Shown piece by piece: positions 1-56,243 of a stretch of DNA of 56,243 bases; positions within the stretch are counted from its first letter, which is position 1, and each line of letters opens with the position of its first letter. The translations under genes and the position numbers were made by a program. Source of the stretch: a virus; the IMG/VR virus record IMGVR_UViG_3300019458_000040, positions 1 through 56,243 of that record; one strand, 5' to 3'. Below the pieces are notes generated by a model. The model worked only from the letters and a program-made list of their open reading frames with translations. It was not told the DNA's origin and ran no database searches.

Positions 1-2
1 AC

Positions 3-68
3 CGCAACGACATTGCCGTCTTCCGCGCCGGCGTTCTCTTCGCGAACTGGCTGAGGAAGACGGCGTGA
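3..68 (+). CDS. C-terminal fragment of an unknown protein
   Basis: An open frame enters from the left edge and ends at a TGA; its last residues read NDIAVFRAGVLFANWLRKTA, which look like ordinary coding sequence. The following gene starts 26 bases later behind a GGAG. Too little remains to name a family. Confidence 0.4.
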   Translation, partial: RNDIAVFRAGVLFANWLRKTA

Positions 69-93
69 CGACCCCACACGGAGAAACGACCCC

Positions 94-795
94 ATGACCA
101 CGACGACCACGCCTCCGACGAACAGCGCGCCGCCCGCGGCGCTGCCGAAGATTCCCGACGTCTCGGCCGACCGCGCCGCGGCCCAGATCATCCTCGAGAC
201 CGTCGAGTCGACCGCGATCGCCACGCAGGCCGACCGCGACAACGTCTTCGCCGCGATGAGCTCGGCGCGCTCGATCGAGAAGGCGATCGAGGAGAAGTTC
301 AAGCCGCCGAAGCAGGCGCTCGACTCGGTCAAGCGCTGGATCCTCGACGCGGAGAAGGCCGCGCTCGCGCTGCCCCTCAAGGTCCGCGATCTCGCCACGC
401 GGAAGCTCCGCGAGTACGACGACGAGCAGGAGCGGATCCGGCTCGAGACGGAGCGTGTCGCCCGCGAGGCGGCGCGGAAGGCCGAGGAGGACCGAAGGCT
501 CGCGGAGGCCGCCGAAGTCCAGCGGACCGACGGGGAGGAGGCCGCGATGCAGGTCCTCGCGGAGCCGATCCCCACGCCTGTCGTCGTGGTTGAGGACACG
601 AACGAGCGCGCAGCGGGCGAGGGCCGGACGATGCGGTGGAAGGCGCGGATCCTCGACGCCACGAAGGTCCCGCGCGAGTGGTGCATTCCCGACGAGAAGG
701 CGATTCAGGCGCACGCGCGCGCGACGAAGGGTCGCGTGCCCATCGCCGGAGTCGAGTTCTACAGCGAGCGCGACTACAGCGTCCGCTCGCGCTGA
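94..795 (+). CDS. coiled-coil phage protein, partner of the annealase
   Basis: A 233-residue protein with a low-complexity Thr/Pro/Ala start, a long charged helical stretch (about residues 55-150, rich in E, K, R and A, ending in the EERxRxE/AARKAEEDRRLAEA style typical of coiled coils) and a compact C-terminal segment (about 180-230) with WKARILD, VPREW and IPDEKAIQAHA. This is the layout of a widespread phage protein of unknown function that is usually encoded directly beside RecT-type annealing proteins, as here. It probably assists or regulates recombination, which is inference from position. ATG start with GGAG about 10 bases upstream. Confidence 0.75.
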   Translation: MTTTTTPPTNSAPPAALPKIPDVSADRAAAQIILETVESTAIATQADRDNVFAAMSSARSIEKAIEEKFKPPKQALDSVKRWILDAEKAALALPLKVRDLATRKLREYDDEQERIRLETERVAREAARKAEEDRRLAEAAEVQRTDGEEAAMQVLAEPIPTPVVVVEDTNERAAGEGRTMRWKARILDATKVPREWCIPDEKAIQAHARATKGRVPIAGVEFYSERDYSVRSR

Positions 796-841
796 CGCAA
801 ACCCAGGACCCGAACGACCCCGACGACAGGAGACCACGACC

Positions 842-1906
842 ATGACGTCCACGACGACCCAGGCGAACGTGCCGGCCAGCGTGCCGGAGAAGAGTCCCGA
901 GAACGGCGATCGCCGCGTGGTGCCCAAGCCGGGCGATCCAGTGCACGAGAACACCCTCGCCCGCATCGTCCTGAGAGGCGATCTCTCGACCCTCAACCCG
1001 ACGGAACTCGTCACCTACTACTACGCGATGTGCAGGACGATCGGGGCGGATCCGCTGACCCGGCCGTTCGACCTGATCGAGATGCCGGACGAGAAGGACA
1101 AGAAGAAGACGCGGGTGATCCTGTATCCGAACTCGCGGTGCGCGAGCCAACTCCGCGCGAACCATCAGATTTCGTTCGAGAAGCCCGAGATCGAGGAGAA
1201 GCACGGCTGCGTCATCGTCACGATTCGCGCGACGTTGAACGGCCGCACCGACTTCGACACGGGCGCCGTCCCGACGATGAAGCCCGGCGGCGAGTGGGTC
1301 GACACCGGGAAGAAATACCCCGACGGGAACCCGAAGCGCGAGTTTCGGCCGGACGGGACCATGACGCCGATCGATCCGCTCGCCGCGGCGAACGCGATCA
1401 AGAAGGCGATCACCCAGGCGAAGCGGCGCGTGACGTTCAGTCTCTGCGGACTCGCCGGTCTTCCTGATCAGGACGATGCCGAGAACGGTACGTTCGCGGG
1501 CGCGCGCGTGATCGACACGGAGGCTGTTCTTCGGGGCGAGGATCCAAGAGCGATCGAAAGCCCCGAAGGCCAGCCCGAGAAGAAGGCCCCAACCGTCACG
1601 GTCGACGACTTCCGGAACCTCGCGACGGTCCGCGACGCTCTGGCGCTCCTCGTGCTCGGTCCAGACGCCACGGGCGATCAGAAGCAGGCCCTCGGGCGCG
1701 AGCGTGCGCAGACGGCCATCGGGAAGCCGATTCCGCAGACGCGGGACGAGATCGATCAGGTCGTCGCGGCGATCAAGGCGGAGATCGAGAGTCGCGGATC
1801 GGCGGTGCCCGGGGCGGCAGTGCGCGAGCCCGGATCCGACGACGCGGAGCCGGCCGATTCGAAGCCATCGGCGCCGGCCAAGGGACAGAAGTCGCTCACC
1901 CTCTAA
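842..1906 (+). CDS. RecT/Bet-like single-strand annealing protein
   Basis: 354 residues. The core (about 40-210) has LNPTELVTYYYAMCRTIGADPLTRPF followed by a beta-rich part with ILYPNSRCASQLR, and ends with AITQAKRRVTFSLCGLAGLPD. This matches the remembered pattern of phage annealases in which 'GLNPLTRPF', 'KDCTDQLRK' and 'KAKRRxTLSICGLG' occur in this order. Such proteins anneal complementary single strands during phage recombination. The C-terminal 100 residues are acidic and Pro/Ala-rich, as in tails that contact SSB. I chose the ATG at 842 because an AGGAG lies just upstream; the frame is open further left but that part is an arginine-rich shadow. Confidence 0.75.
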   Translation: MTSTTTQANVPASVPEKSPENGDRRVVPKPGDPVHENTLARIVLRGDLSTLNPTELVTYYYAMCRTIGADPLTRPFDLIEMPDEKDKKKTRVILYPNSRCASQLRANHQISFEKPEIEEKHGCVIVTIRATLNGRTDFDTGAVPTMKPGGEWVDTGKKYPDGNPKREFRPDGTMTPIDPLAAANAIKKAITQAKRRVTFSLCGLAGLPDQDDAENGTFAGARVIDTEAVLRGEDPRAIESPEGQPEKKAPTVTVDDFRNLATVRDALALLVLGPDATGDQKQALGRERAQTAIGKPIPQTRDEIDQVVAAIKAEIESRGSAVPGAAVREPGSDDAEPADSKPSAPAKGQKSLTL

Positions 1907-2279
1907 GCCCTTCCCCCGGAGCGAACGAGAAGAGAGCGAAACGATGACGACGCAGACGGCGCGCCGCGGAGACGCGAGGGGCGTGCACCTCTTGTCCGGT
2001 GACGGCGCGCCGCACATCTCCAGCGCCCGCGTCGCGGCACTCCAAGCGACTCCACGCGGCTCGGGCGCGCTTTCTCCTAGAGCAGGACGACGGTCAGTCG
2101 TACGGGGTCGGTGGTCAGTGCCGGCGAGTTCTGGCGGAAGCGCGGAGGACGTGTCTTCAAGCACGACCCCCTTTCCGCGGCCGTCTCGCCGGCAGTCGTG
2201 CGGGCGTCGCCGCGCTGCGCTTTCCGGCGGCGCCTCTTCTTTCGCTGTGGCGGTGGCCGAGGGACGACGGAGGGATTCG
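1907..2279. other. 373-base gap without a convincing gene
   Basis: Between the annealase and the next clear gene I see no reading frame that looks coded. A frame is open from an ATG at 1944 into the gene that starts at 2280, but its translation is Arg/Ser/Gly-rich low complexity with no conserved look, and a better ribosome site (GGAGGG) sits at 2265-2271. The gap may hold a remnant gene or a leader. No strong promoter or terminator is evident. Confidence 0.4.
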
Positions 2280-2555
2280 ATGGAGGGAGTCGAGACGGTG
2301 AACGGCGAGGACCCGACGCAGGGCGACGTCGTGCGCGAGATCGAGGACTTCGGCCGGAAGGTCGCGCACTCGACGCTCGCCGTGGTGCTCGCGCCCTGCG
2401 CGCACTGCGGGCACCCGCCGCACCCGCCGCACCCGGCGATGGCGGGGCTTGTGCACATCCTGACGGCGGCGCTCGCGAATCGGAATGCCGAATGGTCGAG
2501 CGATCTCGCGGCGATCGCGAGGCGCGAGAGAGCGAGGAGGGCGAAGAGGTCATGA
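2280..2555 (+). CDS. small hypothetical protein with CxxC
   Basis: 91 residues from ATG 2280, chosen over an in-frame ATG at 1944 because GGAGGG lies 8 bases upstream. It contains VVLAPCAHCGHPPHPPHP, a Cys-X2-Cys followed by a His/Pro run that could bind a metal, then a helical stretch and a basic C-terminus. It overlaps the next gene by 4 bases (ATGA). I do not recognise the family. Confidence 0.5.
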   Translation: MEGVETVNGEDPTQGDVVREIEDFGRKVAHSTLAVVLAPCAHCGHPPHPPHPAMAGLVHILTAALANRNAEWSSDLAAIARRERARRAKRS

Positions 2556-3163
2556 GCAATCCGAAGGACGACTCCCTGATTTACCCGAGAGACCTGAGCG
2601 AGCGACTGAAAGATTCGGCCGTGACACTCGCCAGCGCGATGGTCGAGGTGGACGGCACCGACCCCGAGTGGCACAAGCGAACGCGCAGGGCGCTCGATGA
2701 CATGCGGCTCGCGTTGACGGAGTGCGATCGCGCCCAGCTCGGGCGCCGCGAGGAGAGCAAGGACGAGCGACGGCTACGGGTGATCGTGGAGTTCTTCGAA
2801 GCCTGCGGTTACGTCGTTCGCGATGCGGTCGTCAGCGGTCTTCACCCCATGTACGACTTCGTGATGACGCCGCCAGAAGGCGAGGAAATCCGCAAGGTCT
2901 TCGCGCCGGAGTGGGTGGAGTCGAGGCAGGCCCTTCGCGCCGCGGCAGCCGAGGCGGCCGATCATGATTGCGACTTACTCCGGCGTCGCTATACGGTCGG
3001 TGGCGCAGAGACTGTCGTTCGCGAATCCTTCACCGGCCGCTTGGTCGGGGTGTGCTATGGCGTGACGAATGAAGCCGCCCTGATCGCCGTCACGCGCGCG
3101 CTGAAGGCGCTGAAGGAGCTGAAGGAGAAGAAGTCATGTTCGACTCCGACATCGACGACCTGA
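2552..3163 (+). CDS. hypothetical phage protein
   Basis: 203 residues, mixed helical and strand composition, no motif I can name. The N-terminal 80 residues are charged and helical; the middle (about 85-125) has VIVEFFEACGYVVRDAVV and YDFVMTPPEGEE. The start at 2552 overlaps the previous stop by 4 bases and sits behind GAGGAGGG, so translation is probably coupled. The frame is open far upstream but that part is a shadow of the preceding gene. Its end overlaps the next gene by 28 bases. Confidence 0.6.
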   Translation: MSNPKDDSLIYPRDLSERLKDSAVTLASAMVEVDGTDPEWHKRTRRALDDMRLALTECDRAQLGRREESKDERRLRVIVEFFEACGYVVRDAVVSGLHPMYDFVMTPPEGEEIRKVFAPEWVESRQALRAAAAEAADHDCDLLRRRYTVGGAETVVRESFTGRLVGVCYGVTNEAALIAVTRALKALKELKEKKSCSTPTSTT

Positions 3164-3432
3164 AGCGCGAGAAGCTCGAGGGCGATCGCACCGAGCCCGA
3201 CGACGCGCTTCCCACGGAGGACGTGCACGGGAACGCGATTCGCCGCTGCGGTTGCGACCGCCCGATGGTCAAGTGCGACTGCGGCGCGTTCGTGTGCTGG
3301 CCGTGTGAGATGGCCTCGGGTGCGGGCATCGAGTGCTCTTGCGGAGAGCGCTTCTGTGAGAGCTGCATGAACCGACCGACGCGCGATCCGCGGACGGACA
3401 CGCTCGTCTGCGGATCTTGCTCGGAGACCTGA
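3136..3432 (+). CDS. small cysteine-rich zinc-binding protein
   Basis: 98 residues with about ten cysteines, mostly in pairs: CGCDRPMVKCDCG, CWPCE, CSCGERFCESC and CGSC. Spacing of this kind is that of a RING-like or double zinc-ribbon fold, so a structural zinc protein mediating protein or nucleic-acid contacts is likely. The gene starts inside the end of the previous one, behind GGAG at about 3125. Exact family unknown. Confidence 0.65.
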   Translation: MFDSDIDDLKREKLEGDRTEPDDALPTEDVHGNAIRRCGCDRPMVKCDCGAFVCWPCEMASGAGIECSCGERFCESCMNRPTRDPRTDTLVCGSCSET

Positions 3433-3461
3433 CGGGCGATCGAGAACGGGAGGGAAACGAA

Positions 3462-3878
3462 GTGGCGGAGCTGGTCGAGAGATCCGACGGCGCGGACGCA
3501 GACGAGTTCGAGGCGGTCCGCGACTGCGACAAGCGGCTGTTCGCGATCGCGAGAGAGTTCGGCGCTTGGACGCGCTTCGCGTCCCACATCACGACCGTCG
3601 CCGCGCGAAAGCCTGGCTGCGAGGTCTACGGGCCCCGCGGCGTCGTGTGGCTCGACCGACACGGACTGCCGAAGCTCGGGCTCTGGACGGTCCTCGACTA
3701 CAAGCTCCCGATCCGCGTCCGCGAGGCGGAGAAGCGATGCGGATTCGTGAAGGAGGGAAAGCAGGCCCGACGGAACTATGTGTTCGGCTCGATTCCGGAG
3801 CAGATGATCGAGCGGGCGATCGAGTTCGTCTCCGAAGAACCCGACTCGGATGATGTCCGCGCACGAGTAAAAGTGTAA
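3462..3878 (+). CDS. hypothetical phage protein
   Basis: 138 residues from GTG 3462, chosen because GGGAGGG lies 7 bases upstream; an in-frame ATG at 3417 would overlap the previous gene and has no such site. It starts with an acidic stretch followed by FAIAREFGAWTRFA and a central part with VVWLDRHGLPKLG. No family recognised. Confidence 0.6.
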   Translation: MAELVERSDGADADEFEAVRDCDKRLFAIAREFGAWTRFASHITTVAARKPGCEVYGPRGVVWLDRHGLPKLGLWTVLDYKLPIRVREAEKRCGFVKEGKQARRNYVFGSIPEQMIERAIEFVSEEPDSDDVRARVKV

Positions 3879-3880
3879 GC

Positions 3881-4024
3881 ATGCGACTCGAAGCGCTCGG
3901 AGTGGTGATGAGTGTCCCGTGGGACGTCGTGTTGGCGATCGGACTCGTGGTCGTGGCTCTCGCGATCTTCCGCGAGCATCGCGGGCACGGGGTCGGCGGT
4001 CGTAGGGGCAGAGGGAAACCTTGA
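3881..4024 (+). CDS. 47-residue single-span membrane protein
   Basis: A short frame that starts 2 bases after the previous stop and encodes one strongly hydrophobic segment (VVLAIGLVVVALAIF, about residues 16-30) followed by a basic Arg/Gly tail. One-span proteins with a positive tail are common among phage small proteins. No clear ribosome site, so coupling to the upstream gene is assumed. Confidence 0.45.
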   Translation: MRLEALGVVMSVPWDVVLAIGLVVVALAIFREHRGHGVGGRRGRGKP

Positions 4025-4170
4025 CCGCGCTCGCGTGTGCGGGCGCTGGTGGCTCAGTGCTGGAGAGGGCGGACGTGACGACATTCCGCGAGGCGGTAGC
4101 TCGGGTTGGTCCGCTTGAGCTGCCGCCTGGCGCGGAGTCGGTAAGGAATGACCGATGGTCGACTACGTGA
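4021..4170 (+). CDS. possible small protein, TTG start
   Basis: A 49-codon frame starting at a TTG that overlaps the preceding TGA, with AGAGGG 6 bases upstream; an internal GTG at 4075 is an alternative. The translation (TTFREAVARVGPLELPPG in the middle) is not obviously a shadow, but nothing else supports it. It overlaps the start of the next gene by 16 bases. Confidence 0.3.
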   Translation: MTALACAGAGGSVLERADVTTFREAVARVGPLELPPGAESVRNDRWSTT

Positions 4171-4361
4171 CGCTGATGGGAGCCGATGCGGTTCAAGCCG
4201 CCGGCTCAACGATCTCGTCGGCGGCCGAGAACATGAGACGAGCGGCCGACTCGTTCGTCTGCGCCGTGCACCAGCTGGACCAGGTACTTGAGGAAAAACT
4301 CGCACGGCTCGAGGCGCTCGTCGAGCGGATCGAGAAGGCGGCGACGGCGAAGGATGCCTGA
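4155..4361 (+). CDS. small helical protein
   Basis: 68 residues, almost entirely helix-forming, with heptad-like Leu/Ile spacing in HQLDQVLEEKLARLEALVERI near the C-terminus, suggesting a short coiled coil. AAGGA lies 8 bases before the ATG. Function unknown. Confidence 0.6.
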   Translation: MVDYVTLMGADAVQAAGSTISSAAENMRRAADSFVCAVHQLDQVLEEKLARLEALVERIEKAATAKDA

Positions 4362-4363
4362 TC

Positions 4364-4747
4364 GTGGGACGACTCTACTGCAGCAATCCGTACGAGCACG
4401 AACGCGACGGTCGCGAAGCCGCGAGGTACGGCCGCGACTACACGTCGGAGCACCGCGAGATGATGCGTAACCGCTACGACGACGAGTGTGCTCGCGTCTA
4501 CGCGGAGGCATACCGGGGCGAGCAGCGTCGAATCGAGGCGCGACGAGAAGAGGAGCGGGAGGAGGAACGTGCCCTGCGAGCACGGCGTCAGCGCATCGAC
4601 GAGGAGGAGTATTGGGAGCGGCAGTACCCCGAAGAGCAGCCGTACCTGGAGGAGCCGAGTCCCGAAGAGCCTCCGTCACGTGTCGAGGTCATCCGGTCGA
4701 TCCGGCGTCGGATCGAAGAGCAGGCGTGGGCGCGAAAGGCGAAGTGA
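4364..4747 (+). CDS. highly charged hypothetical protein
   Basis: 127 residues from GTG 4364, 2 bases after the previous stop. Very rich in Arg and Glu with many Tyr (YCSNPYEHERD, ARYGRDY, EEEYWERQYPEE), probably extended or helical. The C-terminal RSIRRRIEEQAWARKAK is amphipathic. No family recognised. Confidence 0.55.
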   Translation: MGRLYCSNPYEHERDGREAARYGRDYTSEHREMMRNRYDDECARVYAEAYRGEQRRIEARREEEREEERALRARRQRIDEEEYWERQYPEEQPYLEEPSPEEPPSRVEVIRSIRRRIEEQAWARKAK

Positions 4748-4787
4748 CACACAGCGAGGCGCGAGCCTCGACGAAGAGGAGGATCCG

Positions 4788-5141
4788 ATGGCAGACGAGC
4801 AGAAGGACGGCCCGATTGGCGAGCATCTCCAGTCCTGGGAGATCGTCAACCTCGCCCAGGAAGTCGGAGACCCGCCCCCGGCGGCGATCGCGTGGATCTC
4901 GCTCAACGGACACGTTTTCGAAACCGACGTCGACGAGCTCGAGAAGATCGCGACCGAGGCGAAGGCCGCGCGGAAGCGGTCGCGGAATGGACTCGGTGGA
5001 CGTGGCGGCTCGAGCATCACAGCGAAGGAGCTCTCGCGGGCCGCGCGGCAGAGGCTGCTCTCGTTTCCGTCCGAGGAGCACGAGGCGGAAGCGAAGACGG
5101 GTCCCGCGCGGCGGACCGCTGCGGCGGGTGGGAAGAGCTGA
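4788..5141 (+). CDS. hypothetical phage protein
   Basis: 117 residues behind a good GAGGAGG (4776-4782). The first half reads as a small folded domain (WEIVNLAQEVGDPPPAAIAWISLNG); the second half is basic and Ala-rich. An open frame extends upstream but lacks a better start. Function unknown. Confidence 0.6.
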   Translation: MADEQKDGPIGEHLQSWEIVNLAQEVGDPPPAAIAWISLNGHVFETDVDELEKIATEAKAARKRSRNGLGGRGGSSITAKELSRAARQRLLSFPSEEHEAEAKTGPARRTAAAGGKS

Positions 5142-5143
5142 AG

Positions 5144-5329
5144 ATGAAGACCGTCGCGCCGAGCTGCATGGATGGCCATGCCTCACGGCGAGCGCCTGGT
5201 GCCACGAGCAACCGTGGCCTGCCGAGGAAGGTCGTTGTGGCCAGAACAGAAACCAGGGAGCCGGAATCAAGCCCGGTCTCGGCGCGGCGGTCGTTTCGAC
5301 GTCACCACACGAACGAACGAACGAACTGA
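5144..5329 (+). CDS. possible small basic protein
   Basis: A 61-codon frame, ATG 2 bases after the previous stop, ending inside a tetranucleotide repeat (ACGA)n. The product is Arg/Ser-rich without a recognisable fold, so it may be spurious. It fills a 200-base gap between two better genes. Confidence 0.3.
   Translation: MKTVAPSCMDGHASRRAPGATSNRGLPRKVVVARTETREPESSPVSARRSFRRHHTNERTN
5309..5326. repeat. (ACGA)4.5 tetranucleotide repeat
   Basis: Four and a half perfect copies of ACGA directly upstream of the ribosome site of the TTG-start gene at 5343 and at the end of the small frame before it. Gain or loss of a unit would change the end of that frame. Confidence 0.8.
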
Positions 5330-5342
5330 GGGAGGGCAGAAC

Positions 5343-5648
5343 TTGAAGCTCACGGCGAGAGTCGTCGCGGAAGAGATGGCGCCAAAATGGATCCGATTCG
5401 AGGACCTTGGGACGAGCGACAGCGGGAAGACGCGCCGTTTCGCCGTCATCGCGCGCCACGACGACACGCTGCTCGGCGAGATCTGCTGGTTCGGCGGCTG
5501 GCGAAAGTACGTCTTCGCCGCCTTACCCCAACACCGAGTACGAGAGAACTGCCTTCGAGACATCGCGGCGTTCTGTGAGCGAACGACTCGCGAGCACAGA
5601 GCGCGGAGGGCGTCACGCAGGGCGGACGAACAGGAGGGCAGACGATGA
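5343..5648 (+). CDS. hypothetical protein, TTG start
   Basis: 101 residues. The TTG at 5343 is preceded by GAGGGAGGG with ideal spacing, while the longer frame upstream is a shadow. The protein has a clear folded core: APKWIRFEDLG, TRRFAVIARHDDTLLGEICWFGGWRKYVF, then a helical basic tail. The pattern 'LGEIxWFGxWRxYxF' recurs in small phage proteins of unknown function. Overlaps the ParB-like gene by 4 bases. Confidence 0.65.
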   Translation: MKLTARVVAEEMAPKWIRFEDLGTSDSGKTRRFAVIARHDDTLLGEICWFGGWRKYVFAALPQHRVRENCLRDIAAFCERTTREHRARRASRRADEQEGRR

Positions 5649-7447
5649 CGAGCGCCGTAGCCGAGTCGTTCCGGACGATCCCGCTGAAGCAGCTCCGCGA
5701 GGCGCCCTGGAACCCGCGGAAGACGTTCGAGAAGAAGGCGCTCGAGGAGCTGACAGCGAGCGTCAAGGCGAAGGGCGTGCTCGTGCCGCTGCTCGTGCGG
5801 CAAATCGAGGGCGCGCACTGCGGCGGAAAGACGGCGAGCGGCAAGTCGGTCGCCGAAGAGTGGCCGGCGGTCTTCGAGATCGTCGCCGGCGCGCGCCGCT
5901 TCCGCGCCGCACGGGCCGCGGGGCTCGAGGAGGTCCCCGTCATCGTCCGGAACCTCTCGGACGTGGAGGCCCTAGAGACGACCGTCATCGAGAACGCAAT
6001 TCGCGCCGACGTGCCGGCGCTCGAAGAAGCGGAAGGCTACGCCGCGCTCCTCAAGATCGACGGCTACGACGTGCAGAAGATCGCGGCGAAGACGGGGCAT
6101 TCTCTCTCGCACGTCTACGCCCGGCTCCAGCTCGCGAAGCTCATCGATCCCGCGAAGAAGGCGCTCACCGAGGATCAGATCACCGCCGGCCACGCGAACG
6201 AGATCGCCCGCCTCACCGAGAAGGACCAAGCCAAGGCGCTTCGGCGTTGCCTCGACACGTGGAATCCGGCGACAGTCCGCCAGCTCCACGAGTGGATCGA
6301 GCGCAACGTGCATCTCGATCTCCACTCCGCGCCGTGGAAGAAGGATGACGCCGAGCTTCTCCCCGCGGCCGGCGCGTGCCTCACGTGCACGAAGCGCACG
6401 GGAACGACGCCCGCGCTCTTCGAGGACATCAAGAAGAAGGATACGTGCACGGATCGCGAGTGCTTCGCCGCGAAGCGGGCGGCCTGGATCGAGAAGACGA
6501 TCTCCGGCGAGAAGGAGAAGTCGGGCGTCGACCTTCTCCGGCTCTCGACCGACTACAGCGTCGGGCAGCGGAAGAAGCCGAAGAAGGGCGAGGCGCCGCC
6601 GCCGCTCCCGGCGTCACAGTGGACCGCGGTCGCGCCGAAGAAGAAGGTCTGCGAGTTCACGCGGCCGGCGATCGTGGTCGACGGGCACCACGGGAACATC
6701 GGCGAGCTGAAGCGCGTCTGCACGGATCGCAAGTGCCAGGTGCACCGGGGCGAGATCCCGGGCGCCGGCGGGCGCGTCGATGACTCGTGGCGCAAGCGGC
6801 AGGCCGCGCAGGAGAAGAAGGCGAAACGCGAGCGGGTCGAGCGGCGGGCGATCCTCGACGCGACGCTGGCGAAGGTCGAGCAGCTCGACGACGACGACCT
6901 CTTCACCGTCGCGGCGGGGCTGCTCCACGGCATCGACCACGAGACCGCGAAGAACCTCGTGCGTCACCACGGCTGGCCGGTGAAGGAGCAGCAGTACGGG
7001 ACCGATTACCGGGGCGCGGCGCGGAAGGCGATCGAGGACCTGAAGGGCAGCGACCTCGCGCGCGTCGTTCTCGAAATCGGCCTCCTGCACGCGCTCTCCG
7101 TCAGCGTCCATGGGTCGGCCGAGCCGAAGGTCCTCCTCGCCACCGCGAAGCGGAAGGGCGTCGACGTCGCGGCGGTGCGGAAGGCGGCGGAGGAGGAGGA
7201 GAAGAAGCCCAAGGCCCGGAAGCAGAAGGTGAAGAAGGGCGAGCAGGAGCCGGGCGTGTGCCGGTCCTGCGGCTGTACCGAGCAGAACGCGTGTGAGACT
7301 GACGACGGCCCGTGCGGCTGGGCGGACACGACGCAGACGCTCTGTACGGCGTGCGAAGGGAAGGAGCCGACGACGAAGAAGCGAGCGAAGCCGAAGCCGC
7401 GGCGCGCCGGGCGGAAGCCGAAGCCCACAGCGGAGACCGCCCCGTGA
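5645..7447 (+). CDS. large ParB-like protein with zinc ribbon
   Basis: 600 residues. Residues 10-105 form a ParB/sulfiredoxin-type N-terminal domain: IPLKQLREAPWNPRK, KGVLVPLLVR and the box GARRFRAARAAG (from about residue 82; the usual form is GERR). Residues about 115-200 give EALETTVIENAIRADVPALEEAEGY and a helix-turn-helix (VQKIAAKTGHSLSHVYARLQLAKL) as in ParB/Noc/KorB. A cysteine-rich insert (about 240-280) and a second cluster near 539-580 (CRSCGCTEQNACET, CGWADTTQTLCTAC) are probably zinc sites. ParB proteins bind DNA sites and use CTP to clamp; in phages they act in partition, transcription or DNA processing. No ParA is present here, so regulation or DNA processing is more likely than partition. 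Confidence 0.8.
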   Translation: MTSAVAESFRTIPLKQLREAPWNPRKTFEKKALEELTASVKAKGVLVPLLVRQIEGAHCGGKTASGKSVAEEWPAVFEIVAGARRFRAARAAGLEEVPVIVRNLSDVEALETTVIENAIRADVPALEEAEGYAALLKIDGYDVQKIAAKTGHSLSHVYARLQLAKLIDPAKKALTEDQITAGHANEIARLTEKDQAKALRRCLDTWNPATVRQLHEWIERNVHLDLHSAPWKKDDAELLPAAGACLTCTKRTGTTPALFEDIKKKDTCTDRECFAAKRAAWIEKTISGEKEKSGVDLLRLSTDYSVGQRKKPKKGEAPPPLPASQWTAVAPKKKVCEFTRPAIVVDGHHGNIGELKRVCTDRKCQVHRGEIPGAGGRVDDSWRKRQAAQEKKAKRERVERRAILDATLAKVEQLDDDDLFTVAAGLLHGIDHETAKNLVRHHGWPVKEQQYGTDYRGAARKAIEDLKGSDLARVVLEIGLLHALSVSVHGSAEPKVLLATAKRKGVDVAAVRKAAEEEEKKPKARKQKVKKGEQEPGVCRSCGCTEQNACETDDGPCGWADTTQTLCTACEGKEPTTKKRAKPKPRRAGRKPKPTAETAP

Positions 7448-7632
7448 GTACTCGACGGCAGCGCGCGATGGCGCTCGCGATCCTCAGCATGGCCGCGAGC
7501 GGCGCGGACGTGGCGCCCGAGATCGTCGAGAAGGCGCGCGAGGCGTCAGTGCCGACGAAGCTCGACGAGGAGAGGATTCGGCGGGCGGCGGAGAAGCGAG
7601 AGAGGAAACGGACCAGGAGAGCGGGGCTATGA
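7444..7632 (+). CDS. small basic helical protein
   Basis: 62 residues from GTG 7444 (GTGA overlap with the ParB-like stop). MALAILSMAASGADVAPEIVEKARE then a strongly basic helical tail RRAAEKRERKRTRRAG. No family recognised. Confidence 0.5.
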   Translation: MSTRRQRAMALAILSMAASGADVAPEIVEKAREASVPTKLDEERIRRAAEKRERKRTRRAGL

Positions 7633-7850
7633 GCAACGTGAGCGAACTCCTGGAGAAGGCCGAGCGCCTCGTCGCGCTCCTCAAAGATCCGCACCCGGGG
7701 CTTTTTACTTGGCAGCAGGCGGTCAGCAACACCAGGGAGTCAATCGCTGCGCACCCGTCGCCGGAGCGGGAGCTGACCGACGAATCGAGCGCGTTCTACT
7801 CGCCCGAGTGGCGCGAGATTGCCGACGAGATCGGGAGGGAGAAGGGGTGA
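7629..7850 (+). CDS. small hypothetical protein
   Basis: 73 residues, ATG 7629 overlapping the previous stop by 4 bases. N-terminal helix (SELLEKAERLVALLKDPHPG) then LFTWQQAVSNTRESI and a SPEW box. It looks like many phage small proteins that begin with a Leu-zipper-like helix. Function unknown. Confidence 0.6.
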   Translation: MSNVSELLEKAERLVALLKDPHPGLFTWQQAVSNTRESIAAHPSPERELTDESSAFYSPEWREIADEIGREKG

Positions 7851-8080
7851 AACGAGTTCCCTTTGCCTTAAGGGCAATGTCGCTCCGCCTGGCTTCGACG
7901 CTATTCGCCGAAGGAGTCGATCGCGATAGGGCTCAGGCCGCGATCTATCGAGGCATGGCCTCCGCAATCAGGCGTTACTTCTGGGCCTCGTGTCGCACGG
8001 CTCCTCGACCGACGACGCGGGCAGCGCTATGGCCCAAGGTTCTGTACGAAGAGGCGAATCGATTGGAGCCACAACCTTGA
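7847..8080 (+). CDS. small hypothetical protein
   Basis: 77 residues from GTG 7847 (GTGA overlap). FALRAMSLRLASTLFAEGVDRDRAQAAIYRGMASAIRRYFW forms a helical core. Unknown. Confidence 0.5.
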   Translation: MKRVPFALRAMSLRLASTLFAEGVDRDRAQAAIYRGMASAIRRYFWASCRTAPRPTTRAALWPKVLYEEANRLEPQP

Positions 8081-8280
8081 CCCCTCCCCCGAAGCTCTCC
8101 CCCGCCGCACAACTCCGCTGCGACGTGGAGCGCTGGCGACGCGGCGAAATCGCGTACCGCGACGAGTTCCACGAGCGAGTCTGTCGCTTAATCGACGTGA
8201 GCGGCTGGTTCGGCCACCTACGCAGGAGGCTCGCCAAGAGACCGGGACGGTGGAGAAATCCGTCGAAGGGGGCATTGTGA
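8077..8280 (+). CDS. small hypothetical protein, TTG start
   Basis: 67 residues from TTG 8077 (TTGA overlap), with GGAG 10 bases upstream. An upstream in-frame ATG at 7990 would lie deep in the previous gene. Contains LRCDVERWRRGEIAYRDEFHERV, which resembles short conserved stretches in phage early proteins. Unknown. Confidence 0.5.
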   Translation: MTPPPKLSPAAQLRCDVERWRRGEIAYRDEFHERVCRLIDVSGWFGHLRRRLAKRPGRWRNPSKGAL

Positions 8281-8477
8281 AACCGGCACCGAACCTCGAC
8301 CGCAAGACCGCGCGGCGCATCGCGGAGGCGCTCGACCTGACGCGGGTCGCGAGCGTGGGCGGGGTGTCCGGTAGCGTCCTGATCCACTTCGATCGCGCAG
8401 TTCTGGCCGACGCGATCTACACCGCCGCCAACGCCCCGCGCAATGCGAAGGCGGGGAAGGGGCGAGCGAAGCCGTGA
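8277..8477 (+). CDS. small hypothetical protein
   Basis: 66 residues from GTG 8277, behind AAGGGGG and overlapping the previous stop by 4 bases. LDRKTARRIAEALDLTRVASVGGVSGSVLIHFDRAVLADAIY reads as two short helices and a strand. Unknown. Confidence 0.5.
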   Translation: MKPAPNLDRKTARRIAEALDLTRVASVGGVSGSVLIHFDRAVLADAIYTAANAPRNAKAGKGRAKP

Positions 8478-8590
8478 GCCCCATCGCTCCCGACAACCGC
8501 GCTCGATACCCAAAGGACTGGCGCGCGATCCGCAGTACGGTTTCCGGCGAGAGTGTCGGTGGCCGCGGAACGCGTGTTGAGGAAAGTGAC
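8474..8590 (+). pseudogene. remnant of a phage HNH endonuclease N-terminus
   Basis: The 39 codons after the GTG at 8474 read SPIAPDNRARYPKDWRAI and then GGRGTRVEE. This resembles the remembered start of small phage HNH endonucleases ('RYPKDWPAISRRIRxERAGGRCE...CG'), but the cysteines and the rest of the domain are missing; the frame runs on into the next small gene. The piece is therefore read as a decayed or recombined HNH start now fused in frame to an unrelated gene. It could also simply be the N-terminus of one 105-residue protein. Confidence 0.4.
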
Positions 8591-8791
8591 ATGAGCGAGA
8601 GACTGACGGACGACATTCGCATCGAGTGCGACCGACTCCACGGGGTCCTAGTTCAACGCGGGATTGACTCGCTGATTCTCGATGCTGCCGACGCGATCGT
8701 GAAGCTCCGGGCCGAGCCGGCGAAGCTGAAGCGCGGGAACCCGTCGCTTGACGAGTCGCTGAACATGGGAGATGGGAGTTACAGGCCATGA
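8591..8791 (+). CDS. small hypothetical protein
   Basis: 66 residues from ATG 8591, chosen because GAGGAAA lies 8 bases upstream; the in-frame GTG at 8474 would add the HNH-like segment described separately. SERLTDDIRIECDRLHGVLVQRGIDSLILDAADAIVKLRAE is helical. Unknown function. Overlaps the next gene by 4 bases. Confidence 0.5.
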   Translation: MSERLTDDIRIECDRLHGVLVQRGIDSLILDAADAIVKLRAEPAKLKRGNPSLDESLNMGDGSYRP

Positions 8792-9183
8792 GTAAGAGAC
8801 CGTCGGACGAGGAGATCATCGAAGTCCTAAAGTCCGCGAGGGAGACCACGTTATCGAAAGCGATGGCTCTCGGGGGTGATCGGTCCGGGGCGGTCAAGCG
8901 CGAGATCGAGCGAATTGACTGCGCGATCGAAACGCTCCGCCTCCGCACCCCCACTCCACCCCGTCTCACCGAGGCGCAGAGGGCGAGGGTGGAGGATGTG
9001 CGGGATATGCGCAAGAACGTAGAGTCTGCCCCCGATCGCGCAACGGACTACGCCAATCGGGGCGACTATGTGGCCGCTCAGTTCACACAAGAGGACGCCG
9101 CAATAGACAGGGCGAAGCTCGGAACCGAAGGGATCGACGACCTTCTCGAAATCCTCGACACCCTGACCGGAGGCAGGCCATGA
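8788..9183 (+). CDS. hypothetical early protein with LTExQ...RD module
   Basis: 131 residues. After a helical start it has RLTEAQRARVEDVRDMRKNV, then a stretch with DAAIDRAKLGTEGIDDLLEILDTLTGG. The order 'RE/RDx(6)... DxxFIAxARxDxPxLLxxVExL' is a very common pattern in small phage and actinobacterial proteins of unknown role. A similar start and end recurs in the gene at 10186, so the two may share a module. The last residues TGGRP are encoded by the start cassette of the next gene. Confidence 0.55.
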   Translation: MSKRPSDEEIIEVLKSARETTLSKAMALGGDRSGAVKREIERIDCAIETLRLRTPTPPRLTEAQRARVEDVRDMRKNVESAPDRATDYANRGDYVAAQFTQEDAAIDRAKLGTEGIDDLLEILDTLTGGRP

Positions 9184-9587
9184 ATCTCGAAAATGCCCTC
9201 CGCGCCGACCGCACTCGATTCATCGATGAGGCCAAACTCATCGATCGCCAGATGATCGATCTCAGAAATCGCCGGGTCTCGATAGAGAACAAGTTGGCAG
9301 CGATTGACGTTCTTCTGAACGACGGCAAGGAATCCAACGAGCCGTTTCCGAACGGTACGATGCGGCATGACGTAGCTCGTGTGGTTAGAGACGCGGGCAA
9401 GGACATGTCAACCCGAGAAGTGGCCGATGCGCTTGAGGCGATGGGGCACCCGAAGAGCCATCTGTATTCGCGAGTCGCCGCCGCACTGCACGGCGCAACC
9501 CAGTTCGTTGAATCCGTTGGCAAATCGACATGGCGTTATCGCAATACGAACCGCGACGCATCAGGCCAGACCGGAGACAAGCCATGA
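9180..9587 (+). CDS. coiled-coil plus winged-helix protein (HARE-HTH-like)
   Basis: 135 residues. Residues 1-45 are a helical coil (FIDEAKLIDRQMIDLRNRRVSIENK). Residues about 60-125 look like a winged helix of HARE-HTH type: VARVVRDAGKDMSTREVADALEAMG, then HLYSRVAAALHGATQFVESV, then STWRYR. Such domains bind DNA or chromatin-like complexes in bacteria and often accompany restriction or modification enzymes; here it may be a phage regulator. Start cassette CCGGAGGCAGGCC precedes the ATG. Confidence 0.6.
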   Translation: MNLENALRADRTRFIDEAKLIDRQMIDLRNRRVSIENKLAAIDVLLNDGKESNEPFPNGTMRHDVARVVRDAGKDMSTREVADALEAMGHPKSHLYSRVAAALHGATQFVESVGKSTWRYRNTNRDASGQTGDKP

Positions 9588-9883
9588 GCCAGGAGATGAC
9601 CGCGACGGAATACGAGGAGACGATGAATCAGGTCGCACTCTTAGGAAGGCTCGTAGAGAGCCTCCGGATCGACGACGCGATGCGCCTCGTGAATCGCGCG
9701 GAGGACGTCGGCTTTCTCTTCGTCGCTCCATTCAACTACACGCGCGGGCTCAAGAACACGCGCGACGCGATGGATCTCCTTTGGCCGCTTCGGCAGTTTC
9801 AGCGCAGTGTGTGTGCCGTGAAGCAGCGCGCCATCGACGAAGGGCGCGTGAAAACGGAGACCACAACCGGAGGCAAGCCATGA
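9584..9883 (+). CDS. small hypothetical protein
   Basis: 99 residues, start cassette CCGGAGACAAGCC just before the ATG. YEETMNQVALLGRLVESLRIDDAMRLVNRAEDVGFLFVAPF suggests a helical N-terminus. Ends in TTGGKP, again encoded by the next start cassette. Unknown. Confidence 0.55.
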   Translation: MSQEMTATEYEETMNQVALLGRLVESLRIDDAMRLVNRAEDVGFLFVAPFNYTRGLKNTRDAMDLLWPLRQFQRSVCAVKQRAIDEGRVKTETTTGGKP

Positions 9884-10119
9884 GCGGAGAAGATAGGGAG
9901 CACGATCCCTACTCGCATTACCAGGACTGGGAGCGGCTCATGGGTCTCGCCGCTAATTCGGCGCAATGCGAGCGACCCGACATGCCCGATGGCAACAGCG
10001 CCGATTGTCCGTGTCCCCCCTGTGCGATAGCGAACTGGTGGGATGGCCTCGACGGTCTGGAGAGGGGAATCTTGTTCGCGGGAATGGTCGAGCAGGGATT
10101 CGACTGGGGTAAGAAATGA
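9880..10119 (+). CDS. small Cys/Trp-rich hypothetical protein
   Basis: 79 residues behind CCGGAGGCAAGCC. It has CPCPPC in the middle and WWDGLDGLERGILFAGMVEQGF at the end. The cysteine cluster may bind metal. Unknown. Confidence 0.55.
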   Translation: MSGEDREHDPYSHYQDWERLMGLAANSAQCERPDMPDGNSADCPCPPCAIANWWDGLDGLERGILFAGMVEQGFDWGKK

Positions 10120-10185
10120 GGCCCAAGGACCAGGAGCACGACCGTGCCAGTTTTAGACCATTGATCGTCTAGCCGGAGGCAAGCC

Positions 10186-10668
10186 ATGAGCGGACTGACG
10201 GAGGAACAGGCGGGGCGGATTGAAGTGATTCGAGATCGCGTCCGCCTGTGGGGTCGAACTGTATTTGAAAGCGACTTTCGCGACCTCCTCTCCATCATCG
10301 ACTCCCTCACGGCGGCGGTTGAGGCGAGGGAGGGGGAGTGCTTGAGTCTGAAGCGCCCCGTCTGCGCGGACTGCGGATACGTCGAGAATTGGGACGAGGA
10401 TGGATGCTGCTCGACCTGTGGACGAGACGTGGTGTTCTCGATCGAGCAGGGGGCTCAGGCCCTAAAGGACGCGCTCGACGGCGTTGAATCTCGCGATGCC
10501 GAGATCGTCCGCTTGAAGGGGATCGCGCGGGGGCTGTACGGGGCGCTGGATCTCGCCCTGACTACACTCGAGCATTTAGAGCGCGTGGCTCCATCCGCGA
10601 GTTCGCCGAGGAGCAGCAGAAAGGAACACCGTGAGAAGCCGGGAAGAGATCGAGCATCGCATCCGTGA
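10186..10668 (+). CDS. early protein with zinc ribbon
   Basis: 160 residues behind CCGGAGGCAAGCC. Starts GLTEEQAGRIEVIRDRVR and has DLLSIIDSLT, echoing the gene at 8788; then a treble-clef/zinc-ribbon pair CADCGY...CCSTCG (about residues 59-81); then a helical stretch with DAEIVRLKG. The last 30 residues overlap the next gene and are basic. Function unknown; nucleic-acid or protein contact through zinc is likely. Confidence 0.55.
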   Translation: MSGLTEEQAGRIEVIRDRVRLWGRTVFESDFRDLLSIIDSLTAAVEAREGECLSLKRPVCADCGYVENWDEDGCCSTCGRDVVFSIEQGAQALKDALDGVESRDAEIVRLKGIARGLYGALDLALTTLEHLERVAPSASSPRSSRKEHREKPGRDRASHP

Positions 10669-10867
10669 GATCGAGAGCGACGAGCGGATGGGCTACGAGC
10701 CTGCTCTCATCGACGTCAACGCGCCACTTGCGCTAATTCAGGTGGAAGGGAAGGTCGCGGTCGCCGCGCTCAAGTGGGCTCTCGGCGAAGGCGCGTACTG
10801 CGCCGGCAGTTACCCGCACCGCGAGTTCGCCGAGGGGGCGGGGGAGGAAAGGGAGGCGGGAAAGTGA
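10631..10867 (+). CDS. small conserved-looking phage protein
   Basis: 78 residues from GTG 10631 with AAGGA 7 bases upstream, overlapping the end of the previous gene by 38 bases. REEIEHRIREIESDERMG...LALIQVEGKVAVAALKWALGE is the pattern of a small phage protein seen in many genomes, with a helical start and a hydrophobic 'GKxxALKWxLGE' end. Role unknown. Confidence 0.6.
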   Translation: MRSREEIEHRIREIESDERMGYEPALIDVNAPLALIQVEGKVAVAALKWALGEGAYCAGSYPHREFAEGAGEEREAGK

Positions 10868-11343
10868 ACGCGGAGCGCGAGAGAGAACTGCTCGGGTTGA
10901 TCGTAGCCTACATGGGCCTAGTAGGAGCAAGCCCGGGTGTATTCATTAGCGAGGGTAAGAATCCAGCCGTAGTGGCCGACTTTAGAAGGCCACGCCGAGT
11001 GCCGACAGGTGCCCAGTTGTGCTCTGAACGGTACGAGAATTCGAGCATAATCGAACGGTTCACGCTTCCGGCCGCTTGGGCCGAGTCCGAAGCGTGCCTC
11101 CGCGAAGTGGCCGGGGAGTGCGCGGTGCGCTGTGTGGAGGTCTCCTACTCTCCGGAGGGGAGTCGCGTCAATCTCCGCTACGTCGAGCCTGTAGTCGTGT
11201 CCGAAATGAGCGATGTGATTGAGCGCACCGCTCAGGGAAACGACCCTTCCCGCCCCGTCGCCCTCCTCAAAGCGTTCGACGCGGCGTTCGGAGGGACGGG
11301 CGCTTCGAAATATCTCCGCCCCGACTCGGAGGGCGCGCGGTGA
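10864..11343 (+). CDS. hypothetical protein
   Basis: 159 residues from GTG 10864 (GTGA overlap). Mixed strands and helices; no motif I can name. ELLGLIVAYMGLVGASPGVFI near the start is hydrophobic but interrupted, so not clearly a membrane span. The early-codon usage here is more A/T-rich than in the structural genes. Confidence 0.55.
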   Translation: MNAERERELLGLIVAYMGLVGASPGVFISEGKNPAVVADFRRPRRVPTGAQLCSERYENSSIIERFTLPAAWAESEACLREVAGECAVRCVEVSYSPEGSRVNLRYVEPVVVSEMSDVIERTAQGNDPSRPVALLKAFDAAFGGTGASKYLRPDSEGAR

Positions 11344-11522
11344 CCGATCTCCCGCTGTCTCTCGACTCGTCTCAAGCGGCTCGCGTCGTTGAGGCGCTGG
11401 CTCGTCGGGGGAAGGTCGAATGCTGTTTCATCAACGGCCATCAACTTGATGGCGCGATGGAGGTCACCCTCTTGGTGACCGCAGTCGTGCCGGACGCCAA
11501 ACATCGAAAGGACAGGAAATAA
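11340..11522 (+). CDS. small hypothetical protein before the Acb2-like gene
   Basis: 60 residues from GTG 11340 (GTGA overlap). LSLDSSQAARVVEALARRGKVECCFINGHQLDGAMEVTLLVTAVV reads as helix then strands. Its TAA overlaps the next ATG by one base, so it is coupled to the Acb2-like gene. Unknown. Confidence 0.5.
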   Translation: MTDLPLSLDSSQAARVVEALARRGKVECCFINGHQLDGAMEVTLLVTAVVPDAKHRKDRK

Positions 11523-11746
11523 TGGGACAGGTAACGAAGGACAACGTCGAGCAGGTCTTCACCTACCAGAAGCCGCGCGAGGATCAGATTCCGAAGTTCG
11601 ACGCGATTCGATCAGCGGCGGTCGCGCTCGCAAGGGCGATCCTCGACAACTGCCCGCCGTGCGCGGACACATCGGCGGCACTACGTCTCCTCCGTGACGC
11701 TCGGATGACAGCGAACGCGGCGATCGCGCTCGATGGAGCGATCTGA
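11522..11746 (+). CDS. acb2: Acb2-family cyclic-nucleotide sponge (anti-CBASS)
   Basis: 74 residues. The pattern FTYQKPREDQIPKFDAIR, followed by AAVALARAILDNCPP and ALRLLRDARMTANAAIAL, closely follows the remembered Acb2/Tad1-type helical hairpin protein of Pseudomonas phage PaMx33 ('FTYHPPKxDQxxRYExIR', 'LALxINExCPxS', 'ALTxLExAVMWANAAIA'). Acb2 forms hexamers that trap cyclic di- and trinucleotides made by CBASS cyclases, so the effector is not activated. Tyr15 and Arg30 lie where, by a +4 offset, the ligand-binding Tyr11 and Lys26 of Acb2 would be (numbers from memory). The length fits the family. It sits in an operon of small accessory genes and overlaps both neighbours by one base. Confidence 0.75.
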   Translation: MGQVTKDNVEQVFTYQKPREDQIPKFDAIRSAAVALARAILDNCPPCADTSAALRLLRDARMTANAAIALDGAI

Positions 11747-11961
11747 TGGGCCTCCTGACAATCACAACGCGCGGGAGCTTCAAACCGCAGGTCGCTACGT
11801 TTTCGGCGATGAAGCACGCTCACGCCCAAGCCGTTGCGGGGGCGATCAGGTGGCTCTCGGAGGTCGTACTTCCCGAGGCGATCGAACAGGATCATCGACT
11901 CCACAAGGAAGGTTCGGCCCCGGAGGACGGGTTATTTGGTGCAGGCGAGACGAGGGTCTGA
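11746..11961 (+). CDS. small phage protein after Acb2-like gene
   Basis: 71 residues; ATG overlaps the previous stop (TGATG). LLTITTRGSFKPQVATFSAMKHAHAQAVAGAIRWLSEVVLPEAIEQDHRLHKEG. The combination 'RGSF...FSAMxxxHAxAVAxAIxxLxxxxLPxAIxxDHxLHxxG' is one I have the impression of seeing in other phage early regions, always uncharacterised. Because of its neighbour it is a candidate counter-defence gene, which is inference only. Confidence 0.6.
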   Translation: MGLLTITTRGSFKPQVATFSAMKHAHAQAVAGAIRWLSEVVLPEAIEQDHRLHKEGSAPEDGLFGAGETRV

Positions 11962-11962
11962 C

Positions 11963-12241
11963 ATGACCGATCTCCGGTTCGATGAGGAGGCGAGGGCGCT
12001 CTACGGGAAACTCTTCAATCGTGGGGTCGAGACGTTGGTCGACGAACACGAGGTCGCGAGGATCGAATCCGCCCTCCGCGCCGCCGCCGCGAAGGCGCTG
12101 AGGTGGGCAGCGAATCTCGAAAGCGACCTCGCTTTCACGCACCACGAGCTGCCGGACCTTAGGCGACTGATGCGAGAGAAGGCCGCCTCCCTCTGTGCCC
12201 CCGCCAACGATGCGAATGACGACTCCAACAAGAAAGGATAA
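11963..12241 (+). CDS. small helical protein with APAND...KKG tail
   Basis: 92 residues, wholly helical in composition (LRFDEEARALYGKLFNRGVETLV, RIESALRAAAAKALRWAANLE). The tail APANDANDDSNKKG is repeated in altered form at the end of the next protein, together with the following AAGAAAGGATAA. Unknown function. Confidence 0.55.
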   Translation: MTDLRFDEEARALYGKLFNRGVETLVDEHEVARIESALRAAAAKALRWAANLESDLAFTHHELPDLRRLMREKAASLCAPANDANDDSNKKG

Positions 12242-12244
12242 GCA

Positions 12245-12616
12245 ATGACCGATTTCATCGACTTAGCTCTCGGCGTGCTTGGCGGCAAAAGCCCCGAGGA
12301 GCTTGGCTGCCGGAAGATCGCGCAACTGGACGCGAGAGACAACGCGGGCATCGGCGTCTCGACGATGTGGATGCCGGACGTGGAGCGGTACGAGACCGCG
12401 GTATACGACGGCTTCGAGCCGGGCGCCACCTACCCTGTCGAGCGATACATGACCGAGGAGGCTGCGCTCGAAGGTCATGCGAAGTGGGTTTCGCAGGCGA
12501 AGCCGGGTGTCGAGATCAAGCCGCTTGGTGTCGGAGACTCGGAGTTTCTCGCAGGCGCGCCGCACGTCCTCGCCCCCGCCAACGATTCAAGTGCCGACAT
12601 GCCCAAGAAAGGATAA
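12245..12616 (+). CDS. conserved-looking phage protein (VSTxW family)
   Basis: 123 residues. IGVSTMWMPDVERYETAVYDG and VERYMTEEAALEGHAKWV match a pattern common in phage small proteins ('VSTVWLGLDHxFxxGxPxxFETMVF...RYxTEEEALAGHxxxV'), of unknown function. The tail APANDSSADMPKKG repeats that of the previous protein. Follows the previous stop by 3 bases. Confidence 0.6.
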   Translation: MTDFIDLALGVLGGKSPEELGCRKIAQLDARDNAGIGVSTMWMPDVERYETAVYDGFEPGATYPVERYMTEEAALEGHAKWVSQAKPGVEIKPLGVGDSEFLAGAPHVLAPANDSSADMPKKG

Positions 12617-12620
12617 CCCC

Positions 12621-13514
12621 GTGGCAACACTCACCGCCTCTCACGCCGGATCGTTCCCAGTCCCTCTCTCCGCCCCGTCGATCGCGCCGAACGGTGACGG
12701 GTCGTACAGCGTCGTCGGGGGCGGCGGATTCTTCCGCTGGACCCCAGGCGAACCGCCCACGTTGGTCATCGCGGAGGGCGTCCGGGAGTTCTGCGGACTG
12801 ACCGTCGAGGACTCGACCGCGACGCTCTGGGGCGGGCGCTTCGCTGAGACGATGTTCGGCGCTCTCGTAGACTCGGAGGCGCGCGACGTCGCCAGCGGCG
12901 CCGTCCTCACGATAGTCCCGCCGATCATCCTCCCGGAGCCCATTGCCTTCCCGGGCACCGTGCGCCGCGGCCGCAACGTCCTGCTGGTCGGCGGGCTGTC
13001 CGGTGGCAACGCCGCGCTCCGCTCGATCGTACTGGTCCGCGACGGCGCCGCCCGGAAGCTCCCGCTCCTCCTCCCCGTCGCCGGGCATGGGCAGCTCGCC
13101 GCCGACGGGCGTCGCTGCTACCTCGGTATCTCGACCGAGTTCGGCACGACCTTCGTCGAGAAGGAAGATGGGCAGCCGCTCGCGACCGGGCTCAACACCA
13201 TCATCCCCGGACGCCCGCTCTCCGGCCTCGCGCTCGCGCAGCGCGACCCCGATTCCTTCTTCGCGGTCGGCGGCGTCGGCCACGGCTACGAGTCGCCGAC
13301 CGTGTACCTCCACGACTCGGGCGTGACAACCATCGTTGGCGACCTCGCGACACCGAAGCCCGACTCTACGGACCTCGAGCCGCTCTTCCTCGCGCACGCA
13401 GCGGCCGTGTACGTCTCCGGCAAGCTCTACCTTCTCGGCGGGACGCGTCGGCGCCGGAGCGGGCTCTCCTTCGAGCAGTGGGCGTCGGCGGGCATCTTCG
13501 AGGTCGCGGTATGA
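12621..13514 (+). CDS. Kelch-like beta-propeller protein
   Basis: 297 residues from GTG 12621. The protein is a run of short strands with Gly-Gly pairs: GSYSVVGGGGFFRW, NVLLVGGLSGG, SFFAVGGVGHGYE and LYLLGGTRR. Recurrent 'hhhhGG' strands followed by an aromatic are the hallmark of Kelch-type propeller blades; five to six blades would fit the length. No signal peptide is seen. In an early operon of small genes this is unexpected: it may bind a host protein or be a moron. Function not known. Confidence 0.55.
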   Translation: MATLTASHAGSFPVPLSAPSIAPNGDGSYSVVGGGGFFRWTPGEPPTLVIAEGVREFCGLTVEDSTATLWGGRFAETMFGALVDSEARDVASGAVLTIVPPIILPEPIAFPGTVRRGRNVLLVGGLSGGNAALRSIVLVRDGAARKLPLLLPVAGHGQLAADGRRCYLGISTEFGTTFVEKEDGQPLATGLNTIIPGRPLSGLALAQRDPDSFFAVGGVGHGYESPTVYLHDSGVTTIVGDLATPKPDSTDLEPLFLAHAAAVYVSGKLYLLGGTRRRRSGLSFEQWASAGIFEVAV

Positions 13515-13640
13515 AGAAAGGCGACACGATCCCCATCCGCTCATCGACCGGCGGCAGTTTCCCTGTCACGTTCCAGTCCGAGGGCCAATGTCGCGGGTGC
13601 GAGGCACCCATAACAAGATCGCTTGTCTTCGAAAGGCGAA
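13511..13640 (+). other. start of a small gene without its own stop
   Basis: An ATG at 13511 overlaps the previous stop (ATGA) and opens KKGDTIPIRSSTGGSFPVTF, then CRGCEAPI with a CxxC. The frame meets no stop until 14677 because it runs on through the next gene in a shadow frame and joins the gene at 13949. Either a stop has been lost, or only the first ~45 codons are real. Confidence 0.35.
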
Positions 13641-13952
13641 ATGACCGAAGCCCGCTCTCGATCAACCGACCCGCGGACCTCGCGCGAAGCCGCACGCGCC
13701 GTCGAATCCCGCGGCGTCGCCCGAGCCCAGCGCGAGAAGTGCCTCGCGGAGGTCCGGCGGAAGCCGGGGCAGACCGCCGCCGAGATCGCGCTCCAGGTCG
13801 GGCTCGAGCGACACGCGCCCTCGAGGCGGTTGCCGGAGCTGCGGGAGGCAGGGCTCGTCGTCAACGGGGCGGCGAGGAAGTGCGGGGTCGTGGGGAGTCT
13901 GAGTTTGACGTGGTGGGCGAGGGTCGGGGGGCAGGGGGTGCTGTTCGGATGA
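13641..13952 (+). CDS. winged-helix protein of the DPxTSxEAA type
   Basis: 103 residues from ATG 13641 (AAAGGCG upstream). STDPRTSREAARAVE followed by a winged helix QREKCLAEVRRKPGQTAAEIALQVGLE, RRLPELREAGLVVNG and SLSLTWW. Proteins starting 'TDPxTSxxAA' with this wing are frequent in phages and are believed to be small DNA-binding proteins. It is a clear paralogue of the next gene over the whole winged helix, and overlaps it by 4 bases. Confidence 0.7.
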   Translation: MTEARSRSTDPRTSREAARAVESRGVARAQREKCLAEVRRKPGQTAAEIALQVGLERHAPSRRLPELREAGLVVNGAARKCGVVGSLSLTWWARVGGQGVLFG

Positions 13953-14677
13953 ACACCAACAACCGAGAGGAATCTCATGCCGTGGCCCGCGCGGCTAGGG
14001 CCTCGGCTGTCGCGTCCACGCAGCGCGGAATCTTCCTCTCGGCTATTCGCAAGATGCCGGGATCGACGAGCGGTGAGATTGCTCGGGAGACAGGGCTTGA
14101 TCGGCGCAAACTGTTATCGTCGCTTTTCGCGTTGCGTAGTCTCGGCTTCGTCGTAAATGGGAAGCCACGGAAGCGTGTTGATGCCAATAGATACTCCCTA
14201 ACGTGGTGGCCGACGGACAAGGTGTATTCGCCCAACCAATGGACTGTAGGGAGACTTGTGGCATTCGTTCGTGAGTTGGATAGGCGAGGGCTGAGACTTA
14301 AGGATCTTGCCTACTCGACGCGGAGTGGCTTCTACAGAGCCGCACGTAAACTAATGGGACTCGGTGCGGTAGACAAGATCTACTCTTTAGCCGGTGTTGA
14401 AAAGCCGCTACACGGAGCTTTCAAGAACGACAAGTCCAGCATTGTCCGGATTATCCTGTCTGAGAATCGGGCCGGGCTACCGATGAACACCGCGAGCTTT
14501 CACCGGCGCCACCCGCTTGCGTACTACAACGCACTTCGATTCTTTGGGACGCGGTCATGGGCTGACGTGCTTCATCGATGCGGCATCGATCCTCTAAGGG
14601 TGCAGATCAACATGTCCGTCAAGGAGCGATTGCGCTTCAGCCCCGAACGATCCAACAGCAAAGGAAAGACATGCTGA
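13949..14677 (+). CDS. winged-helix protein with two homing-endonuclease-associated repeats
   Basis: 242 residues. Residues 20-87 repeat the winged helix of the preceding gene (STSGEIARETGLDRRKLLSSLFALRSLGFVVNGKPRK, then YSLTWW). Residues 99-151 and 163-214 each follow the pattern of the homing-endonuclease-associated repeat (Pfam HNH_repeat): hydrophobic helix, 'GLRLKDL / GLPMNTA', an aromatic pair FYRAA or YYNAL, 'FG.xSWADVLHRCGIDPLRV'. No nuclease motif is seen, so this is probably a DNA-binding protein derived from intron/homing systems. Codon use is more A/T-rich than in neighbours, suggesting transfer. Confidence 0.65.
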   Translation: MNTNNREESHAVARAARASAVASTQRGIFLSAIRKMPGSTSGEIARETGLDRRKLLSSLFALRSLGFVVNGKPRKRVDANRYSLTWWPTDKVYSPNQWTVGRLVAFVRELDRRGLRLKDLAYSTRSGFYRAARKLMGLGAVDKIYSLAGVEKPLHGAFKNDKSSIVRIILSENRAGLPMNTASFHRRHPLAYYNALRFFGTRSWADVLHRCGIDPLRVQINMSVKERLRFSPERSNSKGKTC

Positions 14678-15687
14678 AGTTCAAGCGACTTGCCACAGTT
14701 CCCACAAGACAGGTGCGTGTAGCGGAGCGCGGGGTTCGAAAGATCTTCGATCCTTCGGCCCTTAAGGAACTGGGCAAGAGCCTCCGGGCGAACGGGATGA
14801 TTCAGCCGATCGTCTGCTTCGAGAAGGCTGGCATCTTCGAGGTCGTCGCCGGCAACAGACGGTTGCTCGCGGCGAAGCGAAGCGGCATGAAGAAAGTCCC
14901 GATAGTCATTGTCGAGCAGCCCTCGGCGCAGGAGGCCCTTCTGGCGGCGCTTGAGGAGAACCAGAAGCGCCGGAATCTGTTGCCGCTGGAAGAGGCGGAG
15001 TGCTACTCGAGGTTGATCAAAGACCACGGCATGGCGATTGGCGACGTATGTCGTACCGTCGGCCTTTCCAGGTTTCAGGTTGAGCGCAAGATACGGCTAC
15101 TCGGTCTTGCGGAGCCGACGTACTCGGCGCTCAAGAACGGGAAGATCGACGCTAGCCTCGCTCTCGCCGTTGACTCAGTCACGGACCCAGGCGAACAACG
15201 CTCCGTTCTGGTTATCGCGATCAAGGAAAAGCTACGGGCTCACGAGGTCGCTCAGTTGGTCAAGGAAAGGCAGGCGCCCGTTCGTGGCCCGGCGAAGCGA
15301 CATCAGTTGGCTCTAAAGCATGGTGTTAGCGCTCGAAAGCTGAGCCTCCGGATCGGGTCGTTAAGCGGCCTACTCGCGGAGAGTCGGAAGGCTCTCATCG
15401 ATGCGACCGACGCGGACATGCCGCGCCTTCTGGACAGCGTTGCGGACGTGAAGAACTCGGCTCTGCGACTCTTAGTAGACACCGTGCTAGTCTCCGACCT
15501 TGGGGAATTAGTGCCACCGATGGTAAGTGAGTGTAAGAGGTTCGTGGAGATGACAGAAAGGCTCAAAGGCTACGCCGACATTCGGGACAGCGCGACTGCT
15601 GTGCGGAAGGTCGCCGAAGAGCTCCTGGAGGCTTTGCGGTCCGAGGTCACGCGTCGACTTGCTGCGAACAAGAGATCCGATTCGTGA
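14671..15687 (+). CDS. second ParB-like DNA-binding protein
   Basis: 338 residues. VAERGVRKIFDPSALKELGKSLRANGMIQPIVCFE, then VAGNRRLLAAKRSGMKKVPIVIV (GNRR in place of GERR) and LLAALEENQKRRNLLPLEEAE: the ParB N-terminal fold. Next a helix-turn-helix (IGDVCRTVGLSRFQVERKIRLLGL). The C-terminal 130 residues are helical and unlike chromosomal ParB. AAGGAAA precedes the ATG. A/T-richer codons as in the gene before it, with which it forms a likely transferred pair. Role: site-specific DNA binding, likely regulatory. Confidence 0.75.
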   Translation: MLKFKRLATVPTRQVRVAERGVRKIFDPSALKELGKSLRANGMIQPIVCFEKAGIFEVVAGNRRLLAAKRSGMKKVPIVIVEQPSAQEALLAALEENQKRRNLLPLEEAECYSRLIKDHGMAIGDVCRTVGLSRFQVERKIRLLGLAEPTYSALKNGKIDASLALAVDSVTDPGEQRSVLVIAIKEKLRAHEVAQLVKERQAPVRGPAKRHQLALKHGVSARKLSLRIGSLSGLLAESRKALIDATDADMPRLLDSVADVKNSALRLLVDTVLVSDLGELVPPMVSECKRFVEMTERLKGYADIRDSATAVRKVAEELLEALRSEVTRRLAANKRSDS

Positions 15688-16130
15688 TAGATGTAGACGG
15701 GCCAGGCGGGCGTCGCTGCCTCGTCTTTTCGCTCCCCGAGTCCTTCTACCTCCGCAACCGCTTCATCTCCTCGCTTCCGAGCGCGAACGTCTTCGTCGCG
15801 TGGAACCGATCGCGCCTCTTCCACCGATTCAAAGACCTGAAGCGCCGCTACGCGGTCTACATCCTCGCGGCTCAGGTCGGCAACCGATGGGGCCCGCCGG
15901 CGGATCGCGTCGAGGTGGAGATCGTCCGGCGTTGCGGCCGCTTCTACGATCAGGTGAATCTCGAGGGGGCGTGTAAGTATCTCGAGGACGCCCTCGTTCA
16001 CGCGCGGATCGTGGTCGACGATTCGCCCGAGCACATGACGCGGGTCGTGCGGCAGGAGAAAGCGCCGAAGGGCGAGCGCGGGGTGGTGGTGACGGTGACG
16101 GAGATGCTCACGGAAGTCGGAGGTCAGTAA
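15684..16130 (+). CDS. rusA: RusA-like Holliday junction resolvase
   Basis: 148 residues from GTG 15684 (GTGA overlap). N-terminal strand FSLPES and NRFISSLPSANVFVAWNRS, then VEVEIVRR, then the active-site part YDQVNLEGACKYLEDALVHARIVVDDSPEH with Asp89, Asn92, Lys98, Asp102 and Asp112/113. This is the RusA layout (D..N..K.LxDAL...xxDD). RusA cuts Holliday junctions as a dimer and would resolve junctions created by the annealase pathway. Ends with a strand VVVTVTE. Low overall identity expected, so family call rests on the motif order. Confidence 0.7.
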   Translation: MIDVDGPGGRRCLVFSLPESFYLRNRFISSLPSANVFVAWNRSRLFHRFKDLKRRYAVYILAAQVGNRWGPPADRVEVEIVRRCGRFYDQVNLEGACKYLEDALVHARIVVDDSPEHMTRVVRQEKAPKGERGVVVTVTEMLTEVGGQ

Positions 16131-16633
16131 TGAAGAAGTGGACGCGGACGTTCGTTGATCGGCCGTCTCCGAAGTATATGCGAGCCGTTGGTGCGCTGAC
16201 AGACCTACTAGAAGCCGAGGGCGCAGACAACGTCGGGCGAGCTTATGCTGAGGCGGTATGGGAGGCCGAACGCAAGGCGTACCTCAAGACGAGAGGTGTC
16301 AGGGTCGCTTCCCGAGCCTGCTTCCATCGACTGACGGGGGAGAAGTGCGACGGCTCGGAGTGGAACCAGTACGGGTTGCCGTTCGACCACCAATCACTTC
16401 TCGTCATCGGTCGGACGGCGAAGGCGTTCCTGTCGCAGCCGTACGACATTTCCTTGGAGCACATGCGGAACATCGTAGCCGTGTGCGATAGGAAGCGTCT
16501 CGACGCCAATATCTCCACTTGGCCGGCGTGGCATTACCCGGGTGGGGTGATCTCGCTCGAGTTCACCGGGGCCGGGGAGGGAATCGCCAATCGACTCGGA
16601 AATCGAGAACCCGAGGAGGACTCCGGTGATTGA
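16130..16633 (+). CDS. hypothetical protein
   Basis: 167 residues; TAATG junction with the resolvase gene. Helical first half (YMRAVGALTDLLEAEGADNVGRAYAEAVWEAERKAYL) and a second half with FDHQSLLVIGRTAKAFLSQPYDISLEHMRNIV. No motif recognised. The last 8 bases overlap the next gene. Confidence 0.55.
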   Translation: MKKWTRTFVDRPSPKYMRAVGALTDLLEAEGADNVGRAYAEAVWEAERKAYLKTRGVRVASRACFHRLTGEKCDGSEWNQYGLPFDHQSLLVIGRTAKAFLSQPYDISLEHMRNIVAVCDRKRLDANISTWPAWHYPGGVISLEFTGAGEGIANRLGNREPEEDSGD

Positions 16634-16937
16634 GTTCGTCGTCAAGAGCGATTCGGATCGAGGCGCGGTCCACTGCCCCAGGGTCCGATGCGACGAGTGC
16701 GGACTGACGATCGACGACGCGAACTGGGGGAACGTCTACTACGATCCGAACAGAGCCGATGGCGGAGCGCCCGCAATCTTCCTCCATAAGCCGTGCTCAC
16801 GCTCGTTCGAGGAGCGACGGAAGGACGTCTTTTGGTCATGGGAGGAAATGTCTGTCTGGTTCGTCCAACTCGCGAGCAACGCCAGGCTCGACAGGAAGAG
16901 GTCTGAGGCCAGAGCGCGCAGACTCGAGTCGCTTTAA
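16626..16937 (+). CDS. small protein with CxxC and 'FLHKPCSRSFE' box
   Basis: 103 residues from GTG 16626. VRCDECGLTIDDANWGNVYYDP...AIFLHKPCSRSFEERR is a single zinc-ribbon-like layout (Cys pair, then His and Cys later) seen in many small phage and actinobacterial proteins of unknown function. Basic C-terminus. Confidence 0.6.
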   Translation: MIEFVVKSDSDRGAVHCPRVRCDECGLTIDDANWGNVYYDPNRADGGAPAIFLHKPCSRSFEERRKDVFWSWEEMSVWFVQLASNARLDRKRSEARARRLESL

Positions 16938-16979
16938 AGTGTCAAAGGGGCGGCATAGGGTGACGGTGACGGAGGCGTT

Positions 16980-17186
16980 GTGACCACTCGCCGCGCGGTG
17001 CTCGTAGGCGGCAGTGTCCATGGGCAGCGATTGGAAATCCCGGAGAGTCACTTCGATCGGTTCTTCGTTCCGACGGCTTTGGGCGGCAGGGTCTTCGATC
17101 AGGAATACCGCCCCGTTCGTCAGAAGCCCGACGGCGAGTGGATCTACCGTTACCAGCGCTCGACTTCCCCGCGCGGCTCTGTATGA
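16980..17186 (+). CDS. small phage protein (GGxxxGQRLE type)
   Basis: 68 residues from GTG 16980 with GGAGG 5 bases upstream. TRRAVLVGGSVHGQRLEIPES then a short strand ending WIYRYQRS. The pattern 'xxLxGGPxDGQxxExP...YRxxR' is frequent in phage accessory genes of unknown function. The gap 16938-16979 holds nothing I can support. Confidence 0.6.
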   Translation: MTTRRAVLVGGSVHGQRLEIPESHFDRFFVPTALGGRVFDQEYRPVRQKPDGEWIYRYQRSTSPRGSV

Positions 17187-17256
17187 AGAAAACCGTCCGC
17201 TCTGGCCGGTGCAGTCGGAGGCCACCGGGGCATCGGGCCCCGAGAAAGCGCCCCGC

Positions 17257-17493
17257 ATGGGCGTCATCGATCCTCGCGTCAAGAAGTTCGCAGCCGCAAC
17301 GCTACTCCTCGTCTCCGCCGTCCTCTTCGGACTCGCCGTCCTCTTCGGACTCGCCGTGCTTGCGGCCGGCGCCTACGCCCAGGAGGAGGCCTTCGTCGCG
17401 ACCAGCCCGGACTTCGTCACGGGCGCGCCGGCGTCGATCTGCTCGATCGAGAACGGGATCGCGACGCTCGCGCATGGGAGCGCGGGAGGCTGA
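17257..17493 (+). CDS. small membrane or exported protein
   Basis: 78 residues. FAAATLLLVSAVLFGLAVLFGLAVLAAGAYAQEE is a long hydrophobic segment ending in AYA-Q, which could be a signal peptide with cleavage or a membrane anchor; the stretch 17321-17354 contains a near-perfect duplicated 12-base unit coding FGLAV twice. An ATG at 17183 in another frame overlaps the previous stop and may be the true coupled start of a frameshifted version; I cannot decide. Confidence 0.45.
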   Translation: MGVIDPRVKKFAAATLLLVSAVLFGLAVLFGLAVLAAGAYAQEEAFVATSPDFVTGAPASICSIENGIATLAHGSAGG

Positions 17494-17509
17494 AGCCGGG
17501 AGGGTTTCC

Positions 17510-17746
17510 GTGGTACGAAAACTAAAGTCGACGACGAACGCTGGTACGCGGCCGAGCCGGAACGCGATCGCGGTGCGGGTGACGCATCGGGAGCGCGGGA
17601 AGCGGCAGGTCGACCTGGCGCAGGTGAAGGACGTCATCGCCCGCTACTGGGACGAACTGGCCTCGCTCCCGGCGGAGGACTCGATCGCCGTCTTCAGCGC
17701 CGAGATCGCGGCGGCGGAGCGGCGGCGTCGGGGCTCGCGATCGTGA
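17510..17746 (+). CDS. small basic hypothetical protein
   Basis: 78 residues from GTG 17510 with GGGAGGG 5 bases upstream; the longer frame upstream is Ser/Arg-rich shadow. NAIAVRVTHRERGKRQVDLAQVKDVIARYWDELASL reads as strand plus helix. Unknown. Confidence 0.6.
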   Translation: MVRKLKSTTNAGTRPSRNAIAVRVTHRERGKRQVDLAQVKDVIARYWDELASLPAEDSIAVFSAEIAAAERRRRGSRS

Positions 17747-17978
17747 GCCCGTCGTCGGCTCTCCAGAGGGCGGTGCTCCTCGAGATCGGGCGCGCCGGCA
17801 GAGTGCGGACGTAGGAGATCTCGCCAGCCGGCTCAGTCGTCGGCAGGCCGGCCTGTGGCACACACTGCACGCGCTCGAGCGGCGGGGTCTCATCTTCTTC
17901 GACCGCGGCCGCTGGGCGCTGCTCCCGCGCGGTCGAGAAGTCGTTTTGGAACTGAAGACGCAGGAGATCGGTTCGTGA
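17743..17978 (+). pseudogene. winged-helix gene interrupted by a -1 frameshift
   Basis: The GTG at 17743 (GTGA overlap) opens LQRAVLLEIGRAGRVRT and stops at TAG 17812. In the frame one base back the sequence continues at once with GDLASRLSRRQAGLWHTLHALERRGLIFF and WALLPRGREVV to a TGA at 17978. Joined, the two pieces make one ordinary MarR-like winged helix of about 77 residues. The break looks like a single-base loss near 17808-17813 (mutation or sequence error); no slippery heptamer is present. Confidence 0.65.
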
Positions 17979-18247
17979 GCGAAGTCGAGACGAAGTCCAA
18001 CGAAAAGCCGGCGATCGAAGTCCCGGGCGCGCCGCCTCCGCCGAAGCCGGGACCCGTTCCGCGGGACGTCCAGGCCGCCGGGTGCCTGCACAAGTGGGTC
18101 AGCGTCGACCGGTTCTTAAAGACCGGATCGGTGCTCCAGGCCGCGGCCGCAGGGCCGGGTGTCGAGGGAGTGCTGTACGTCTTCTTCTGCGAGCGGTGCC
18201 TCTCTCTCAGCACCGCGAGCATGTCGCTCGGCCCTCCGCGCGGGTGA
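17975..18247 (+). CDS. small zinc-ribbon-like phage protein
   Basis: 90 residues from GTG 17975 (GTGA overlap with the frame of the winged-helix remnant). Pro-rich N-terminus, then CLHKWVSVDRFLKTG and LYVFFCERCLSLS: Cys/His pair and a Cys-X2-Cys, a pattern common in small phage proteins. Last gene of the early run before a 180-base intergenic region. Confidence 0.6.
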   Translation: MSEVETKSNEKPAIEVPGAPPPPKPGPVPRDVQAAGCLHKWVSVDRFLKTGSVLQAAAAGPGVEGVLYVFFCERCLSLSTASMSLGPPRG

Positions 18248-18301
18248 CGGCGGCGAAGGAAGGCCCCAGCATCGAAGGAACCAGGGCGAGTGGTGCGCTA
18301 C

Positions 18302-18378
18302 GGCGATTAATTGGCTAGCCCTCATCAACATCTGCAAGTCATGCAATTTTCCTTTCTGGCGGCTAGCCCACCATCGCC
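18302..18378. other. structured intergenic element (nested inverted repeats)
   Basis: GGCGAT (18302-18307) and GGCTAGCC (18313-18320) recur in inverted order as GGCTAGCC (18361-18368) and ATCGCC (18373-18378), enclosing 40 bases. The stretch is much more A/T-rich than its flanks. It lies in the 183-base gap between the early run and the next gene. It could fold as an RNA stem, be an operator/promoter zone, or be a scar of a small element. It does not fold as a tRNA. Confidence 0.5.
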
Positions 18379-18508
18379 TCGGTTCTCTTTTCCCGGCGGG
18401 TTGGTACGATCGCGAAGGAACTTCTGATTCATGCCACACAGACCGAAGCCCGGGAAACGACGCCGCGGAACGCGAAAGCGAGGCCGCGGCCGGAAAGGAC
18501 GACGATCG

Positions 18509-18901
18509 ATGTCTCGCGAGTTCAACGTCGGCGATCGCGTGATGGTGCCGTGGGGCGGGGGGAAGGCCGGGACCGTCGCGCGCGACGAGGGCGGGGGCGA
18601 CTACCTGATCGAGCTCGACGAGCTCGAGGAGGGGCGGAGGAAGCGGCTCGGCTGCCAGGGCCGGATTCTCCAGCGGATCGGGACGTCGCCCGCAGCGGCG
18701 CCGCCGGTCGAGGGGATGGTGACGAAGGGCGCCGGTGCGCCGCGGACGCCGCTCACCGCGGTCGTGGATCCGTTCGCGGACGACGACGAGGACCTCGACG
18801 AAGGGACGGGGGCGGTGTCCGAGCCGGAGTCGGGACCCGGCGCGTCGGAGCCGGCGGCGGACTCGAACCCCGAGGAGCCGCCGGCGGCGACGGGAGGCTG
18901 A
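18509..18901 (+). CDS. SH3-like small protein with acidic tail
   Basis: 130 residues from ATG 18509. An in-frame ATG at 18431 would add 26 very basic residues whose codons end in A, unlike phage genes here, so the later start (AAGGA 10 bases upstream) is preferred. FNVGDRVMVPWGGGKAGTVARDEGGGDYLIEL is an SH3/KOW-like barrel; residues 75-130 are acidic and Pro/Ala-rich. Function unknown. Confidence 0.55.
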   Translation: MSREFNVGDRVMVPWGGGKAGTVARDEGGGDYLIELDELEEGRRKRLGCQGRILQRIGTSPAAAPPVEGMVTKGAGAPRTPLTAVVDPFADDDEDLDEGTGAVSEPESGPGASEPAADSNPEEPPAATGG

Positions 18902-18950
18902 GCACCGGAGTCGCGGCTCGAGGCTCCCGGGCGGGGGCGCTCGGGCGGCT

Positions 18951-18968
18951 TTTGCAGACGTCTGCAAA
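18951..18968. promoter_or_regulatory. perfect 18-bp palindrome, probable operator
   Basis: TTTGCAGACGTCTGCAAA reads the same on both strands without a spacer. It ends 20 bases before the ATG at 18989 and overlaps no gene. Perfect dyads of this length are typical binding sites of dimeric regulators. The phage encodes several dimer-type DNA-binding proteins (two ParB-like, winged helices) that could use it. As a hairpin it would be weak because there is no loop. Confidence 0.65.
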
Positions 18969-18988
18969 GTGAGAGGGAGGGCGACGAG

Positions 18989-20179
18989 ATGGGATCAACC
19001 GCGGTTGAACGAACCCCGGCTGGCGTGACGATCCACTCGTTTCTCCCCTTCGCCGACACGGCCGCGAAGCGGGAGGCTACGAACGAGGCGCTCGATGCAC
19101 TCTTCGCGGACGCGGGACGGAAGATCGCTCCGCGGGGAGCCCTGAAGAAGCCCTCGTTTAAGAAGCACGGAGATCCCGGAGCGGAGTCGAACCGCAATAC
19201 GGTCGGCTACGGATTCGCGGCCTACGCGCTCCGCGGCGACATGCAGGCGATTCTCCAGGTCGCGCTTGTCGCAGAGCGGCTCTTCGAGACCTGGGACGCG
19301 CTCGACCGCGCCCACAGTCACCGCTACGCCTGGCTCGGGCCGCTCGCGCTGGCTCTCCACGAGATGGGCGACGAGCGGTGGAAGATCGTTCTCGACAGGT
19401 TCAACGACATCATCCGCTGGTTCCACGGGCAGAAGTACCTCAACGGGTCGTTCGTGGGCGCCACGCTGAGGCCGCTCCGCTGCCTCTTCGAGGCCGGACT
19501 CACGGGGTCGTTCGCCGAGAAGCTCTCACGGGCCGGCCTTCCTGCTGACTCCTTCGGCGGCGCGCAGCTCGTGGAGAAGGCGAACACCGCGGTCTTCGCG
19601 TTTCTCTGGCGAGTTCTGGGAAGTGGCGTGAACTGGGGATGGAGGAAGCCGCCGGGAGCCTGGGCCGGATCGTGGCGCGACTTTCCCTACGTCGACTCTA
19701 CCGACCCGAAGACTATGGCGACGCACACTACGCTCTTCCACGCGCTGCACGTCATGCCGTACTCGTTCATGGTGGGCGATCTGGCGGGACTGCCTTTGAT
19801 CGATGACGGGTCTCTGTACGCGACGCGCTGGCGCGAGATCGCCTCACACGCTCTCAGGCTTGGCTACGACCCCGTGAGTGGCCGCTCGACTAAGTCGATC
19901 GGCTACAAGGCCGACCACTCCGCGGGGAAACGGGAGGCCTACTACGCTCCCGGTTTCCCGGAGAAGCCCGCCCGGAAGCAGTCGCTGGCCTGGAAGGACG
20001 AGCACATGGAGGCCGGCTACCATGACGTCTCGCCGGCCCTCGAGGCGGTTCTGGATTCGGGCGAGATCAACAAGAACGAGTGCCGTCGGGGCCTCGTGAA
20101 GTTCGTGCGTGGTGCGCGGGGGATCGTGGTCGGCGAGATCCCGATTGGGCTCGCGCGGCTGGCGCTGAGGGTAGGGTGA
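18989..20179 (+). CDS. orphan 396-residue protein
   Basis: ATG behind GAGAGGGAGGG. The protein is rich in aromatic residues and helices: WDALDRAHSHRYAWLGPLALALHEMG, IIRWFHGQKYLNGSFVG, VFAFLWRVLGSG and WREIASHALRLGYDP. The recurring amphipathic helices could be an alpha/alpha toroid, but I see no catalytic motif and do not recognise a family. No signal peptide or membrane span. The palindrome just upstream and the unusual size for this region suggest an independently regulated gene, possibly a moron. Confidence 0.6.
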   Translation: MGSTAVERTPAGVTIHSFLPFADTAAKREATNEALDALFADAGRKIAPRGALKKPSFKKHGDPGAESNRNTVGYGFAAYALRGDMQAILQVALVAERLFETWDALDRAHSHRYAWLGPLALALHEMGDERWKIVLDRFNDIIRWFHGQKYLNGSFVGATLRPLRCLFEAGLTGSFAEKLSRAGLPADSFGGAQLVEKANTAVFAFLWRVLGSGVNWGWRKPPGAWAGSWRDFPYVDSTDPKTMATHTTLFHALHVMPYSFMVGDLAGLPLIDDGSLYATRWREIASHALRLGYDPVSGRSTKSIGYKADHSAGKREAYYAPGFPEKPARKQSLAWKDEHMEAGYHDVSPALEAVLDSGEINKNECRRGLVKFVRGARGIVVGEIPIGLARLALRVG

Positions 20180-20180
20180 G

Positions 20181-20729
20181 ATGCCATTCCGCGACGCCGA
20201 GAAGAGGCGTGCCTACCAGCGGGAGCGCGAAAGAGCGAGGCGGGCCGATCCGGTCCTCAGGGAAGCGATACGCGAAGCACAGCGACGTTCGTACCACAAA
20301 AGGCGCGAGGATCTACTCCCGCAAATGCGGGAGAGGGTAAAGGCGATGCGACTCGAGAATCCGGATCGGGTCCGGAGCAGGGCTATGGACTACTACTCCA
20401 TGACCATCGAGAAACGTCGAACGGAGCGCCGGGAGTACTACTCTCGGAAGAAGCGAGAATTCCGTGAGCGACTCCTTCGGAAGCAATACGGGATCGGGCT
20501 CGACGAGTACGAGCGCCTCGCTGCCGAGCAGAATGGCCTCTGCGCAATCTGCGGCTGTCCGCCAATCGGCGGAAAGATCCTCGCCGTCGATCACGATCAC
20601 GCGAACGGCTCGGTTCGCGGTCTCCTGTGCCTGAACTGCAACAACGGACTGGGGCGCTTCAAGGATTCCGCCGAGAGGCTAGAGGCTGCGGCGAGATATC
20701 TCCGTGCCGCATCGAGCCGGATTCCATGA
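20181..20729 (+). CDS. recombination endonuclease VII-like HNH nuclease
   Basis: 182 residues. The first 95 are a basic Arg-rich helical region; the nuclease follows: YGIGLDEYERLAAEQNGLCAICGC, with Cys121 and Cys124, VDHDHANGSVRGLLCLNCNNGLG (His138/His140 region, second Cys pair) and SAERLEAAARYL. This is the T4 endonuclease VII family, zinc-dependent nucleases that cut branched DNA. Next to terminase genes it may resolve branches before packaging, or cut with the terminase at packaging sites. Starts 2 bases after the previous stop. Confidence 0.85.
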   Translation: MPFRDAEKRRAYQRERERARRADPVLREAIREAQRRSYHKRREDLLPQMRERVKAMRLENPDRVRSRAMDYYSMTIEKRRTERREYYSRKKREFRERLLRKQYGIGLDEYERLAAEQNGLCAICGCPPIGGKILAVDHDHANGSVRGLLCLNCNNGLGRFKDSAERLEAAARYLRAASSRIP

Positions 20730-20797
20730 AGCACGCGCCGGGCGAAGTCGACGAAGGTCTCGTCATCGCGGCGCTCCGCCTCGGACTCGCGGCGTGA
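20726..20797 (+). CDS. possible 23-residue peptide
   Basis: ATG overlaps the endonuclease stop (ATGA) and encodes KHAPGEVDEGLVIAALRLGLAA. Coupling is the only support; the 83-base gap before the next gene otherwise holds nothing. Confidence 0.25.
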   Translation: MKHAPGEVDEGLVIAALRLGLAA

Positions 20798-20812
20798 CGA
20801 CACAAGGGAGTC

Positions 20813-21397
20813 GTGGAGAAGAAGCCGAAGCCAACCCGCCCACCCAAGTCCATCCCCTGGGAGGAGATGCGGGCGACGTATCTTGCCGAGAATCGGCTCA
20901 CGCTTCGCGCGCTCGCGCGGCGGTACGGCGTTGCCGAGCGCCTCGTGCACGATCGCGCCGCGGCCGAGCGATGGCGTCTCGCGCGGCAGGAGGAGCAGCG
21001 GCGCCTCGGGGAAGTCCTACTGCAAGCGGCCCGCGAGAAGATCGCAGCCAAGGCCGGCGCGCAGACGCTCTCGTTCCTCGAGGACCTAGCCCGGCTCCGC
21101 CGCAAGATCGCCGAGCGCTACCTCGAGAAGCTCTCCGAGCCCGAGATCGAGGAGCAGCTCGAGACGAGCGTCACCGACCCGAGCCTCGAGAGCCCGATCG
21201 CGGAGACGGTCGTGAAGAAGCGGCGCGCGGCGCTCAACCTTCCTCGCTTCGCCGCGAAGGTCCTCGAGACCGAGCTCGAGGCGCTGAAGGCCTTCACCGG
21301 AATCGCCTCCGGCCGCGCCGGATTGCCGCCCGGTTCGGCGCTGCACGAGCGCGAGGTGACGGTTCGCGAGTCCGTCACGATCGATCTCGGCGGATGA
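20813..21397 (+). CDS. putative terminase small subunit
   Basis: 194 residues from GTG 20813. Near the N-terminus a helix-turn-helix (RLTLRALARRYGVAERLVHDRAAAERWRLARQE) as in DNA-recognising small terminases; then long helices (IAERYLEKLSEPEIEEQLE) suited to oligomer formation, and a C-terminal RESVTIDLGG. Position just before the large terminase, with one gene between, supports the call. The ribosome site AAGGGAG is rather close to the GTG. Confidence 0.6.
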   Translation: MEKKPKPTRPPKSIPWEEMRATYLAENRLTLRALARRYGVAERLVHDRAAAERWRLARQEEQRRLGEVLLQAAREKIAAKAGAQTLSFLEDLARLRRKIAERYLEKLSEPEIEEQLETSVTDPSLESPIAETVVKKRRAALNLPRFAAKVLETELEALKAFTGIASGRAGLPPGSALHEREVTVRESVTIDLGG

Positions 21398-21405
21398 GCT
21401 GACCG

Positions 21406-21669
21406 ATGGCCTTCACCGTGCAGCTCGTCTGCGGTCGCTGCGACGGCTGGGAAACGACGCTCGAGAAGCTCGACTACCGGCTGACCGTCGCGGTGTGCGC
21501 CGGGACCATAGCCATCGTCCACCCGCCGCTCCCGGCGACGTTTCCCGCGGAGTGGCCGACGTACGTCTACCGGCTGAGGACGAGCACCGGTCCTCTTCCA
21601 CGCACGAAGCGCTCTGGGGCTGTGATTTACGACCTCGAACCGAGGAGGCATTCCATGGAAGAGACTTAG
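21406..21669 (+). CDS. hypothetical small protein
   Basis: 87 residues with VCGRCDGW near the start and YRLTVAVCAGTIAIVHPPLPATFPAEWPTYVY in the middle. No family recognised. Sits between the terminase small subunit and a propeller protein. Confidence 0.5.
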   Translation: MAFTVQLVCGRCDGWETTLEKLDYRLTVAVCAGTIAIVHPPLPATFPAEWPTYVYRLRTSTGPLPRTKRSGAVIYDLEPRRHSMEET

Positions 21670-21701
21670 CCGCGCCGCGCGCGGAAGAAGGGAGCCGGAT
21701 C

Positions 21702-22871
21702 ATGTGGAGCCGCATCCGGGATCTCAACTGGCGCTCGTTCGTTCCGAGCTTCGCCCTCTGGGCGGTTGTCTCGGCTCTGTACCTCGTGGCCGCGGTCGAC
21801 TGCGAGGCGGGCGACGTCCTCGCCGTGGCGACGAACGACCGGCACGCGCAGGCCGTGGACGCAGCGACGGGCGCGACGCTCTGGCGCGAGGCCTCGACGG
21901 CGCCGCCGGGCTGGGACTGCTGGTTCGTCCGAGAGAGGCTCGACGGGCGGGTCGTCTTCGGGCACGAGCTTGACGATCCGACCGCAGCGCTGGGAAGGTG
22001 GTGGGAGGAGGTCCGCGACCGCGACTCGGGCGCGCTCGTGTCCGCCGGTGAGCGGACGGACGGTCCTCTGCCGAGGTTCCCAGCACCCGAACCGTTCGGT
22101 CGGTGGGTCTTCGGGGCCTGGAAGACAACGATCTGCAAGCCCGAGCAGGGCGGGTGCTTCAACTCCTGGGGTCTCGCGGCGTGGTGCAACGATGGCTCGC
22201 GCATCCGGCGCGTTCCAGCGTTCTTCAAGTGCCTGATCTACCACTGGCGGTTTTCTCCGCGGCTCGGCTCCTTCCATTCGACGACCTGGGCCCAGGCCGA
22301 CAACGAGCTTCTCGGGCCTTGGTGGATAAACCTCGTCTCTCCGCCCGGGCACGAGGCTTCGCAGTGGCTCTCGCCGCTCGCGAGCGACGGCATTGGGGGA
22401 ACCTTTTCGCCGGCCCTCTTCGTCGACGAGATCGAGACGCCGCTCTCGCCGACGGGCTTCGCGTGGCTGATCGGCGGCCGATGGGGATGGAAGGCGGTCA
22501 TCGGCGACACGATGACGCAAATACCTCAGTGGCAAGACCTTGGGCCGGCGATGATCGGCTACGATCTGCGCGAGAGCCTCCGGCGCGGGCCGGATCTGGT
22601 GATGGCCGAACGGACTGCCGGAGGCTTCGCGCGCGCCGGCGCAATCGACGCCGCGAGCTTCGCGGTCTCCTGGGTTTCCCCTGCTTTGCCCGCGGCCGAT
22701 TGGGGAGGCCAGGCGCTCGCGCAGACGACGTCCTTCGTGGTCGTCGCGGGTCCGGCGCAGGGAGGAGACGTTCCCCGACTCTACGTCCTCGATCCGGCTT
22801 CTGGAGCCGTGGCGCGCTCGATCGTGCTCAGCGGCGATCCGCGCTTCGTGTCGGCGGTCTCGTCACCGTAG
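21702..22871 (+). CDS. membrane-anchored PQQ-type beta-propeller protein
   Basis: 389 residues behind AAGGGAG. One N-terminal hydrophobic segment (FVPSFALWAVVSALYLVAAVDC, about residues 13-34) acts as anchor or signal. The rest is strand-rich with Trp and Gly: VLAVATNDRHAQAVDAATGATLWREA and RLYVLDPASGAVARSIVLSGDP are PQQ/WD-type blades ('hhAhDAxTGxxxW'). It would be exported or face the periplasm. Finding it between the terminase genes is unusual; it may be a host-derived moron affecting the envelope. No enzymatic residues identified. Confidence 0.55.
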   Translation: MWSRIRDLNWRSFVPSFALWAVVSALYLVAAVDCEAGDVLAVATNDRHAQAVDAATGATLWREASTAPPGWDCWFVRERLDGRVVFGHELDDPTAALGRWWEEVRDRDSGALVSAGERTDGPLPRFPAPEPFGRWVFGAWKTTICKPEQGGCFNSWGLAAWCNDGSRIRRVPAFFKCLIYHWRFSPRLGSFHSTTWAQADNELLGPWWINLVSPPGHEASQWLSPLASDGIGGTFSPALFVDEIETPLSPTGFAWLIGGRWGWKAVIGDTMTQIPQWQDLGPAMIGYDLRESLRRGPDLVMAERTAGGFARAGAIDAASFAVSWVSPALPAADWGGQALAQTTSFVVVAGPAQGGDVPRLYVLDPASGAVARSIVLSGDPRFVSAVSSP

Positions 22872-22892
22872 GAAGCGCCGATCTCCGCTTCG

Positions 22893-25151
22893 GTGGCTCC
22901 GCGCACGACGATCAAGCTCCCGGCCGTCTACCGGGACTTGGCGCCCGTCGCCGGCCGCATCGCGATCGAGCACGCGGCCCTCGACTGCCGGATCCACGAG
23001 ACGTTCCTCGCGCTCGCTCTCTCGATCTCGGGCGACGTCGCCTTCTTCACCGATTCGCTCGAGCGGATCCAGGCCTCGCTCGATCGGTGGCTCGAGGGCG
23101 AGCGGGTGCGGAAGCGCCGGTTCGCCGCGGGGCGCCTCTTCCGCTACCGCGTCGGAGCGACGGTCCTCTGGGTCGTGACACCGGCGGCGACGGTGAGAGA
23201 CTTCATCTTCCGGGACCTGACTGCGGTGTTCATGACCGACGCGCACGCGTTCGAGTCCGACCTCCTCAAGGTCGTCGATCGCCGCGGGCCGACCGGGACG
23301 TCCCGGCTCCGGGGCCTCTACATCGCGGGCCAGTTCGTCGGCCGCGACCACTGGTTCTACCGCTTCTGCCACGACCGGCACGCCTACCGGAAGTGGGCGA
23401 CGGCACCGCGGCTGAGACGGCTCGACTGCGACGCGGTCGCGCGCGCCTTCCCGGACCAAGCGGAGCGGATCCTCCCGAAGGACGACCCGCGCTACGCGTG
23501 GTCGATGCGGCTCCGGGATCCGCTTCCCAACGAGCACACGGCGCCGATCCTGAGCTTCGCCCGGAGGCGGCTCAAAATCCGGAGCGACTTGCGGCCGGAG
23601 GACATGTCGGACGCGCAGCGCGCCGAGCTCGAGCGCGCGCTCGCGGGTGCACGCTGGACGAAGGGGACCTCGGTCACGCTCTCCCTCGAGTTCGGCGCCG
23701 TGCAGCGGCGGATCCTCGCGCTCAAGCGTCTCGGGCGCGCGCGCGGTTTCCGGAAGTGCATCATCGTGAAGTACCGGCGTGCCGGCGTCACCGTCCTCTC
23801 CCAGGCCGAGGCCTACTACCACTGTCTCGCACGGCCCAGGTCCTACGTCGCCTTCGTCGCGCACCTCGACGAGACGATCCAGCGCCTTTTCTCGACGGTG
23901 ACGACGTTCGCCGAGATGGATCCCTTCTCGCCTGGGCTGAAGGGGAAACCCACGGCGAACACGATCCGGTTCCAGAACGGGTCCTACTGCTTCATCGGGA
24001 CCGGCAAGAGCGAAGGCCTGCTCCGCGGCGACACGATCCAGTACTTCCACGGGTCGGAAGTCCCGTACTGGCTCCGCGGCGCGCGCGCGCTGGCTTCCAT
24101 GAACCTCCTCATGGCGGGAATCGAGGAGTCCGCGCGCCACGGCGAGATCGTGCTCGAGGGAACGCCCAAGGGGCGCGAGTGGTTCTGCGTGAAGTATCAG
24201 GAGGCGAAGGCGAAGCAGAACGATTACTGGCCGATCTTCCTGCCGTGGTTTCACGACCCCACGTGCCGGCTCCTGCCGGGCGAGTTCAACGAGGTGGAGG
24301 TCCGCGACACGCTCACGACCGAGGAGCGGGGCCTCATCGAGCGCTACGAGCTCGGGCTCGACCAGGTCGCTTTCCGGCGCGCGAAGCGGCGCCAGTACGG
24401 CGCGCTCTTCCTCCAGGAGTTCCCGGAGGACGATCAGACGTGCTTCATCTCGGCGGGCTCGATGTACTTTCCGCCCGAGATCGTTTCGGAGCTGGCGCAG
24501 ACGGTGCCGGACAGCGTTCCTCGGAAGGAGATCCCCGGCGGCTACGAGATCCGCTGGGAGGAGCCCCAGAAGGACGTCCAGTACGTCGCCGGCTGCGACA
24601 CGAGCGAGGGGATCGCGGGCGGCGATCGCAACGGGGTGGGCATCCTGCGGCGCGATACGTGGGCCCAGGTCGCAACCGTCCACGGGCTCTTCTCGCCACG
24701 CGAATTGGCGGAGCACGCCGTGCGTCTGTGTCGCGAATACAACGAGGCTCTCCTCGGCGTCGAGCGCGAGAACCACGGGCACCTCGTCATAGACAGAATC
24801 GAGGCGCTTGGCTACGGTTTGCCGCATACGCAGGGCGGCACTCTCTACTACCACGCGGACGGAAAGGACGATGGCAAGCGCCGGCTCGGGAAGAAGGGCT
24901 GGTCGACGAACGAGCGGACGCGCGAGCAGATCATCGGCGATCTCCGCGCGGCGCTCGTCGACGGATCGCTGGTCGTGCGCGACCGGGACTTCATCTCCGA
25001 GATGATGACCTTCTGTCGGCAGTCGAACGGGCGCTGGGACCACGACAGCGGCGCCCACGACGACACGATCTTCAAGTGGGGGATTGCGCTTCAGATGACA
25101 AAGCACGAGCCCCTGAGGCCGACGATCATCTTCGTCGATCGAGGACTGTGA
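22893..25151 (+). CDS. terL: large terminase (ATPase-nuclease) with long N-terminal extension
   Basis: 752 residues from GTG 22893. The packaging motor part starts near residue 265: FRKCIIVKYRRAGVTVLSQAEAYYH is the ATP-binding adenine/Walker A-like zone (about 287-310), DTIQYFHGSEVPYW (about 380-393) the Walker B zone, VLEGTPKGREWF the coupling motif. The RNase H-like nuclease has VAGCDTSEGIAGGDRNG (Asp569), GVERENHGH and HDDTIFKWGIALQM near the C-terminus. Residues 1-265 are extra: helical, with a hydrophobic stretch LFRYRVGATVLWVVTP, and do not belong to the normal fold. It cuts and translocates DNA into proheads. Confidence 0.85.
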   Translation: MAPRTTIKLPAVYRDLAPVAGRIAIEHAALDCRIHETFLALALSISGDVAFFTDSLERIQASLDRWLEGERVRKRRFAAGRLFRYRVGATVLWVVTPAATVRDFIFRDLTAVFMTDAHAFESDLLKVVDRRGPTGTSRLRGLYIAGQFVGRDHWFYRFCHDRHAYRKWATAPRLRRLDCDAVARAFPDQAERILPKDDPRYAWSMRLRDPLPNEHTAPILSFARRRLKIRSDLRPEDMSDAQRAELERALAGARWTKGTSVTLSLEFGAVQRRILALKRLGRARGFRKCIIVKYRRAGVTVLSQAEAYYHCLARPRSYVAFVAHLDETIQRLFSTVTTFAEMDPFSPGLKGKPTANTIRFQNGSYCFIGTGKSEGLLRGDTIQYFHGSEVPYWLRGARALASMNLLMAGIEESARHGEIVLEGTPKGREWFCVKYQEAKAKQNDYWPIFLPWFHDPTCRLLPGEFNEVEVRDTLTTEERGLIERYELGLDQVAFRRAKRRQYGALFLQEFPEDDQTCFISAGSMYFPPEIVSELAQTVPDSVPRKEIPGGYEIRWEEPQKDVQYVAGCDTSEGIAGGDRNGVGILRRDTWAQVATVHGLFSPRELAEHAVRLCREYNEALLGVERENHGHLVIDRIEALGYGLPHTQGGTLYYHADGKDDGKRRLGKKGWSTNERTREQIIGDLRAALVDGSLVVRDRDFISEMMTFCRQSNGRWDHDSGAHDDTIFKWGIALQMTKHEPLRPTIIFVDRGL

Positions 25152-25432
25152 CCAAGATGGAGCAGCTTCTCAAGCTCTTGCCCGAAGGCACGGCCGTCAT
25201 CGCAGTGCTCGTGTCTTGCATCCTCTTCTTCAAGTTCCAGCAGAAGATGCTGGACCGGGGGGAAGCGACGTTGAAATACATCACGGAAGGGCACGATCGG
25301 GCCCGGAGTGCGTACTTCGAGAGTCTCCGGGACATCATGAGATCGAACGAACAGGTCAGTCGCGAGATCACGCAGCGGCTCGTCGCCCTGGAGTCCGCGC
25401 TCGACGCGCTGACCGCGGCCGTCAAGAGGTGA
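25148..25432 (+). CDS. small membrane protein with coiled coil, holin-like
   Basis: 94 residues from GTG 25148 (GTGA overlap with terL; an ATG follows at 25157). One hydrophobic span TAVIAVLVSCILFFKF (about residues 16-31) and a charged helical domain (SYFESLRDIMRSN, ITQRLVALESALDALTAAVKR). This is the layout of some one-span holins or spanin-like proteins, but it could be any phage membrane protein. Confidence 0.55.
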   Translation: MTKMEQLLKLLPEGTAVIAVLVSCILFFKFQQKMLDRGEATLKYITEGHDRARSAYFESLRDIMRSNEQVSREITQRLVALESALDALTAAVKR

Positions 25433-25443
25433 GGTGAGTTCAC

Positions 25444-25728
25444 ATGGCCCCCAGAAAGCGCATCCCGCGGCGGCTCCGACACCAGGCAAGTCCGGAAGCC
25501 TCCGAGTCGGCCGGCGCTCCCTCTCCGGTCGAAGGCGCGACCGAAGGGACTCGAGAGGAAGCCGTCGACAGCGCGGTCGAACCGGCAGCGGAAACCGAGC
25601 ACTCGGCGGAACCGCCCGCGGCGGCGCCAGAGAGCAAGAGCCAGAACGAGCCCGAGGCTCCGCCGCGCTGGCGGCCTCTCATCGTGTTCGCAGACGAACA
25701 GGACTTCTTCGACGTGATGGGCTTCTGA
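25444..25728 (+). CDS. acidic Pro/Ala-rich protein
   Basis: 94 residues; low-complexity Glu/Ala/Pro/Ser for 75 residues, then RWRPLIVFADEQDFFDVMGF at the C-terminus, which looks like a short folded or binding motif. GAGGTG precedes the ATG. Unknown; composition suggests a flexible linker or scaffold-like protein. Confidence 0.5.
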   Translation: MAPRKRIPRRLRHQASPEASESAGAPSPVEGATEGTREEAVDSAVEPAAETEHSAEPPAAAPESKSQNEPEAPPRWRPLIVFADEQDFFDVMGF

Positions 25729-25750
25729 CGGGGCCCGGGAGGTGACGACG

Positions 25751-26131
25751 ATGGCGGGAATGAAGATCCAGGTGGACTGGGAGGGCCTCGCGAAGGGGCT
25801 GGGCGGCGTCCTCAGCGGCGAGCTCCGGGGCATCCTCGAGGGCGCGGAGGCGGACCTGCAAGCGTACGGAGTCGACATCGCCGGAAGCCTCGCGCGCTCG
25901 ATCGCGGAGGGGAAGGACGGGCTCACGCAGGAGCTGCGCGGCCAGCTCAAGGCCTTGGCCGAAGTCCACCGGCTCCGGATCAACGCGGCGAGCTGGGAGT
26001 TCTTCGAGCAGCTCCTCACGGTCGCGGTTCGGGCGGCCGGCGCGGTTCTCGCCGCGGCGGGCGACACGGCGCTGGGCGGGCTCGATTCGGCGATCGGGGC
26101 GAAGGGCTCATCGGCGTCGAAGAAGCCGTAG
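25751..26131 (+). CDS. small helical phage protein
   Basis: 126 residues from ATG 25751, with GGGAGG 8 bases upstream; a GTG at 25742 is too close to that site. Helices throughout (LQAYGVDIAGSLARSIAEG, LAEVHRLRINAASWEFFEQLLTVAVRAAGAVLAAAGD). The hydrophobic VAVRAAGAVLAAAG might insert in a membrane. Unknown. Confidence 0.55.
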   Translation: MAGMKIQVDWEGLAKGLGGVLSGELRGILEGAEADLQAYGVDIAGSLARSIAEGKDGLTQELRGQLKALAEVHRLRINAASWEFFEQLLTVAVRAAGAVLAAAGDTALGGLDSAIGAKGSSASKKP

Positions 26132-26205
26132 TCCGTCCAAGATCGGGCGAGCCGGAAAGACAGGCGGGACGGGGAACATGCAGAGTGACGTGGGAGGGAC
26201 TCATC

Positions 26206-26679
26206 ATGACGAACGGACGGACGATGTTCAGGGCGCTCGCGGCGCTTCTCGTGGTGACGGCGGTGGCGAGCCTCGGATGCAGTTCGAAGGGGACGATCCA
26301 CGTCGACGCGATCGAGACGCTCGTGATGAAGGTGAGCGAGCGTCACGACCGCTACGTGACGACGGACCCGACGCTCGTCGAGAGCGAGAAGGCGGACTTC
26401 CTCCGCTCGACAGAGATCCTGCGGAAGGTGATCGAGGCGGCGAAGGAGAGCTCGAAACCGGCCGACGTGGGGAGCGGGTCCAGCTCGATGTCCGCGCCGG
26501 TGCCCGCGTCGTCATCCTCGGCCTCTGGCCTCCTTGCGATGCGCCGCGATTCGAGGGACCTCTTCTCGGGCGAGCGGGTCGCGCGCTCGGAGCCCTCTTC
26601 AGCCTCACGTACCCCGTTCCCTTCGAGGACGCCGTCGGCCGCGGGAACCTCTACGCCGAGCCGCCCGATGCTCAACTGA
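26206..26679 (+). CDS. phage lipoprotein
   Basis: ATG 26206 with GGGAGGG 7 bases upstream. FRALAALLVVTAVASLGC-SS is a signal peptide with a lipobox (Cys25). The mature part IHVDAIETLVMKVSERHDRYVTTDPTLVESEKADFLRSTEILRKVIEAA is a helical domain. After about residue 90 the sequence turns into Ser/Ala/Pro-rich text that looks like the shadow of the overlapping glycosylase-like gene, so the true end may once have been near 26470. Might be the outer-membrane half of a spanin pair with the gene at 25148, which is speculation. Confidence 0.6.
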   Translation: MTNGRTMFRALAALLVVTAVASLGCSSKGTIHVDAIETLVMKVSERHDRYVTTDPTLVESEKADFLRSTEILRKVIEAAKESSKPADVGSGSSSMSAPVPASSSSASGLLAMRRDSRDLFSGERVARSEPSSASRTPFPSRTPSAAGTSTPSRPMLN

Positions 26680-26993
26680 CGTCGGAGCGCCGATCGCCCG
26701 CCGCGGCGGCGCTCGCGCTCTTTCCGCGACTCCTTGAGGCGGGCTGCCGCGTCATCGCGCTGGGAACGGTCGTCGCGCACGCTCTCGACCTCGACGAGTG
26801 GATGGAGTGGCGCCAGGTGCGGCCGGCCGGAGCGCGGCTCCGCTCCTTCGGGCTCGACGCTCTGAGGCCGGGACCAGGCGGGATTTCGGCCGCCTCGCTA
26901 CCCTATCCCACGGATCGGAGTGGTTGGTGGGCGGATCCGGGAAACGCGGCGCGCGCGCGCGCGTTCTGCCGGACCGCTCTCAAGGAGGGATGA
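26488..26993 (+). pseudogene. uracil-DNA glycosylase-like gene with apparent frameshift
   Basis: From about 26505 one frame reads VVILGLWPPCD, FEGPLLGRAGRALGALF, FEDAVGRGNLY, LFPRLLEAGCRVIALGTVVAHALDL and PYPTDRSGWWADPGNAARARAF: the uracil-DNA-glycosylase superfamily order, where the last part is normally 'PHPSGxNRWWNDP'. No ATG, GTG or TTG opens this frame. An ATG at 26488 lies one frame off; loss of one C in the run at 26503-26505 would explain it. The active His of PHPSG is replaced by Tyr here. So either a broken gene or a sequencing error. Confidence 0.55.
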
Positions 26994-26996
26994 ACG

Positions 26997-29420
26997 ATGG
27001 TCACGAGGAGCGCCGCGGCGACCGGAACGACGGGCGAGATCGCGGGCGTCCTCGTCGACACGGCGGGGCGCCCCTTGCGGTCGAGCCTCACGAGCTCGAA
27101 CGGCAACGGTCGATCGCACGACTTCGAGTCGCTCGAGAAGAGCTTCGCCTCCACCATCTCGGGCTACGTCGAGTCGCTCTCCCGCCTCGATCTCCCGCCG
27201 CTCCTCCGGGCGCGCGACCCGTTCCAGAACCACGCCTGGGTCAGCGCGGCTGCGATCGCCGTGGCGTTCGTCTCGAGCCAGGCGCCGTTCCTCGTCTTCC
27301 GGGAGACGGATCGGGCCCGCAACGGCCGCGCCCTCGCGACGAAGGCCGCCGGGCGCTCCTGGATCGGCCCGCGCGCTGGAACCGGACGCCGCGCGGTCGA
27401 GCGCTACCTCCGCCGATCGATGGCCCAGCGGTTCCTCATGATCGGGAAGGCGGCGGAGCCGGACTTCGACCATCCGCTGATGCGGGTCCTCTCGGATCCG
27501 AATCCGCTCCTCAACGGCTCGCAGCTCATGCAGCTCACGATGCTCTGGCTCGCGATCCGGGGCGAGTTCTACTGGCTCCCGGTGGCGGAGGACGGGGAGC
27601 CCTCGCCGTTCGGAGAAGAGCCGGCGGAGCTGTGGCCGATCCCTCCCGACTGTGTCGAGGAGGAGTTCGCGGGTGGGCGCGAGCGCGGGGACTTCTCGGG
27701 CTTTTGGATCACCGCGCCCACGTACCTCCCGAGTGTCTTCCAGCGGAGCCGGCGGTTCTTCCTCGAACCGGGCTCCCTCATCCAGTTCAAGTTCCCGGAC
27801 CCGTCGAATCCCATCCGCGGCCTCTCGCGTCTGACCGCCGCCGCCGGCGCGATCGAATCGGACTTCTACGCGCGCGCCCACAACCGCGGTCTCCTCAAGA
27901 ACGGGGCCGAGCCGCGCGGCGTCTTCGAGTTCGAGGGCGTGCTGAATAAGCAGAGCGAGGAGGAGATCCGCACGAAGTTCAAGGAGCGGCACGAGAAGGT
28001 CGAGAACCGCGGGACGATCCCGATCCTGGGCCACGGGCTGAAGTGGAAGACGACGGGGCTCTCGCCGGCGGACCTCCAGTACCTCGAGGGAATGCGCTGG
28101 AACCGGGAAGAAGTCCTCGCGCTCCTCGGCGCCCACAAGTCGATCCTCGGCGTCACGGAGGATCTCAACTACGCGACGCAGCGCGCGGCGACCGCCAACT
28201 TCTGGGAGATGACGATCATCCCGAACATGCGGATCGTCGAGCAGACGCTCGACCGATCGCTCTTCTTCCCGACGACCGACGACACGTTCGGGATGTTCGA
28301 TGTCTCGGGCGTCGACGCGCTGCGGGCCGGGCTCCAGGAAAAGATCGACCAGGCCGACAAGCTCGCGCAGGAGCGGCTCCACGTCCCGCCGCGCGAGGCC
28401 TACAAGGTCGTCGGACTCGACGTGCCGGAGTACGAGGGAGACGACACGGCGCTCGTCTCGGCGCTCGCGACGCCGTACTCCGTCGCCGTCAACCTGGCCG
28501 AGAACCCGCTGCCTCCTCCTCCGCCGCCGACCGCGCCTCCGGGCCCGCCGGACGAGGAGGACGACGAATCCGCTGTTCTCCGGCCCCAGCGCGCGCCCGC
28601 CGCCGTGTCGACGAAGCAGACGGCCGCCCAGCGCCGGCGCCGGTGGCTCCGGTTCGTCCGGGTCCAGGGGAAGCTCGAAGGCGACATGGCCCGGCGATAT
28701 CGGTCCTGGGTCGCGGGCGAGCGGAACGCGACGCTCGAGCGGTTCGACCGCGAGGCGCGCCGCCTGGGAGCCGTCTCGGCTGCGCTCCGCCGCGTCGCCG
28801 TGATGAAGGAGCTGTCGCTCACGGCCATCCTCCCGGATCCCCGCGAGAGCGGGCGAGCGCTGAAAGAGAAGACGCGGCCGAACCGCGCGGCGAGCCTCGA
28901 GGCCTCGTTCCAGTTCACGCTCGAGGACATCGGGATCCCGACGTTCGCGATCGACGATGCGGCGCTGATGCGGTTCTTCGACCTCCGGGAGAGGATCTTC
29001 GCGGGGTCGGTCCCGGTGACCGTGCGCGAGAACCTCTTCTCGTCGCTGCAGGCGGGGATCCAGGCCGGCGAGACCGTCCAGCAGCTCCGCTCCCGGATCG
29101 CGGAGGTGTACCAGATCGCCGCGGGCACGCCGAAGACGCTCATGATCGCCCGCACCGAGACGGGGTCCTTCATGAACGGCGTGCGCGACGAGATGTTCGG
29201 GCTGCAGGGGCTCGAGACGCTCGAGTGGGTCACGGCCGGGGACGAGCACGTGCGGGCGACTCACGTCACGTACGGCGCGAGCGGACCGAAGCCCCGCGGC
29301 TTCGACTACCTGACGCTCGTTGGCCTGGGCAGTTCGGGCGCGCTGCGCTACCCTGGCGACTCGAACGCGCCTCCGGGCGAGACGATCAACTGCCGGTGCC
29401 TCCAGGTCCCTTCGGAGTGA
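26997..29420 (+). CDS. portal protein fused to a MuF-type minor head protein
   Basis: 807 residues, AAGGAGGGA upstream. Residues 1-480 are a HK97-type portal: WVSAAAIAVAFVSSQAPF, MLWLAIRGEFYWLPV, LIQFKFPDPSNPIRGLSRLTAAAGAI, FYARAHNRGLLKNGAEPRGV and the C-terminal region with YATQRAATANFWEMTIIPNM. A Pro-rich linker (about 500-525) follows. Residues 560-807 are a Phage_Mu_F/SPP1 gp7-type domain: TLMIARTETGSFMNGVRDEMF, LEWVTAGDEHVRATHV and GETINCRCLQVP. The portal is the DNA entry ring; MuF proteins join the head early in assembly. Confidence 0.9.
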   Translation: MVTRSAAATGTTGEIAGVLVDTAGRPLRSSLTSSNGNGRSHDFESLEKSFASTISGYVESLSRLDLPPLLRARDPFQNHAWVSAAAIAVAFVSSQAPFLVFRETDRARNGRALATKAAGRSWIGPRAGTGRRAVERYLRRSMAQRFLMIGKAAEPDFDHPLMRVLSDPNPLLNGSQLMQLTMLWLAIRGEFYWLPVAEDGEPSPFGEEPAELWPIPPDCVEEEFAGGRERGDFSGFWITAPTYLPSVFQRSRRFFLEPGSLIQFKFPDPSNPIRGLSRLTAAAGAIESDFYARAHNRGLLKNGAEPRGVFEFEGVLNKQSEEEIRTKFKERHEKVENRGTIPILGHGLKWKTTGLSPADLQYLEGMRWNREEVLALLGAHKSILGVTEDLNYATQRAATANFWEMTIIPNMRIVEQTLDRSLFFPTTDDTFGMFDVSGVDALRAGLQEKIDQADKLAQERLHVPPREAYKVVGLDVPEYEGDDTALVSALATPYSVAVNLAENPLPPPPPPTAPPGPPDEEDDESAVLRPQRAPAAVSTKQTAAQRRRRWLRFVRVQGKLEGDMARRYRSWVAGERNATLERFDREARRLGAVSAALRRVAVMKELSLTAILPDPRESGRALKEKTRPNRAASLEASFQFTLEDIGIPTFAIDDAALMRFFDLRERIFAGSVPVTVRENLFSSLQAGIQAGETVQQLRSRIAEVYQIAAGTPKTLMIARTETGSFMNGVRDEMFGLQGLETLEWVTAGDEHVRATHVTYGASGPKPRGFDYLTLVGLGSSGALRYPGDSNAPPGETINCRCLQVPSE

Positions 29421-29427
29421 CACGCAC

Positions 29428-30618
29428 ATGGACATCGAGCTGAAGTCGGGCTGCGTCATCGAGGACCTCGACGAGATCGCTCGGCTCCTGATCGAACGCC
29501 AGAAGAAGGCGGAGTCCCTCGACACCGTGGTCACGATCGACGCCGACGAAGGGCCGATCGTGTCGAAGGCGATGCCCGGCGTCGCGTCGCCTCCCCAGGT
29601 CGATCCGGCGAAAGTCGAGAGCCTCGCGCGCAGCGTCGGCATCGAGTTCACTGAGGCGCACCGGGACCGCGTCGTCTCCTACTGGGCGAGCGACGAACGG
29701 GTCGACGGCGAGGGCGACATCATCCGCCAGAAATGGGACTTCTCGCGGTTCGAGAAAAACCCCGTCATGCCCTTCAGCCACGAGTGGCGCGGGCTCCCGG
29801 TCGCGAACGCGATCGACTGGGGCGTCGTGGCGCGGAAGGACAAGGATTACGATGGGCCGGCACTCTGGCTCGCCGGCCTCTTCCCGACGGAGGAGGAGTC
29901 GGGCATGGCCGACTCCATCTTCCGGCTCGTGAAGTCGGGGTTCCTGAAGGGCGGGTCCGTGGGCTTCAAGCCGCTCAAGATCACGCGCATCGAGGACCCC
30001 GAGGAGCGGAAGAAGCTCGGCCTCGGCACCTTCGGCGTCATCTTCGAAAAGAGCCTCCTCGTCGAGTTCTCGCCCGTCACCGTCCCCGCGAACCCGGGCG
30101 CGCACACGGCGCTCTCGGTCGCGAAGCGCGAGGGCCATCTCCGCGCCGAAGAGATCCCCCTCCTCCGCGAGCTGGTCCGCCGCGGCGCCGTCGCGCGCGG
30201 GCGGACGCCGGACGACTGGGCGAAGGAAGACGCCGCGATCGTCGCCGTGGCGAAGGGACTCTTCGCGGACAGCGCGCTCGCGCGTTCCCTCCGGAAGCAC
30301 GCCGACATGGGGGCGCCGATTCTCGACGAGAAGCGCGAGCGCGCCATCGTCCGAGTCGACGCCGCGGATCCGATCGAAGAGAACGTTGCGGCCATCCGGA
30401 CGGCGGTCGACGAGGGCTTCGCCGGCGTCTTCCGGCGGCTGGACGAGATCTCGGACGAGAACGTCGAGCTCCGGCGCCGGCTCGAGGAGATGGAGGCGCG
30501 GAACCTGGTGGGAGTGGTCACTCAGTCGAACGACGAGCCCCTGCCCGAGATCCCCATCTCGTTCGACGTCTCCGAGCGACTGCTTCGGGGGCTGGACGCG
30601 TTGAAAGCGGGAAAGTAG
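29428..30618 (+). CDS. HK97-family prohead protease
   Basis: 396 residues. WDFSRFEKNPVMPFSHEWRGLPVANAI carries the catalytic His (about residue 116) and VKSGFLKGGSVGFKPLKI the nucleophile Ser (about 175), with FEKSLLVEFSPVTVPANP closing the protease fold: the U35/HK97 order. Residues 250-396 form a long charged helical region that may act as an internal scaffold cleaved off with the protease. Located between portal and capsid as usual. Confidence 0.85.
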   Translation: MDIELKSGCVIEDLDEIARLLIERQKKAESLDTVVTIDADEGPIVSKAMPGVASPPQVDPAKVESLARSVGIEFTEAHRDRVVSYWASDERVDGEGDIIRQKWDFSRFEKNPVMPFSHEWRGLPVANAIDWGVVARKDKDYDGPALWLAGLFPTEEESGMADSIFRLVKSGFLKGGSVGFKPLKITRIEDPEERKKLGLGTFGVIFEKSLLVEFSPVTVPANPGAHTALSVAKREGHLRAEEIPLLRELVRRGAVARGRTPDDWAKEDAAIVAVAKGLFADSALARSLRKHADMGAPILDEKRERAIVRVDAADPIEENVAAIRTAVDEGFAGVFRRLDEISDENVELRRRLEEMEARNLVGVVTQSNDEPLPEIPISFDVSERLLRGLDALKAGK

Positions 30619-30619
30619 A

Positions 30620-30698
30620 GCAGCACACGTCGTGACGCCGTACCGTCACACCATCCGTCCTTGATCGGGGCCTTGTCGGTCCTCGACTGACGTGCTGC
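30620..30698. other. structured gap before the capsid gene
   Basis: GCAGCAC (30620-30626) can pair with GTGCTGC (30692-30698), and GTCG with CGAC inside; within it GTGACG...CGTCAC makes a small 6-bp hairpin (about 30633-30650). The gap of 124 bases between protease and major capsid genes is a usual place for a terminator or processing site that raises capsid expression. GGAGG for the capsid gene follows at 30731. Confidence 0.4.
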
Positions 30699-30742
30699 CG
30701 GTTCACTGCCGGCGATGTGCACCGTCTGTCGGAGGACCACGG

Positions 30743-32233
30743 ATGGCTCCCCCCGCCGTCGACGTCATCAATCCCAAGGAGACGAGAGAGCAGCGCTTCG
30801 CGCAGCTCGTCGAAGGCCTGGAGAACGTCATCTCCAAGGACGGCCGGTTCTCGAAGCTCGAGGACAAGGTCGAGGCCGTCGCGAAGGCGCAGGGAGAGCA
30901 CGGTCTCGATCTCAAGGCGGCGCTCGAGGCGATCGAGAAGAACAAGGCCGCCACGGAAGCGCTCGCGAAGCGCATCAAGAACTTCAAGGGCGGTCTCTAC
31001 TTCCCGGGACTCGAGAACCTCGAGTTCGACATCTTCCTCGCCTGCGCCGCTATCGCGAACTGCATCAAGAATCCGAGCGCGAACCAGCGCCAGATCTTCG
31101 AGCAGTGCGGCGCGCGCCGCGAGTTCGACATCATGAAGGAGGTCGAGCGGCAGCACGAGCCCACCCTCCGCGTCTACAACCCCGGCCAGTTCAAGGCCGC
31201 GCAGCAGGTCGGCGACGATCAGCTCGGCGGCTACTTCATCCCCGATCAGGTCCTCTCGTCCGATCTCATCGTCCCGATCTACCGGAAATCGAAGTGGATC
31301 AACCTCTCCGGGATGGAGGGCGGCCAGACGAACATCCGCGTCATCGAGGGCCTCCTCGGGGCGTCGGTCGAGATCCCGAAGGCGCTGAGCGGGGTCGTCG
31401 CGTTCTGGGTGGGCGAGGAGGACGCGATCGCCGAGTCCGCCATGACGGGCGGCGTCATCGAGTTCAAGCCGAAGAAGCTCGGCTGCCTCGTGAAGATCAC
31501 CGAGAGCATGTCGCTCCTCCAGGGCGTGGGCTTCGACAACATGCTCCGGACCGACATGATCGAGGCGCTCGCGAAGAAGCTCGACGAGGCGGTCCCGTAC
31601 GGCGCCGGCGGAAAGGCGCCGCTCGGCATCGCGAAGGTCCCGAGCGACATCAAGATCTTCCAGGCGAAGCAGGACGGCTCCGGAAACGACATCTCCGGCG
31701 TCGTCGATCCAGCGACCGTCACCGACTGGCCGAGCGGCACGCTCGACCAGGAGGGGATCGAGAAGATGAAGCTCGCCTTCGAGGAGGACAACATCGACCT
31801 CGACGACAGCTTCCGCGTCATCAGCTCGCCGCGCTACTTCACCTGGCTCAAGACGCTCCGCCTCAAGCAGTACTCGGCGCAGCCCAACGTCGAGGCCGGC
31901 TTCGTCATCGGCGACGGGATCATTCGCGACGCGGCGCTCGCGGAGCGGATCGGTCAGTTCGTCCGAACGAACACGGTGGCCTCCAATCTCCTGCCCGGCG
32001 TCTCGATCGGCGGCGCGACGACGAACAGCGACGCGAAGCACACGGACGTCTTCACGGGCAACTTCAACCAGGTGATCCTCGGTCGCTGGGCCGGCATCCA
32101 GATCACGAGCGACGAGGGGAAGTGGAAGTTCGCCTCCGGTCACGTCCATCTCCGCGCCGTGCTCCACGCCGACGTCCAGGTCCGACAGGGTCGCGCCATC
32201 ATGCTCTGCCCGAACGCGAAGGTGAGGGCGTAA
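30743..32233 (+). CDS. HK97-fold major capsid protein
   Basis: 496 residues, GGAGG 8 bases upstream. Residues 15-90 are a coiled-coil delta (scaffolding) domain (REQRFAQLVEGLENVISK ... ALEAIEKNKAATEALAKRIK). The capsid fold follows: GGYFIPDQVLSSDLIVPIYRKSKWINL (N-arm/E-loop side), VEIPKALSGVVAFWVGEEDAIAESAM, KKLGCLVKITESMSLL, MLRTDMIEALAKKLDEAVPYGAG (spine helix) and the C-terminal FVIGDGIIRDAALAERIGQ...GRAIMLCPNAKV. Forms the icosahedral shell; the delta domain is probably removed by the upstream protease. Confidence 0.9.
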   Translation: MAPPAVDVINPKETREQRFAQLVEGLENVISKDGRFSKLEDKVEAVAKAQGEHGLDLKAALEAIEKNKAATEALAKRIKNFKGGLYFPGLENLEFDIFLACAAIANCIKNPSANQRQIFEQCGARREFDIMKEVERQHEPTLRVYNPGQFKAAQQVGDDQLGGYFIPDQVLSSDLIVPIYRKSKWINLSGMEGGQTNIRVIEGLLGASVEIPKALSGVVAFWVGEEDAIAESAMTGGVIEFKPKKLGCLVKITESMSLLQGVGFDNMLRTDMIEALAKKLDEAVPYGAGGKAPLGIAKVPSDIKIFQAKQDGSGNDISGVVDPATVTDWPSGTLDQEGIEKMKLAFEEDNIDLDDSFRVISSPRYFTWLKTLRLKQYSAQPNVEAGFVIGDGIIRDAALAERIGQFVRTNTVASNLLPGVSIGGATTNSDAKHTDVFTGNFNQVILGRWAGIQITSDEGKWKFASGHVHLRAVLHADVQVRQGRAIMLCPNAKVRA

Positions 32234-32238
32234 GGCGA

Positions 32239-32293
32239 TCTCCTGACGCTCGAGAAGGAGACCGAGAGGAACTACCGGAAACCGATCAGGAGA
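32239..32293 (+). promoter_or_regulatory. stem that overlaps the next ribosome site
   Basis: TCTCCTGA (32239-32246), just after the capsid stop, is complementary to TCAGGAGA (32286-32293), which contains the ribosome site AGGAG of the gene at 32300. The stem could lower translation of that gene relative to capsid, or act in mRNA processing. Confidence 0.45.
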
Positions 32294-32299
32294 GACGCG

Positions 32300-32782
32300 A
32301 TGAAGGGTCACAACTTCTTCCACCAGGTCGTGGCGGGCCTCGCGATCCCGCCGCAGTCGATCGCCAACGCGACGGTGAACGGCACCGCGATCGTCGAGCC
32401 GTGGAGCAAGGGCCGCCAGCTCGTCTTTCATCTCCTCGGCGGAGCGTTCGCGGCGTCGGCCGACGGGCTCTGCAAGGTTCAGGTGCAGAAGCGATCGGAC
32501 AGCTCGTGGGTCGACTGGCTCAACGCCGCAGGAACGCTCGTGCAGTTCCCGGCCGCGAAGCTCGACGACGCGGGCGAGCTCGAGAACGGCGAGCTCCTCG
32601 GGACGATCCCGCTCACCGACGTCGATTCCGGGACCTACAAGGCGATGCGGCTCGTCTTCATCGCGCAGCACGCGACCGCGACGCAGCTCATCGCGGCGGG
32701 CTACCTGATCTTCGACCTCCGGAGCGAGCCCTCCGGCCAGGTCGACGAGCTCTTCGCGATCGCGCACGTGCCGGTGCCGTAA
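32300..32782 (+). CDS. small structural protein after capsid
   Basis: 160 residues, strand-rich: NATVNGTAIVEPWSKGRQLVFHLLGGAFAASADG, CKVQVQKRSDSSWVDWLNA, LLGTIPLTDVDSGTYKAMRLVFI. A compact beta-sandwich of this size directly after the capsid gene fits a capsid-stabilising (decoration) or head-completion protein. Family not recognised. Confidence 0.6.
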   Translation: MKGHNFFHQVVAGLAIPPQSIANATVNGTAIVEPWSKGRQLVFHLLGGAFAASADGLCKVQVQKRSDSSWVDWLNAAGTLVQFPAAKLDDAGELENGELLGTIPLTDVDSGTYKAMRLVFIAQHATATQLIAAGYLIFDLRSEPSGQVDELFAIAHVPVP

Positions 32783-32803
32783 CGGGGCGGGGAACAAACT
32801 GCC

Positions 32804-32968
32804 GTGTCGACGACGTCGAGACCTATGGGGCCGCGCGACAGGTCGGAGGCGGATCTCACCCCGCCTCCGACCTCGCCGGTGGACGTGCCGCGCGTGAAGT
32901 GGGTGCTTCACACCCCGCGCGTCGTGACTCGCTTCAAGCACCGGACGAAGGATGACGCTTCTCAGTGA
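32804..32968 (+). CDS. small basic protein between head genes
   Basis: 54 residues from GTG 32804 with GCGGGG upstream. VPRVKWVLHTPRVVTRFKHRTKD at the end is strand-like; Pro-rich start. Many phages have a 50-residue gene of this sort between capsid and connector genes. Overlaps the next gene by 4 bases. Confidence 0.5.
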   Translation: MSTTSRPMGPRDRSEADLTPPPTSPVDVPRVKWVLHTPRVVTRFKHRTKDDASQ

Positions 32969-33345
32969 GCCCCGCGGCCGCCATGACCGAACCGCGCGAG
33001 CTCGTTCTCGTGAAGGGCTCGTCGAAGAGCTTCGAGATCGTGCTCGTCGACGCGGAGGGGAATCCCGAATCGCTTTCGGGCTGGGACCGCGCCTCGTTCC
33101 GGGTGCTGGCGAAGATCGGCGACGCGACGCCGATCCTCTCGCGCGATACGGCGGCGGGAAACCTCGCGGTCGACGTGCCGACGTCGACGCTCACCGCAAC
33201 GCTCTCTCAGGCCGAGGCCGACGCGCTCGTGCCCGGCTTCTACGTGGGCGAGGCCGCCGTGCGGTACTCGGCCGGATCGAAGTGGTTTCACACGCGACTC
33301 GAGAGGGTGCGCATCCGGGCGTCCATCGCGCATCACCCCGCATGA
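32965..33345 (+). CDS. beta-rich head/tail accessory protein
   Basis: 126 residues from GTG 32965; a Met at residue 7 is an alternative start. LVKGSSKSFEIVLVDAEGNPESLSGWDRASFRVLAKIGD, then LTATLSQAEADALVPGFYVGEAAVRY resembles the 'GxxVDLTGxxxxFxVR ... LPxGxYxYxLxV' Ig-like proteins found in many phage structural operons. Role unclear. Confidence 0.55.
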   Translation: MSPAAAMTEPRELVLVKGSSKSFEIVLVDAEGNPESLSGWDRASFRVLAKIGDATPILSRDTAAGNLAVDVPTSTLTATLSQAEADALVPGFYVGEAAVRYSAGSKWFHTRLERVRIRASIAHHPA

Positions 33346-33881
33346 TCTCGGTCGGCGAGCTGCGCCGGGAGCTCCACCTTCCGCCCGAGGAGGACGATCG
33401 CCTCGAAGCGCTCCGTCAGGAGGTCATCGACCTCTGGGAGACGGAGACGGGCCGGCCCTGGAACGAGCGCACGGGGTTCGTCGAGATCCTCGAGCCCGCC
33501 TCGCGCACGACGCAGGACCTTTTCCTCGACGTCGAGCCGGTCGCGACGGTGACCGAGGTGAAGGAGCGGAGCCTCACGGAGTCGGCCTGGACCATCGTGC
33601 CGGCGACGGAGTACGAGCTCATCGCCCCGCGCCGGCTCCACCGGTTCTCGGGCTACTGGACGGGGATGGTCCGTGTCACGTACACGGGTGGCACCACGGA
33701 CGCGCCCGCGGATGTGAAGCGCGCGCTTCTCCTCCAGGCGCGATTCCTGATCGACCGGATGAGCGACGCGAAGCTCATCACGCAGTCGCAGAACTTCGAG
33801 GGCGGCGCCGGCGTTTTCGTGCCGGCGAACCTCCACCCCTTCTTCAAGAGCCTCGCGGAAGCGAAGCGGCGGAGCGCCTGA
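33342..33881 (+). CDS. head-tail connector (gp6-like)
   Basis: 179 residues; ATG overlaps the previous stop. SVGELRRELHLPPEEDDRLEALRQEVIDLWETETGRPWNERTG and later VRVTYTGGTTDAPADVKRALLLQARFLIDR follow the pattern of connector proteins of HK97 gp6/YqbG type ('...ITYxxGxxxxPxdvkxAxLxlvxxxY'). These dock below the portal. Confidence 0.7.
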   Translation: MISVGELRRELHLPPEEDDRLEALRQEVIDLWETETGRPWNERTGFVEILEPASRTTQDLFLDVEPVATVTEVKERSLTESAWTIVPATEYELIAPRRLHRFSGYWTGMVRVTYTGGTTDAPADVKRALLLQARFLIDRMSDAKLITQSQNFEGGAGVFVPANLHPFFKSLAEAKRRSA

Positions 33882-33883
33882 CC

Positions 33884-34585
33884 GTGGCGGCGCCCGCGAT
33901 CCAGATCAAGCTCGACGCGAAGAGCAAGCGCTTCCTCAAGGGCCTCGAGGAGGGCTCGCAGCGCGCGAAGGTGTTCTCGTCGCTCGTGCGCGTCATGGGG
34001 CGGCGTGGTCTCTTCATCGCGGGCAACATCTCGAAGAACCTGCTCTCCGGCCAGCGCCTCGCGCGCCGGACGGGCTCGCTCGCGCGCTCGATCACGGCCG
34101 AGGCCGAACTCATCGGCGGTCTCCCCGGCGTCCGCGTCGGCGTCTTCCGCGGGCCGGCGCTCCAGTACGCGGGCGTTCAGGAGTTCGGGACGCAGGGAAA
34201 AAACCCCGAGTCGCCCATCCCCACGATCAAGCCGAAGCAGGCGAAGGCGCTCGCGATGTCCGTGGGGGAAGCGCTGACGCCGGCGGGCGTCCCGCGCTAC
34301 CAGTCGCCGCGCCAGTTCCCGGAGAGCCTCCGGTTCGTGCCGTTCCGCTCGCGGAACGTGATCGGGGCGCTCTACCCCGAGAGCGAAATCGAGGCCGCGG
34401 AGAAGGCCGCTCGCGCGCGCGGCGGGAAGGTGTCGCTCGAGAACGCGGAGGCGGCCTACCTTCTCCTCCGCGAGCTCGACCTCGAGCCGAAGGAGTTCCT
34501 CCAGGACGGGATGCTGAACGGGCTCCCCGCGCTCGCCTCGGACGTGGGCGACGACATCGTGCGGCAGATGCGGGAGGCGGGGTGA
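33884..34585 (+). CDS. HK97 gp10-like / virion morphogenesis tail protein
   Basis: 233 residues from GTG 33884. IQIKLDAKSKRFLKGLEEGSQRA, FIAGNISKNLLSGQRLARRTGSLARSITAEAEL, VRVGVFRGPALQYAGVQEFGTQG: the HK97 gp10/phage virion morphogenesis signature (RTGxLxxSI ... YxxxxExGT). A connector/neck component. The C-terminal third (about 150-233) is longer than usual and helical. Confidence 0.75.
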   Translation: MAAPAIQIKLDAKSKRFLKGLEEGSQRAKVFSSLVRVMGRRGLFIAGNISKNLLSGQRLARRTGSLARSITAEAELIGGLPGVRVGVFRGPALQYAGVQEFGTQGKNPESPIPTIKPKQAKALAMSVGEALTPAGVPRYQSPRQFPESLRFVPFRSRNVIGALYPESEIEAAEKAARARGGKVSLENAEAAYLLLRELDLEPKEFLQDGMLNGLPALASDVGDDIVRQMREAG

Positions 34586-35031
34586 TGGAAACCCGCAAGA
34601 GCCCGCGCCGCGTCGTCATGGAGAGTCTCCGCGATCTCGCCCGCGCGCAGCGCTCCGGCGCCTACTTCGTCAAGCGCGGCGACATCGTGTGGGCGACGTT
34701 CCCGTTCGATCGGTTCCCCCGCGCGATGGCGCTCATGGTCGACGTCATGTCGTGCGCGCCGACCGAAGGAGAGACCCACACCGCCATCATCCGCATCGAC
34801 GCCGCGGCGCAGATCCCGGACCGGACGGACCCGCCGGAGATCGACGACGGGATCCACGACGAATTGATCGACGACGTCGAGTGCGTCATCTACGGGCTCG
34901 GGCCGCTGAAGGACGATCGCGGCGACACCGTCGCCTATCGGATCGACCCAGAGAAGTCGGGGATCCGAGAGTTCCACGACGCCGGGCTCCGCGTTCAGGG
35001 CATCCACGCTCAGTTCACCGTGAAGTTCTAA
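34585..35031 (+). CDS. tail terminator-like / minor tail protein
   Basis: 148 residues; ATG 34585 chosen (TGATG junction, GGGAGG 8 bases upstream) over the GTG 3 bases before. VMESLRDLARAQRSGAYFVKRGD and ALMVDVMSCAP...HTAIIRIDAAAQI resemble tail-terminator proteins by size and position (between gp10-like and tail tube). Motif support is weak. Confidence 0.6.
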   Translation: METRKSPRRVVMESLRDLARAQRSGAYFVKRGDIVWATFPFDRFPRAMALMVDVMSCAPTEGETHTAIIRIDAAAQIPDRTDPPEIDDGIHDELIDDVECVIYGLGPLKDDRGDTVAYRIDPEKSGIREFHDAGLRVQGIHAQFTVKF

Positions 35032-35044
35032 GGGAGGAAGTGAC

Positions 35045-36127
35045 ATGGCTTTGGGCTTCCAGGACCCGTGGGTTTCCGGAACTCGCTTCCTCTTCAAGCG
35101 CGAGAACCAGGGCGCCACGCAGTTCCCGCTGATCGATCTCGGCGCGATGGATCCCGTGGGCCCCACGCTCACGGTGACGAAGATCGAGGCGAAGGACGGC
35201 GGCACGGGCCGCCTGAAGACGCTCGACGAGCGCGTGACGGACTTCGTCGAGGAGTACACGATCACGTGCCGGAATCTCAGCGTCGAGAATCTCGCGATTC
35301 TCTATCTCGCGAACCGGCCTTCGAGCGTGACGCAGAACGCGAACACGACGAAGACGATCCCGACGTCGCCCTCGACCGTCTTCATCAAGATGTTCAAGGG
35401 CGAGCTCGTGAAGCTCCACGACGACGACACGGCGAGGTCGCTCCTCTACAACTTCGACGCGATCGGCGGGCTCTACAACGGCACGGTCGCGTTCGCGACG
35501 CTGACCGCGATCTCGCGATCGGCGAAGACGCTCACGGTGACGGGCGACATCACGGCGAGCCTGACCCCCAACGACTCCGTCATCGTCGATCGCACGGGTC
35601 TCGCGAACGCGAAGAACTCGCGCTCCTACAAGATCGTCTCGTCCTCGTTCGGCGGCGGCAACACGACGATCGTCGTCGCGGACACGCCGGCCTCAGACGA
35701 GACGGCGATCTCGGACCAGGTCGTCTACGAGAACGGCGGGCTCATCTACAACCAGGGCACCGACTGGCTCCCGTACCGCGTCGATCACGGCATCATCCAG
35801 ATCACGGCCGGCAGCGCGATCGCCGACGGCGCGACGAACGTGACGGTGCGCTCGAGCCTCGCCGCCTACTCGGGCGCCCGCCAGATCAAGCCCAAGTCCG
35901 CCGCCGGCGAGATCCGCGGCGACGGCTTCTTCATCTTCGCACGCGGCAACAACGCGGAGGTCACCTACCGCGAGGCGCGCGTCGCCATTCGTCCGGCCTC
36001 GGCCGCGATCGGCGTCGACGACTACTCGACGGTGAGCTTCACGGTCAAGGTGCTGACGACGCTCGGCGCGGAGCAGCCCGCGGGCCGTCTCGTCCAGGCG
36101 ATCGGAGCCGTTCCCACGAACTCGTAA
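35045..36127 (+). CDS. major tail tube protein 1
   Basis: 360 residues, GGGAGGAAG upstream. GFQDPWVSGTRFLFKRENQG at the N-terminus; strand-rich with many Thr/Ser/Ala (FVEEYTITCRNLSVENLAILYLANRP; LRQIKPKSAAGEIRGDGFFIFARG region) and a C-terminal VSFTVKVLTTLGAEQPAGRL. Position after the connectors and before the chaperones identifies the tail tube. The central part (about 145-230) contains a strand-rich insert that may be an Ig-like surface domain. The next gene is a clear paralogue. Confidence 0.75.
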   Translation: MALGFQDPWVSGTRFLFKRENQGATQFPLIDLGAMDPVGPTLTVTKIEAKDGGTGRLKTLDERVTDFVEEYTITCRNLSVENLAILYLANRPSSVTQNANTTKTIPTSPSTVFIKMFKGELVKLHDDDTARSLLYNFDAIGGLYNGTVAFATLTAISRSAKTLTVTGDITASLTPNDSVIVDRTGLANAKNSRSYKIVSSSFGGGNTTIVVADTPASDETAISDQVVYENGGLIYNQGTDWLPYRVDHGIIQITAGSAIADGATNVTVRSSLAAYSGARQIKPKSAAGEIRGDGFFIFARGNNAEVTYREARVAIRPASAAIGVDDYSTVSFTVKVLTTLGAEQPAGRLVQAIGAVPTNS

Positions 36128-36157
36128 CGGAAAGAGCACTCGAGCAGGAGACTCATC

Positions 36158-37264
36158 ATGCCCATCGGATTCCAGGACCTCTGGGTCGCCGGCTCCCGGC
36201 TCCTCTTCAAGCGGGACGCGGTCGACTCGATCGATCAGCCGTGGGTCGACCTCGGAACGATCGAGACGTCGACTCCGAACTTCGCGGTCACCGCGATCGA
36301 CCTCAAGGACCCGGAGTCGGGCGTCCGGGCTCTGATCGATTCGCGCACGATCGAGCTCATCGAGAGCTACGACATCGCGTGCCGGAACTTCTCTCCTCGA
36401 AACCTCGCCATCCTGCTGCGCGGGAAGAAGGTCGAGACGTTCAGCCAGACGGAGCAGACGAACGCTTCCAAGGCCGTCACGCATCGCGTCTTCGCCGGGC
36501 AGCTCGGCGGGATCCGCGACACGGACGCGCTCACGCGTCTCTTCGCCCTGAAGAACGTCCACGGCGTGCACACGACTTCGATCGGGACCGCCACGGTGAC
36601 GGCGATCAACGCGCTCGGACCGAGCGCGAGCACGATCGTCGTCTCGGAGAACCTGTCGGGCGCGAATCCGGCGGTGGGCTCGTTCGTGCTGCTCAAGCCC
36701 GAGGGTCTCGCCTCCGGCACCGCTCAGGCGAACGCCGGCACGTACGAGATCATCTCGAAGGTGGGATCGGGCCCAACGACCCTCACGGTCCGCGAGGCGA
36801 TCGCGACGACGGAGTCGGGTCTCACCGGCGTCCTCATCTACAAGAACGCCGCGGGATCGGCGGTCAACGTCTTCGCCGGTCCGAAGAACCTCACGCCCGC
36901 CTGGAAAGTCCGGAGCCTGGCCGACGGCCTGATCTACGCCGTCAGCGGCGGCGGCATCACGGGCGACGGCGATCTCGTCATCGTCTACTCGACGGCCGAG
37001 GTCACGAGCGGCGCGCGGCTCATCCTGCCGCACACGCAGACGGGAGAGGTGCGGGGGCGCGTGCTCCTCTTCTACTCGCGCGGGACCTTCGAGGAGATCA
37101 GCGTCCGGGATGGGCGTGCCTCGATCACGCCCGTCGGTGCCACGGTCGCCGTCACCGACTACAGCACGATGAACTTCACGGTGAAGATGCTCACCGATGA
37201 CACGGCGTCGGATCCGGAGGGGCAGTTCCTCTACTTCAAGGGCGCTGTCCCCGTCCTGACGTAA
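36158..37264 (+). CDS. major tail tube protein 2 (paralogue)
   Basis: 368 residues. Same start pattern as its neighbour (GFQDLWVAGSRLLFKRDAVD) and same landmarks in the same order: 'IESYDIACRNFSPRNLAILL' against 'VEEYTITCRNLSVENLAILY', 'GEVRGRVLLFYSRG' against 'GEIRGDGFFIFARG', 'DYSTMNFTVKMLTDD' against 'DYSTVSFTVKVLTTL'. So the two genes arose by duplication and both keep full length. Either both build the tube or one has taken another role (tail completion or a special ring). Confidence 0.75.
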   Translation: MPIGFQDLWVAGSRLLFKRDAVDSIDQPWVDLGTIETSTPNFAVTAIDLKDPESGVRALIDSRTIELIESYDIACRNFSPRNLAILLRGKKVETFSQTEQTNASKAVTHRVFAGQLGGIRDTDALTRLFALKNVHGVHTTSIGTATVTAINALGPSASTIVVSENLSGANPAVGSFVLLKPEGLASGTAQANAGTYEIISKVGSGPTTLTVREAIATTESGLTGVLIYKNAAGSAVNVFAGPKNLTPAWKVRSLADGLIYAVSGGGITGDGDLVIVYSTAEVTSGARLILPHTQTGEVRGRVLLFYSRGTFEEISVRDGRASITPVGATVAVTDYSTMNFTVKMLTDDTASDPEGQFLYFKGAVPVLT

Positions 37265-37281
37265 CGGCTTTCGATCACTGG

Positions 37282-37320
37282 TCCGGCGCGCCCGCTTTCG
37301 GCGGTACGGGGCGCGCCGGA
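37282..37320. terminator. strong GC hairpin after the tail tube genes
   Basis: TCCGGCGCGCCC (37282-37293) and GGGCGCGCCGGA (37309-37320) form a perfect 12-bp stem with a 15-base loop. The sequence after it has only a short T/C stretch (TTCCTTCCC), not a true T-run, so it may be an attenuator or mRNA-stabilising hairpin that gives high tail-tube and lower chaperone levels. Confidence 0.65.
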
Positions 37321-37348
37321 GTTCCTTCCCGCCTGGAAAGGACGTTGG

Positions 37349-37798
37349 GTGTCGAAGAACGACGAAATCAGGGTTCTCTTCCCCGGCCGACCGATCGCGC
37401 TCTCGGGCTACGAGGCGACGGTCTACCCGATGGGGGTGAAGCACGTTCGGAAGTTCCTCGAACGCGTCCTCGCGATCGCGGACGCCATCGGGATCGTCGC
37501 ACGGCGGCCGGACGAGTCGGAGCGCCAGCACGTCGAGCGGATCTCGGCGGAGCTCATCCCGTTCGCGCTGAAGAACGCCTTCGACATCATCTCCGAGTGC
37601 GTGGTGCTCCCGGACGGCGCGAAGCTCGACGACGTTCCGCAGTGGGATCTCCCGCCGATCGTCGAGGCCTGGATCTACGAGAGCTTCGGCGAGGAGAAGA
37701 AGTGGCGCCCTTGGGTGGCCCTCCTGGAGAGCGCGCTGGCGCGATTCAGCGGGGGCGAGCCGGTCTCGATTTCGGAGATGTGGTCCAGGGTCTCCTAG
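37349..37798 (+). CDS. tail assembly chaperone gpG-like
   Basis: 149 residues from GTG 37349, GGAAAGGA upstream. IRVLFPGRPIALSGYEATVYPMGVKHVRKFLERVLAI; helical body; IVEAWIYESFGEEKKWRPWVALLESALARFSGG near the end. Location between tail tube and tape measure and the overlapping reading frame that follows identify the pair. It binds the tape measure during tail assembly and is not in the mature tail. Confidence 0.75.
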   Translation: MSKNDEIRVLFPGRPIALSGYEATVYPMGVKHVRKFLERVLAIADAIGIVARRPDESERQHVERISAELIPFALKNAFDIISECVVLPDGAKLDDVPQWDLPPIVEAWIYESFGEEKKWRPWVALLESALARFSGGEPVSISEMWSRVS

Positions 37799-38103
37799 CG
37801 GCTGGCCACAGCCTCGCCGACGTCTTCGGGCTCGAGCAGCCCGGCCTCCCGTACCGGGGCTTCACGGTCCCGCAGTTCTTCTTCTTCGCCGAGCGCGCGG
37901 AGCGCCTGAAGTCGACCGTGCTCATGAACGCGATCAGCTCGATGCGCGCGGCGATCGCGGGGACGCTGACGAAGGAAGGGGCGAAAGCGGTCGATCGGAT
38001 GCTCGCGGAGATGCGCGCGCGGACGGATTCCGAGGGCGTGGCGAGGGCGGAGGCAGCGGACGACGGATGGCCAGACGTCTCGGGCGAGACGGACGGCTTC
38101 TGA
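37349..38103 (+). CDS. gpGT-like chaperone made by -1 frameshift
   Basis: At GGGGGC (37751-37756) a slip back by one base joins RFSGG of the first frame to RAGLDFGDVVQGLLAAGHSLADVFGL of the frame below; this frame runs to TGA 38103 and contains PGLPYRGFTVPQFFFFAERAERL and MLAEMRARTDSEG. The second frame has no start of its own, as in lambda G/GT. The long form carries the T domain that links tape measure and tube protein. Expected product about 251 residues. Confidence 0.7.
37751..37756 (+). promoter_or_regulatory. candidate slippery site GGGGGC
   Basis: In the zero frame the codons are AGC GGG GGC GAG. After a -1 slip the next codon is CGA, which opens the T frame. A run of five G is the only slippery-like sequence between the end of the conserved G domain and the G stop at 37798. 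Confidence 0.55.
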
Positions 38104-38132
38104 AAGACGTACGGGCGAGGGAGGGATAGGCC

Positions 38133-41100
38133 GTGGCGGATCGGCGGGTGACGATCGAGGCGGTCCTCACGGACCTCGTCTCGAACCCGCTCGGCACGAT
38201 CAGCCGCGGCTTCGCGGACTTCGGGCGGCGCCTCGACGCGATCGGCTCGCGCCTCTCGCCGGTCACGGGCGGCCTCACGAGCCTCGTGACGGGGCTCCTG
38301 TCGCTCCGCGGCGCGCAGTCGGCGATCTCCGCGGCCGAGGCCCAGGTCCAGGCCGAGGCGCGGCTCACGCGCGCGCTGCAAGGCCGAACGGAGATCCTGA
38401 AGGAGATTCAGGAGACCGCGTCCCGGATCCAGTCCATCACGGGCGAGGACGACGACCGGCTGCTCGGGCTCGCGGCCCGGCTCATCAACGCCGGTCTCGC
38501 CGCAGAGCGCGTGCCCCGAGCGCTCCAGGCGGCCGTCGGCACGGCGCGCGAGCTCGACATCCCCATTGAGCAGATCATCCAGGCGATCAGCGCCTTCCAG
38601 GTCAACCAGGCTGGTCTCCTCACGCGGAACCTCCCGGCTCTGAAGGCGCTCCAGGCGGAAGGGCGGCTCACCGCGGACGGGATCGACTTCCTCTTCGACC
38701 GCTTCGGGCGGCTCGACGAGATCGAGACGACGCAGTTCGACCGCATCAACGCGCGCATCGCGGACCTGGGGGACGAGAGCGAGCGCGTGGGGCTCGTCCT
38801 CGCGAGGCTCAAGGAGCGGGCGATCGAGCTCGCGATTGAGGGACTCCGGAAGCTCGCCGACGCGGCTTCGAGTCCCGCGTTTGCGGCCTTTCTTTCGATC
38901 CTGCTCCAGATCGCGCCCGCCATCGCCGCGTTCGTGGGCGGCCTCGCCGCGATCGCAACCGCCAAGGTCGCGATCGGCTTCCTCCTCGCGCCGCTGGGGC
39001 TCGTGCTCTCCGTCCTCGGGAAGATCATCGCGCTTCTTGGGATCCCGTTCTTGGGGCCGCTCCTCCTCATCCTCGGAACCGTCGGCGCCATCTCGGCCGC
39101 GTTCGGAAAGTACCCGGCGCTCCTCGAGGCGATCACGGGGAAGGCGAAGCAGCTCGCGGCGCCGTTCGCGGATTCGTTCGCCCGGATCCGCGAGGCCTTC
39201 GACGCGCTCAAGGACGGTCGAATCACGACGGAGGACTTCTTCCGGGTCGTGCAGAGCAAAGTCCGGGTCCTCGGCATCCGGCTCCGGTCGAACATCATTG
39301 ACCCTGTCACCCTCTTCCTCCAGACCATCAAGGACGACGCTCCGGGCGTATTCGCGCTCCTGGCCAAGGTCGCGAGCGTGCCGTTCAAGAGCCTCGACAG
39401 CATGGGCGACAGCGTCGAGAAGGTCCTGGCCGAGGGCGGCGTTCCGGGTGCCGTGGCCCCGCCGGCGGAGCCGGCGCGCGAGCGCGCCACGGTCGAGAAT
39501 CTCGCACGTCGGATCGCGGACGCACGCGCGAAAGCCGAAGAGGAGATCCGCGCTGAGCAGGCGAAAACCCAGACGGCTTTCGAGGCCGCGCTCGACCGCG
39601 GCACGGAGAAAGCCCGCGAGGAGGCTGAGAAGCGGATCGAGATCGAGCGCAAGGCGGGCGAGAAGATCCTCGCCGACTTCGAGGCGCTCCAGGCTCGGAC
39701 GGCGCGTGCCGGCGCCGTGGAGACGAGCCTCCTCGACATCGATGGCCTCGAAGGCCTCACGACCGAGCGCGTCCGCGAGCTCCTCGAGAGCGTGTCGGAG
39801 GCGCAGCGCGAGGCACTTTCGGGGATTCTGACGCGCCGGATCAAGGAGGACCTCGAGGCGGGGCGGACGAGCGTCGCGGAGTTTGCCCGGCTTCAGGAGG
39901 CGATCGCCGTCGAGCCGATTCGCCGGCAGGTCGACGCCGAGACGCGGATCGTCGAGACGGAGCGCGAGAAGCGGCGCGAGATCGAGACGACCGCGCGGAA
40001 GATCGAGGAGACGATCCGGCTCCGCCAGCGGGAGCTCGAGGAGACTCGGGAACTCACGGTCGACCAGGGCGCCATCCAACGCGCGATCCTCGAGGCCGAG
40101 ACGTTGCGCGTCGAAGTGCCGGTCGATCTTCAGGTGGGCGATGCGATCGACGGGCTCGAGAAGGCGCTGCTCCAGGCTGACGTCGGGAAGGGCGTTGCCG
40201 ACTCGATCACCCGAGCGATCGCCGACATCCGGGAGCGAATCGACCTGGGCCTCGTGACGGCGCCCGAGGACGCGGCGGCGCTCAACGAGCAGCTCGGAGC
40301 GCTCGAAGAGATCGTCCGGCGGAAGGAGGGCGCGCGCGCCACGGACGAGGACGTCCTCCGGCTCACGAAGGAGCTCGCGAAGCTCGAGGAGGAGCGCAAG
40401 GGCGCGCTCGCGAACCTCTTCGCGTCGGGGCGCCGGGAGGAGGAGTCGCTCGAACGCCGGGTCGAGCTCTCGCTCCAGCTCGTCGACGCGGAGGGGAAGC
40501 TCCGCGAGGAGAGGCTGAAGCTCCTCGACGCGGCGGAGAAGGAGGCGGAGGCCGCGCGCGGCGCGCTCGAGGAGCGGATCCAAGCGCTCGACGAGCTGCA
40601 GGAGCTGGGGGGCGTCTCGGCGGAGGACCTCTTCGAGGAGCGCAACCGGGCGATCGATAGCTTCATCGCGAAGGTCGACGATCTCCGAGACCGGCTGGCG
40701 CAGGCGGTCGAGCTCGACCCGCGGCTCGCCGAGAGCGCGTCGGCCGTGGGCGAGGCGCTCGACGCCGCTACGGAGAAGGCGGAGGGATTCCGAAAGAGTC
40801 TCGAGGAGATCGAGGGGGGGCGGGCCCAGCGCATCCGAGAAAGCGTTCAGGGATTCGAGGCCATCCCGAGCGAGCTCGCGCGCGAGCTCGACAACCTCCG
40901 CCGCCTCGAAACCGAGGGGATCCTCTCGGCCGATGCGACGGCCGCGCGCGCGCAGCGGACGATAGCGCTCACGTTCTCGACGCTCGACCAGATCGAAGGG
41001 CGCGTGCGGGCAGCGATCGCCGCAGACGAGTCTCTCAGGGACGACCTCGAGGACGTGCTGGACAAGATCCGCCTCATCCGGGCCGAGGTCCAAACGATCG

Positions 41101-42104
41101 AAGAGGACGATTTCTTCGGCGGGCTGGCGGCCGGAGCGAAGGGGGTCGCTGGTCAGTTCGACAGCCTGCGGGAATCGGGCCGGGCGCTCGGCGGCGCACT
41201 CGTCACGAACCTTTCCGAGGGCCTGATCGACGTCTTCGTCCGCGGCCAGAAGTCGTTCGAGGAGTTCCTACAGAGCTTCCTCGAGGGGATCGCGGTCATG
41301 ATCGCCCGCATCCTTCTCCTGAAGGCGATCTCCGCGGGCCTGGGTGCGTTTGGACTCAACGAGGGCGGGGCCGTCCCGGCGTCCGTGGCGGGACTGAATC
41401 GAGGCGGCCTCGTTCCTCGTCGGCGGTTTCGCGAGGGGGGAGCGGTCCAGCCGGCTCCGGACGGGCCGGTCGTGCGAGTGCTTCGGTTCGCGGAGGGGGG
41501 GCTCGCGCCCGTCTTCCGCGCCGCGGCCGCGGGGATCCTCCTCGCCTCGATGGCGGGGTCGAGTATCGCGGCGCCGGCGTCACCCGTCGCGGCCTACCGG
41601 AAGGGCGGTCCGGTCGAGCCCGCCGACGTCTTCTTCGGGGCGGCCTCTCGCGCTGGCGACGCGCTCGCCGCGGCGCGGCCGAAGCGGTTCGCTCCGGGCG
41701 GTCACGTCCCGGGCCCGCTCGTCGAGCGCGACGTCGTGCCGGCGCTCCTCACGCCGGGCGAGTTCGTGCAGCCGACCTCGCCGGTGCGCAAGTACGGGCT
41801 TAGAGCGATGGAAGCGATCCGGCGCGAGCTCATCCCCGCGGGGGCCCTGCACGAGCTCGTCGCCGAGAGCGCCGCGGGGGTCGTGAAGAGCGCCGAGCCG
41901 CGTTTCCAGGCGGGCGGCGCCGTCGAATCGATTCAGGCAGGCGGGCGCGCCGCCGGCGCCGGACCGGGGATGACGCCGGCTTTCGTGGTCTCGAGCGAGA
42001 ACGAGCTCGAGAGGCTCCTCCGCGGCGGGCGGCCGGCAGTCCTCCGATTCCTGGCCCAAAACGCAGAGGCGGTGCGGTCTGTGCTGTCCTCCGAGGGAGG
42101 GTGA
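38133..42104 (+). CDS. tape measure protein
   Basis: 1323 residues from GTG 38133 (GAGGGAGGGATAGG upstream). Long helical protein: N-terminal ISRGFADFGRRLDAIGSRL, a hydrophobic zone at about residues 245-330 (FLSILLQIAPAIAAFVGGLAAIAT, LGLVLSVLGKIIALLGIPFLG) that could form pore-lining helices, then some 500 residues of coiled coil rich in Glu/Arg/Leu (about 430-1000). A Gly-rich C-terminus has FNEGG/RGGLVPRRRFREGG repeats as in lambda-type tape measures. At the usual 1.5 angstrom per residue the tail would be near 200 nm long. Confidence 0.85.
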   Translation: MADRRVTIEAVLTDLVSNPLGTISRGFADFGRRLDAIGSRLSPVTGGLTSLVTGLLSLRGAQSAISAAEAQVQAEARLTRALQGRTEILKEIQETASRIQSITGEDDDRLLGLAARLINAGLAAERVPRALQAAVGTARELDIPIEQIIQAISAFQVNQAGLLTRNLPALKALQAEGRLTADGIDFLFDRFGRLDEIETTQFDRINARIADLGDESERVGLVLARLKERAIELAIEGLRKLADAASSPAFAAFLSILLQIAPAIAAFVGGLAAIATAKVAIGFLLAPLGLVLSVLGKIIALLGIPFLGPLLLILGTVGAISAAFGKYPALLEAITGKAKQLAAPFADSFARIREAFDALKDGRITTEDFFRVVQSKVRVLGIRLRSNIIDPVTLFLQTIKDDAPGVFALLAKVASVPFKSLDSMGDSVEKVLAEGGVPGAVAPPAEPARERATVENLARRIADARAKAEEEIRAEQAKTQTAFEAALDRGTEKAREEAEKRIEIERKAGEKILADFEALQARTARAGAVETSLLDIDGLEGLTTERVRELLESVSEAQREALSGILTRRIKEDLEAGRTSVAEFARLQEAIAVEPIRRQVDAETRIVETEREKRREIETTARKIEETIRLRQRELEETRELTVDQGAIQRAILEAETLRVEVPVDLQVGDAIDGLEKALLQADVGKGVADSITRAIADIRERIDLGLVTAPEDAAALNEQLGALEEIVRRKEGARATDEDVLRLTKELAKLEEERKGALANLFASGRREEESLERRVELSLQLVDAEGKLREERLKLLDAAEKEAEAARGALEERIQALDELQELGGVSAEDLFEERNRAIDSFIAKVDDLRDRLAQAVELDPRLAESASAVGEALDAATEKAEGFRKSLEEIEGGRAQRIRESVQGFEAIPSELARELDNLRRLETEGILSADATAARAQRTIALTFSTLDQIEGRVRAAIAADESLRDDLEDVLDKIRLIRAEVQTIEEDDFFGGLAAGAKGVAGQFDSLRESGRALGGALVTNLSEGLIDVFVRGQKSFEEFLQSFLEGIAVMIARILLLKAISAGLGAFGLNEGGAVPASVAGLNRGGLVPRRRFREGGAVQPAPDGPVVRVLRFAEGGLAPVFRAAAAGILLASMAGSSIAAPASPVAAYRKGGPVEPADVFFGAASRAGDALAAARPKRFAPGGHVPGPLVERDVVPALLTPGEFVQPTSPVRKYGLRAMEAIRRELIPAGALHELVAESAAGVVKSAEPRFQAGGAVESIQAGGRAAGAGPGMTPAFVVSSENELERLLRGGRPAVLRFLAQNAEAVRSVLSSEGG

Positions 42105-42108
42105 ACGG

Positions 42109-43164
42109 ATGTCGCTTCAGCATCACGAAGGCTTCGAGCTCACCGTCGACCAGGCGTCCGCGACCCGACTCTACGGCACGGGGAACTTCACCCTCGGCGC
42201 CGGCGCTCTCTACAACCAAACGCCGGGCAGGCTGCAGGGTGCCTACTTCCGGGGCGGATCGGGCCTCTCGACGATGGCGCTCAAGACTCCGCTCATTGCC
42301 CAAGACGGCACCTGGGTCGTAGGAATGGGCCTCCGCGCGAACACCCCGACGTCCGCCCTCCAGCTCATCCGGCTCCTGGACAGCGGCACGCTTCAGTGTC
42401 GGTGCCAGCTCGCTCAGGTCGGTGCCGACAGTTACAAGATCCAGGTCGTCAACTCGCTCGGAAGCTCCGTGGGCGAGTCGGGCGAGCTGCAGCCGGACGT
42501 CTGGTACTACGTCGAATTCAAGACACAGATCGCCGACGTCGCCACATGGTCGCTCCGCGTCAACGAGGCGGTCGTGGCGAGCAGCACGAGCGACATGAAG
42601 GCGACGGCGAACGCCTTCGCGAACGAGATCGAGATTCGCACGCAGCACGTGGGCGGCGGCGGAGACAAGTGCGACATCGACGATCTCTACTTCGTCAACT
42701 CGCTCGCCGGCCAGCGGACCGATCTCCTCGGCGATTGCGTGATCGAAAAGCTCTTCCCGAACGCCGACGGCGCGACCATCGCGTGGACGCCGAATCCGGG
42801 ACCGACGCACTTCGACGCCGTGGACGACAGCGCCCCGGACGATGACACGACCTACGTCACCACGAACCAGAACAACGCCAAGGAGCTCTACCAGCACAGC
42901 GATCTCGTCTTCTCGGCCTCCGGAACGCCGATCCTCGGCATTCGCAGAGAGCTCATGCTGCGCCTCCTCTCGGCCGGGTCGCGCAACATCCGACTCGTCT
43001 ACCGGAATGCCGTCGGGACCGAGAACAACAGCGCGACGCTCACCTACACCGACACCGGCTACGCAACGAAGCAGATCATCAACGAGCGGAATCCCATCAC
43101 GGTCGCCGACTTCTCGGTGACCGAGCTCAACGCGGCGCAGTTCGGAATGGAGACGATCCCGTAA
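42109..43164 (+). CDS. LamG-like tail surface protein
   Basis: 351 residues. Residues 1-200 look like a concanavalin/LamG sandwich: HEGFELT, LGAGALYNQTPGRLQGAYFRGG, WVVGMGLRAN, LQLIRLLDSGTLQCRCQL, LQPDVWYYVEFKTQI, WSLRVNEAVVASS, CDIDDLYFVNS. Residues 205-350 are a second strand-rich part with DAVDDSAPDDDTTYVTT. Such proteins sit on phage tails and bind saccharides. Overlaps the next ATG by one base. Confidence 0.65.
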   Translation: MSLQHHEGFELTVDQASATRLYGTGNFTLGAGALYNQTPGRLQGAYFRGGSGLSTMALKTPLIAQDGTWVVGMGLRANTPTSALQLIRLLDSGTLQCRCQLAQVGADSYKIQVVNSLGSSVGESGELQPDVWYYVEFKTQIADVATWSLRVNEAVVASSTSDMKATANAFANEIEIRTQHVGGGGDKCDIDDLYFVNSLAGQRTDLLGDCVIEKLFPNADGATIAWTPNPGPTHFDAVDDSAPDDDTTYVTTNQNNAKELYQHSDLVFSASGTPILGIRRELMLRLLSAGSRNIRLVYRNAVGTENNSATLTYTDTGYATKQIINERNPITVADFSVTELNAAQFGMETIP

Positions 43165-44105
43165 TGGCGAACGGCTTCACGCACGAATCGATCCCGGGGA
43201 ATTTCGACGGCGTTACGTTCGTCAACCGCGACGTCGCGGCACTCGACGACAACTCGCTGCAGATTCTCGACGGACGGATCCCGACGCATCCCTGGTTCAC
43301 GCTCAACGTCGCCATCTGGCCCTCGGCGAACGACGCGCTCAACAACCGCCCGCATCTTCGGTTCAACAACGATTCGGGTGCCCGGTACGAGGCGAGCTTC
43401 CGAGCCTTTGTCAATACTTCGGACAGTCCGCCTGCGACCGAGGCGCCTTCGATCAACCACGTCAAGGACCAGACGGAGATGCCACTCCTCCCCGTCGATG
43501 CGGCGTTCAATCTTTCGAGCACCGACATGGTCTACACGGCGCGGATCGACGTGATGCGGATGGACGCCATCGAGGAGTACCGCGTCTTCTGCCACTGGAG
43601 CCGCGGTCGATCGAGCGCGAGCATTCACCCGCGCCACGGCTTCATGGTGGGGAACTGGATCGGGATCGGCACGAAGGGCATCTCGGGGATCGACGTGTAC
43701 CTCGGAACCTCCGGGAAGATGGCCGCCGGGGCCTACCTCGAAGGCTACGGGATGCAGAGCTCGGTTCTCGGCGGAGGCTACGTCTACAAGAGCGGCGAGC
43801 TTCCGACGGGGAAGATCTGGGTCGATGGCCGTCCGATGTACCGCGACGTCTTCACGAGCCTCACGCTCCCGTCGCCCGGAAACTCGACCAACTTCACGCT
43901 CCCGACGACCGCCTTCGACATGCCCACGTCGCGCCTCACGGAGTTCTGGGTCTACAAGACCTCGCCCTCCAACGAATCCCACCGCCCGACGGACCTCCAG
44001 CTCAAGTTCACGACGACGCAGCTCGTCATCACGTCGCCTTCCGGCGGCACGAACTGGTCGAGCTACACGGGCGTCGGCGTGTGGGAATACGCGAAACAGA
44101 TCTAG
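43164..44105 (+). CDS. tail surface protein A of a tandem pair
   Basis: 313 residues, strand-rich. FTLNVAIWPS, YEASFRAFVNTSDSPPATEAP, MDAIEEYRVFCHWSRGRSS, HPRHGFMVGNWIGIG, and a C-terminal ITSPSGGTNWSSYTGVGVWEY. A clear paralogue of the following gene. No enzyme motif; located between the tape measure and the tip, so probably part of the distal tail or fibres. Confidence 0.6.
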   Translation: MANGFTHESIPGNFDGVTFVNRDVAALDDNSLQILDGRIPTHPWFTLNVAIWPSANDALNNRPHLRFNNDSGARYEASFRAFVNTSDSPPATEAPSINHVKDQTEMPLLPVDAAFNLSSTDMVYTARIDVMRMDAIEEYRVFCHWSRGRSSASIHPRHGFMVGNWIGIGTKGISGIDVYLGTSGKMAAGAYLEGYGMQSSVLGGGYVYKSGELPTGKIWVDGRPMYRDVFTSLTLPSPGNSTNFTLPTTAFDMPTSRLTEFWVYKTSPSNESHRPTDLQLKFTTTQLVITSPSGGTNWSSYTGVGVWEYAKQI

Positions 44106-44121
44106 CAGGCGGGATCGATCG

Positions 44122-45078
44122 ATGACGGACGTCGACTTCGCCGTGCAGGCCCTCGACTCCTACAACCTCATAGCCCGGCGCGTCGCCGCCGTTGGCGAAT
44201 CGGAGATCGTTCTCACCGATTCCCGCATGGCGAATCACCGCCAGCTCTTCGTGAACGTCATGGTCTATCCCGCCCCGAACGCGGGGAACCAGGGAACGGA
44301 GGTTCCCTTCCTCTGGTTCAACCTCGATCGCTCGGCGGCGTACGAGGGAATGCACCGGGCCTACGTCAACACGGCCGACTCGCCACCGTCGACTGAGGAG
44401 GCGACGTCCTGGCACCACACGAACGCGCCGCGCTTGCGGCTCGTGCCGGGTGGATCTTCGGCGTTCGTGTTGGCCGCGGGCGAGGTCTTCACGTCGTGGA
44501 TGTTCCTCGAGCAGCAAGATGCCGTCGAACAGTACCGCATCCACGAGTGGTGGGCGATCGGTGAATCTGTCTCCGGCGGGACGAACAAGCATCCCCGTTA
44601 CGGACATCTCGCCGGTCAGTACATCGGGAGCGTGGCGGGAAAGAAGATCTCGACGATCGGGCTCGTCCTGGCGCCGTGGGGCCGCATGGGGCAGGGCTCC
44701 GAGCTCAGCGTCTATGGCCTCCGGACGCCGCTCCTCGACGGATCCTTCGATTACAACGATCAGAAGAGCGCCTCCACGACGGGGATGTGGGCGCCGACGT
44801 CGAAAGCGATGTTCCGTCGCGTGATGAAGGTGTCTCCACTCCCGATACCGGGGAGCACTCAGCCGTTCTCGCTCGCCGACACGAGCTTCAACATCGGAAC
44901 GATGAACATCGCCGAGGTCTGGATCGTCGATGAGAGCGAGGGGATTTCCGAGGCGCCCTCCCAGGGCATCGCGTTCTCGATCAGCGGCACGATGCTCAAC
45001 GTCGCGAGCGCCTCCGGCGGCAAGGACTGGTCGGGATACGACTACGCCTACGTCGTGCTGACCTGGGCGAGGCCGTAG
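44122..45078 (+). CDS. tail surface protein B of a tandem pair
   Basis: 318 residues. The same landmarks as gene A in the same order: LFVNVMVYP, YEGMHRAYVNTADSPPSTEE, QDAVEQYRIHEWWAIGESV, HPRYGHLAGQYIGS, VASASGGKDWSGYDYAYVVL. The variable stretches between them differ strongly, consistent with receptor-type diversification. Starts 16 bases after gene A. Confidence 0.6.
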   Translation: MTDVDFAVQALDSYNLIARRVAAVGESEIVLTDSRMANHRQLFVNVMVYPAPNAGNQGTEVPFLWFNLDRSAAYEGMHRAYVNTADSPPSTEEATSWHHTNAPRLRLVPGGSSAFVLAAGEVFTSWMFLEQQDAVEQYRIHEWWAIGESVSGGTNKHPRYGHLAGQYIGSVAGKKISTIGLVLAPWGRMGQGSELSVYGLRTPLLDGSFDYNDQKSASTTGMWAPTSKAMFRRVMKVSPLPIPGSTQPFSLADTSFNIGTMNIAEVWIVDESEGISEAPSQGIAFSISGTMLNVASASGGKDWSGYDYAYVVLTWARP

Positions 45079-45079
45079 A

Positions 45080-48000
45080 GTGCCTCCGCTCCTCGTCAAT
45101 CTCCGGCCGGAGGCGAACTTCCGTCCCCCGGATTTGTCCGTCATCATCGAGGGCGGAGCCCCGACGCACTTCGCCGCGGTCGCCGACGATTGGGACGACC
45201 CTGGAGATCCGCCGGGGCCGGATCTGACGCCCGACACGTGGATCGGGACCGAGACGCGATTCAACTCGACCGACAACTCGGGCGGCTATTACGTCGGCGC
45301 GTGCGAGGACCTTCGGGACGAGTTCGGCGTCAGCGTCCGTCCGGCGAGCTTCGCGGACCACAAGATCCGCATCCTGTATCGCAATCAACACGGCACCCCG
45401 ACCTCGACGGCGCGCTTCTTCTTCGGCCTCGCGCGCGGCGGCCAGAACGTCTACATGTTCAGCCGGTCCCCCACGCATTCCAACTGGCTCGCCGAGGAAG
45501 TCGACGTGCCCGTCGATCTCATCTCGCTTCATCTCGGAAGCCTGGGCGACTACAACAACATCAACGTCTTCTGCTACGCGGACGGGAACAATCCGCCTCA
45601 GGCGACGGAAGCATGGGCGCTCAACTGCGCGCACATCTCGCTCCTCGTTCCGGATCCGACGACAGACCGAGTCACGCGTCACGGCGTCGAGGTCCTCGCA
45701 AAGCACGTCCTCCAAGTGCGGGCGACGCGCCACGCGGCCGAGGCCCTGACGAAGCGCGAGGGCGTCCAGGTCACTCGCCACGGCGTCGAAGTCCTCTATC
45801 GCACTCCGATCCGAGCGACGCGCTTGGGTGTCGAGATCCTCGCGAAGTTTCGGCAGGAGATGCGGGCGACGCGTGTGGGCGTCGAGGTCCTCGCGAAACG
45901 GCAAGGCCAGGAGTCGCGAGCAACCCGGCTCGGCGTCGAGGTTCTTGCCAAGGTGCAGGGTGCTGCGGCGACGCGGCTCGGGACCGAGGTCTTGAGCAAG
46001 AGGCAGGGCGTTCAGGCGACGCGGCACGCTGTCGAAGTCCTCTCGAAATACCTCTCCGGGAGCCTCGAGATCCGTGCCACACGCGTGGCCGTCGAGGTTG
46101 TCTCGAAGATCCCTTTCGCCCGCGACACGGTCGAGCCGCTCTCGTTCCCGATCGTGCCGCCGAACCTCCTGCGCGCGGACTGGGGTGCGGAACTCACGGT
46201 CGAGAGCGCGTACTCGACGGACGTCACGCGCGCGGCGACGACCATCGCGGAGGAACGCCGGGCCCTCGTCGATCGACCCTACCGGACCTTCGGTGTGCGC
46301 TTCGTCGGGCAGGACAGCGAGCGCGTGCTCCAGGCGACGATGAACCTCGCGCGCCGCGGCCACACGCGGACGATCCTGCCGATCTACCCGGATTTCGCGG
46401 TCGTGAAGAAGCTCATCGCACCGGACTTCATCGGCTGCGATCCGCTCTATCGCCGTTTCCACCGCGGGCAGCGCGTCGTCATCCACACCTGGAGCGGGGT
46501 GAACCCCGGGCTCGTCGAGTACGCGGTCGTCCGCAGCGTCAACGCCGAGGGGCTCGAGCTCGTCTCGCCCCTCGCGGGCAGCTTCCCGAAGGGCTCCCGC
46601 GTCTATCCCCTGGTCGACGTCGAGATCGCCCTCGAGGCCGGCCTCGAGAGCCTCGTCTCGGACGCGCTCCGGCAGACGCTGACCCTCGCCGAGGTCATCG
46701 GGAAGAGCGCTCTCCCGGCGCTCGCCACCGGCGCGCCGCCCGAGCCGCACCACGTCGACGGCTTTCCGATCCTCGTCCTTTCGCCGGACTGGGCGAGCGG
46801 TCTCACGAGTCGTGTCGTCCGCCACGGATCGCAGATCGGCTCCGGCCGCGGGCTTGTCACCGGCCTTGCCGGCGCGCGGCCGGTCTTCGTTCACGAGGCG
46901 AAGCTCAAGTTCCTCAATCGCGCGGCCTTCTGGCGCGTCCTTCGGTTCTTCGATTCGCGGCTCGGCCGCGCGCGCACGTTCTGGACCGTCTCGCCCCAGG
47001 CTCTCTTCGTGCCGACGGCGATCCCGACTTCGACCACGATCGACGTGAAGCAGTCCGGCAACCTGTCCGATCTCCAGGCCTTTCTCCAGCACATCGGGAT
47101 CGTCCGGAGGGACGGCTCGGTCACGATCCACAAGGTGAGCTCGATCGTTGTTCAGGGATCCGACTGGCGCGTCACCGTCATCGAGCCGCACTCGCTCTCG
47201 GGCGTGGGCGAGATCCGGCGTCTCACGTCGGCGCACTTCGGCCGGTACTTCGAGGACAGCCTGCTCGAGGAGTGGTCGACCGACAACGTCTGCGAGTCGC
47301 GATTCCAGACCATTGAGCTTCTCGAGGAGAAGGCGGTCACGATTCCAGACGTCGTCGAGGGCCTTACGGTGACCGGCCCGGATTCCGTGACGGGCCTCTT
47401 CGCTTGGTTCGATTCGGGTCTCGGCACCTTCACGAGTCCGAGCGACATGGCAGGCCCTACGATCCTTCGGACGTCGAAGGCCGTGCCAGGTGACGCCGTC
47501 TCCGCTTGGGACGACGTTCGGACTCCCGCCGGCGGGCTTCCCTCTCTCGCCGGTGCCGCCCTCGCCGCGGACCGGCCGAAGCTCGTGTTCATGGAGAACC
47601 CCGAGCTCAACAACAACCGCCGGTCGATGCGATTCGACTCGGGCCCGCGCTGGTTCCGGTTCCGCACGAGCGACGCGAGCGAGAACGCGGATCCGTTTTG
47701 GGACAACACGCTCGGCCTCACGGTCTTCCTCAACGTTCGGCTCACTGCGGAGCAATTCCTCGAGCGCAAGTTCGTCTGGCGGTCCGGGATTCTCGAGTGG
47801 GACTCGCTCGTCGTACGACTCTACGAGAACGACGGCTCGGGCGCAGTCACGCTCACGATGCCCCCGGGCTGGGCCTTGGGCTCGACCCTCCGCACGCTCG
47901 CGCTCGTGTGGAAGCCGAACGACTACATCCGGCTTTACCGGAACGGCGGCGCGCCCGTCGTCGAGCAGACGGCTCAGAAAATCATCGATCTCCCGACGGT

Positions 48001-48190
48001 CGCTCGCGTCACGGACATCTGCAAGTTCGCAGGCGACGTGACCTCGCAGTCTGACGAGTTCGCGATCGGGCTCGACCCGTTCCTCAACTCCGCGATCTTC
48101 TATCGACGCGCGCTCAACAACGCGGGGCTCAACGGCGTGGGGACCTTCCTCGCCAACGCGTTCGGCACCCCGTGGACGACGGTAACCTGA
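45080..48190 (+). CDS. 1036-residue distal tail protein with nine internal repeats
   Basis: GTG 45080. Order: strand-rich N-terminus (1-195); nine TRxGVEVLxK repeats (about 198-347); two related distal-tail-like halves, the first with RRALVDRPYRTFGVRFVG and ARRGHTRTILPIYP, the second with RPVFVHEAKLKFLNRAAFWRVLRFF and RARTFWTVSP (about 355-700), resembling DUF2460/Dit proteins; and a LamG-like C-terminus (about 770-1030: LFAWFDSG, VSAWDDVR, RRSMRFDSGPRWFRF, LGLTVFLNVRL, LRTLALVW). The repeats suggest an extended beta structure or linker, the end a sugar-binding tip. Followed directly by the hub gene. Confidence 0.65.
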   Translation: MPPLLVNLRPEANFRPPDLSVIIEGGAPTHFAAVADDWDDPGDPPGPDLTPDTWIGTETRFNSTDNSGGYYVGACEDLRDEFGVSVRPASFADHKIRILYRNQHGTPTSTARFFFGLARGGQNVYMFSRSPTHSNWLAEEVDVPVDLISLHLGSLGDYNNINVFCYADGNNPPQATEAWALNCAHISLLVPDPTTDRVTRHGVEVLAKHVLQVRATRHAAEALTKREGVQVTRHGVEVLYRTPIRATRLGVEILAKFRQEMRATRVGVEVLAKRQGQESRATRLGVEVLAKVQGAAATRLGTEVLSKRQGVQATRHAVEVLSKYLSGSLEIRATRVAVEVVSKIPFARDTVEPLSFPIVPPNLLRADWGAELTVESAYSTDVTRAATTIAEERRALVDRPYRTFGVRFVGQDSERVLQATMNLARRGHTRTILPIYPDFAVVKKLIAPDFIGCDPLYRRFHRGQRVVIHTWSGVNPGLVEYAVVRSVNAEGLELVSPLAGSFPKGSRVYPLVDVEIALEAGLESLVSDALRQTLTLAEVIGKSALPALATGAPPEPHHVDGFPILVLSPDWASGLTSRVVRHGSQIGSGRGLVTGLAGARPVFVHEAKLKFLNRAAFWRVLRFFDSRLGRARTFWTVSPQALFVPTAIPTSTTIDVKQSGNLSDLQAFLQHIGIVRRDGSVTIHKVSSIVVQGSDWRVTVIEPHSLSGVGEIRRLTSAHFGRYFEDSLLEEWSTDNVCESRFQTIELLEEKAVTIPDVVEGLTVTGPDSVTGLFAWFDSGLGTFTSPSDMAGPTILRTSKAVPGDAVSAWDDVRTPAGGLPSLAGAALAADRPKLVFMENPELNNNRRSMRFDSGPRWFRFRTSDASENADPFWDNTLGLTVFLNVRLTAEQFLERKFVWRSGILEWDSLVVRLYENDGSGAVTLTMPPGWALGSTLRTLALVWKPNDYIRLYRNGGAPVVEQTAQKIIDLPTVARVTDICKFAGDVTSQSDEFAIGLDPFLNSAIFYRRALNNAGLNGVGTFLANAFGTPWTTVT
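45671..46121 (+). repeat. nine coding repeats TRxGVEVLxK
   Basis: Copies: TRHGVEVLAK, TRHAAEALTK, TRHGVEVLYR, TRLGVEILAK, TRVGVEVLAK, TRLGVEVLAK, TRLGTEVLSK, TRHAVEVLSK, TRVAVEVVSK, spaced by 5-9 variable residues. At DNA level the core is about CACGCGGCTCGGCGTCGAGGT with variable spacers, so units differ enough to show age. Confidence 0.9.
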
Positions 48191-48191
48191 C

Positions 48192-49043
48192 ATGGCGACT
48201 CGAGACGAGTCCGAAAAACGGTGCTTCCTCCTGATCGCCTTCCGGTACGGCAATCCCTTGTCACCGACATTCATCCGCTACTCCGACTACACCGACGACG
48301 TGACCTCGGGCGGATTCACGTACTCCTCGATTCCGGAGATCCGCGCGCGCATCCCTGCCTACACGGGCGGGCTGACAGAGGAAACCCTTCTCATCGAGGT
48401 CCCGCGCAATGCGTTCGTCGATCGCCTTTCGAACGGCGAGGCGCACGCTCCGGTCGACGTCACGGTCGTGGAGGTCCTCGACGTCGCGAGCCTCGCCACG
48501 TCGGCGCCGCACATGGACACGCTCTTCAAGGGACGGCTCACGAAAGCGGTCCGGAACTACAACAAGCAGAAGGGGATCGTCGGGCTCTTCGCGCAGAACT
48601 GGAAAGGGCGTCTCAAGGCCTCGCTCGGGATGCCGGCGCTGAACGAGTGCGTTCTGACCTTCGGTGGCAAGGGCTGCCGCGTCATCGTGCCGACGGTGCC
48701 GGGCGAAGTGACGCAGATCGTCGACAACCGGCTCACGATAAAGAAGCCTGGCGGATCGGCGTCACTCGATCCCGTGGCCGATCGCCAGTGGCAATGGGGC
48801 TACATCGAGCGCGAGGGTCTCCGGCTCACGACGCGCGACTGGTCGAACACGAGCCCGGAGAACCCGGATCACTTCTACCTCGACGACTACGCGCCGCAGG
48901 ACTGGCTGAACCAGGCGGTGACCGTCGTCGCCGGTTGCTCGAAGCTCATCTCGGGGTGTCGGTTCTGGTTGAACGAGGAGCGGTTCCTGGGGATCGGAAT
49001 CGCCATCCCCGCGCGGCACCCGGTCCTCGAGGGGGGCGTCTGA
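48192..49043 (+). CDS. DUF2163-like tail hub protein
   Basis: 283 residues. FLLIAFRYGNPLSPTFIRYSDYTDDVTSGGFTYSSIPEIRARIPAYTGGL, VTVVEVLDVASLAT, FKGRLTKAVRNYN, CVLTFGGKGCRVI and a C-terminal LISGCRFW follow the phage DUF2163/BR0599 pattern (Cys-rich middle, 'F..G.l'). In gene transfer agents the corresponding protein is the hub/iron-sulphur-like gp13. Sits before the peptidase gene, as in that module. Confidence 0.7.
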   Translation: MATRDESEKRCFLLIAFRYGNPLSPTFIRYSDYTDDVTSGGFTYSSIPEIRARIPAYTGGLTEETLLIEVPRNAFVDRLSNGEAHAPVDVTVVEVLDVASLATSAPHMDTLFKGRLTKAVRNYNKQKGIVGLFAQNWKGRLKASLGMPALNECVLTFGGKGCRVIVPTVPGEVTQIVDNRLTIKKPGGSASLDPVADRQWQWGYIEREGLRLTTRDWSNTSPENPDHFYLDDYAPQDWLNQAVTVVAGCSKLISGCRFWLNEERFLGIGIAIPARHPVLEGGV

Positions 49044-49045
49044 CG

Positions 49046-49327
49046 ATGCCGAACCGCAAGGCGAAGGCCGCGGCGAATCGCCTCGCCGAGACGTTCGACG
49101 TCGAGCCCGGGCCGAGCGAGTGGAAGCGGATCCAGCTCGGTCGCTCGGACTCCGCCGTCATCGGCTGTCCGCGGTGCGGGGCCGTGACCGATCTGCACGA
49201 CTCTCACATCGCTCCCGACGGCGCCGTGTCGCCGGCATTCGAGTGCCGTCAGTTCGCCTGCGGGCTCTCGCTCCACATCGTCCTCGAGGGCTGGGCGGCG
49301 GACAAAGCTACGGAGACCCACTCGTGA
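49046..49327 (+). CDS. small zinc-ribbon protein in the tail tip module
   Basis: 93 residues. CPRCGAVTDLHDSH ... FECRQFACGLSLHIVLEGW: a Cys pair, a DSH and a second Cys pair, suggesting one zinc. Basic helical N-terminus. The tail modules of gene-transfer-agent type often keep a small extra gene here; function unknown. Overlaps the next gene by 4 bases. Confidence 0.6.
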   Translation: MPNRKAKAAANRLAETFDVEPGPSEWKRIQLGRSDSAVIGCPRCGAVTDLHDSHIAPDGAVSPAFECRQFACGLSLHIVLEGWAADKATETHS

Positions 49328-49890
49328 CGATCGTCCGCGTCGTGCCGCTGCCGTTCACGTGGGAGGGGCTCCCGGCGGAGCTCGACGCCGGCGGCGCCGT
49401 GACGGCGAAGCTCGAGCGCATCCTCGGCACCTGGGAAGGGACGCCGTACATGGAGGGCTGCCAGGCCGTGGGCTCGGGCGGCGGGGTCGACTGCGTCCGG
49501 TTCGTCTCCGGAGTCCTCGACGCGCTCTACGGCTTCCAGCGCGTCCCGATCGACCGGCTGCCCCAGGACATGGCGCTCCACCGGCCCGAGTCGGCCCGGG
49601 CCGCGATGAGGCAGATCCTGCGCATCTACGAACCGAACGTCGAGGTGAAGGACGGCCGCGCGCAGCCGGGCGACGTCGTGATCGTGGGCGAGGCGCAGGG
49701 CGGCCCGGGCCACGCGCTCATCGTCGGCACGCGGAAGAACACGCTCTGGCACGCAACGCAGTCGATCGGCGTCCACTTCACGGGCTTCGGGCAGTACGCG
49801 CGGGTCGCGGTCGTGCACGCGGTCTTTAGGATGGCGGATCGAGAACAGTGGCGTGACCACTCAGCGGACCGAGAGGCACCCAAGCAATGA
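49324..49890 (+). CDS. NlpC/P60 cysteine peptidase of the tail tip
   Basis: 188 residues from GTG 49324. GSGGGVDCVRFVSGVLDALYG holds the nucleophile Cys57; GGPGHALIVG the His130; TLWHATQSIGVHF may supply His143 as third residue. The family cuts peptidoglycan stem peptides. In position and size it equals gene-transfer-agent gp14, which opens the wall during DNA entry; it is probably a virion peptidase rather than the lysis enzyme. Confidence 0.8.
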   Translation: MTIVRVVPLPFTWEGLPAELDAGGAVTAKLERILGTWEGTPYMEGCQAVGSGGGVDCVRFVSGVLDALYGFQRVPIDRLPQDMALHRPESARAAMRQILRIYEPNVEVKDGRAQPGDVVIVGEAQGGPGHALIVGTRKNTLWHATQSIGVHFTGFGQYARVAVVHAVFRMADREQWRDHSADREAPKQ

Positions 49891-50096
49891 GCCCGGCGTC
49901 GTTTAGAACGATCGCGCGGTCGTCGACGGAAGCCCCGTCTACGGACGCGGCGTTGCTTGTCCACGGTTGTCCCGAGTCGGCGCATCTCTCGTGCAGGAGA
50001 CAGATTACGAGAAATGTCCCCGTTGTCCCCGGCCGCGTCCGTGATCAGCGATTGCCCCTTTTGCGACCTCAAATGAGGTTCGAAAACAGGAAGTAG
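49887..50096 (+). CDS. doubtful 69-codon frame
   Basis: ATG overlaps the peptidase stop, but the product (SFRTIARSSTEAPSTDAALLVHG...) is low in structure and codon third positions are not G/C-biased as in neighbours. Its TAG lies in a direct repeat described separately. Confidence 0.25.
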   Translation: MSPASFRTIARSSTEAPSTDAALLVHGCPESAHLSCRRQITRNVPVVPGRVRDQRLPLLRPQMRFENRK

Positions 50097-50160
50097 CGAG
50101 GGCGGGCACGAACCGCACTTCGTGCCCCAGGCAAGTTTCCTCAAGACGAAGTAGCGAGGG
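50060..50160. other. hairpins and direct repeats before the tip gene
   Basis: ACCTC-AAAT-GAGGT (50066-50079) with flanking TTTT/AAAA makes one stem; GGGCACGAA-CCGCAC-TTCGTGCCC (50104-50127) makes a perfect 9-bp hairpin. The 13-base GAAGTAGCGAGGG occurs at 50090-50102 and again at 50148-50160, the second copy just before the ATG at 50167 and serving as its ribosome site (GCGAGGG). The 276-base gap is thus a structured leader, perhaps terminator plus restart or an attenuator. Confidence 0.55.
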
Positions 50161-50166
50161 ACCCTG

Positions 50167-52845
50167 ATGTCGATCCCCGTCGTCCTCCTCGTCGCCGGCC
50201 TCGCGGCCTCGCTCGCGGGCGCGGCGCTGCTGCGCCGGCGCGACCCGAACGTCCTGAAGGACGACAAGCCTTCCACGACGGCGCGCCGCGGCGACTACCT
50301 ACCGCTCGTCACGGGGCGCGCGATCGTGGGGCCGGTCGTGCTCTGGGTCGGGGAGTCCTTCACGAAGCAGGAGGAGGTCCGCGGTGGGGGGAAGGGAGGG
50401 AAGCGGCAGAAGCAGCGGATCTACTACGAGAAGGCCTGGCACGGGCTCTGTGTCGGGCCGGCGTTCCGGCTCCACAGGATCCGGCAGAACGGCGAGACGA
50501 TCTTCGAGGGGCCGATCGACTCGGAGTCGCACCCGCCGGGCTCGACGATCGAGACGGGGAAGCACGGCGCCTTCTCGATCTTCTGGGGCGAGGAAGATCA
50601 GCCGATCAACACCTTCCTCCAGCCCTCGACGCGCGTCGGCGTCGGGTCGCGCTGGCCCTTTGTGTGCTACATCATCTGGCACGAGAAGCGCCTCGGCCTC
50701 TCGAAGAACTGGGCTCTCCTCGATTATGAGATCGAGGTCCTGCCCTTTGGGTCGACGCTCGTTCGCACGAGTGCGTTCCAGGGCCCCAGCTTCGTCCTGA
50801 ACGGGATGCCACGCCCGGTCTTCACGGCGATGTCGGGCGGGCCCGGCCAGGCGCAGCTCGCGACGATCGTCATCGACGGCGGCGACTTCCGCCGCGAGTT
50901 CCCCCCCGGCGGCCGCCTCCGGCTCACGGGCAACTCCGCCGGCGACGCCGACCACAAGATTCTCGGCGTCTCGTACACGCGCACGCCGGGCATCCCGCCC
51001 GTCGAGCGGACGACCATCACGCTCGCCGACGACCTCACGAACGCGAATAACCAGGGGAACGTCGAGGGCTATCTCTTCAACGAGGACGACGGCGTCAATC
51101 CGGTGCATGTGCTCGACCAGCTCATGCGGGAGCCGTTCCCCCACGGGCTCGGCGGCATGGACGGGGCCGTCGCTGACATCAGCGCGGACAGCCTCGAGGC
51201 CCTCGCGCAGCTCATGGTCGTCGAGGGCATCGTCGGTCACGTCGTCGCGGAGGATGGTGAGACAGCGCAGAGCGCGATCGCCGGGATCCTCACCGATCTC
51301 GGCGCCGTCGTCTCGCTCGAGCACATCTCCGGACTCTGGCAGTTCCGGGCGGTCCGGAAGCCGGTGCCTCCGATCCCGATCCTTCCGGCCGATGTCATCC
51401 TCGATCCCGAGCCCGAGATAGAGAACCAGCTCGGACCGCGGCCAGTGGACCGCGCCATCTTCGAATTCCTCGATCGAGAGAAGAACTTCCGGACGAACGA
51501 AGTCGCTTTTGACGGCGACGGTCAGGCGGCTCTCGAGGGCCACTCGAAGCCGAAGAAGATTGCGATGGAGATTCCGATACATTACCGCGTCGCCGAGAAG
51601 ATCGCGGACCGCCGGTCCCTCGAGACGAACGCGCACGGGAACCGCTACGACATCAAGGCGAACCGCTCGACGCGGCTCATGATGCCCGGGCGGGCGTTCG
51701 TCGCGAGCGGGATCGCCCAAGTCCTCCGGCTCGTCGAGAAGCGGATCGACCCGCTTACCTCCGACGTGACGCTCGTTGCTTCGACCGATGTCTATGGCGT
51801 GCGGGCGCAGACGTTCATCGGCGATCCCGAGACGCCCGATGAACCGGACACCCCTGATCCGATCCTCGATCCAGAGGGGGCGATCTTCGAGATTCCGCCG
51901 CCCTTGAAGCGCGATGACGAGCCACTCGTCGCCCCGCTTCGCATCCGGGACAACGATCGCATCCGTGGGGCCGACATCTTCGTGTCGGAAGACGACGTCA
52001 CGTACGCGCACGTCGGCTTCGTCGACACGGCGGCGACGGGAGGACGACTCCTCGAGCCTCTCTCGGCCACGACCGACGATCACCTCGAGACCGGGCCGAT
52101 CTTCCAGCTCCTCGGGCCCGACGGCGCGAACATCCGCGACTTCTCGCTCGACCCGATCTCCTGGCACCGCGGTCGACAGCTCGTCGTCTCCGGGAACGGC
52201 GAGATCTGCCTCCTCCGGAACGTCGTCGCGCTCGGCGGCGGGCAGTACCGCCTCATGGGCCTCATCCGCGCGCGGCTCCAGTCGACGCGCGTCGCGCACG
52301 TCGTGAACGAACCCGTCTTCATCGTCGACCCGCGGCTCATCATCCCGCTCCGTGACGCGGCCTTCGAGCCCGGGGCGACGATCTACTTCAAGATCCAGCC
52401 CTTCACGCTTGAGTCGCAGGGGATTCCGCTCTCGGAGATCCCGGCGCTGCAGCACGTCATCGAGGGCCACGGCGTCGTGCCGCTCGACCCGGCGAACCTC
52501 TTCACGACGAACCAGACGAACAGCTACATCCCGGGCGAGAGCCCTGTCTTCACGTGGAGCTTCCGGAGCCCGCTCGCGCGCCGCGGCGGCGCCGGCTACC
52601 AGGGCTACGGGAAGCCCACGGCCGCAGCGCAGCCGTTCGGGACGTTCAGGCTCCGCTACCGGGACACGTTCAGCGGGACCGTGCGCGGCGAGTCGTCGGG
52701 GATCCTCCGCCCGCCGTTCACGTACGCGAACAGCGTCCTGCAAGGGCACTTCGGCGGGGAGCCCTCGGAGTTCGACGTCGAGGTCGTCAACGTAGCGAAC
52801 GGCTTCGAGTCGGCGAAGGCTACGGCTAGGATCTTGCTCGACTGA
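50167..52845 (+). CDS. large tail tip (receptor-binding/hub) protein
   Basis: 892 residues. A hydrophobic N-terminus (VVLLVAGLAASLAGAALL) precedes KPSTTARRGDYLPLVTGRAIVGPVVLWVGES, the usual start of tip attachment proteins ('xxxx.G.xxPxVxGRxxxxgxxxw'). WHGLCVGPAFRLHRIRQNGETIFEG, RWPFVCYIIWHEKRLG and VHVLDQLMREPFPHGLGGM support the phage-tail_3/lambda J-like and gene-transfer-agent gp15 group. The C-terminal 300 residues are strand-rich with VRGESSGILRPPF. Closes the tip module after hub and peptidase. Confidence 0.75.
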   Translation: MSIPVVLLVAGLAASLAGAALLRRRDPNVLKDDKPSTTARRGDYLPLVTGRAIVGPVVLWVGESFTKQEEVRGGGKGGKRQKQRIYYEKAWHGLCVGPAFRLHRIRQNGETIFEGPIDSESHPPGSTIETGKHGAFSIFWGEEDQPINTFLQPSTRVGVGSRWPFVCYIIWHEKRLGLSKNWALLDYEIEVLPFGSTLVRTSAFQGPSFVLNGMPRPVFTAMSGGPGQAQLATIVIDGGDFRREFPPGGRLRLTGNSAGDADHKILGVSYTRTPGIPPVERTTITLADDLTNANNQGNVEGYLFNEDDGVNPVHVLDQLMREPFPHGLGGMDGAVADISADSLEALAQLMVVEGIVGHVVAEDGETAQSAIAGILTDLGAVVSLEHISGLWQFRAVRKPVPPIPILPADVILDPEPEIENQLGPRPVDRAIFEFLDREKNFRTNEVAFDGDGQAALEGHSKPKKIAMEIPIHYRVAEKIADRRSLETNAHGNRYDIKANRSTRLMMPGRAFVASGIAQVLRLVEKRIDPLTSDVTLVASTDVYGVRAQTFIGDPETPDEPDTPDPILDPEGAIFEIPPPLKRDDEPLVAPLRIRDNDRIRGADIFVSEDDVTYAHVGFVDTAATGGRLLEPLSATTDDHLETGPIFQLLGPDGANIRDFSLDPISWHRGRQLVVSGNGEICLLRNVVALGGGQYRLMGLIRARLQSTRVAHVVNEPVFIVDPRLIIPLRDAAFEPGATIYFKIQPFTLESQGIPLSEIPALQHVIEGHGVVPLDPANLFTTNQTNSYIPGESPVFTWSFRSPLARRGGAGYQGYGKPTAAAQPFGTFRLRYRDTFSGTVRGESSGILRPPFTYANSVLQGHFGGEPSEFDVEVVNVANGFESAKATARILLD

Positions 52846-52849
52846 CCGG

Positions 52850-53107
52850 TCACTCTGGCGGCGTCACGGCGTTACGTAAGTGCTCGCCACCGAATTGGCG
52901 CAAGTAATCGAGGGCGTCGATCACGAAGGGGTCGGAGAAGGGCGCTACGTTCTCTCCAAAGATCGTCGCCCGGATCGCCGGCACGAGTTGTTCGGCAACG
53001 ATTCGCGTTCGCCGCCTCGTCGCCTTGAATGACCCGTCCGGCCCGTCCAGCTCGTAACCGATCCGCTCCCACGCACAGTGGAATTCGTCGAGTGTCATGC
53101 GGGACAT
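52850..53107 (-). CDS. small minus-strand protein
   Basis: 85 residues reading leftwards from ATG 53107 (a second ATG at 53098). SRMTLDEFHCAWERIGYELDGPDGSFKATRRRTRIVAEQLVPAIRATIFG and PFVIDALDYLRQFGGEHLRN look like true protein. It faces the tail operon and ends 5 bases from its last stop, so the two converge. No ribosome site is obvious. Unknown. Confidence 0.5.
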   Translation of the reverse strand: MSRMTLDEFHCAWERIGYELDGPDGSFKATRRRTRIVAEQLVPAIRATIFGENVAPFSDPFVIDALDYLRQFGGEHLRNAVTPPE

Positions 53108-53115
53108 CGTAGCTC

Positions 53116-53159
53116 GGGCGCCGTGGGGCGCGAACGGGGAATCGCGCCCCACGGCGCCC
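53116..53159. terminator. perfect 18-bp inverted repeat
   Basis: GGGCGCCGTGGGGCGCGA (53116-53133) pairs without mismatch with 53142-53159 around an 8-base loop. This is the strongest hairpin in the window. It lies 270 bases after the tail tip gene and just upstream of the minus-strand gene. No T-run follows, so a factor-aided terminator, an mRNA stabiliser or a DNA recognition site are all possible. Confidence 0.7.
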
Positions 53160-53230
53160 CCTTGACGAGCCCGCCACAGGTCCTCGTGCGAGCGCCCGCT
53201 ACGAGCGCCCCTTGACCGCCCCGCGCGGCT
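53155..53230 (+). promoter_or_regulatory. repeated GCGCCCC-TTGAC boxes, possible promoter
   Basis: GCGCCCCCTTGAC (at 53154-53166) and GCGCCCCTTGAC (at 53204-53215) are near copies 50 bases apart. Each has a TTGAC like a -35 box; after the second a TACACC lies about 16 bases downstream. They precede three plus-strand genes. Confidence 0.35.
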
Positions 53231-53314
53231 CGCTACACCCAATCTCGTCGCGCGGCCGCCTCCGCCGCGGGATCACCGAACCAGAGCGGTGTCGTGCGGG
53301 GCAAGAAGGGGCGG

Positions 53315-53353
53315 GCGGCCCGGGAGCTTCGAACGCCGAACCCTCCGGGCCGC
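53315..53353. other. second GC hairpin in the same gap
   Basis: GCGGCCCGG (53315-53323) pairs with CCGGGCCGC (53345-53353), 9 bp, loop 21 bases. It sits 44 bases before the ATG at 53397. Together with the 18-bp hairpin this makes 53108-53396 a structured, gene-free stretch. Confidence 0.5.
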
Positions 53354-53396
53354 TCGGCCTCCTTCGATCGATCGACGGGCGGGAGGGACGCGCTAG

Positions 53397-53651
53397 ATGC
53401 CGCGACCGGGATGGAAAGACCTGCAGGCGGGCCTCGAGAACTGGGACGCCGCGGTCCGCGACAACTTCCGGAACTTCTCCGAGCGGCCGACGCCGCTCTT
53501 TCTCATGGCCCAAGGAACGATCGGGAGCTACCCCGCGTCGCAGTACGCGCAGTGCGACGCGACGTACGAGTCGAGCCCGGGCGTCTTCGTGCGGATCTGG
53601 TCGAACGGGGTGAACTGGATCAACCTCGTGAACGGGAACGTCGTCGCGTGA
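53397..53651 (+). CDS. small late structural-type protein
   Basis: 84 residues, GGGAGGG upstream. GWKDLQAGLENWDAAVRDNFRNFSERPTPLFLMAQGTIGSYPASQYAQCDATYES...FVRIWSNGVNWINLV is the layout of small fibre-like proteins after the tip gene (a helix 'NWDxxxxxNF', then strands). May attach to tail fibres. Coupled to the next gene by GTGA. Confidence 0.6.
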   Translation: MPRPGWKDLQAGLENWDAAVRDNFRNFSERPTPLFLMAQGTIGSYPASQYAQCDATYESSPGVFVRIWSNGVNWINLVNGNVVA

Positions 53652-53908
53652 CGGGTCCGCTTCTCGTGCTCGTGCTCCTCATCACCCCCAACCAAGGGCT
53701 CACGTTCGTCCTGATCTTGCGGAGCGCGCGGGCCCCGCCGACGCCGGTCAACCCCAACCGGCCCACGACGCCACGGCCGCCGCGCTGGCCGAGCGATTGC
53801 CGACACACGTTCTGCGAGACGCGATGCGCCGAGACGCAGCTCGAGCGCGAGCGGAGGGAGTTCGAGGAGTCGATGTGGCTCGAGCCCGGGAAGGATCATC
53901 TGGAGTGA
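53648..53908 (+). CDS. small membrane-anchored protein, possibly lysis-related
   Basis: 86 residues from GTG 53648. LLVLVLLITPNQGLTFVLIL is an N-terminal hydrophobic segment, followed by a Pro/Arg-rich stretch, a Cys pair region (CRHTFCETRC) and a charged helix ELERERREFEESMWLE. The arrangement (short span, Pro-rich part, charged helix) resembles spanin-like or Rz-type proteins, but evidence is thin. Confidence 0.5.
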   Translation: MTGPLLVLVLLITPNQGLTFVLILRSARAPPTPVNPNRPTTPRPPRWPSDCRHTFCETRCAETQLERERREFEESMWLEPGKDHLE

Positions 53909-54141
53909 GCGCGGAGGCGAAACCCGCTCTGGCCGCGCTGCCTTCCGAGTCGCTCGCCGAAATGAACGAGCGCCACCTCAAGATCCTCCGCGTCATCCAA
54001 GGGAAGGCGCTCGAGGCGCTCCGCGGGGCGAGCTTCAAGACCGCCGCCGAAGCGGCGAGCGCGCTGCGTGAGGCGATCCGAGAGGAGCGGAAAATCCGTC
54101 GGCCGGCGAGGCGACTATCGGGGCGGCGGCGGCTCCGCTAG
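53905..54141 (+). CDS. small helical phage protein
   Basis: 78 residues from GTG 53905 (GTGA overlap). MNERHLKILRVIQGKALEALRGASFKTAAEAASALREAIREERKI has the 'fkTAxeAaxALxxAIrxER' pattern seen in small phage proteins near terminase or lysis genes. Basic tail. Last plus-strand gene of the phage part. Confidence 0.55.
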   Translation: MSAEAKPALAALPSESLAEMNERHLKILRVIQGKALEALRGASFKTAAEAASALREAIREERKIRRPARRLSGRRRLR

Positions 54142-54192
54142 ACGAGCACCGAATTCCCGAACGAGATCCCGCCCGCGCCTCGACGAGCCGTC
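54142..54192. other. 51-base gap between convergent phage and bacterial-type genes
   Basis: Plus-strand genes stop at 54141 and the minus-strand operon ends at 54193. I see no terminator hairpin and no obvious attachment repeat, but this is the point where gene orientation and gene type change, so a junction could lie here. Confidence 0.3.
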
Positions 54193-54573
54193 TCACCCTT
54201 CCTCGAGCGCGACGAGCATCGTCGTCTGCGCTCGCACTTCTTGATCGACTTCGAGGAGCCACCGCACCTTCCCGACCGAGAGGAATCCGCCCGCGAGCGG
54301 CTGGACGATCGAGTGTGTCGCGGGGAGTGCGGTGACGGCGAATTCCTCGCAGATGGGGGCGATCAAGTCACGTCCGTCCTCGGAGACGCAGCGGATCGCG
54401 TAGCGGTGCGGACCGACGTCACCTGGCTCCGCCTCGAAGAGAATCACGACCGCAGCGCGGAAGGGGATCGGGAGGCGGGGGCCGGTGACGCGGTTCAGGC
54501 CGGCGCGGAGGATCGAGACCGTCTGGTCGACGTGCTTGCCGGCGCCTTCGGCGAGGAGGAAGGTGACTTTCAC
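54193..54573 (-). CDS. DUF6941-like protein
   Basis: 126 residues from GTG 54573. KVTFLLAEGAGKHVDQTVSILRAGLNRV, VVILFEAEPGDVGPHRYAIRCVSEDGRDL and an end VRAQTTMLVALEE match the DUF6941 pattern ('VTFxLLADxAxxxxxGKxxILGxFDxI'), a small protein of unknown role found in bacterial chromosomes. Overlaps the stop of the HAF-repeat gene by 4 bases, so the two form a minus-strand operon. Confidence 0.65.
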   Translation of the reverse strand: MKVTFLLAEGAGKHVDQTVSILRAGLNRVTGPRLPIPFRAAVVILFEAEPGDVGPHRYAIRCVSEDGRDLIAPICEEFAVTALPATHSIVQPLAGGFLSVGKVRWLLEVDQEVRAQTTMLVALEEG

Positions 54574-56144
54574 TCGATCGATTCGACGACGATCGTGTTG
54601 CCGACTGAGACGTTGAGCGCCGGCGAGCTCGGGCTGCGTGCATCCTCGTGCACCGAGTAGATTGAGAACGTTCCGGGGGGGAACACGACGGGGATCTCTG
54701 TGGGCGACGGATCGGCAGAACGAGACTCCAAATAGAGCATCGAGGAAGTTACGGTCCCAAGAGACTTCGACGTGACACCAACGGGACCCCGTCCGAGTAC
54801 GTCCGCCAGCCGTGGCACGCAGCGCCTCGGCGCAATAGTGTTCTCAGGGGGGAGGCACGCGTCGGTCTCACCAAGCGTCGCAATGCGTCCGGATCGCGAT
54901 CTGAATCGGACTGGCGCGCAGTCGAATGACTCCCCGCCATATATCCACATCGCCCACTGGCCCCGCGGACCCCGAGTGTCAATCGCGCGCAGCACTGTCA
55001 GCAACGCGGGCTCGCCAGCACGCACGAACACACGGCGGTTGGTATCGGCGCCAGAATCGCGATCGACGAAGACGACGTCGATCGGAGTCGATCGTCCCGC
55101 ATTAACGTTTCCCGACCTACACGGTGCTGCATCCGGAATCAGTAGCGCGCTCCTCCCAGAACTCACTCCGAGAAGGCTGCCGTTCACGATAATGGCGCCC
55201 GAGTTGTTGATTGCTCGGGCCTGCCGTAGTTCCCAGTCGCCGGCGTTTGTCACGAGATCATTGAGATCGATCATCACGCCGTCTTGCCAAAGGAAGGCGC
55301 GATCGCGAAGCTGCTCATCGACAGCCGTTCCGACTATCTGCCCGTGATCGTTCATGCCAAGAGCGAGACCGCCCTGAAGGCTCTCCAGGCCCCTGAGCGC
55401 TCCGTTCTCGTGTCGACTCCAGAGATACGCATCCGGCGAATCTGGGTAGGTGCTGTTCAGCAATCCTGCGACATCACCGCTTGCCGAGATCGCACGGGCC
55501 TCGCTCCTTCGATCGATCAGTCCGCCGAGATCCTGCATCAGAGCGTTTCGCCAGACGAAGGCGCGAACGGGGCCGGCGCCTGCTGGCGTGGAGAAGCCGA
55601 CCACCTCTCCGTTGTTATTGACATCAACCGCCTGAGCGAAAGACCCGCCCAGCGTTCCCAGCGTTAAGGGCTGTCCGAAGCGCCACAAGACCGCTGGCGT
55701 TGTGCCGCAACAGACTCCAGGTCCCGAGAAGCCGACGATGTCGCCCCACTGATTGATAGCGTTCGCGACGGCCGGTCCACCAAAGTCCGGTAGAACTTCC
55801 ATCGCCGGCCCGCGCCAGACGACTGCAAACTGCACCCCGATGGATCCCACGACCTCCCCGCGATCGTTGATGCCGTTCGCCCGTGTGTCAGTAAAGTCCG
55901 GGGCGAGGTCGATCAGGACGTCATCGGCCCACTTGAAGGCGTGAACTTCGCCGCTCGCAGTCCACGAGTGCCCCACGACCTCGTTCGATTCATTGATCGC
56001 GGTGGCTTCGCAGTACTCCCCGCCCAGGGTGCCGAGGTCGACGAGGCGGTACTGTCCTCGAGACTCCCCGGCGATGAGCGCCAGCACGGCGACGACGACC
56101 AGGACCTGCGCGCGCCGCCCGCGCGCCCTTCTCTCTCGAACCAC
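54570..56144 (-). CDS. secreted HAF-repeat protein
   Basis: 524 residues from GTG 56144 (GGAAAGGGGG upstream), preferred over a Met 24 codons earlier. RRAQVLVVVAVLALIAGESRGQ is a signal peptide. Then HAF-type repeats: LVDLGTLGGEYCEATAINESNEVVGHS, GINDRGEVVGSI, TLGTLGGSFAQAVDVNNNGEVVGFS, AISASGDVAGLL and GMNDHGQIVGTA, about seven blades over residues 35-340. The last 170 residues are a separate region with four Cys. HAF proteins are extracellular and typical of Planctomycetota, Acidobacteriota and some proteobacteria; function unknown. Confidence 0.75.
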   Translation of the reverse strand: MVRERRARGRRAQVLVVVAVLALIAGESRGQYRLVDLGTLGGEYCEATAINESNEVVGHSWTASGEVHAFKWADDVLIDLAPDFTDTRANGINDRGEVVGSIGVQFAVVWRGPAMEVLPDFGGPAVANAINQWGDIVGFSGPGVCCGTTPAVLWRFGQPLTLGTLGGSFAQAVDVNNNGEVVGFSTPAGAGPVRAFVWRNALMQDLGGLIDRRSEARAISASGDVAGLLNSTYPDSPDAYLWSRHENGALRGLESLQGGLALGMNDHGQIVGTAVDEQLRDRAFLWQDGVMIDLNDLVTNAGDWELRQARAINNSGAIIVNGSLLGVSSGRSALLIPDAAPCRSGNVNAGRSTPIDVVFVDRDSGADTNRRVFVRAGEPALLTVLRAIDTRGPRGQWAMWIYGGESFDCAPVRFRSRSGRIATLGETDACLPPENTIAPRRCVPRLADVLGRGPVGVTSKSLGTVTSSMLYLESRSADPSPTEIPVVFPPGTFSIYSVHEDARSPSSPALNVSVGNTIVVESIE

Positions 56145-56188
56145 GGGCCTGCCCCCTTTCCGAAAGCCGCCCTGTCGGTTGGGCCCCG

Positions 56189-56220
56189 ACGCTACCACGG
56201 GCGCCAGCGCTTTCAAGCGC
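56189..56220 (-). promoter_or_regulatory. promoter with operator for the HAF gene
   Basis: Reading leftwards TTGAAA (56211-56216) and TAGCGT (56189-56194) are spaced by 16 bases, with about 40 bases of leader to the GTG. The -35 box lies inside GCGCTTTCAAGCGC (56207-56220), an inverted repeat GCGCTT-TC-AAGCGC, a likely repressor site. Confidence 0.5.
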
Positions 56221-56243
56221 CGAGAGTCAAGGGAATCCTTTGG

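Follow-up and report, generated by a model that had tools for sequence, protein, structure and literature searches.

Tandem tail-tube paralogues in an uncultivated phage and its relatives suggest more than one kind of tube subunit in some phage tails

Here we present two adjacent genes of an uncultivated tailed phage that, on strong evidence, both encode genuine major tail (tube) proteins of the YSD1/chi/JBD30 type. The window analysed, 56,243 bases long, is a virus record from IMG/VR. Together with the one to four tube genes that related viruses carry at this slot, the pair suggests that in some phages the tail contains several kinds of tube subunit, not one. For the window, the explanation that we consider probable, judging from sequence, is that both proteins are built into the virion tail tube as different subunit types. 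Two neighbouring genes within a single late block would each supply a structural subunit, and both subunits would assemble around the tape measure protein to give a single tube. Each would keep a ring-forming beta-sandwich core (D1) together with its own version of an outward Ig-like domain (D2), and the outer domains of the two copies would bind or stabilise different things.

The two genes (Table 1) are separate open reading frames on the same strand, with one tube core each and a stop codon and 30 bases between them. Their products align end to end, with 122 of 372 positions identical (33%, E 4e-58). An initial annotation had proposed two tandem full-length tail-tube paralogues, a proposal borne out by the reading frames, this alignment, profile and fold matches, synteny and the relatives; the landmark motifs that it had listed (GFQDxWVxGxRxLFKR, CRN.S..NLAIL, GE.RG....F.RG and DYST..FTVK) are present in both proteins. 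The same virus is also represented by a second contig, from a different metagenome (IMGVR_UViG_3300019487_000145), which carries tube 1 and tube 2 intact, at 98.8% and 99.6% DNA identity, respectively. Given the alignment, the motifs, the PHROG matches and this second contig, the pair is neither a product of chance nor a fault of a single assembly. A 710-aa ORF at 35068-37200 and the long ORFs of the minus strand appear to be artefacts, out-of-frame readings created by high GC3.

Table 1. Tube genes, their domains and the adjoining tail genes of the window
Feature	Position	Strand	Basis
Neck / tail completion protein	33884..34585	+	PHROG 5, E 0.002; synteny
Probable tail terminator, directly upstream of the tube slot	34582..35031	+	By position; homologue in the same place in relatives
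Tube paralogue 1, 360 aa, YSD1/chi/JBD30-type major tail protein	35045..36127	+	ORF, paralogy, PHROG and PDB profiles, fold match
Tube 1 hinge loop, residues ~41-60, predicted inter-ring contact	35165..35224	+	Alignment with the JBD30 plan
Tube 1 D2, residues 98-278, inserted in the core	35336..35878	+	Alignment, approximate
Tube paralogue 2, 368 aa, YSD1/chi/JBD30-type major tail protein	36158..37264	+	ORF, paralogy, PHROG and PDB profiles, fold match
Tube 2 hinge loop, residues 41-60	36278..36337	+	Alignment with the JBD30 plan
Tube 2 D2, residues 98-286	36449..37015	+	Alignment, approximate
Tail assembly chaperone	37349..37798	+	PHROG 1442, E 4e-4; synteny
Tape measure protein, 1323 aa	38133..42104	+	Position, length, homology across relatives

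Assignment to the YSD1/chi/JBD30 type was made through profiles and structure prediction. PHROG 807, 'major tail protein with Ig-like domain', matches tube 1 (5e-12), tube 2 (7e-12) and all 15 family members scanned. When a profile of 15 family members was compared with the PDB, the YSD1 tube protein YSD1_22 (6xgr) was matched at 3e-5 and the chi tube (8vhx) at 2e-4; the value for the JBD30 tube (8rk3) was a non-significant 0.27. AlphaFold models were obtained with pLDDT 75.5 and pTM 0.51 for tube 1 and with 78.9 and 0.54 for tube 2. In Foldseek searches with both models the YSD1, chi and JBD30 tubes ranked at the top, with the Mystique and SPR tubes among the best matches, at probability 1.00. 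Global TM-scores by query length were low (0.33-0.47 overall, with maxima of 0.47 for tube 1 and 0.34 for tube 2), so the placement and orientation of domains in the models are unreliable. For both tubes, the models and their matches predict a beta-sandwich core carrying an inserted outer domain. This is the plan of the JBD30 tube protein, in which the core bears a ring-joining hinge loop and an inserted Ig-like decoration domain (PMC11445458). In the YSD1 tube, inserted domain 2 latches neighbouring subunits within the same ring, and a stabilising role has been seen (PMC7385642); what tube Ig-like domains do has also been called unclear, adsorption being a proposed role (PMC9022992). A Pfam search gave no convincing match, and tblastn found no credible homologue of tube 1, tube 2 or the tubes of three relatives among 50,697 phage records, nor of tube 2 in PLSDB plasmids. 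Pattern scans of GTDB genomes found no tube homologue, and for this reason we assign no host.

The genes also occupy the position expected of tube genes, lying between the terminator and neck genes and the chaperone and tape measure genes. The order MCP, adaptor, neck, terminator, tube (one or more), chaperone, tape measure is conserved in the window and its relatives wherever the contig covers those parts. The probable terminator gene had no PHROG match, and no sheath-like PHROG was found among the window tail genes scanned, a subset of the window ORFs. At the end of the chaperone gene, the -1 frame over 37345-38103 (+) is open to 38103 and protein-like after ~37755, with a C GGG GGC run near 37750; judging from these features, it resembles the programmed frameshift commonly found in the tail chaperones of siphophages. 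Further downstream, a second tandem paralogue pair is found in the distal tail region (43164-44105 and 44128-45078, both +), with 31% identity over 296 aa (E 7e-47) and no PHROG match for the pair. It is followed by a tail assembly protein gene (PHROG 1082, 45080-48190, +), the product of which has short imperfect repeats of the type ATRxGVEVLxK at residues ~190-330; TRF reported a 48-base unit at 45926-46025.

Relatives were found by scanning IMG/VR with tube, capsid and neck profiles. Tube genes were counted over the loci and, for most relatives, over whole records, all of them contigs and not certified complete genomes. Among the 22 viruses, the window included, a single tube gene is present in 17 (L007, L008, L009, L010, L014, L015, L019, L023, L024, L029, L055, L061, L065, L067, L068, L073 and L096), two in three (the window, L006 and L013), three in one (L011) and four in one (L030). 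The value for L013 is a minimum, as its contig stops ~130 bases past copy 2. The earlier statement that most siphoviruses carry one tube gene holds inside this group, and since 17 of the 22 contigs do with one, a tube does not require a second copy. The largest array among the viruses found is that of L030 (5001-8726), with four tandem tube genes in the order A-B-A-B. A near-identical contig end, L031, carries the beginning of the same array. In L067 (9737-21417), ~9 kb separate the MCP gene from the terminator and tube genes, unlike in the other relatives examined. One early match, L003, was discarded as an antisense coincidence over a capsid gene.

To follow the history of the copies, trees were built from full-length tubes and from D1 only. 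The L011 trio groups by genome in both trees (99/98), as does the L006 pair (100/99 full-length, 93/91 D1), and trees of the neighbouring genes join L030 with L006 (100/100) and place L011 elsewhere. Because the copies of L011 and L006 group by genome and the neighbouring genes separate L011 from L030 and L006, duplication has been recurrent. From these trees there were probably at least three origins, one in L011, one in the L006/L030 lineage and one in the window and/or L013; the L006/L030 lineage may itself hold more than one. The two window copies are recovered as sisters with weak support (56/63), and a duplication shared by the window and L013 is neither supported nor excluded by the trees. 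Within L030, copy 1 pairs with copy 3 (100/97) and copy 2 with copy 4 (100/100), and a clade of copies 1 and 2 is rejected (p-AU 3e-6); by its phylogeny, this array is a duplicated A-B pair.

Neither window copy looks decayed, and from their sequences both look functional. Each keeps 32 of the 37 family-conserved positions, defined as columns with 80% conservation or more across 21 further members of the family (which themselves keep 28-37). Additionally, each is preceded by a Shine-Dalgarno-like site, and their GC3 values are equal and the same as those of the neighbouring genes. Decay of one copy, which the initial annotation had named as a sign that would count against its proposal, was looked for in the sequence and not seen. 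Between the two strains, tube 1 differs by 8 synonymous and 5 non-synonymous changes; tube 2 has 1 and 3, a ratio that might suit a redundant duplicate on its way to being lost, with the other copy serving as the tube, although the numbers are too small to show constraint or its absence. The dN/dS of the window pair was set aside, as counts are unreliable at the depth of this pair and at ~93% GC3. Copy number does vary among relatives, as might suit such a leftover, yet frame, Shine-Dalgarno-like site and conserved residues are intact in both copies at a divergence as deep as that between different viruses, and all three L011 copies are under strong constraint. We consider this reading very improbable.

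Domain limits, which are approximate, were set from an alignment of 23 homologues read against the JBD30 and YSD1 domain plans; by this alignment, D1 of tube 1 comprises residues ~1-97 and 279-360. The L011 copies are 81-84% identical in D1 and just 31-35% in D2, as against 78% and 70% for a comparison pair from different single-copy viruses (L007 and L019). L011 deviates from the between-genome trend by about -4 s.d., a descriptive value as the pairs are non-independent. For all three copies the D1 dN/dS is 0.06-0.08, with dS of 1.7-2.9, near saturation. Since recent gene conversion would erase synonymous differences, the L011 copies are old and their cores are under purifying selection. Domain swapping between viruses as the source of the divergent D2s is unsupported, for the L011 D2s still cluster by genome, weakly (84/72). 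In the window pair, D1 is 40% and D2 24% identical, with no such excess (z -0.35); both domains have diverged. The hinge loops are 30% identical in the window pair, 85-95% in L011 and 15% between L030 copies 1 and 2. From these comparisons there may be two kinds of array: one, in L011, of interchangeable cores with differing D2s, and another, in the window and L030, in which ring-to-ring contacts also differ. The initial annotation had raised either a mixed tube or a specialised second ring. The near-identical cores and divergent outer domains of L011 fit a mixed tube; in the window, the diverged hinge suits rings that cannot be interchanged no less well than it suits free mixing.

Several lines of evidence favour both window copies being tube subunits: end-to-end paralogy, the profile matches to YSD1_22 and chi, the fold match, the retained conserved positions, the Shine-Dalgarno-like sites and equal GC3, and, among the relatives, the varying copy number in the same slot, the purifying selection in L011 and the A-B-A-B array of L030. 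As to arrangement, for the window we think separate kinds of ring, or zones, somewhat likelier than subunits mixing freely in a ring, since divergence of the ring-joining hinge loop is no smaller than that of the remaining core.

A stricter arrangement would be an alternating heterohexamer, A3B3, in which the two proteins alternate within each ring as the unfused counterpart of T5 pb6 and P74-26 TTP. Fused tube duplications provide the precedent, L030 is arrayed as though the A-B pair were the unit, and its A and B hinge loops differ. However, ordinary unequal recombination can also copy an A-B unit, the three near-equal cores of L011 are ill-suited to strict two-way alternation, and a complete D1 and D2 are retained in each copy. 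We hold A3B3 to be quite unlikely, a judgement that overlaps with that on our preferred reading, A3B3 being one form of co-assembly. Alternatively, one paralogue could form the tube and the other a few specialised rings at the tip or the head end. Terminal tube-like rings are used by many machines, and contractile systems have tube-initiator paralogues, T4 gp54 and gp48 with gp19 and Afp5 with Afp1; the window copies, moreover, differ in the hinge as well as in the outer domain. Against this, end proteins are partly accounted for by the terminator-like gene upstream and the tail-tip genes downstream, single-copy relatives manage without such a ring, three- and four-copy arrays would require several special rings, and both copies are still full-length and of the major-tube type. 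A specialised ring is, in our estimate, an unlikely explanation, and co-assembly of both proteins as tube subunits remains the one we prefer.

Tape measure length was compared with copy number in an exploratory way. The 13 complete single-copy tape measures span 750-1146 aa and are each exceeded by the three measurable multi-copy ones (1323 aa in the window, at least 1517 in L006 and 2063 in L030); those of L011 and L013 are cut off. An exact rank test gave p 0.002 (12 single-copy values, L096 left out), with only ~2 independent contrasts because of the sister relationship of L006 and L030. In L073, which has one tube gene, the tape measure reading frame is open and reaches at least 1255 aa. 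The association of longer tape measures with multiple tubes was seen post hoc and is offered as a lead only. Tentatively, there might exist a class of sheathless tails that are copolymers of two to four gene-encoded subunits sharing a ring core and differing in their Ig-like outer domains, the set of genes having grown repeatedly alongside tail length; we would put this at somewhat less than an even chance.

The usual description of a siphophage tail tube is that of a polymer built from a single subunit, or from two forms encoded by one gene. Within the open-licence literature, which excludes most subscription journals, our searches turned up no siphophage described as having unfused tandem tube paralogues. 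A slot with one to four full-length tube genes, repeatedly duplicated, is a ready-made series in which to ask if tubes can be copolymers of defined composition, and it bears on the purpose of the outer Ig-like domains and on the origin of fused double-domain tubes such as that of T5. The closest known proteins, YSD1_22 and the chi tube (6xgr, 8vhx) and JBD30 gp44 (8rk3), are alike in fold, in having a core, hinge loop and inserted Ig-like domain, and in their place in the tail operon, but the published tubes are each of one protein, whereas the window has two paralogous genes and its relatives one to four. T5 pb6 and P74-26 TTP, in which duplicated tube domains are fused and form trimeric pseudo-hexameric rings, share with the window a duplicated tube domain and, probably, a sheathless tail; there the domains lie in one chain, whereas the window has separate genes with a full subunit each. 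In SPP1, gp17.1 and gp17.1* are two tube-subunit forms generated by a frameshift (PMC8718954), and, as in the tube proposed for the window, two forms occur in one tail and differ in an outer Ig/FN3-type domain; SPP1 does this with one gene, whereas in the window the second form comes from a separate full-length ORF that has a start and a Shine-Dalgarno-like site of its own, and the cores have diverged. Finally, the Bacteroidales BIS Tube1 and Tube2 (PMC7394362) are likewise a case of a tail-like machine with more than a single tube gene, but that machine is contractile and sheathed, whereas the window has a siphophage-type tube block with recurrent tandem duplication at one slot.
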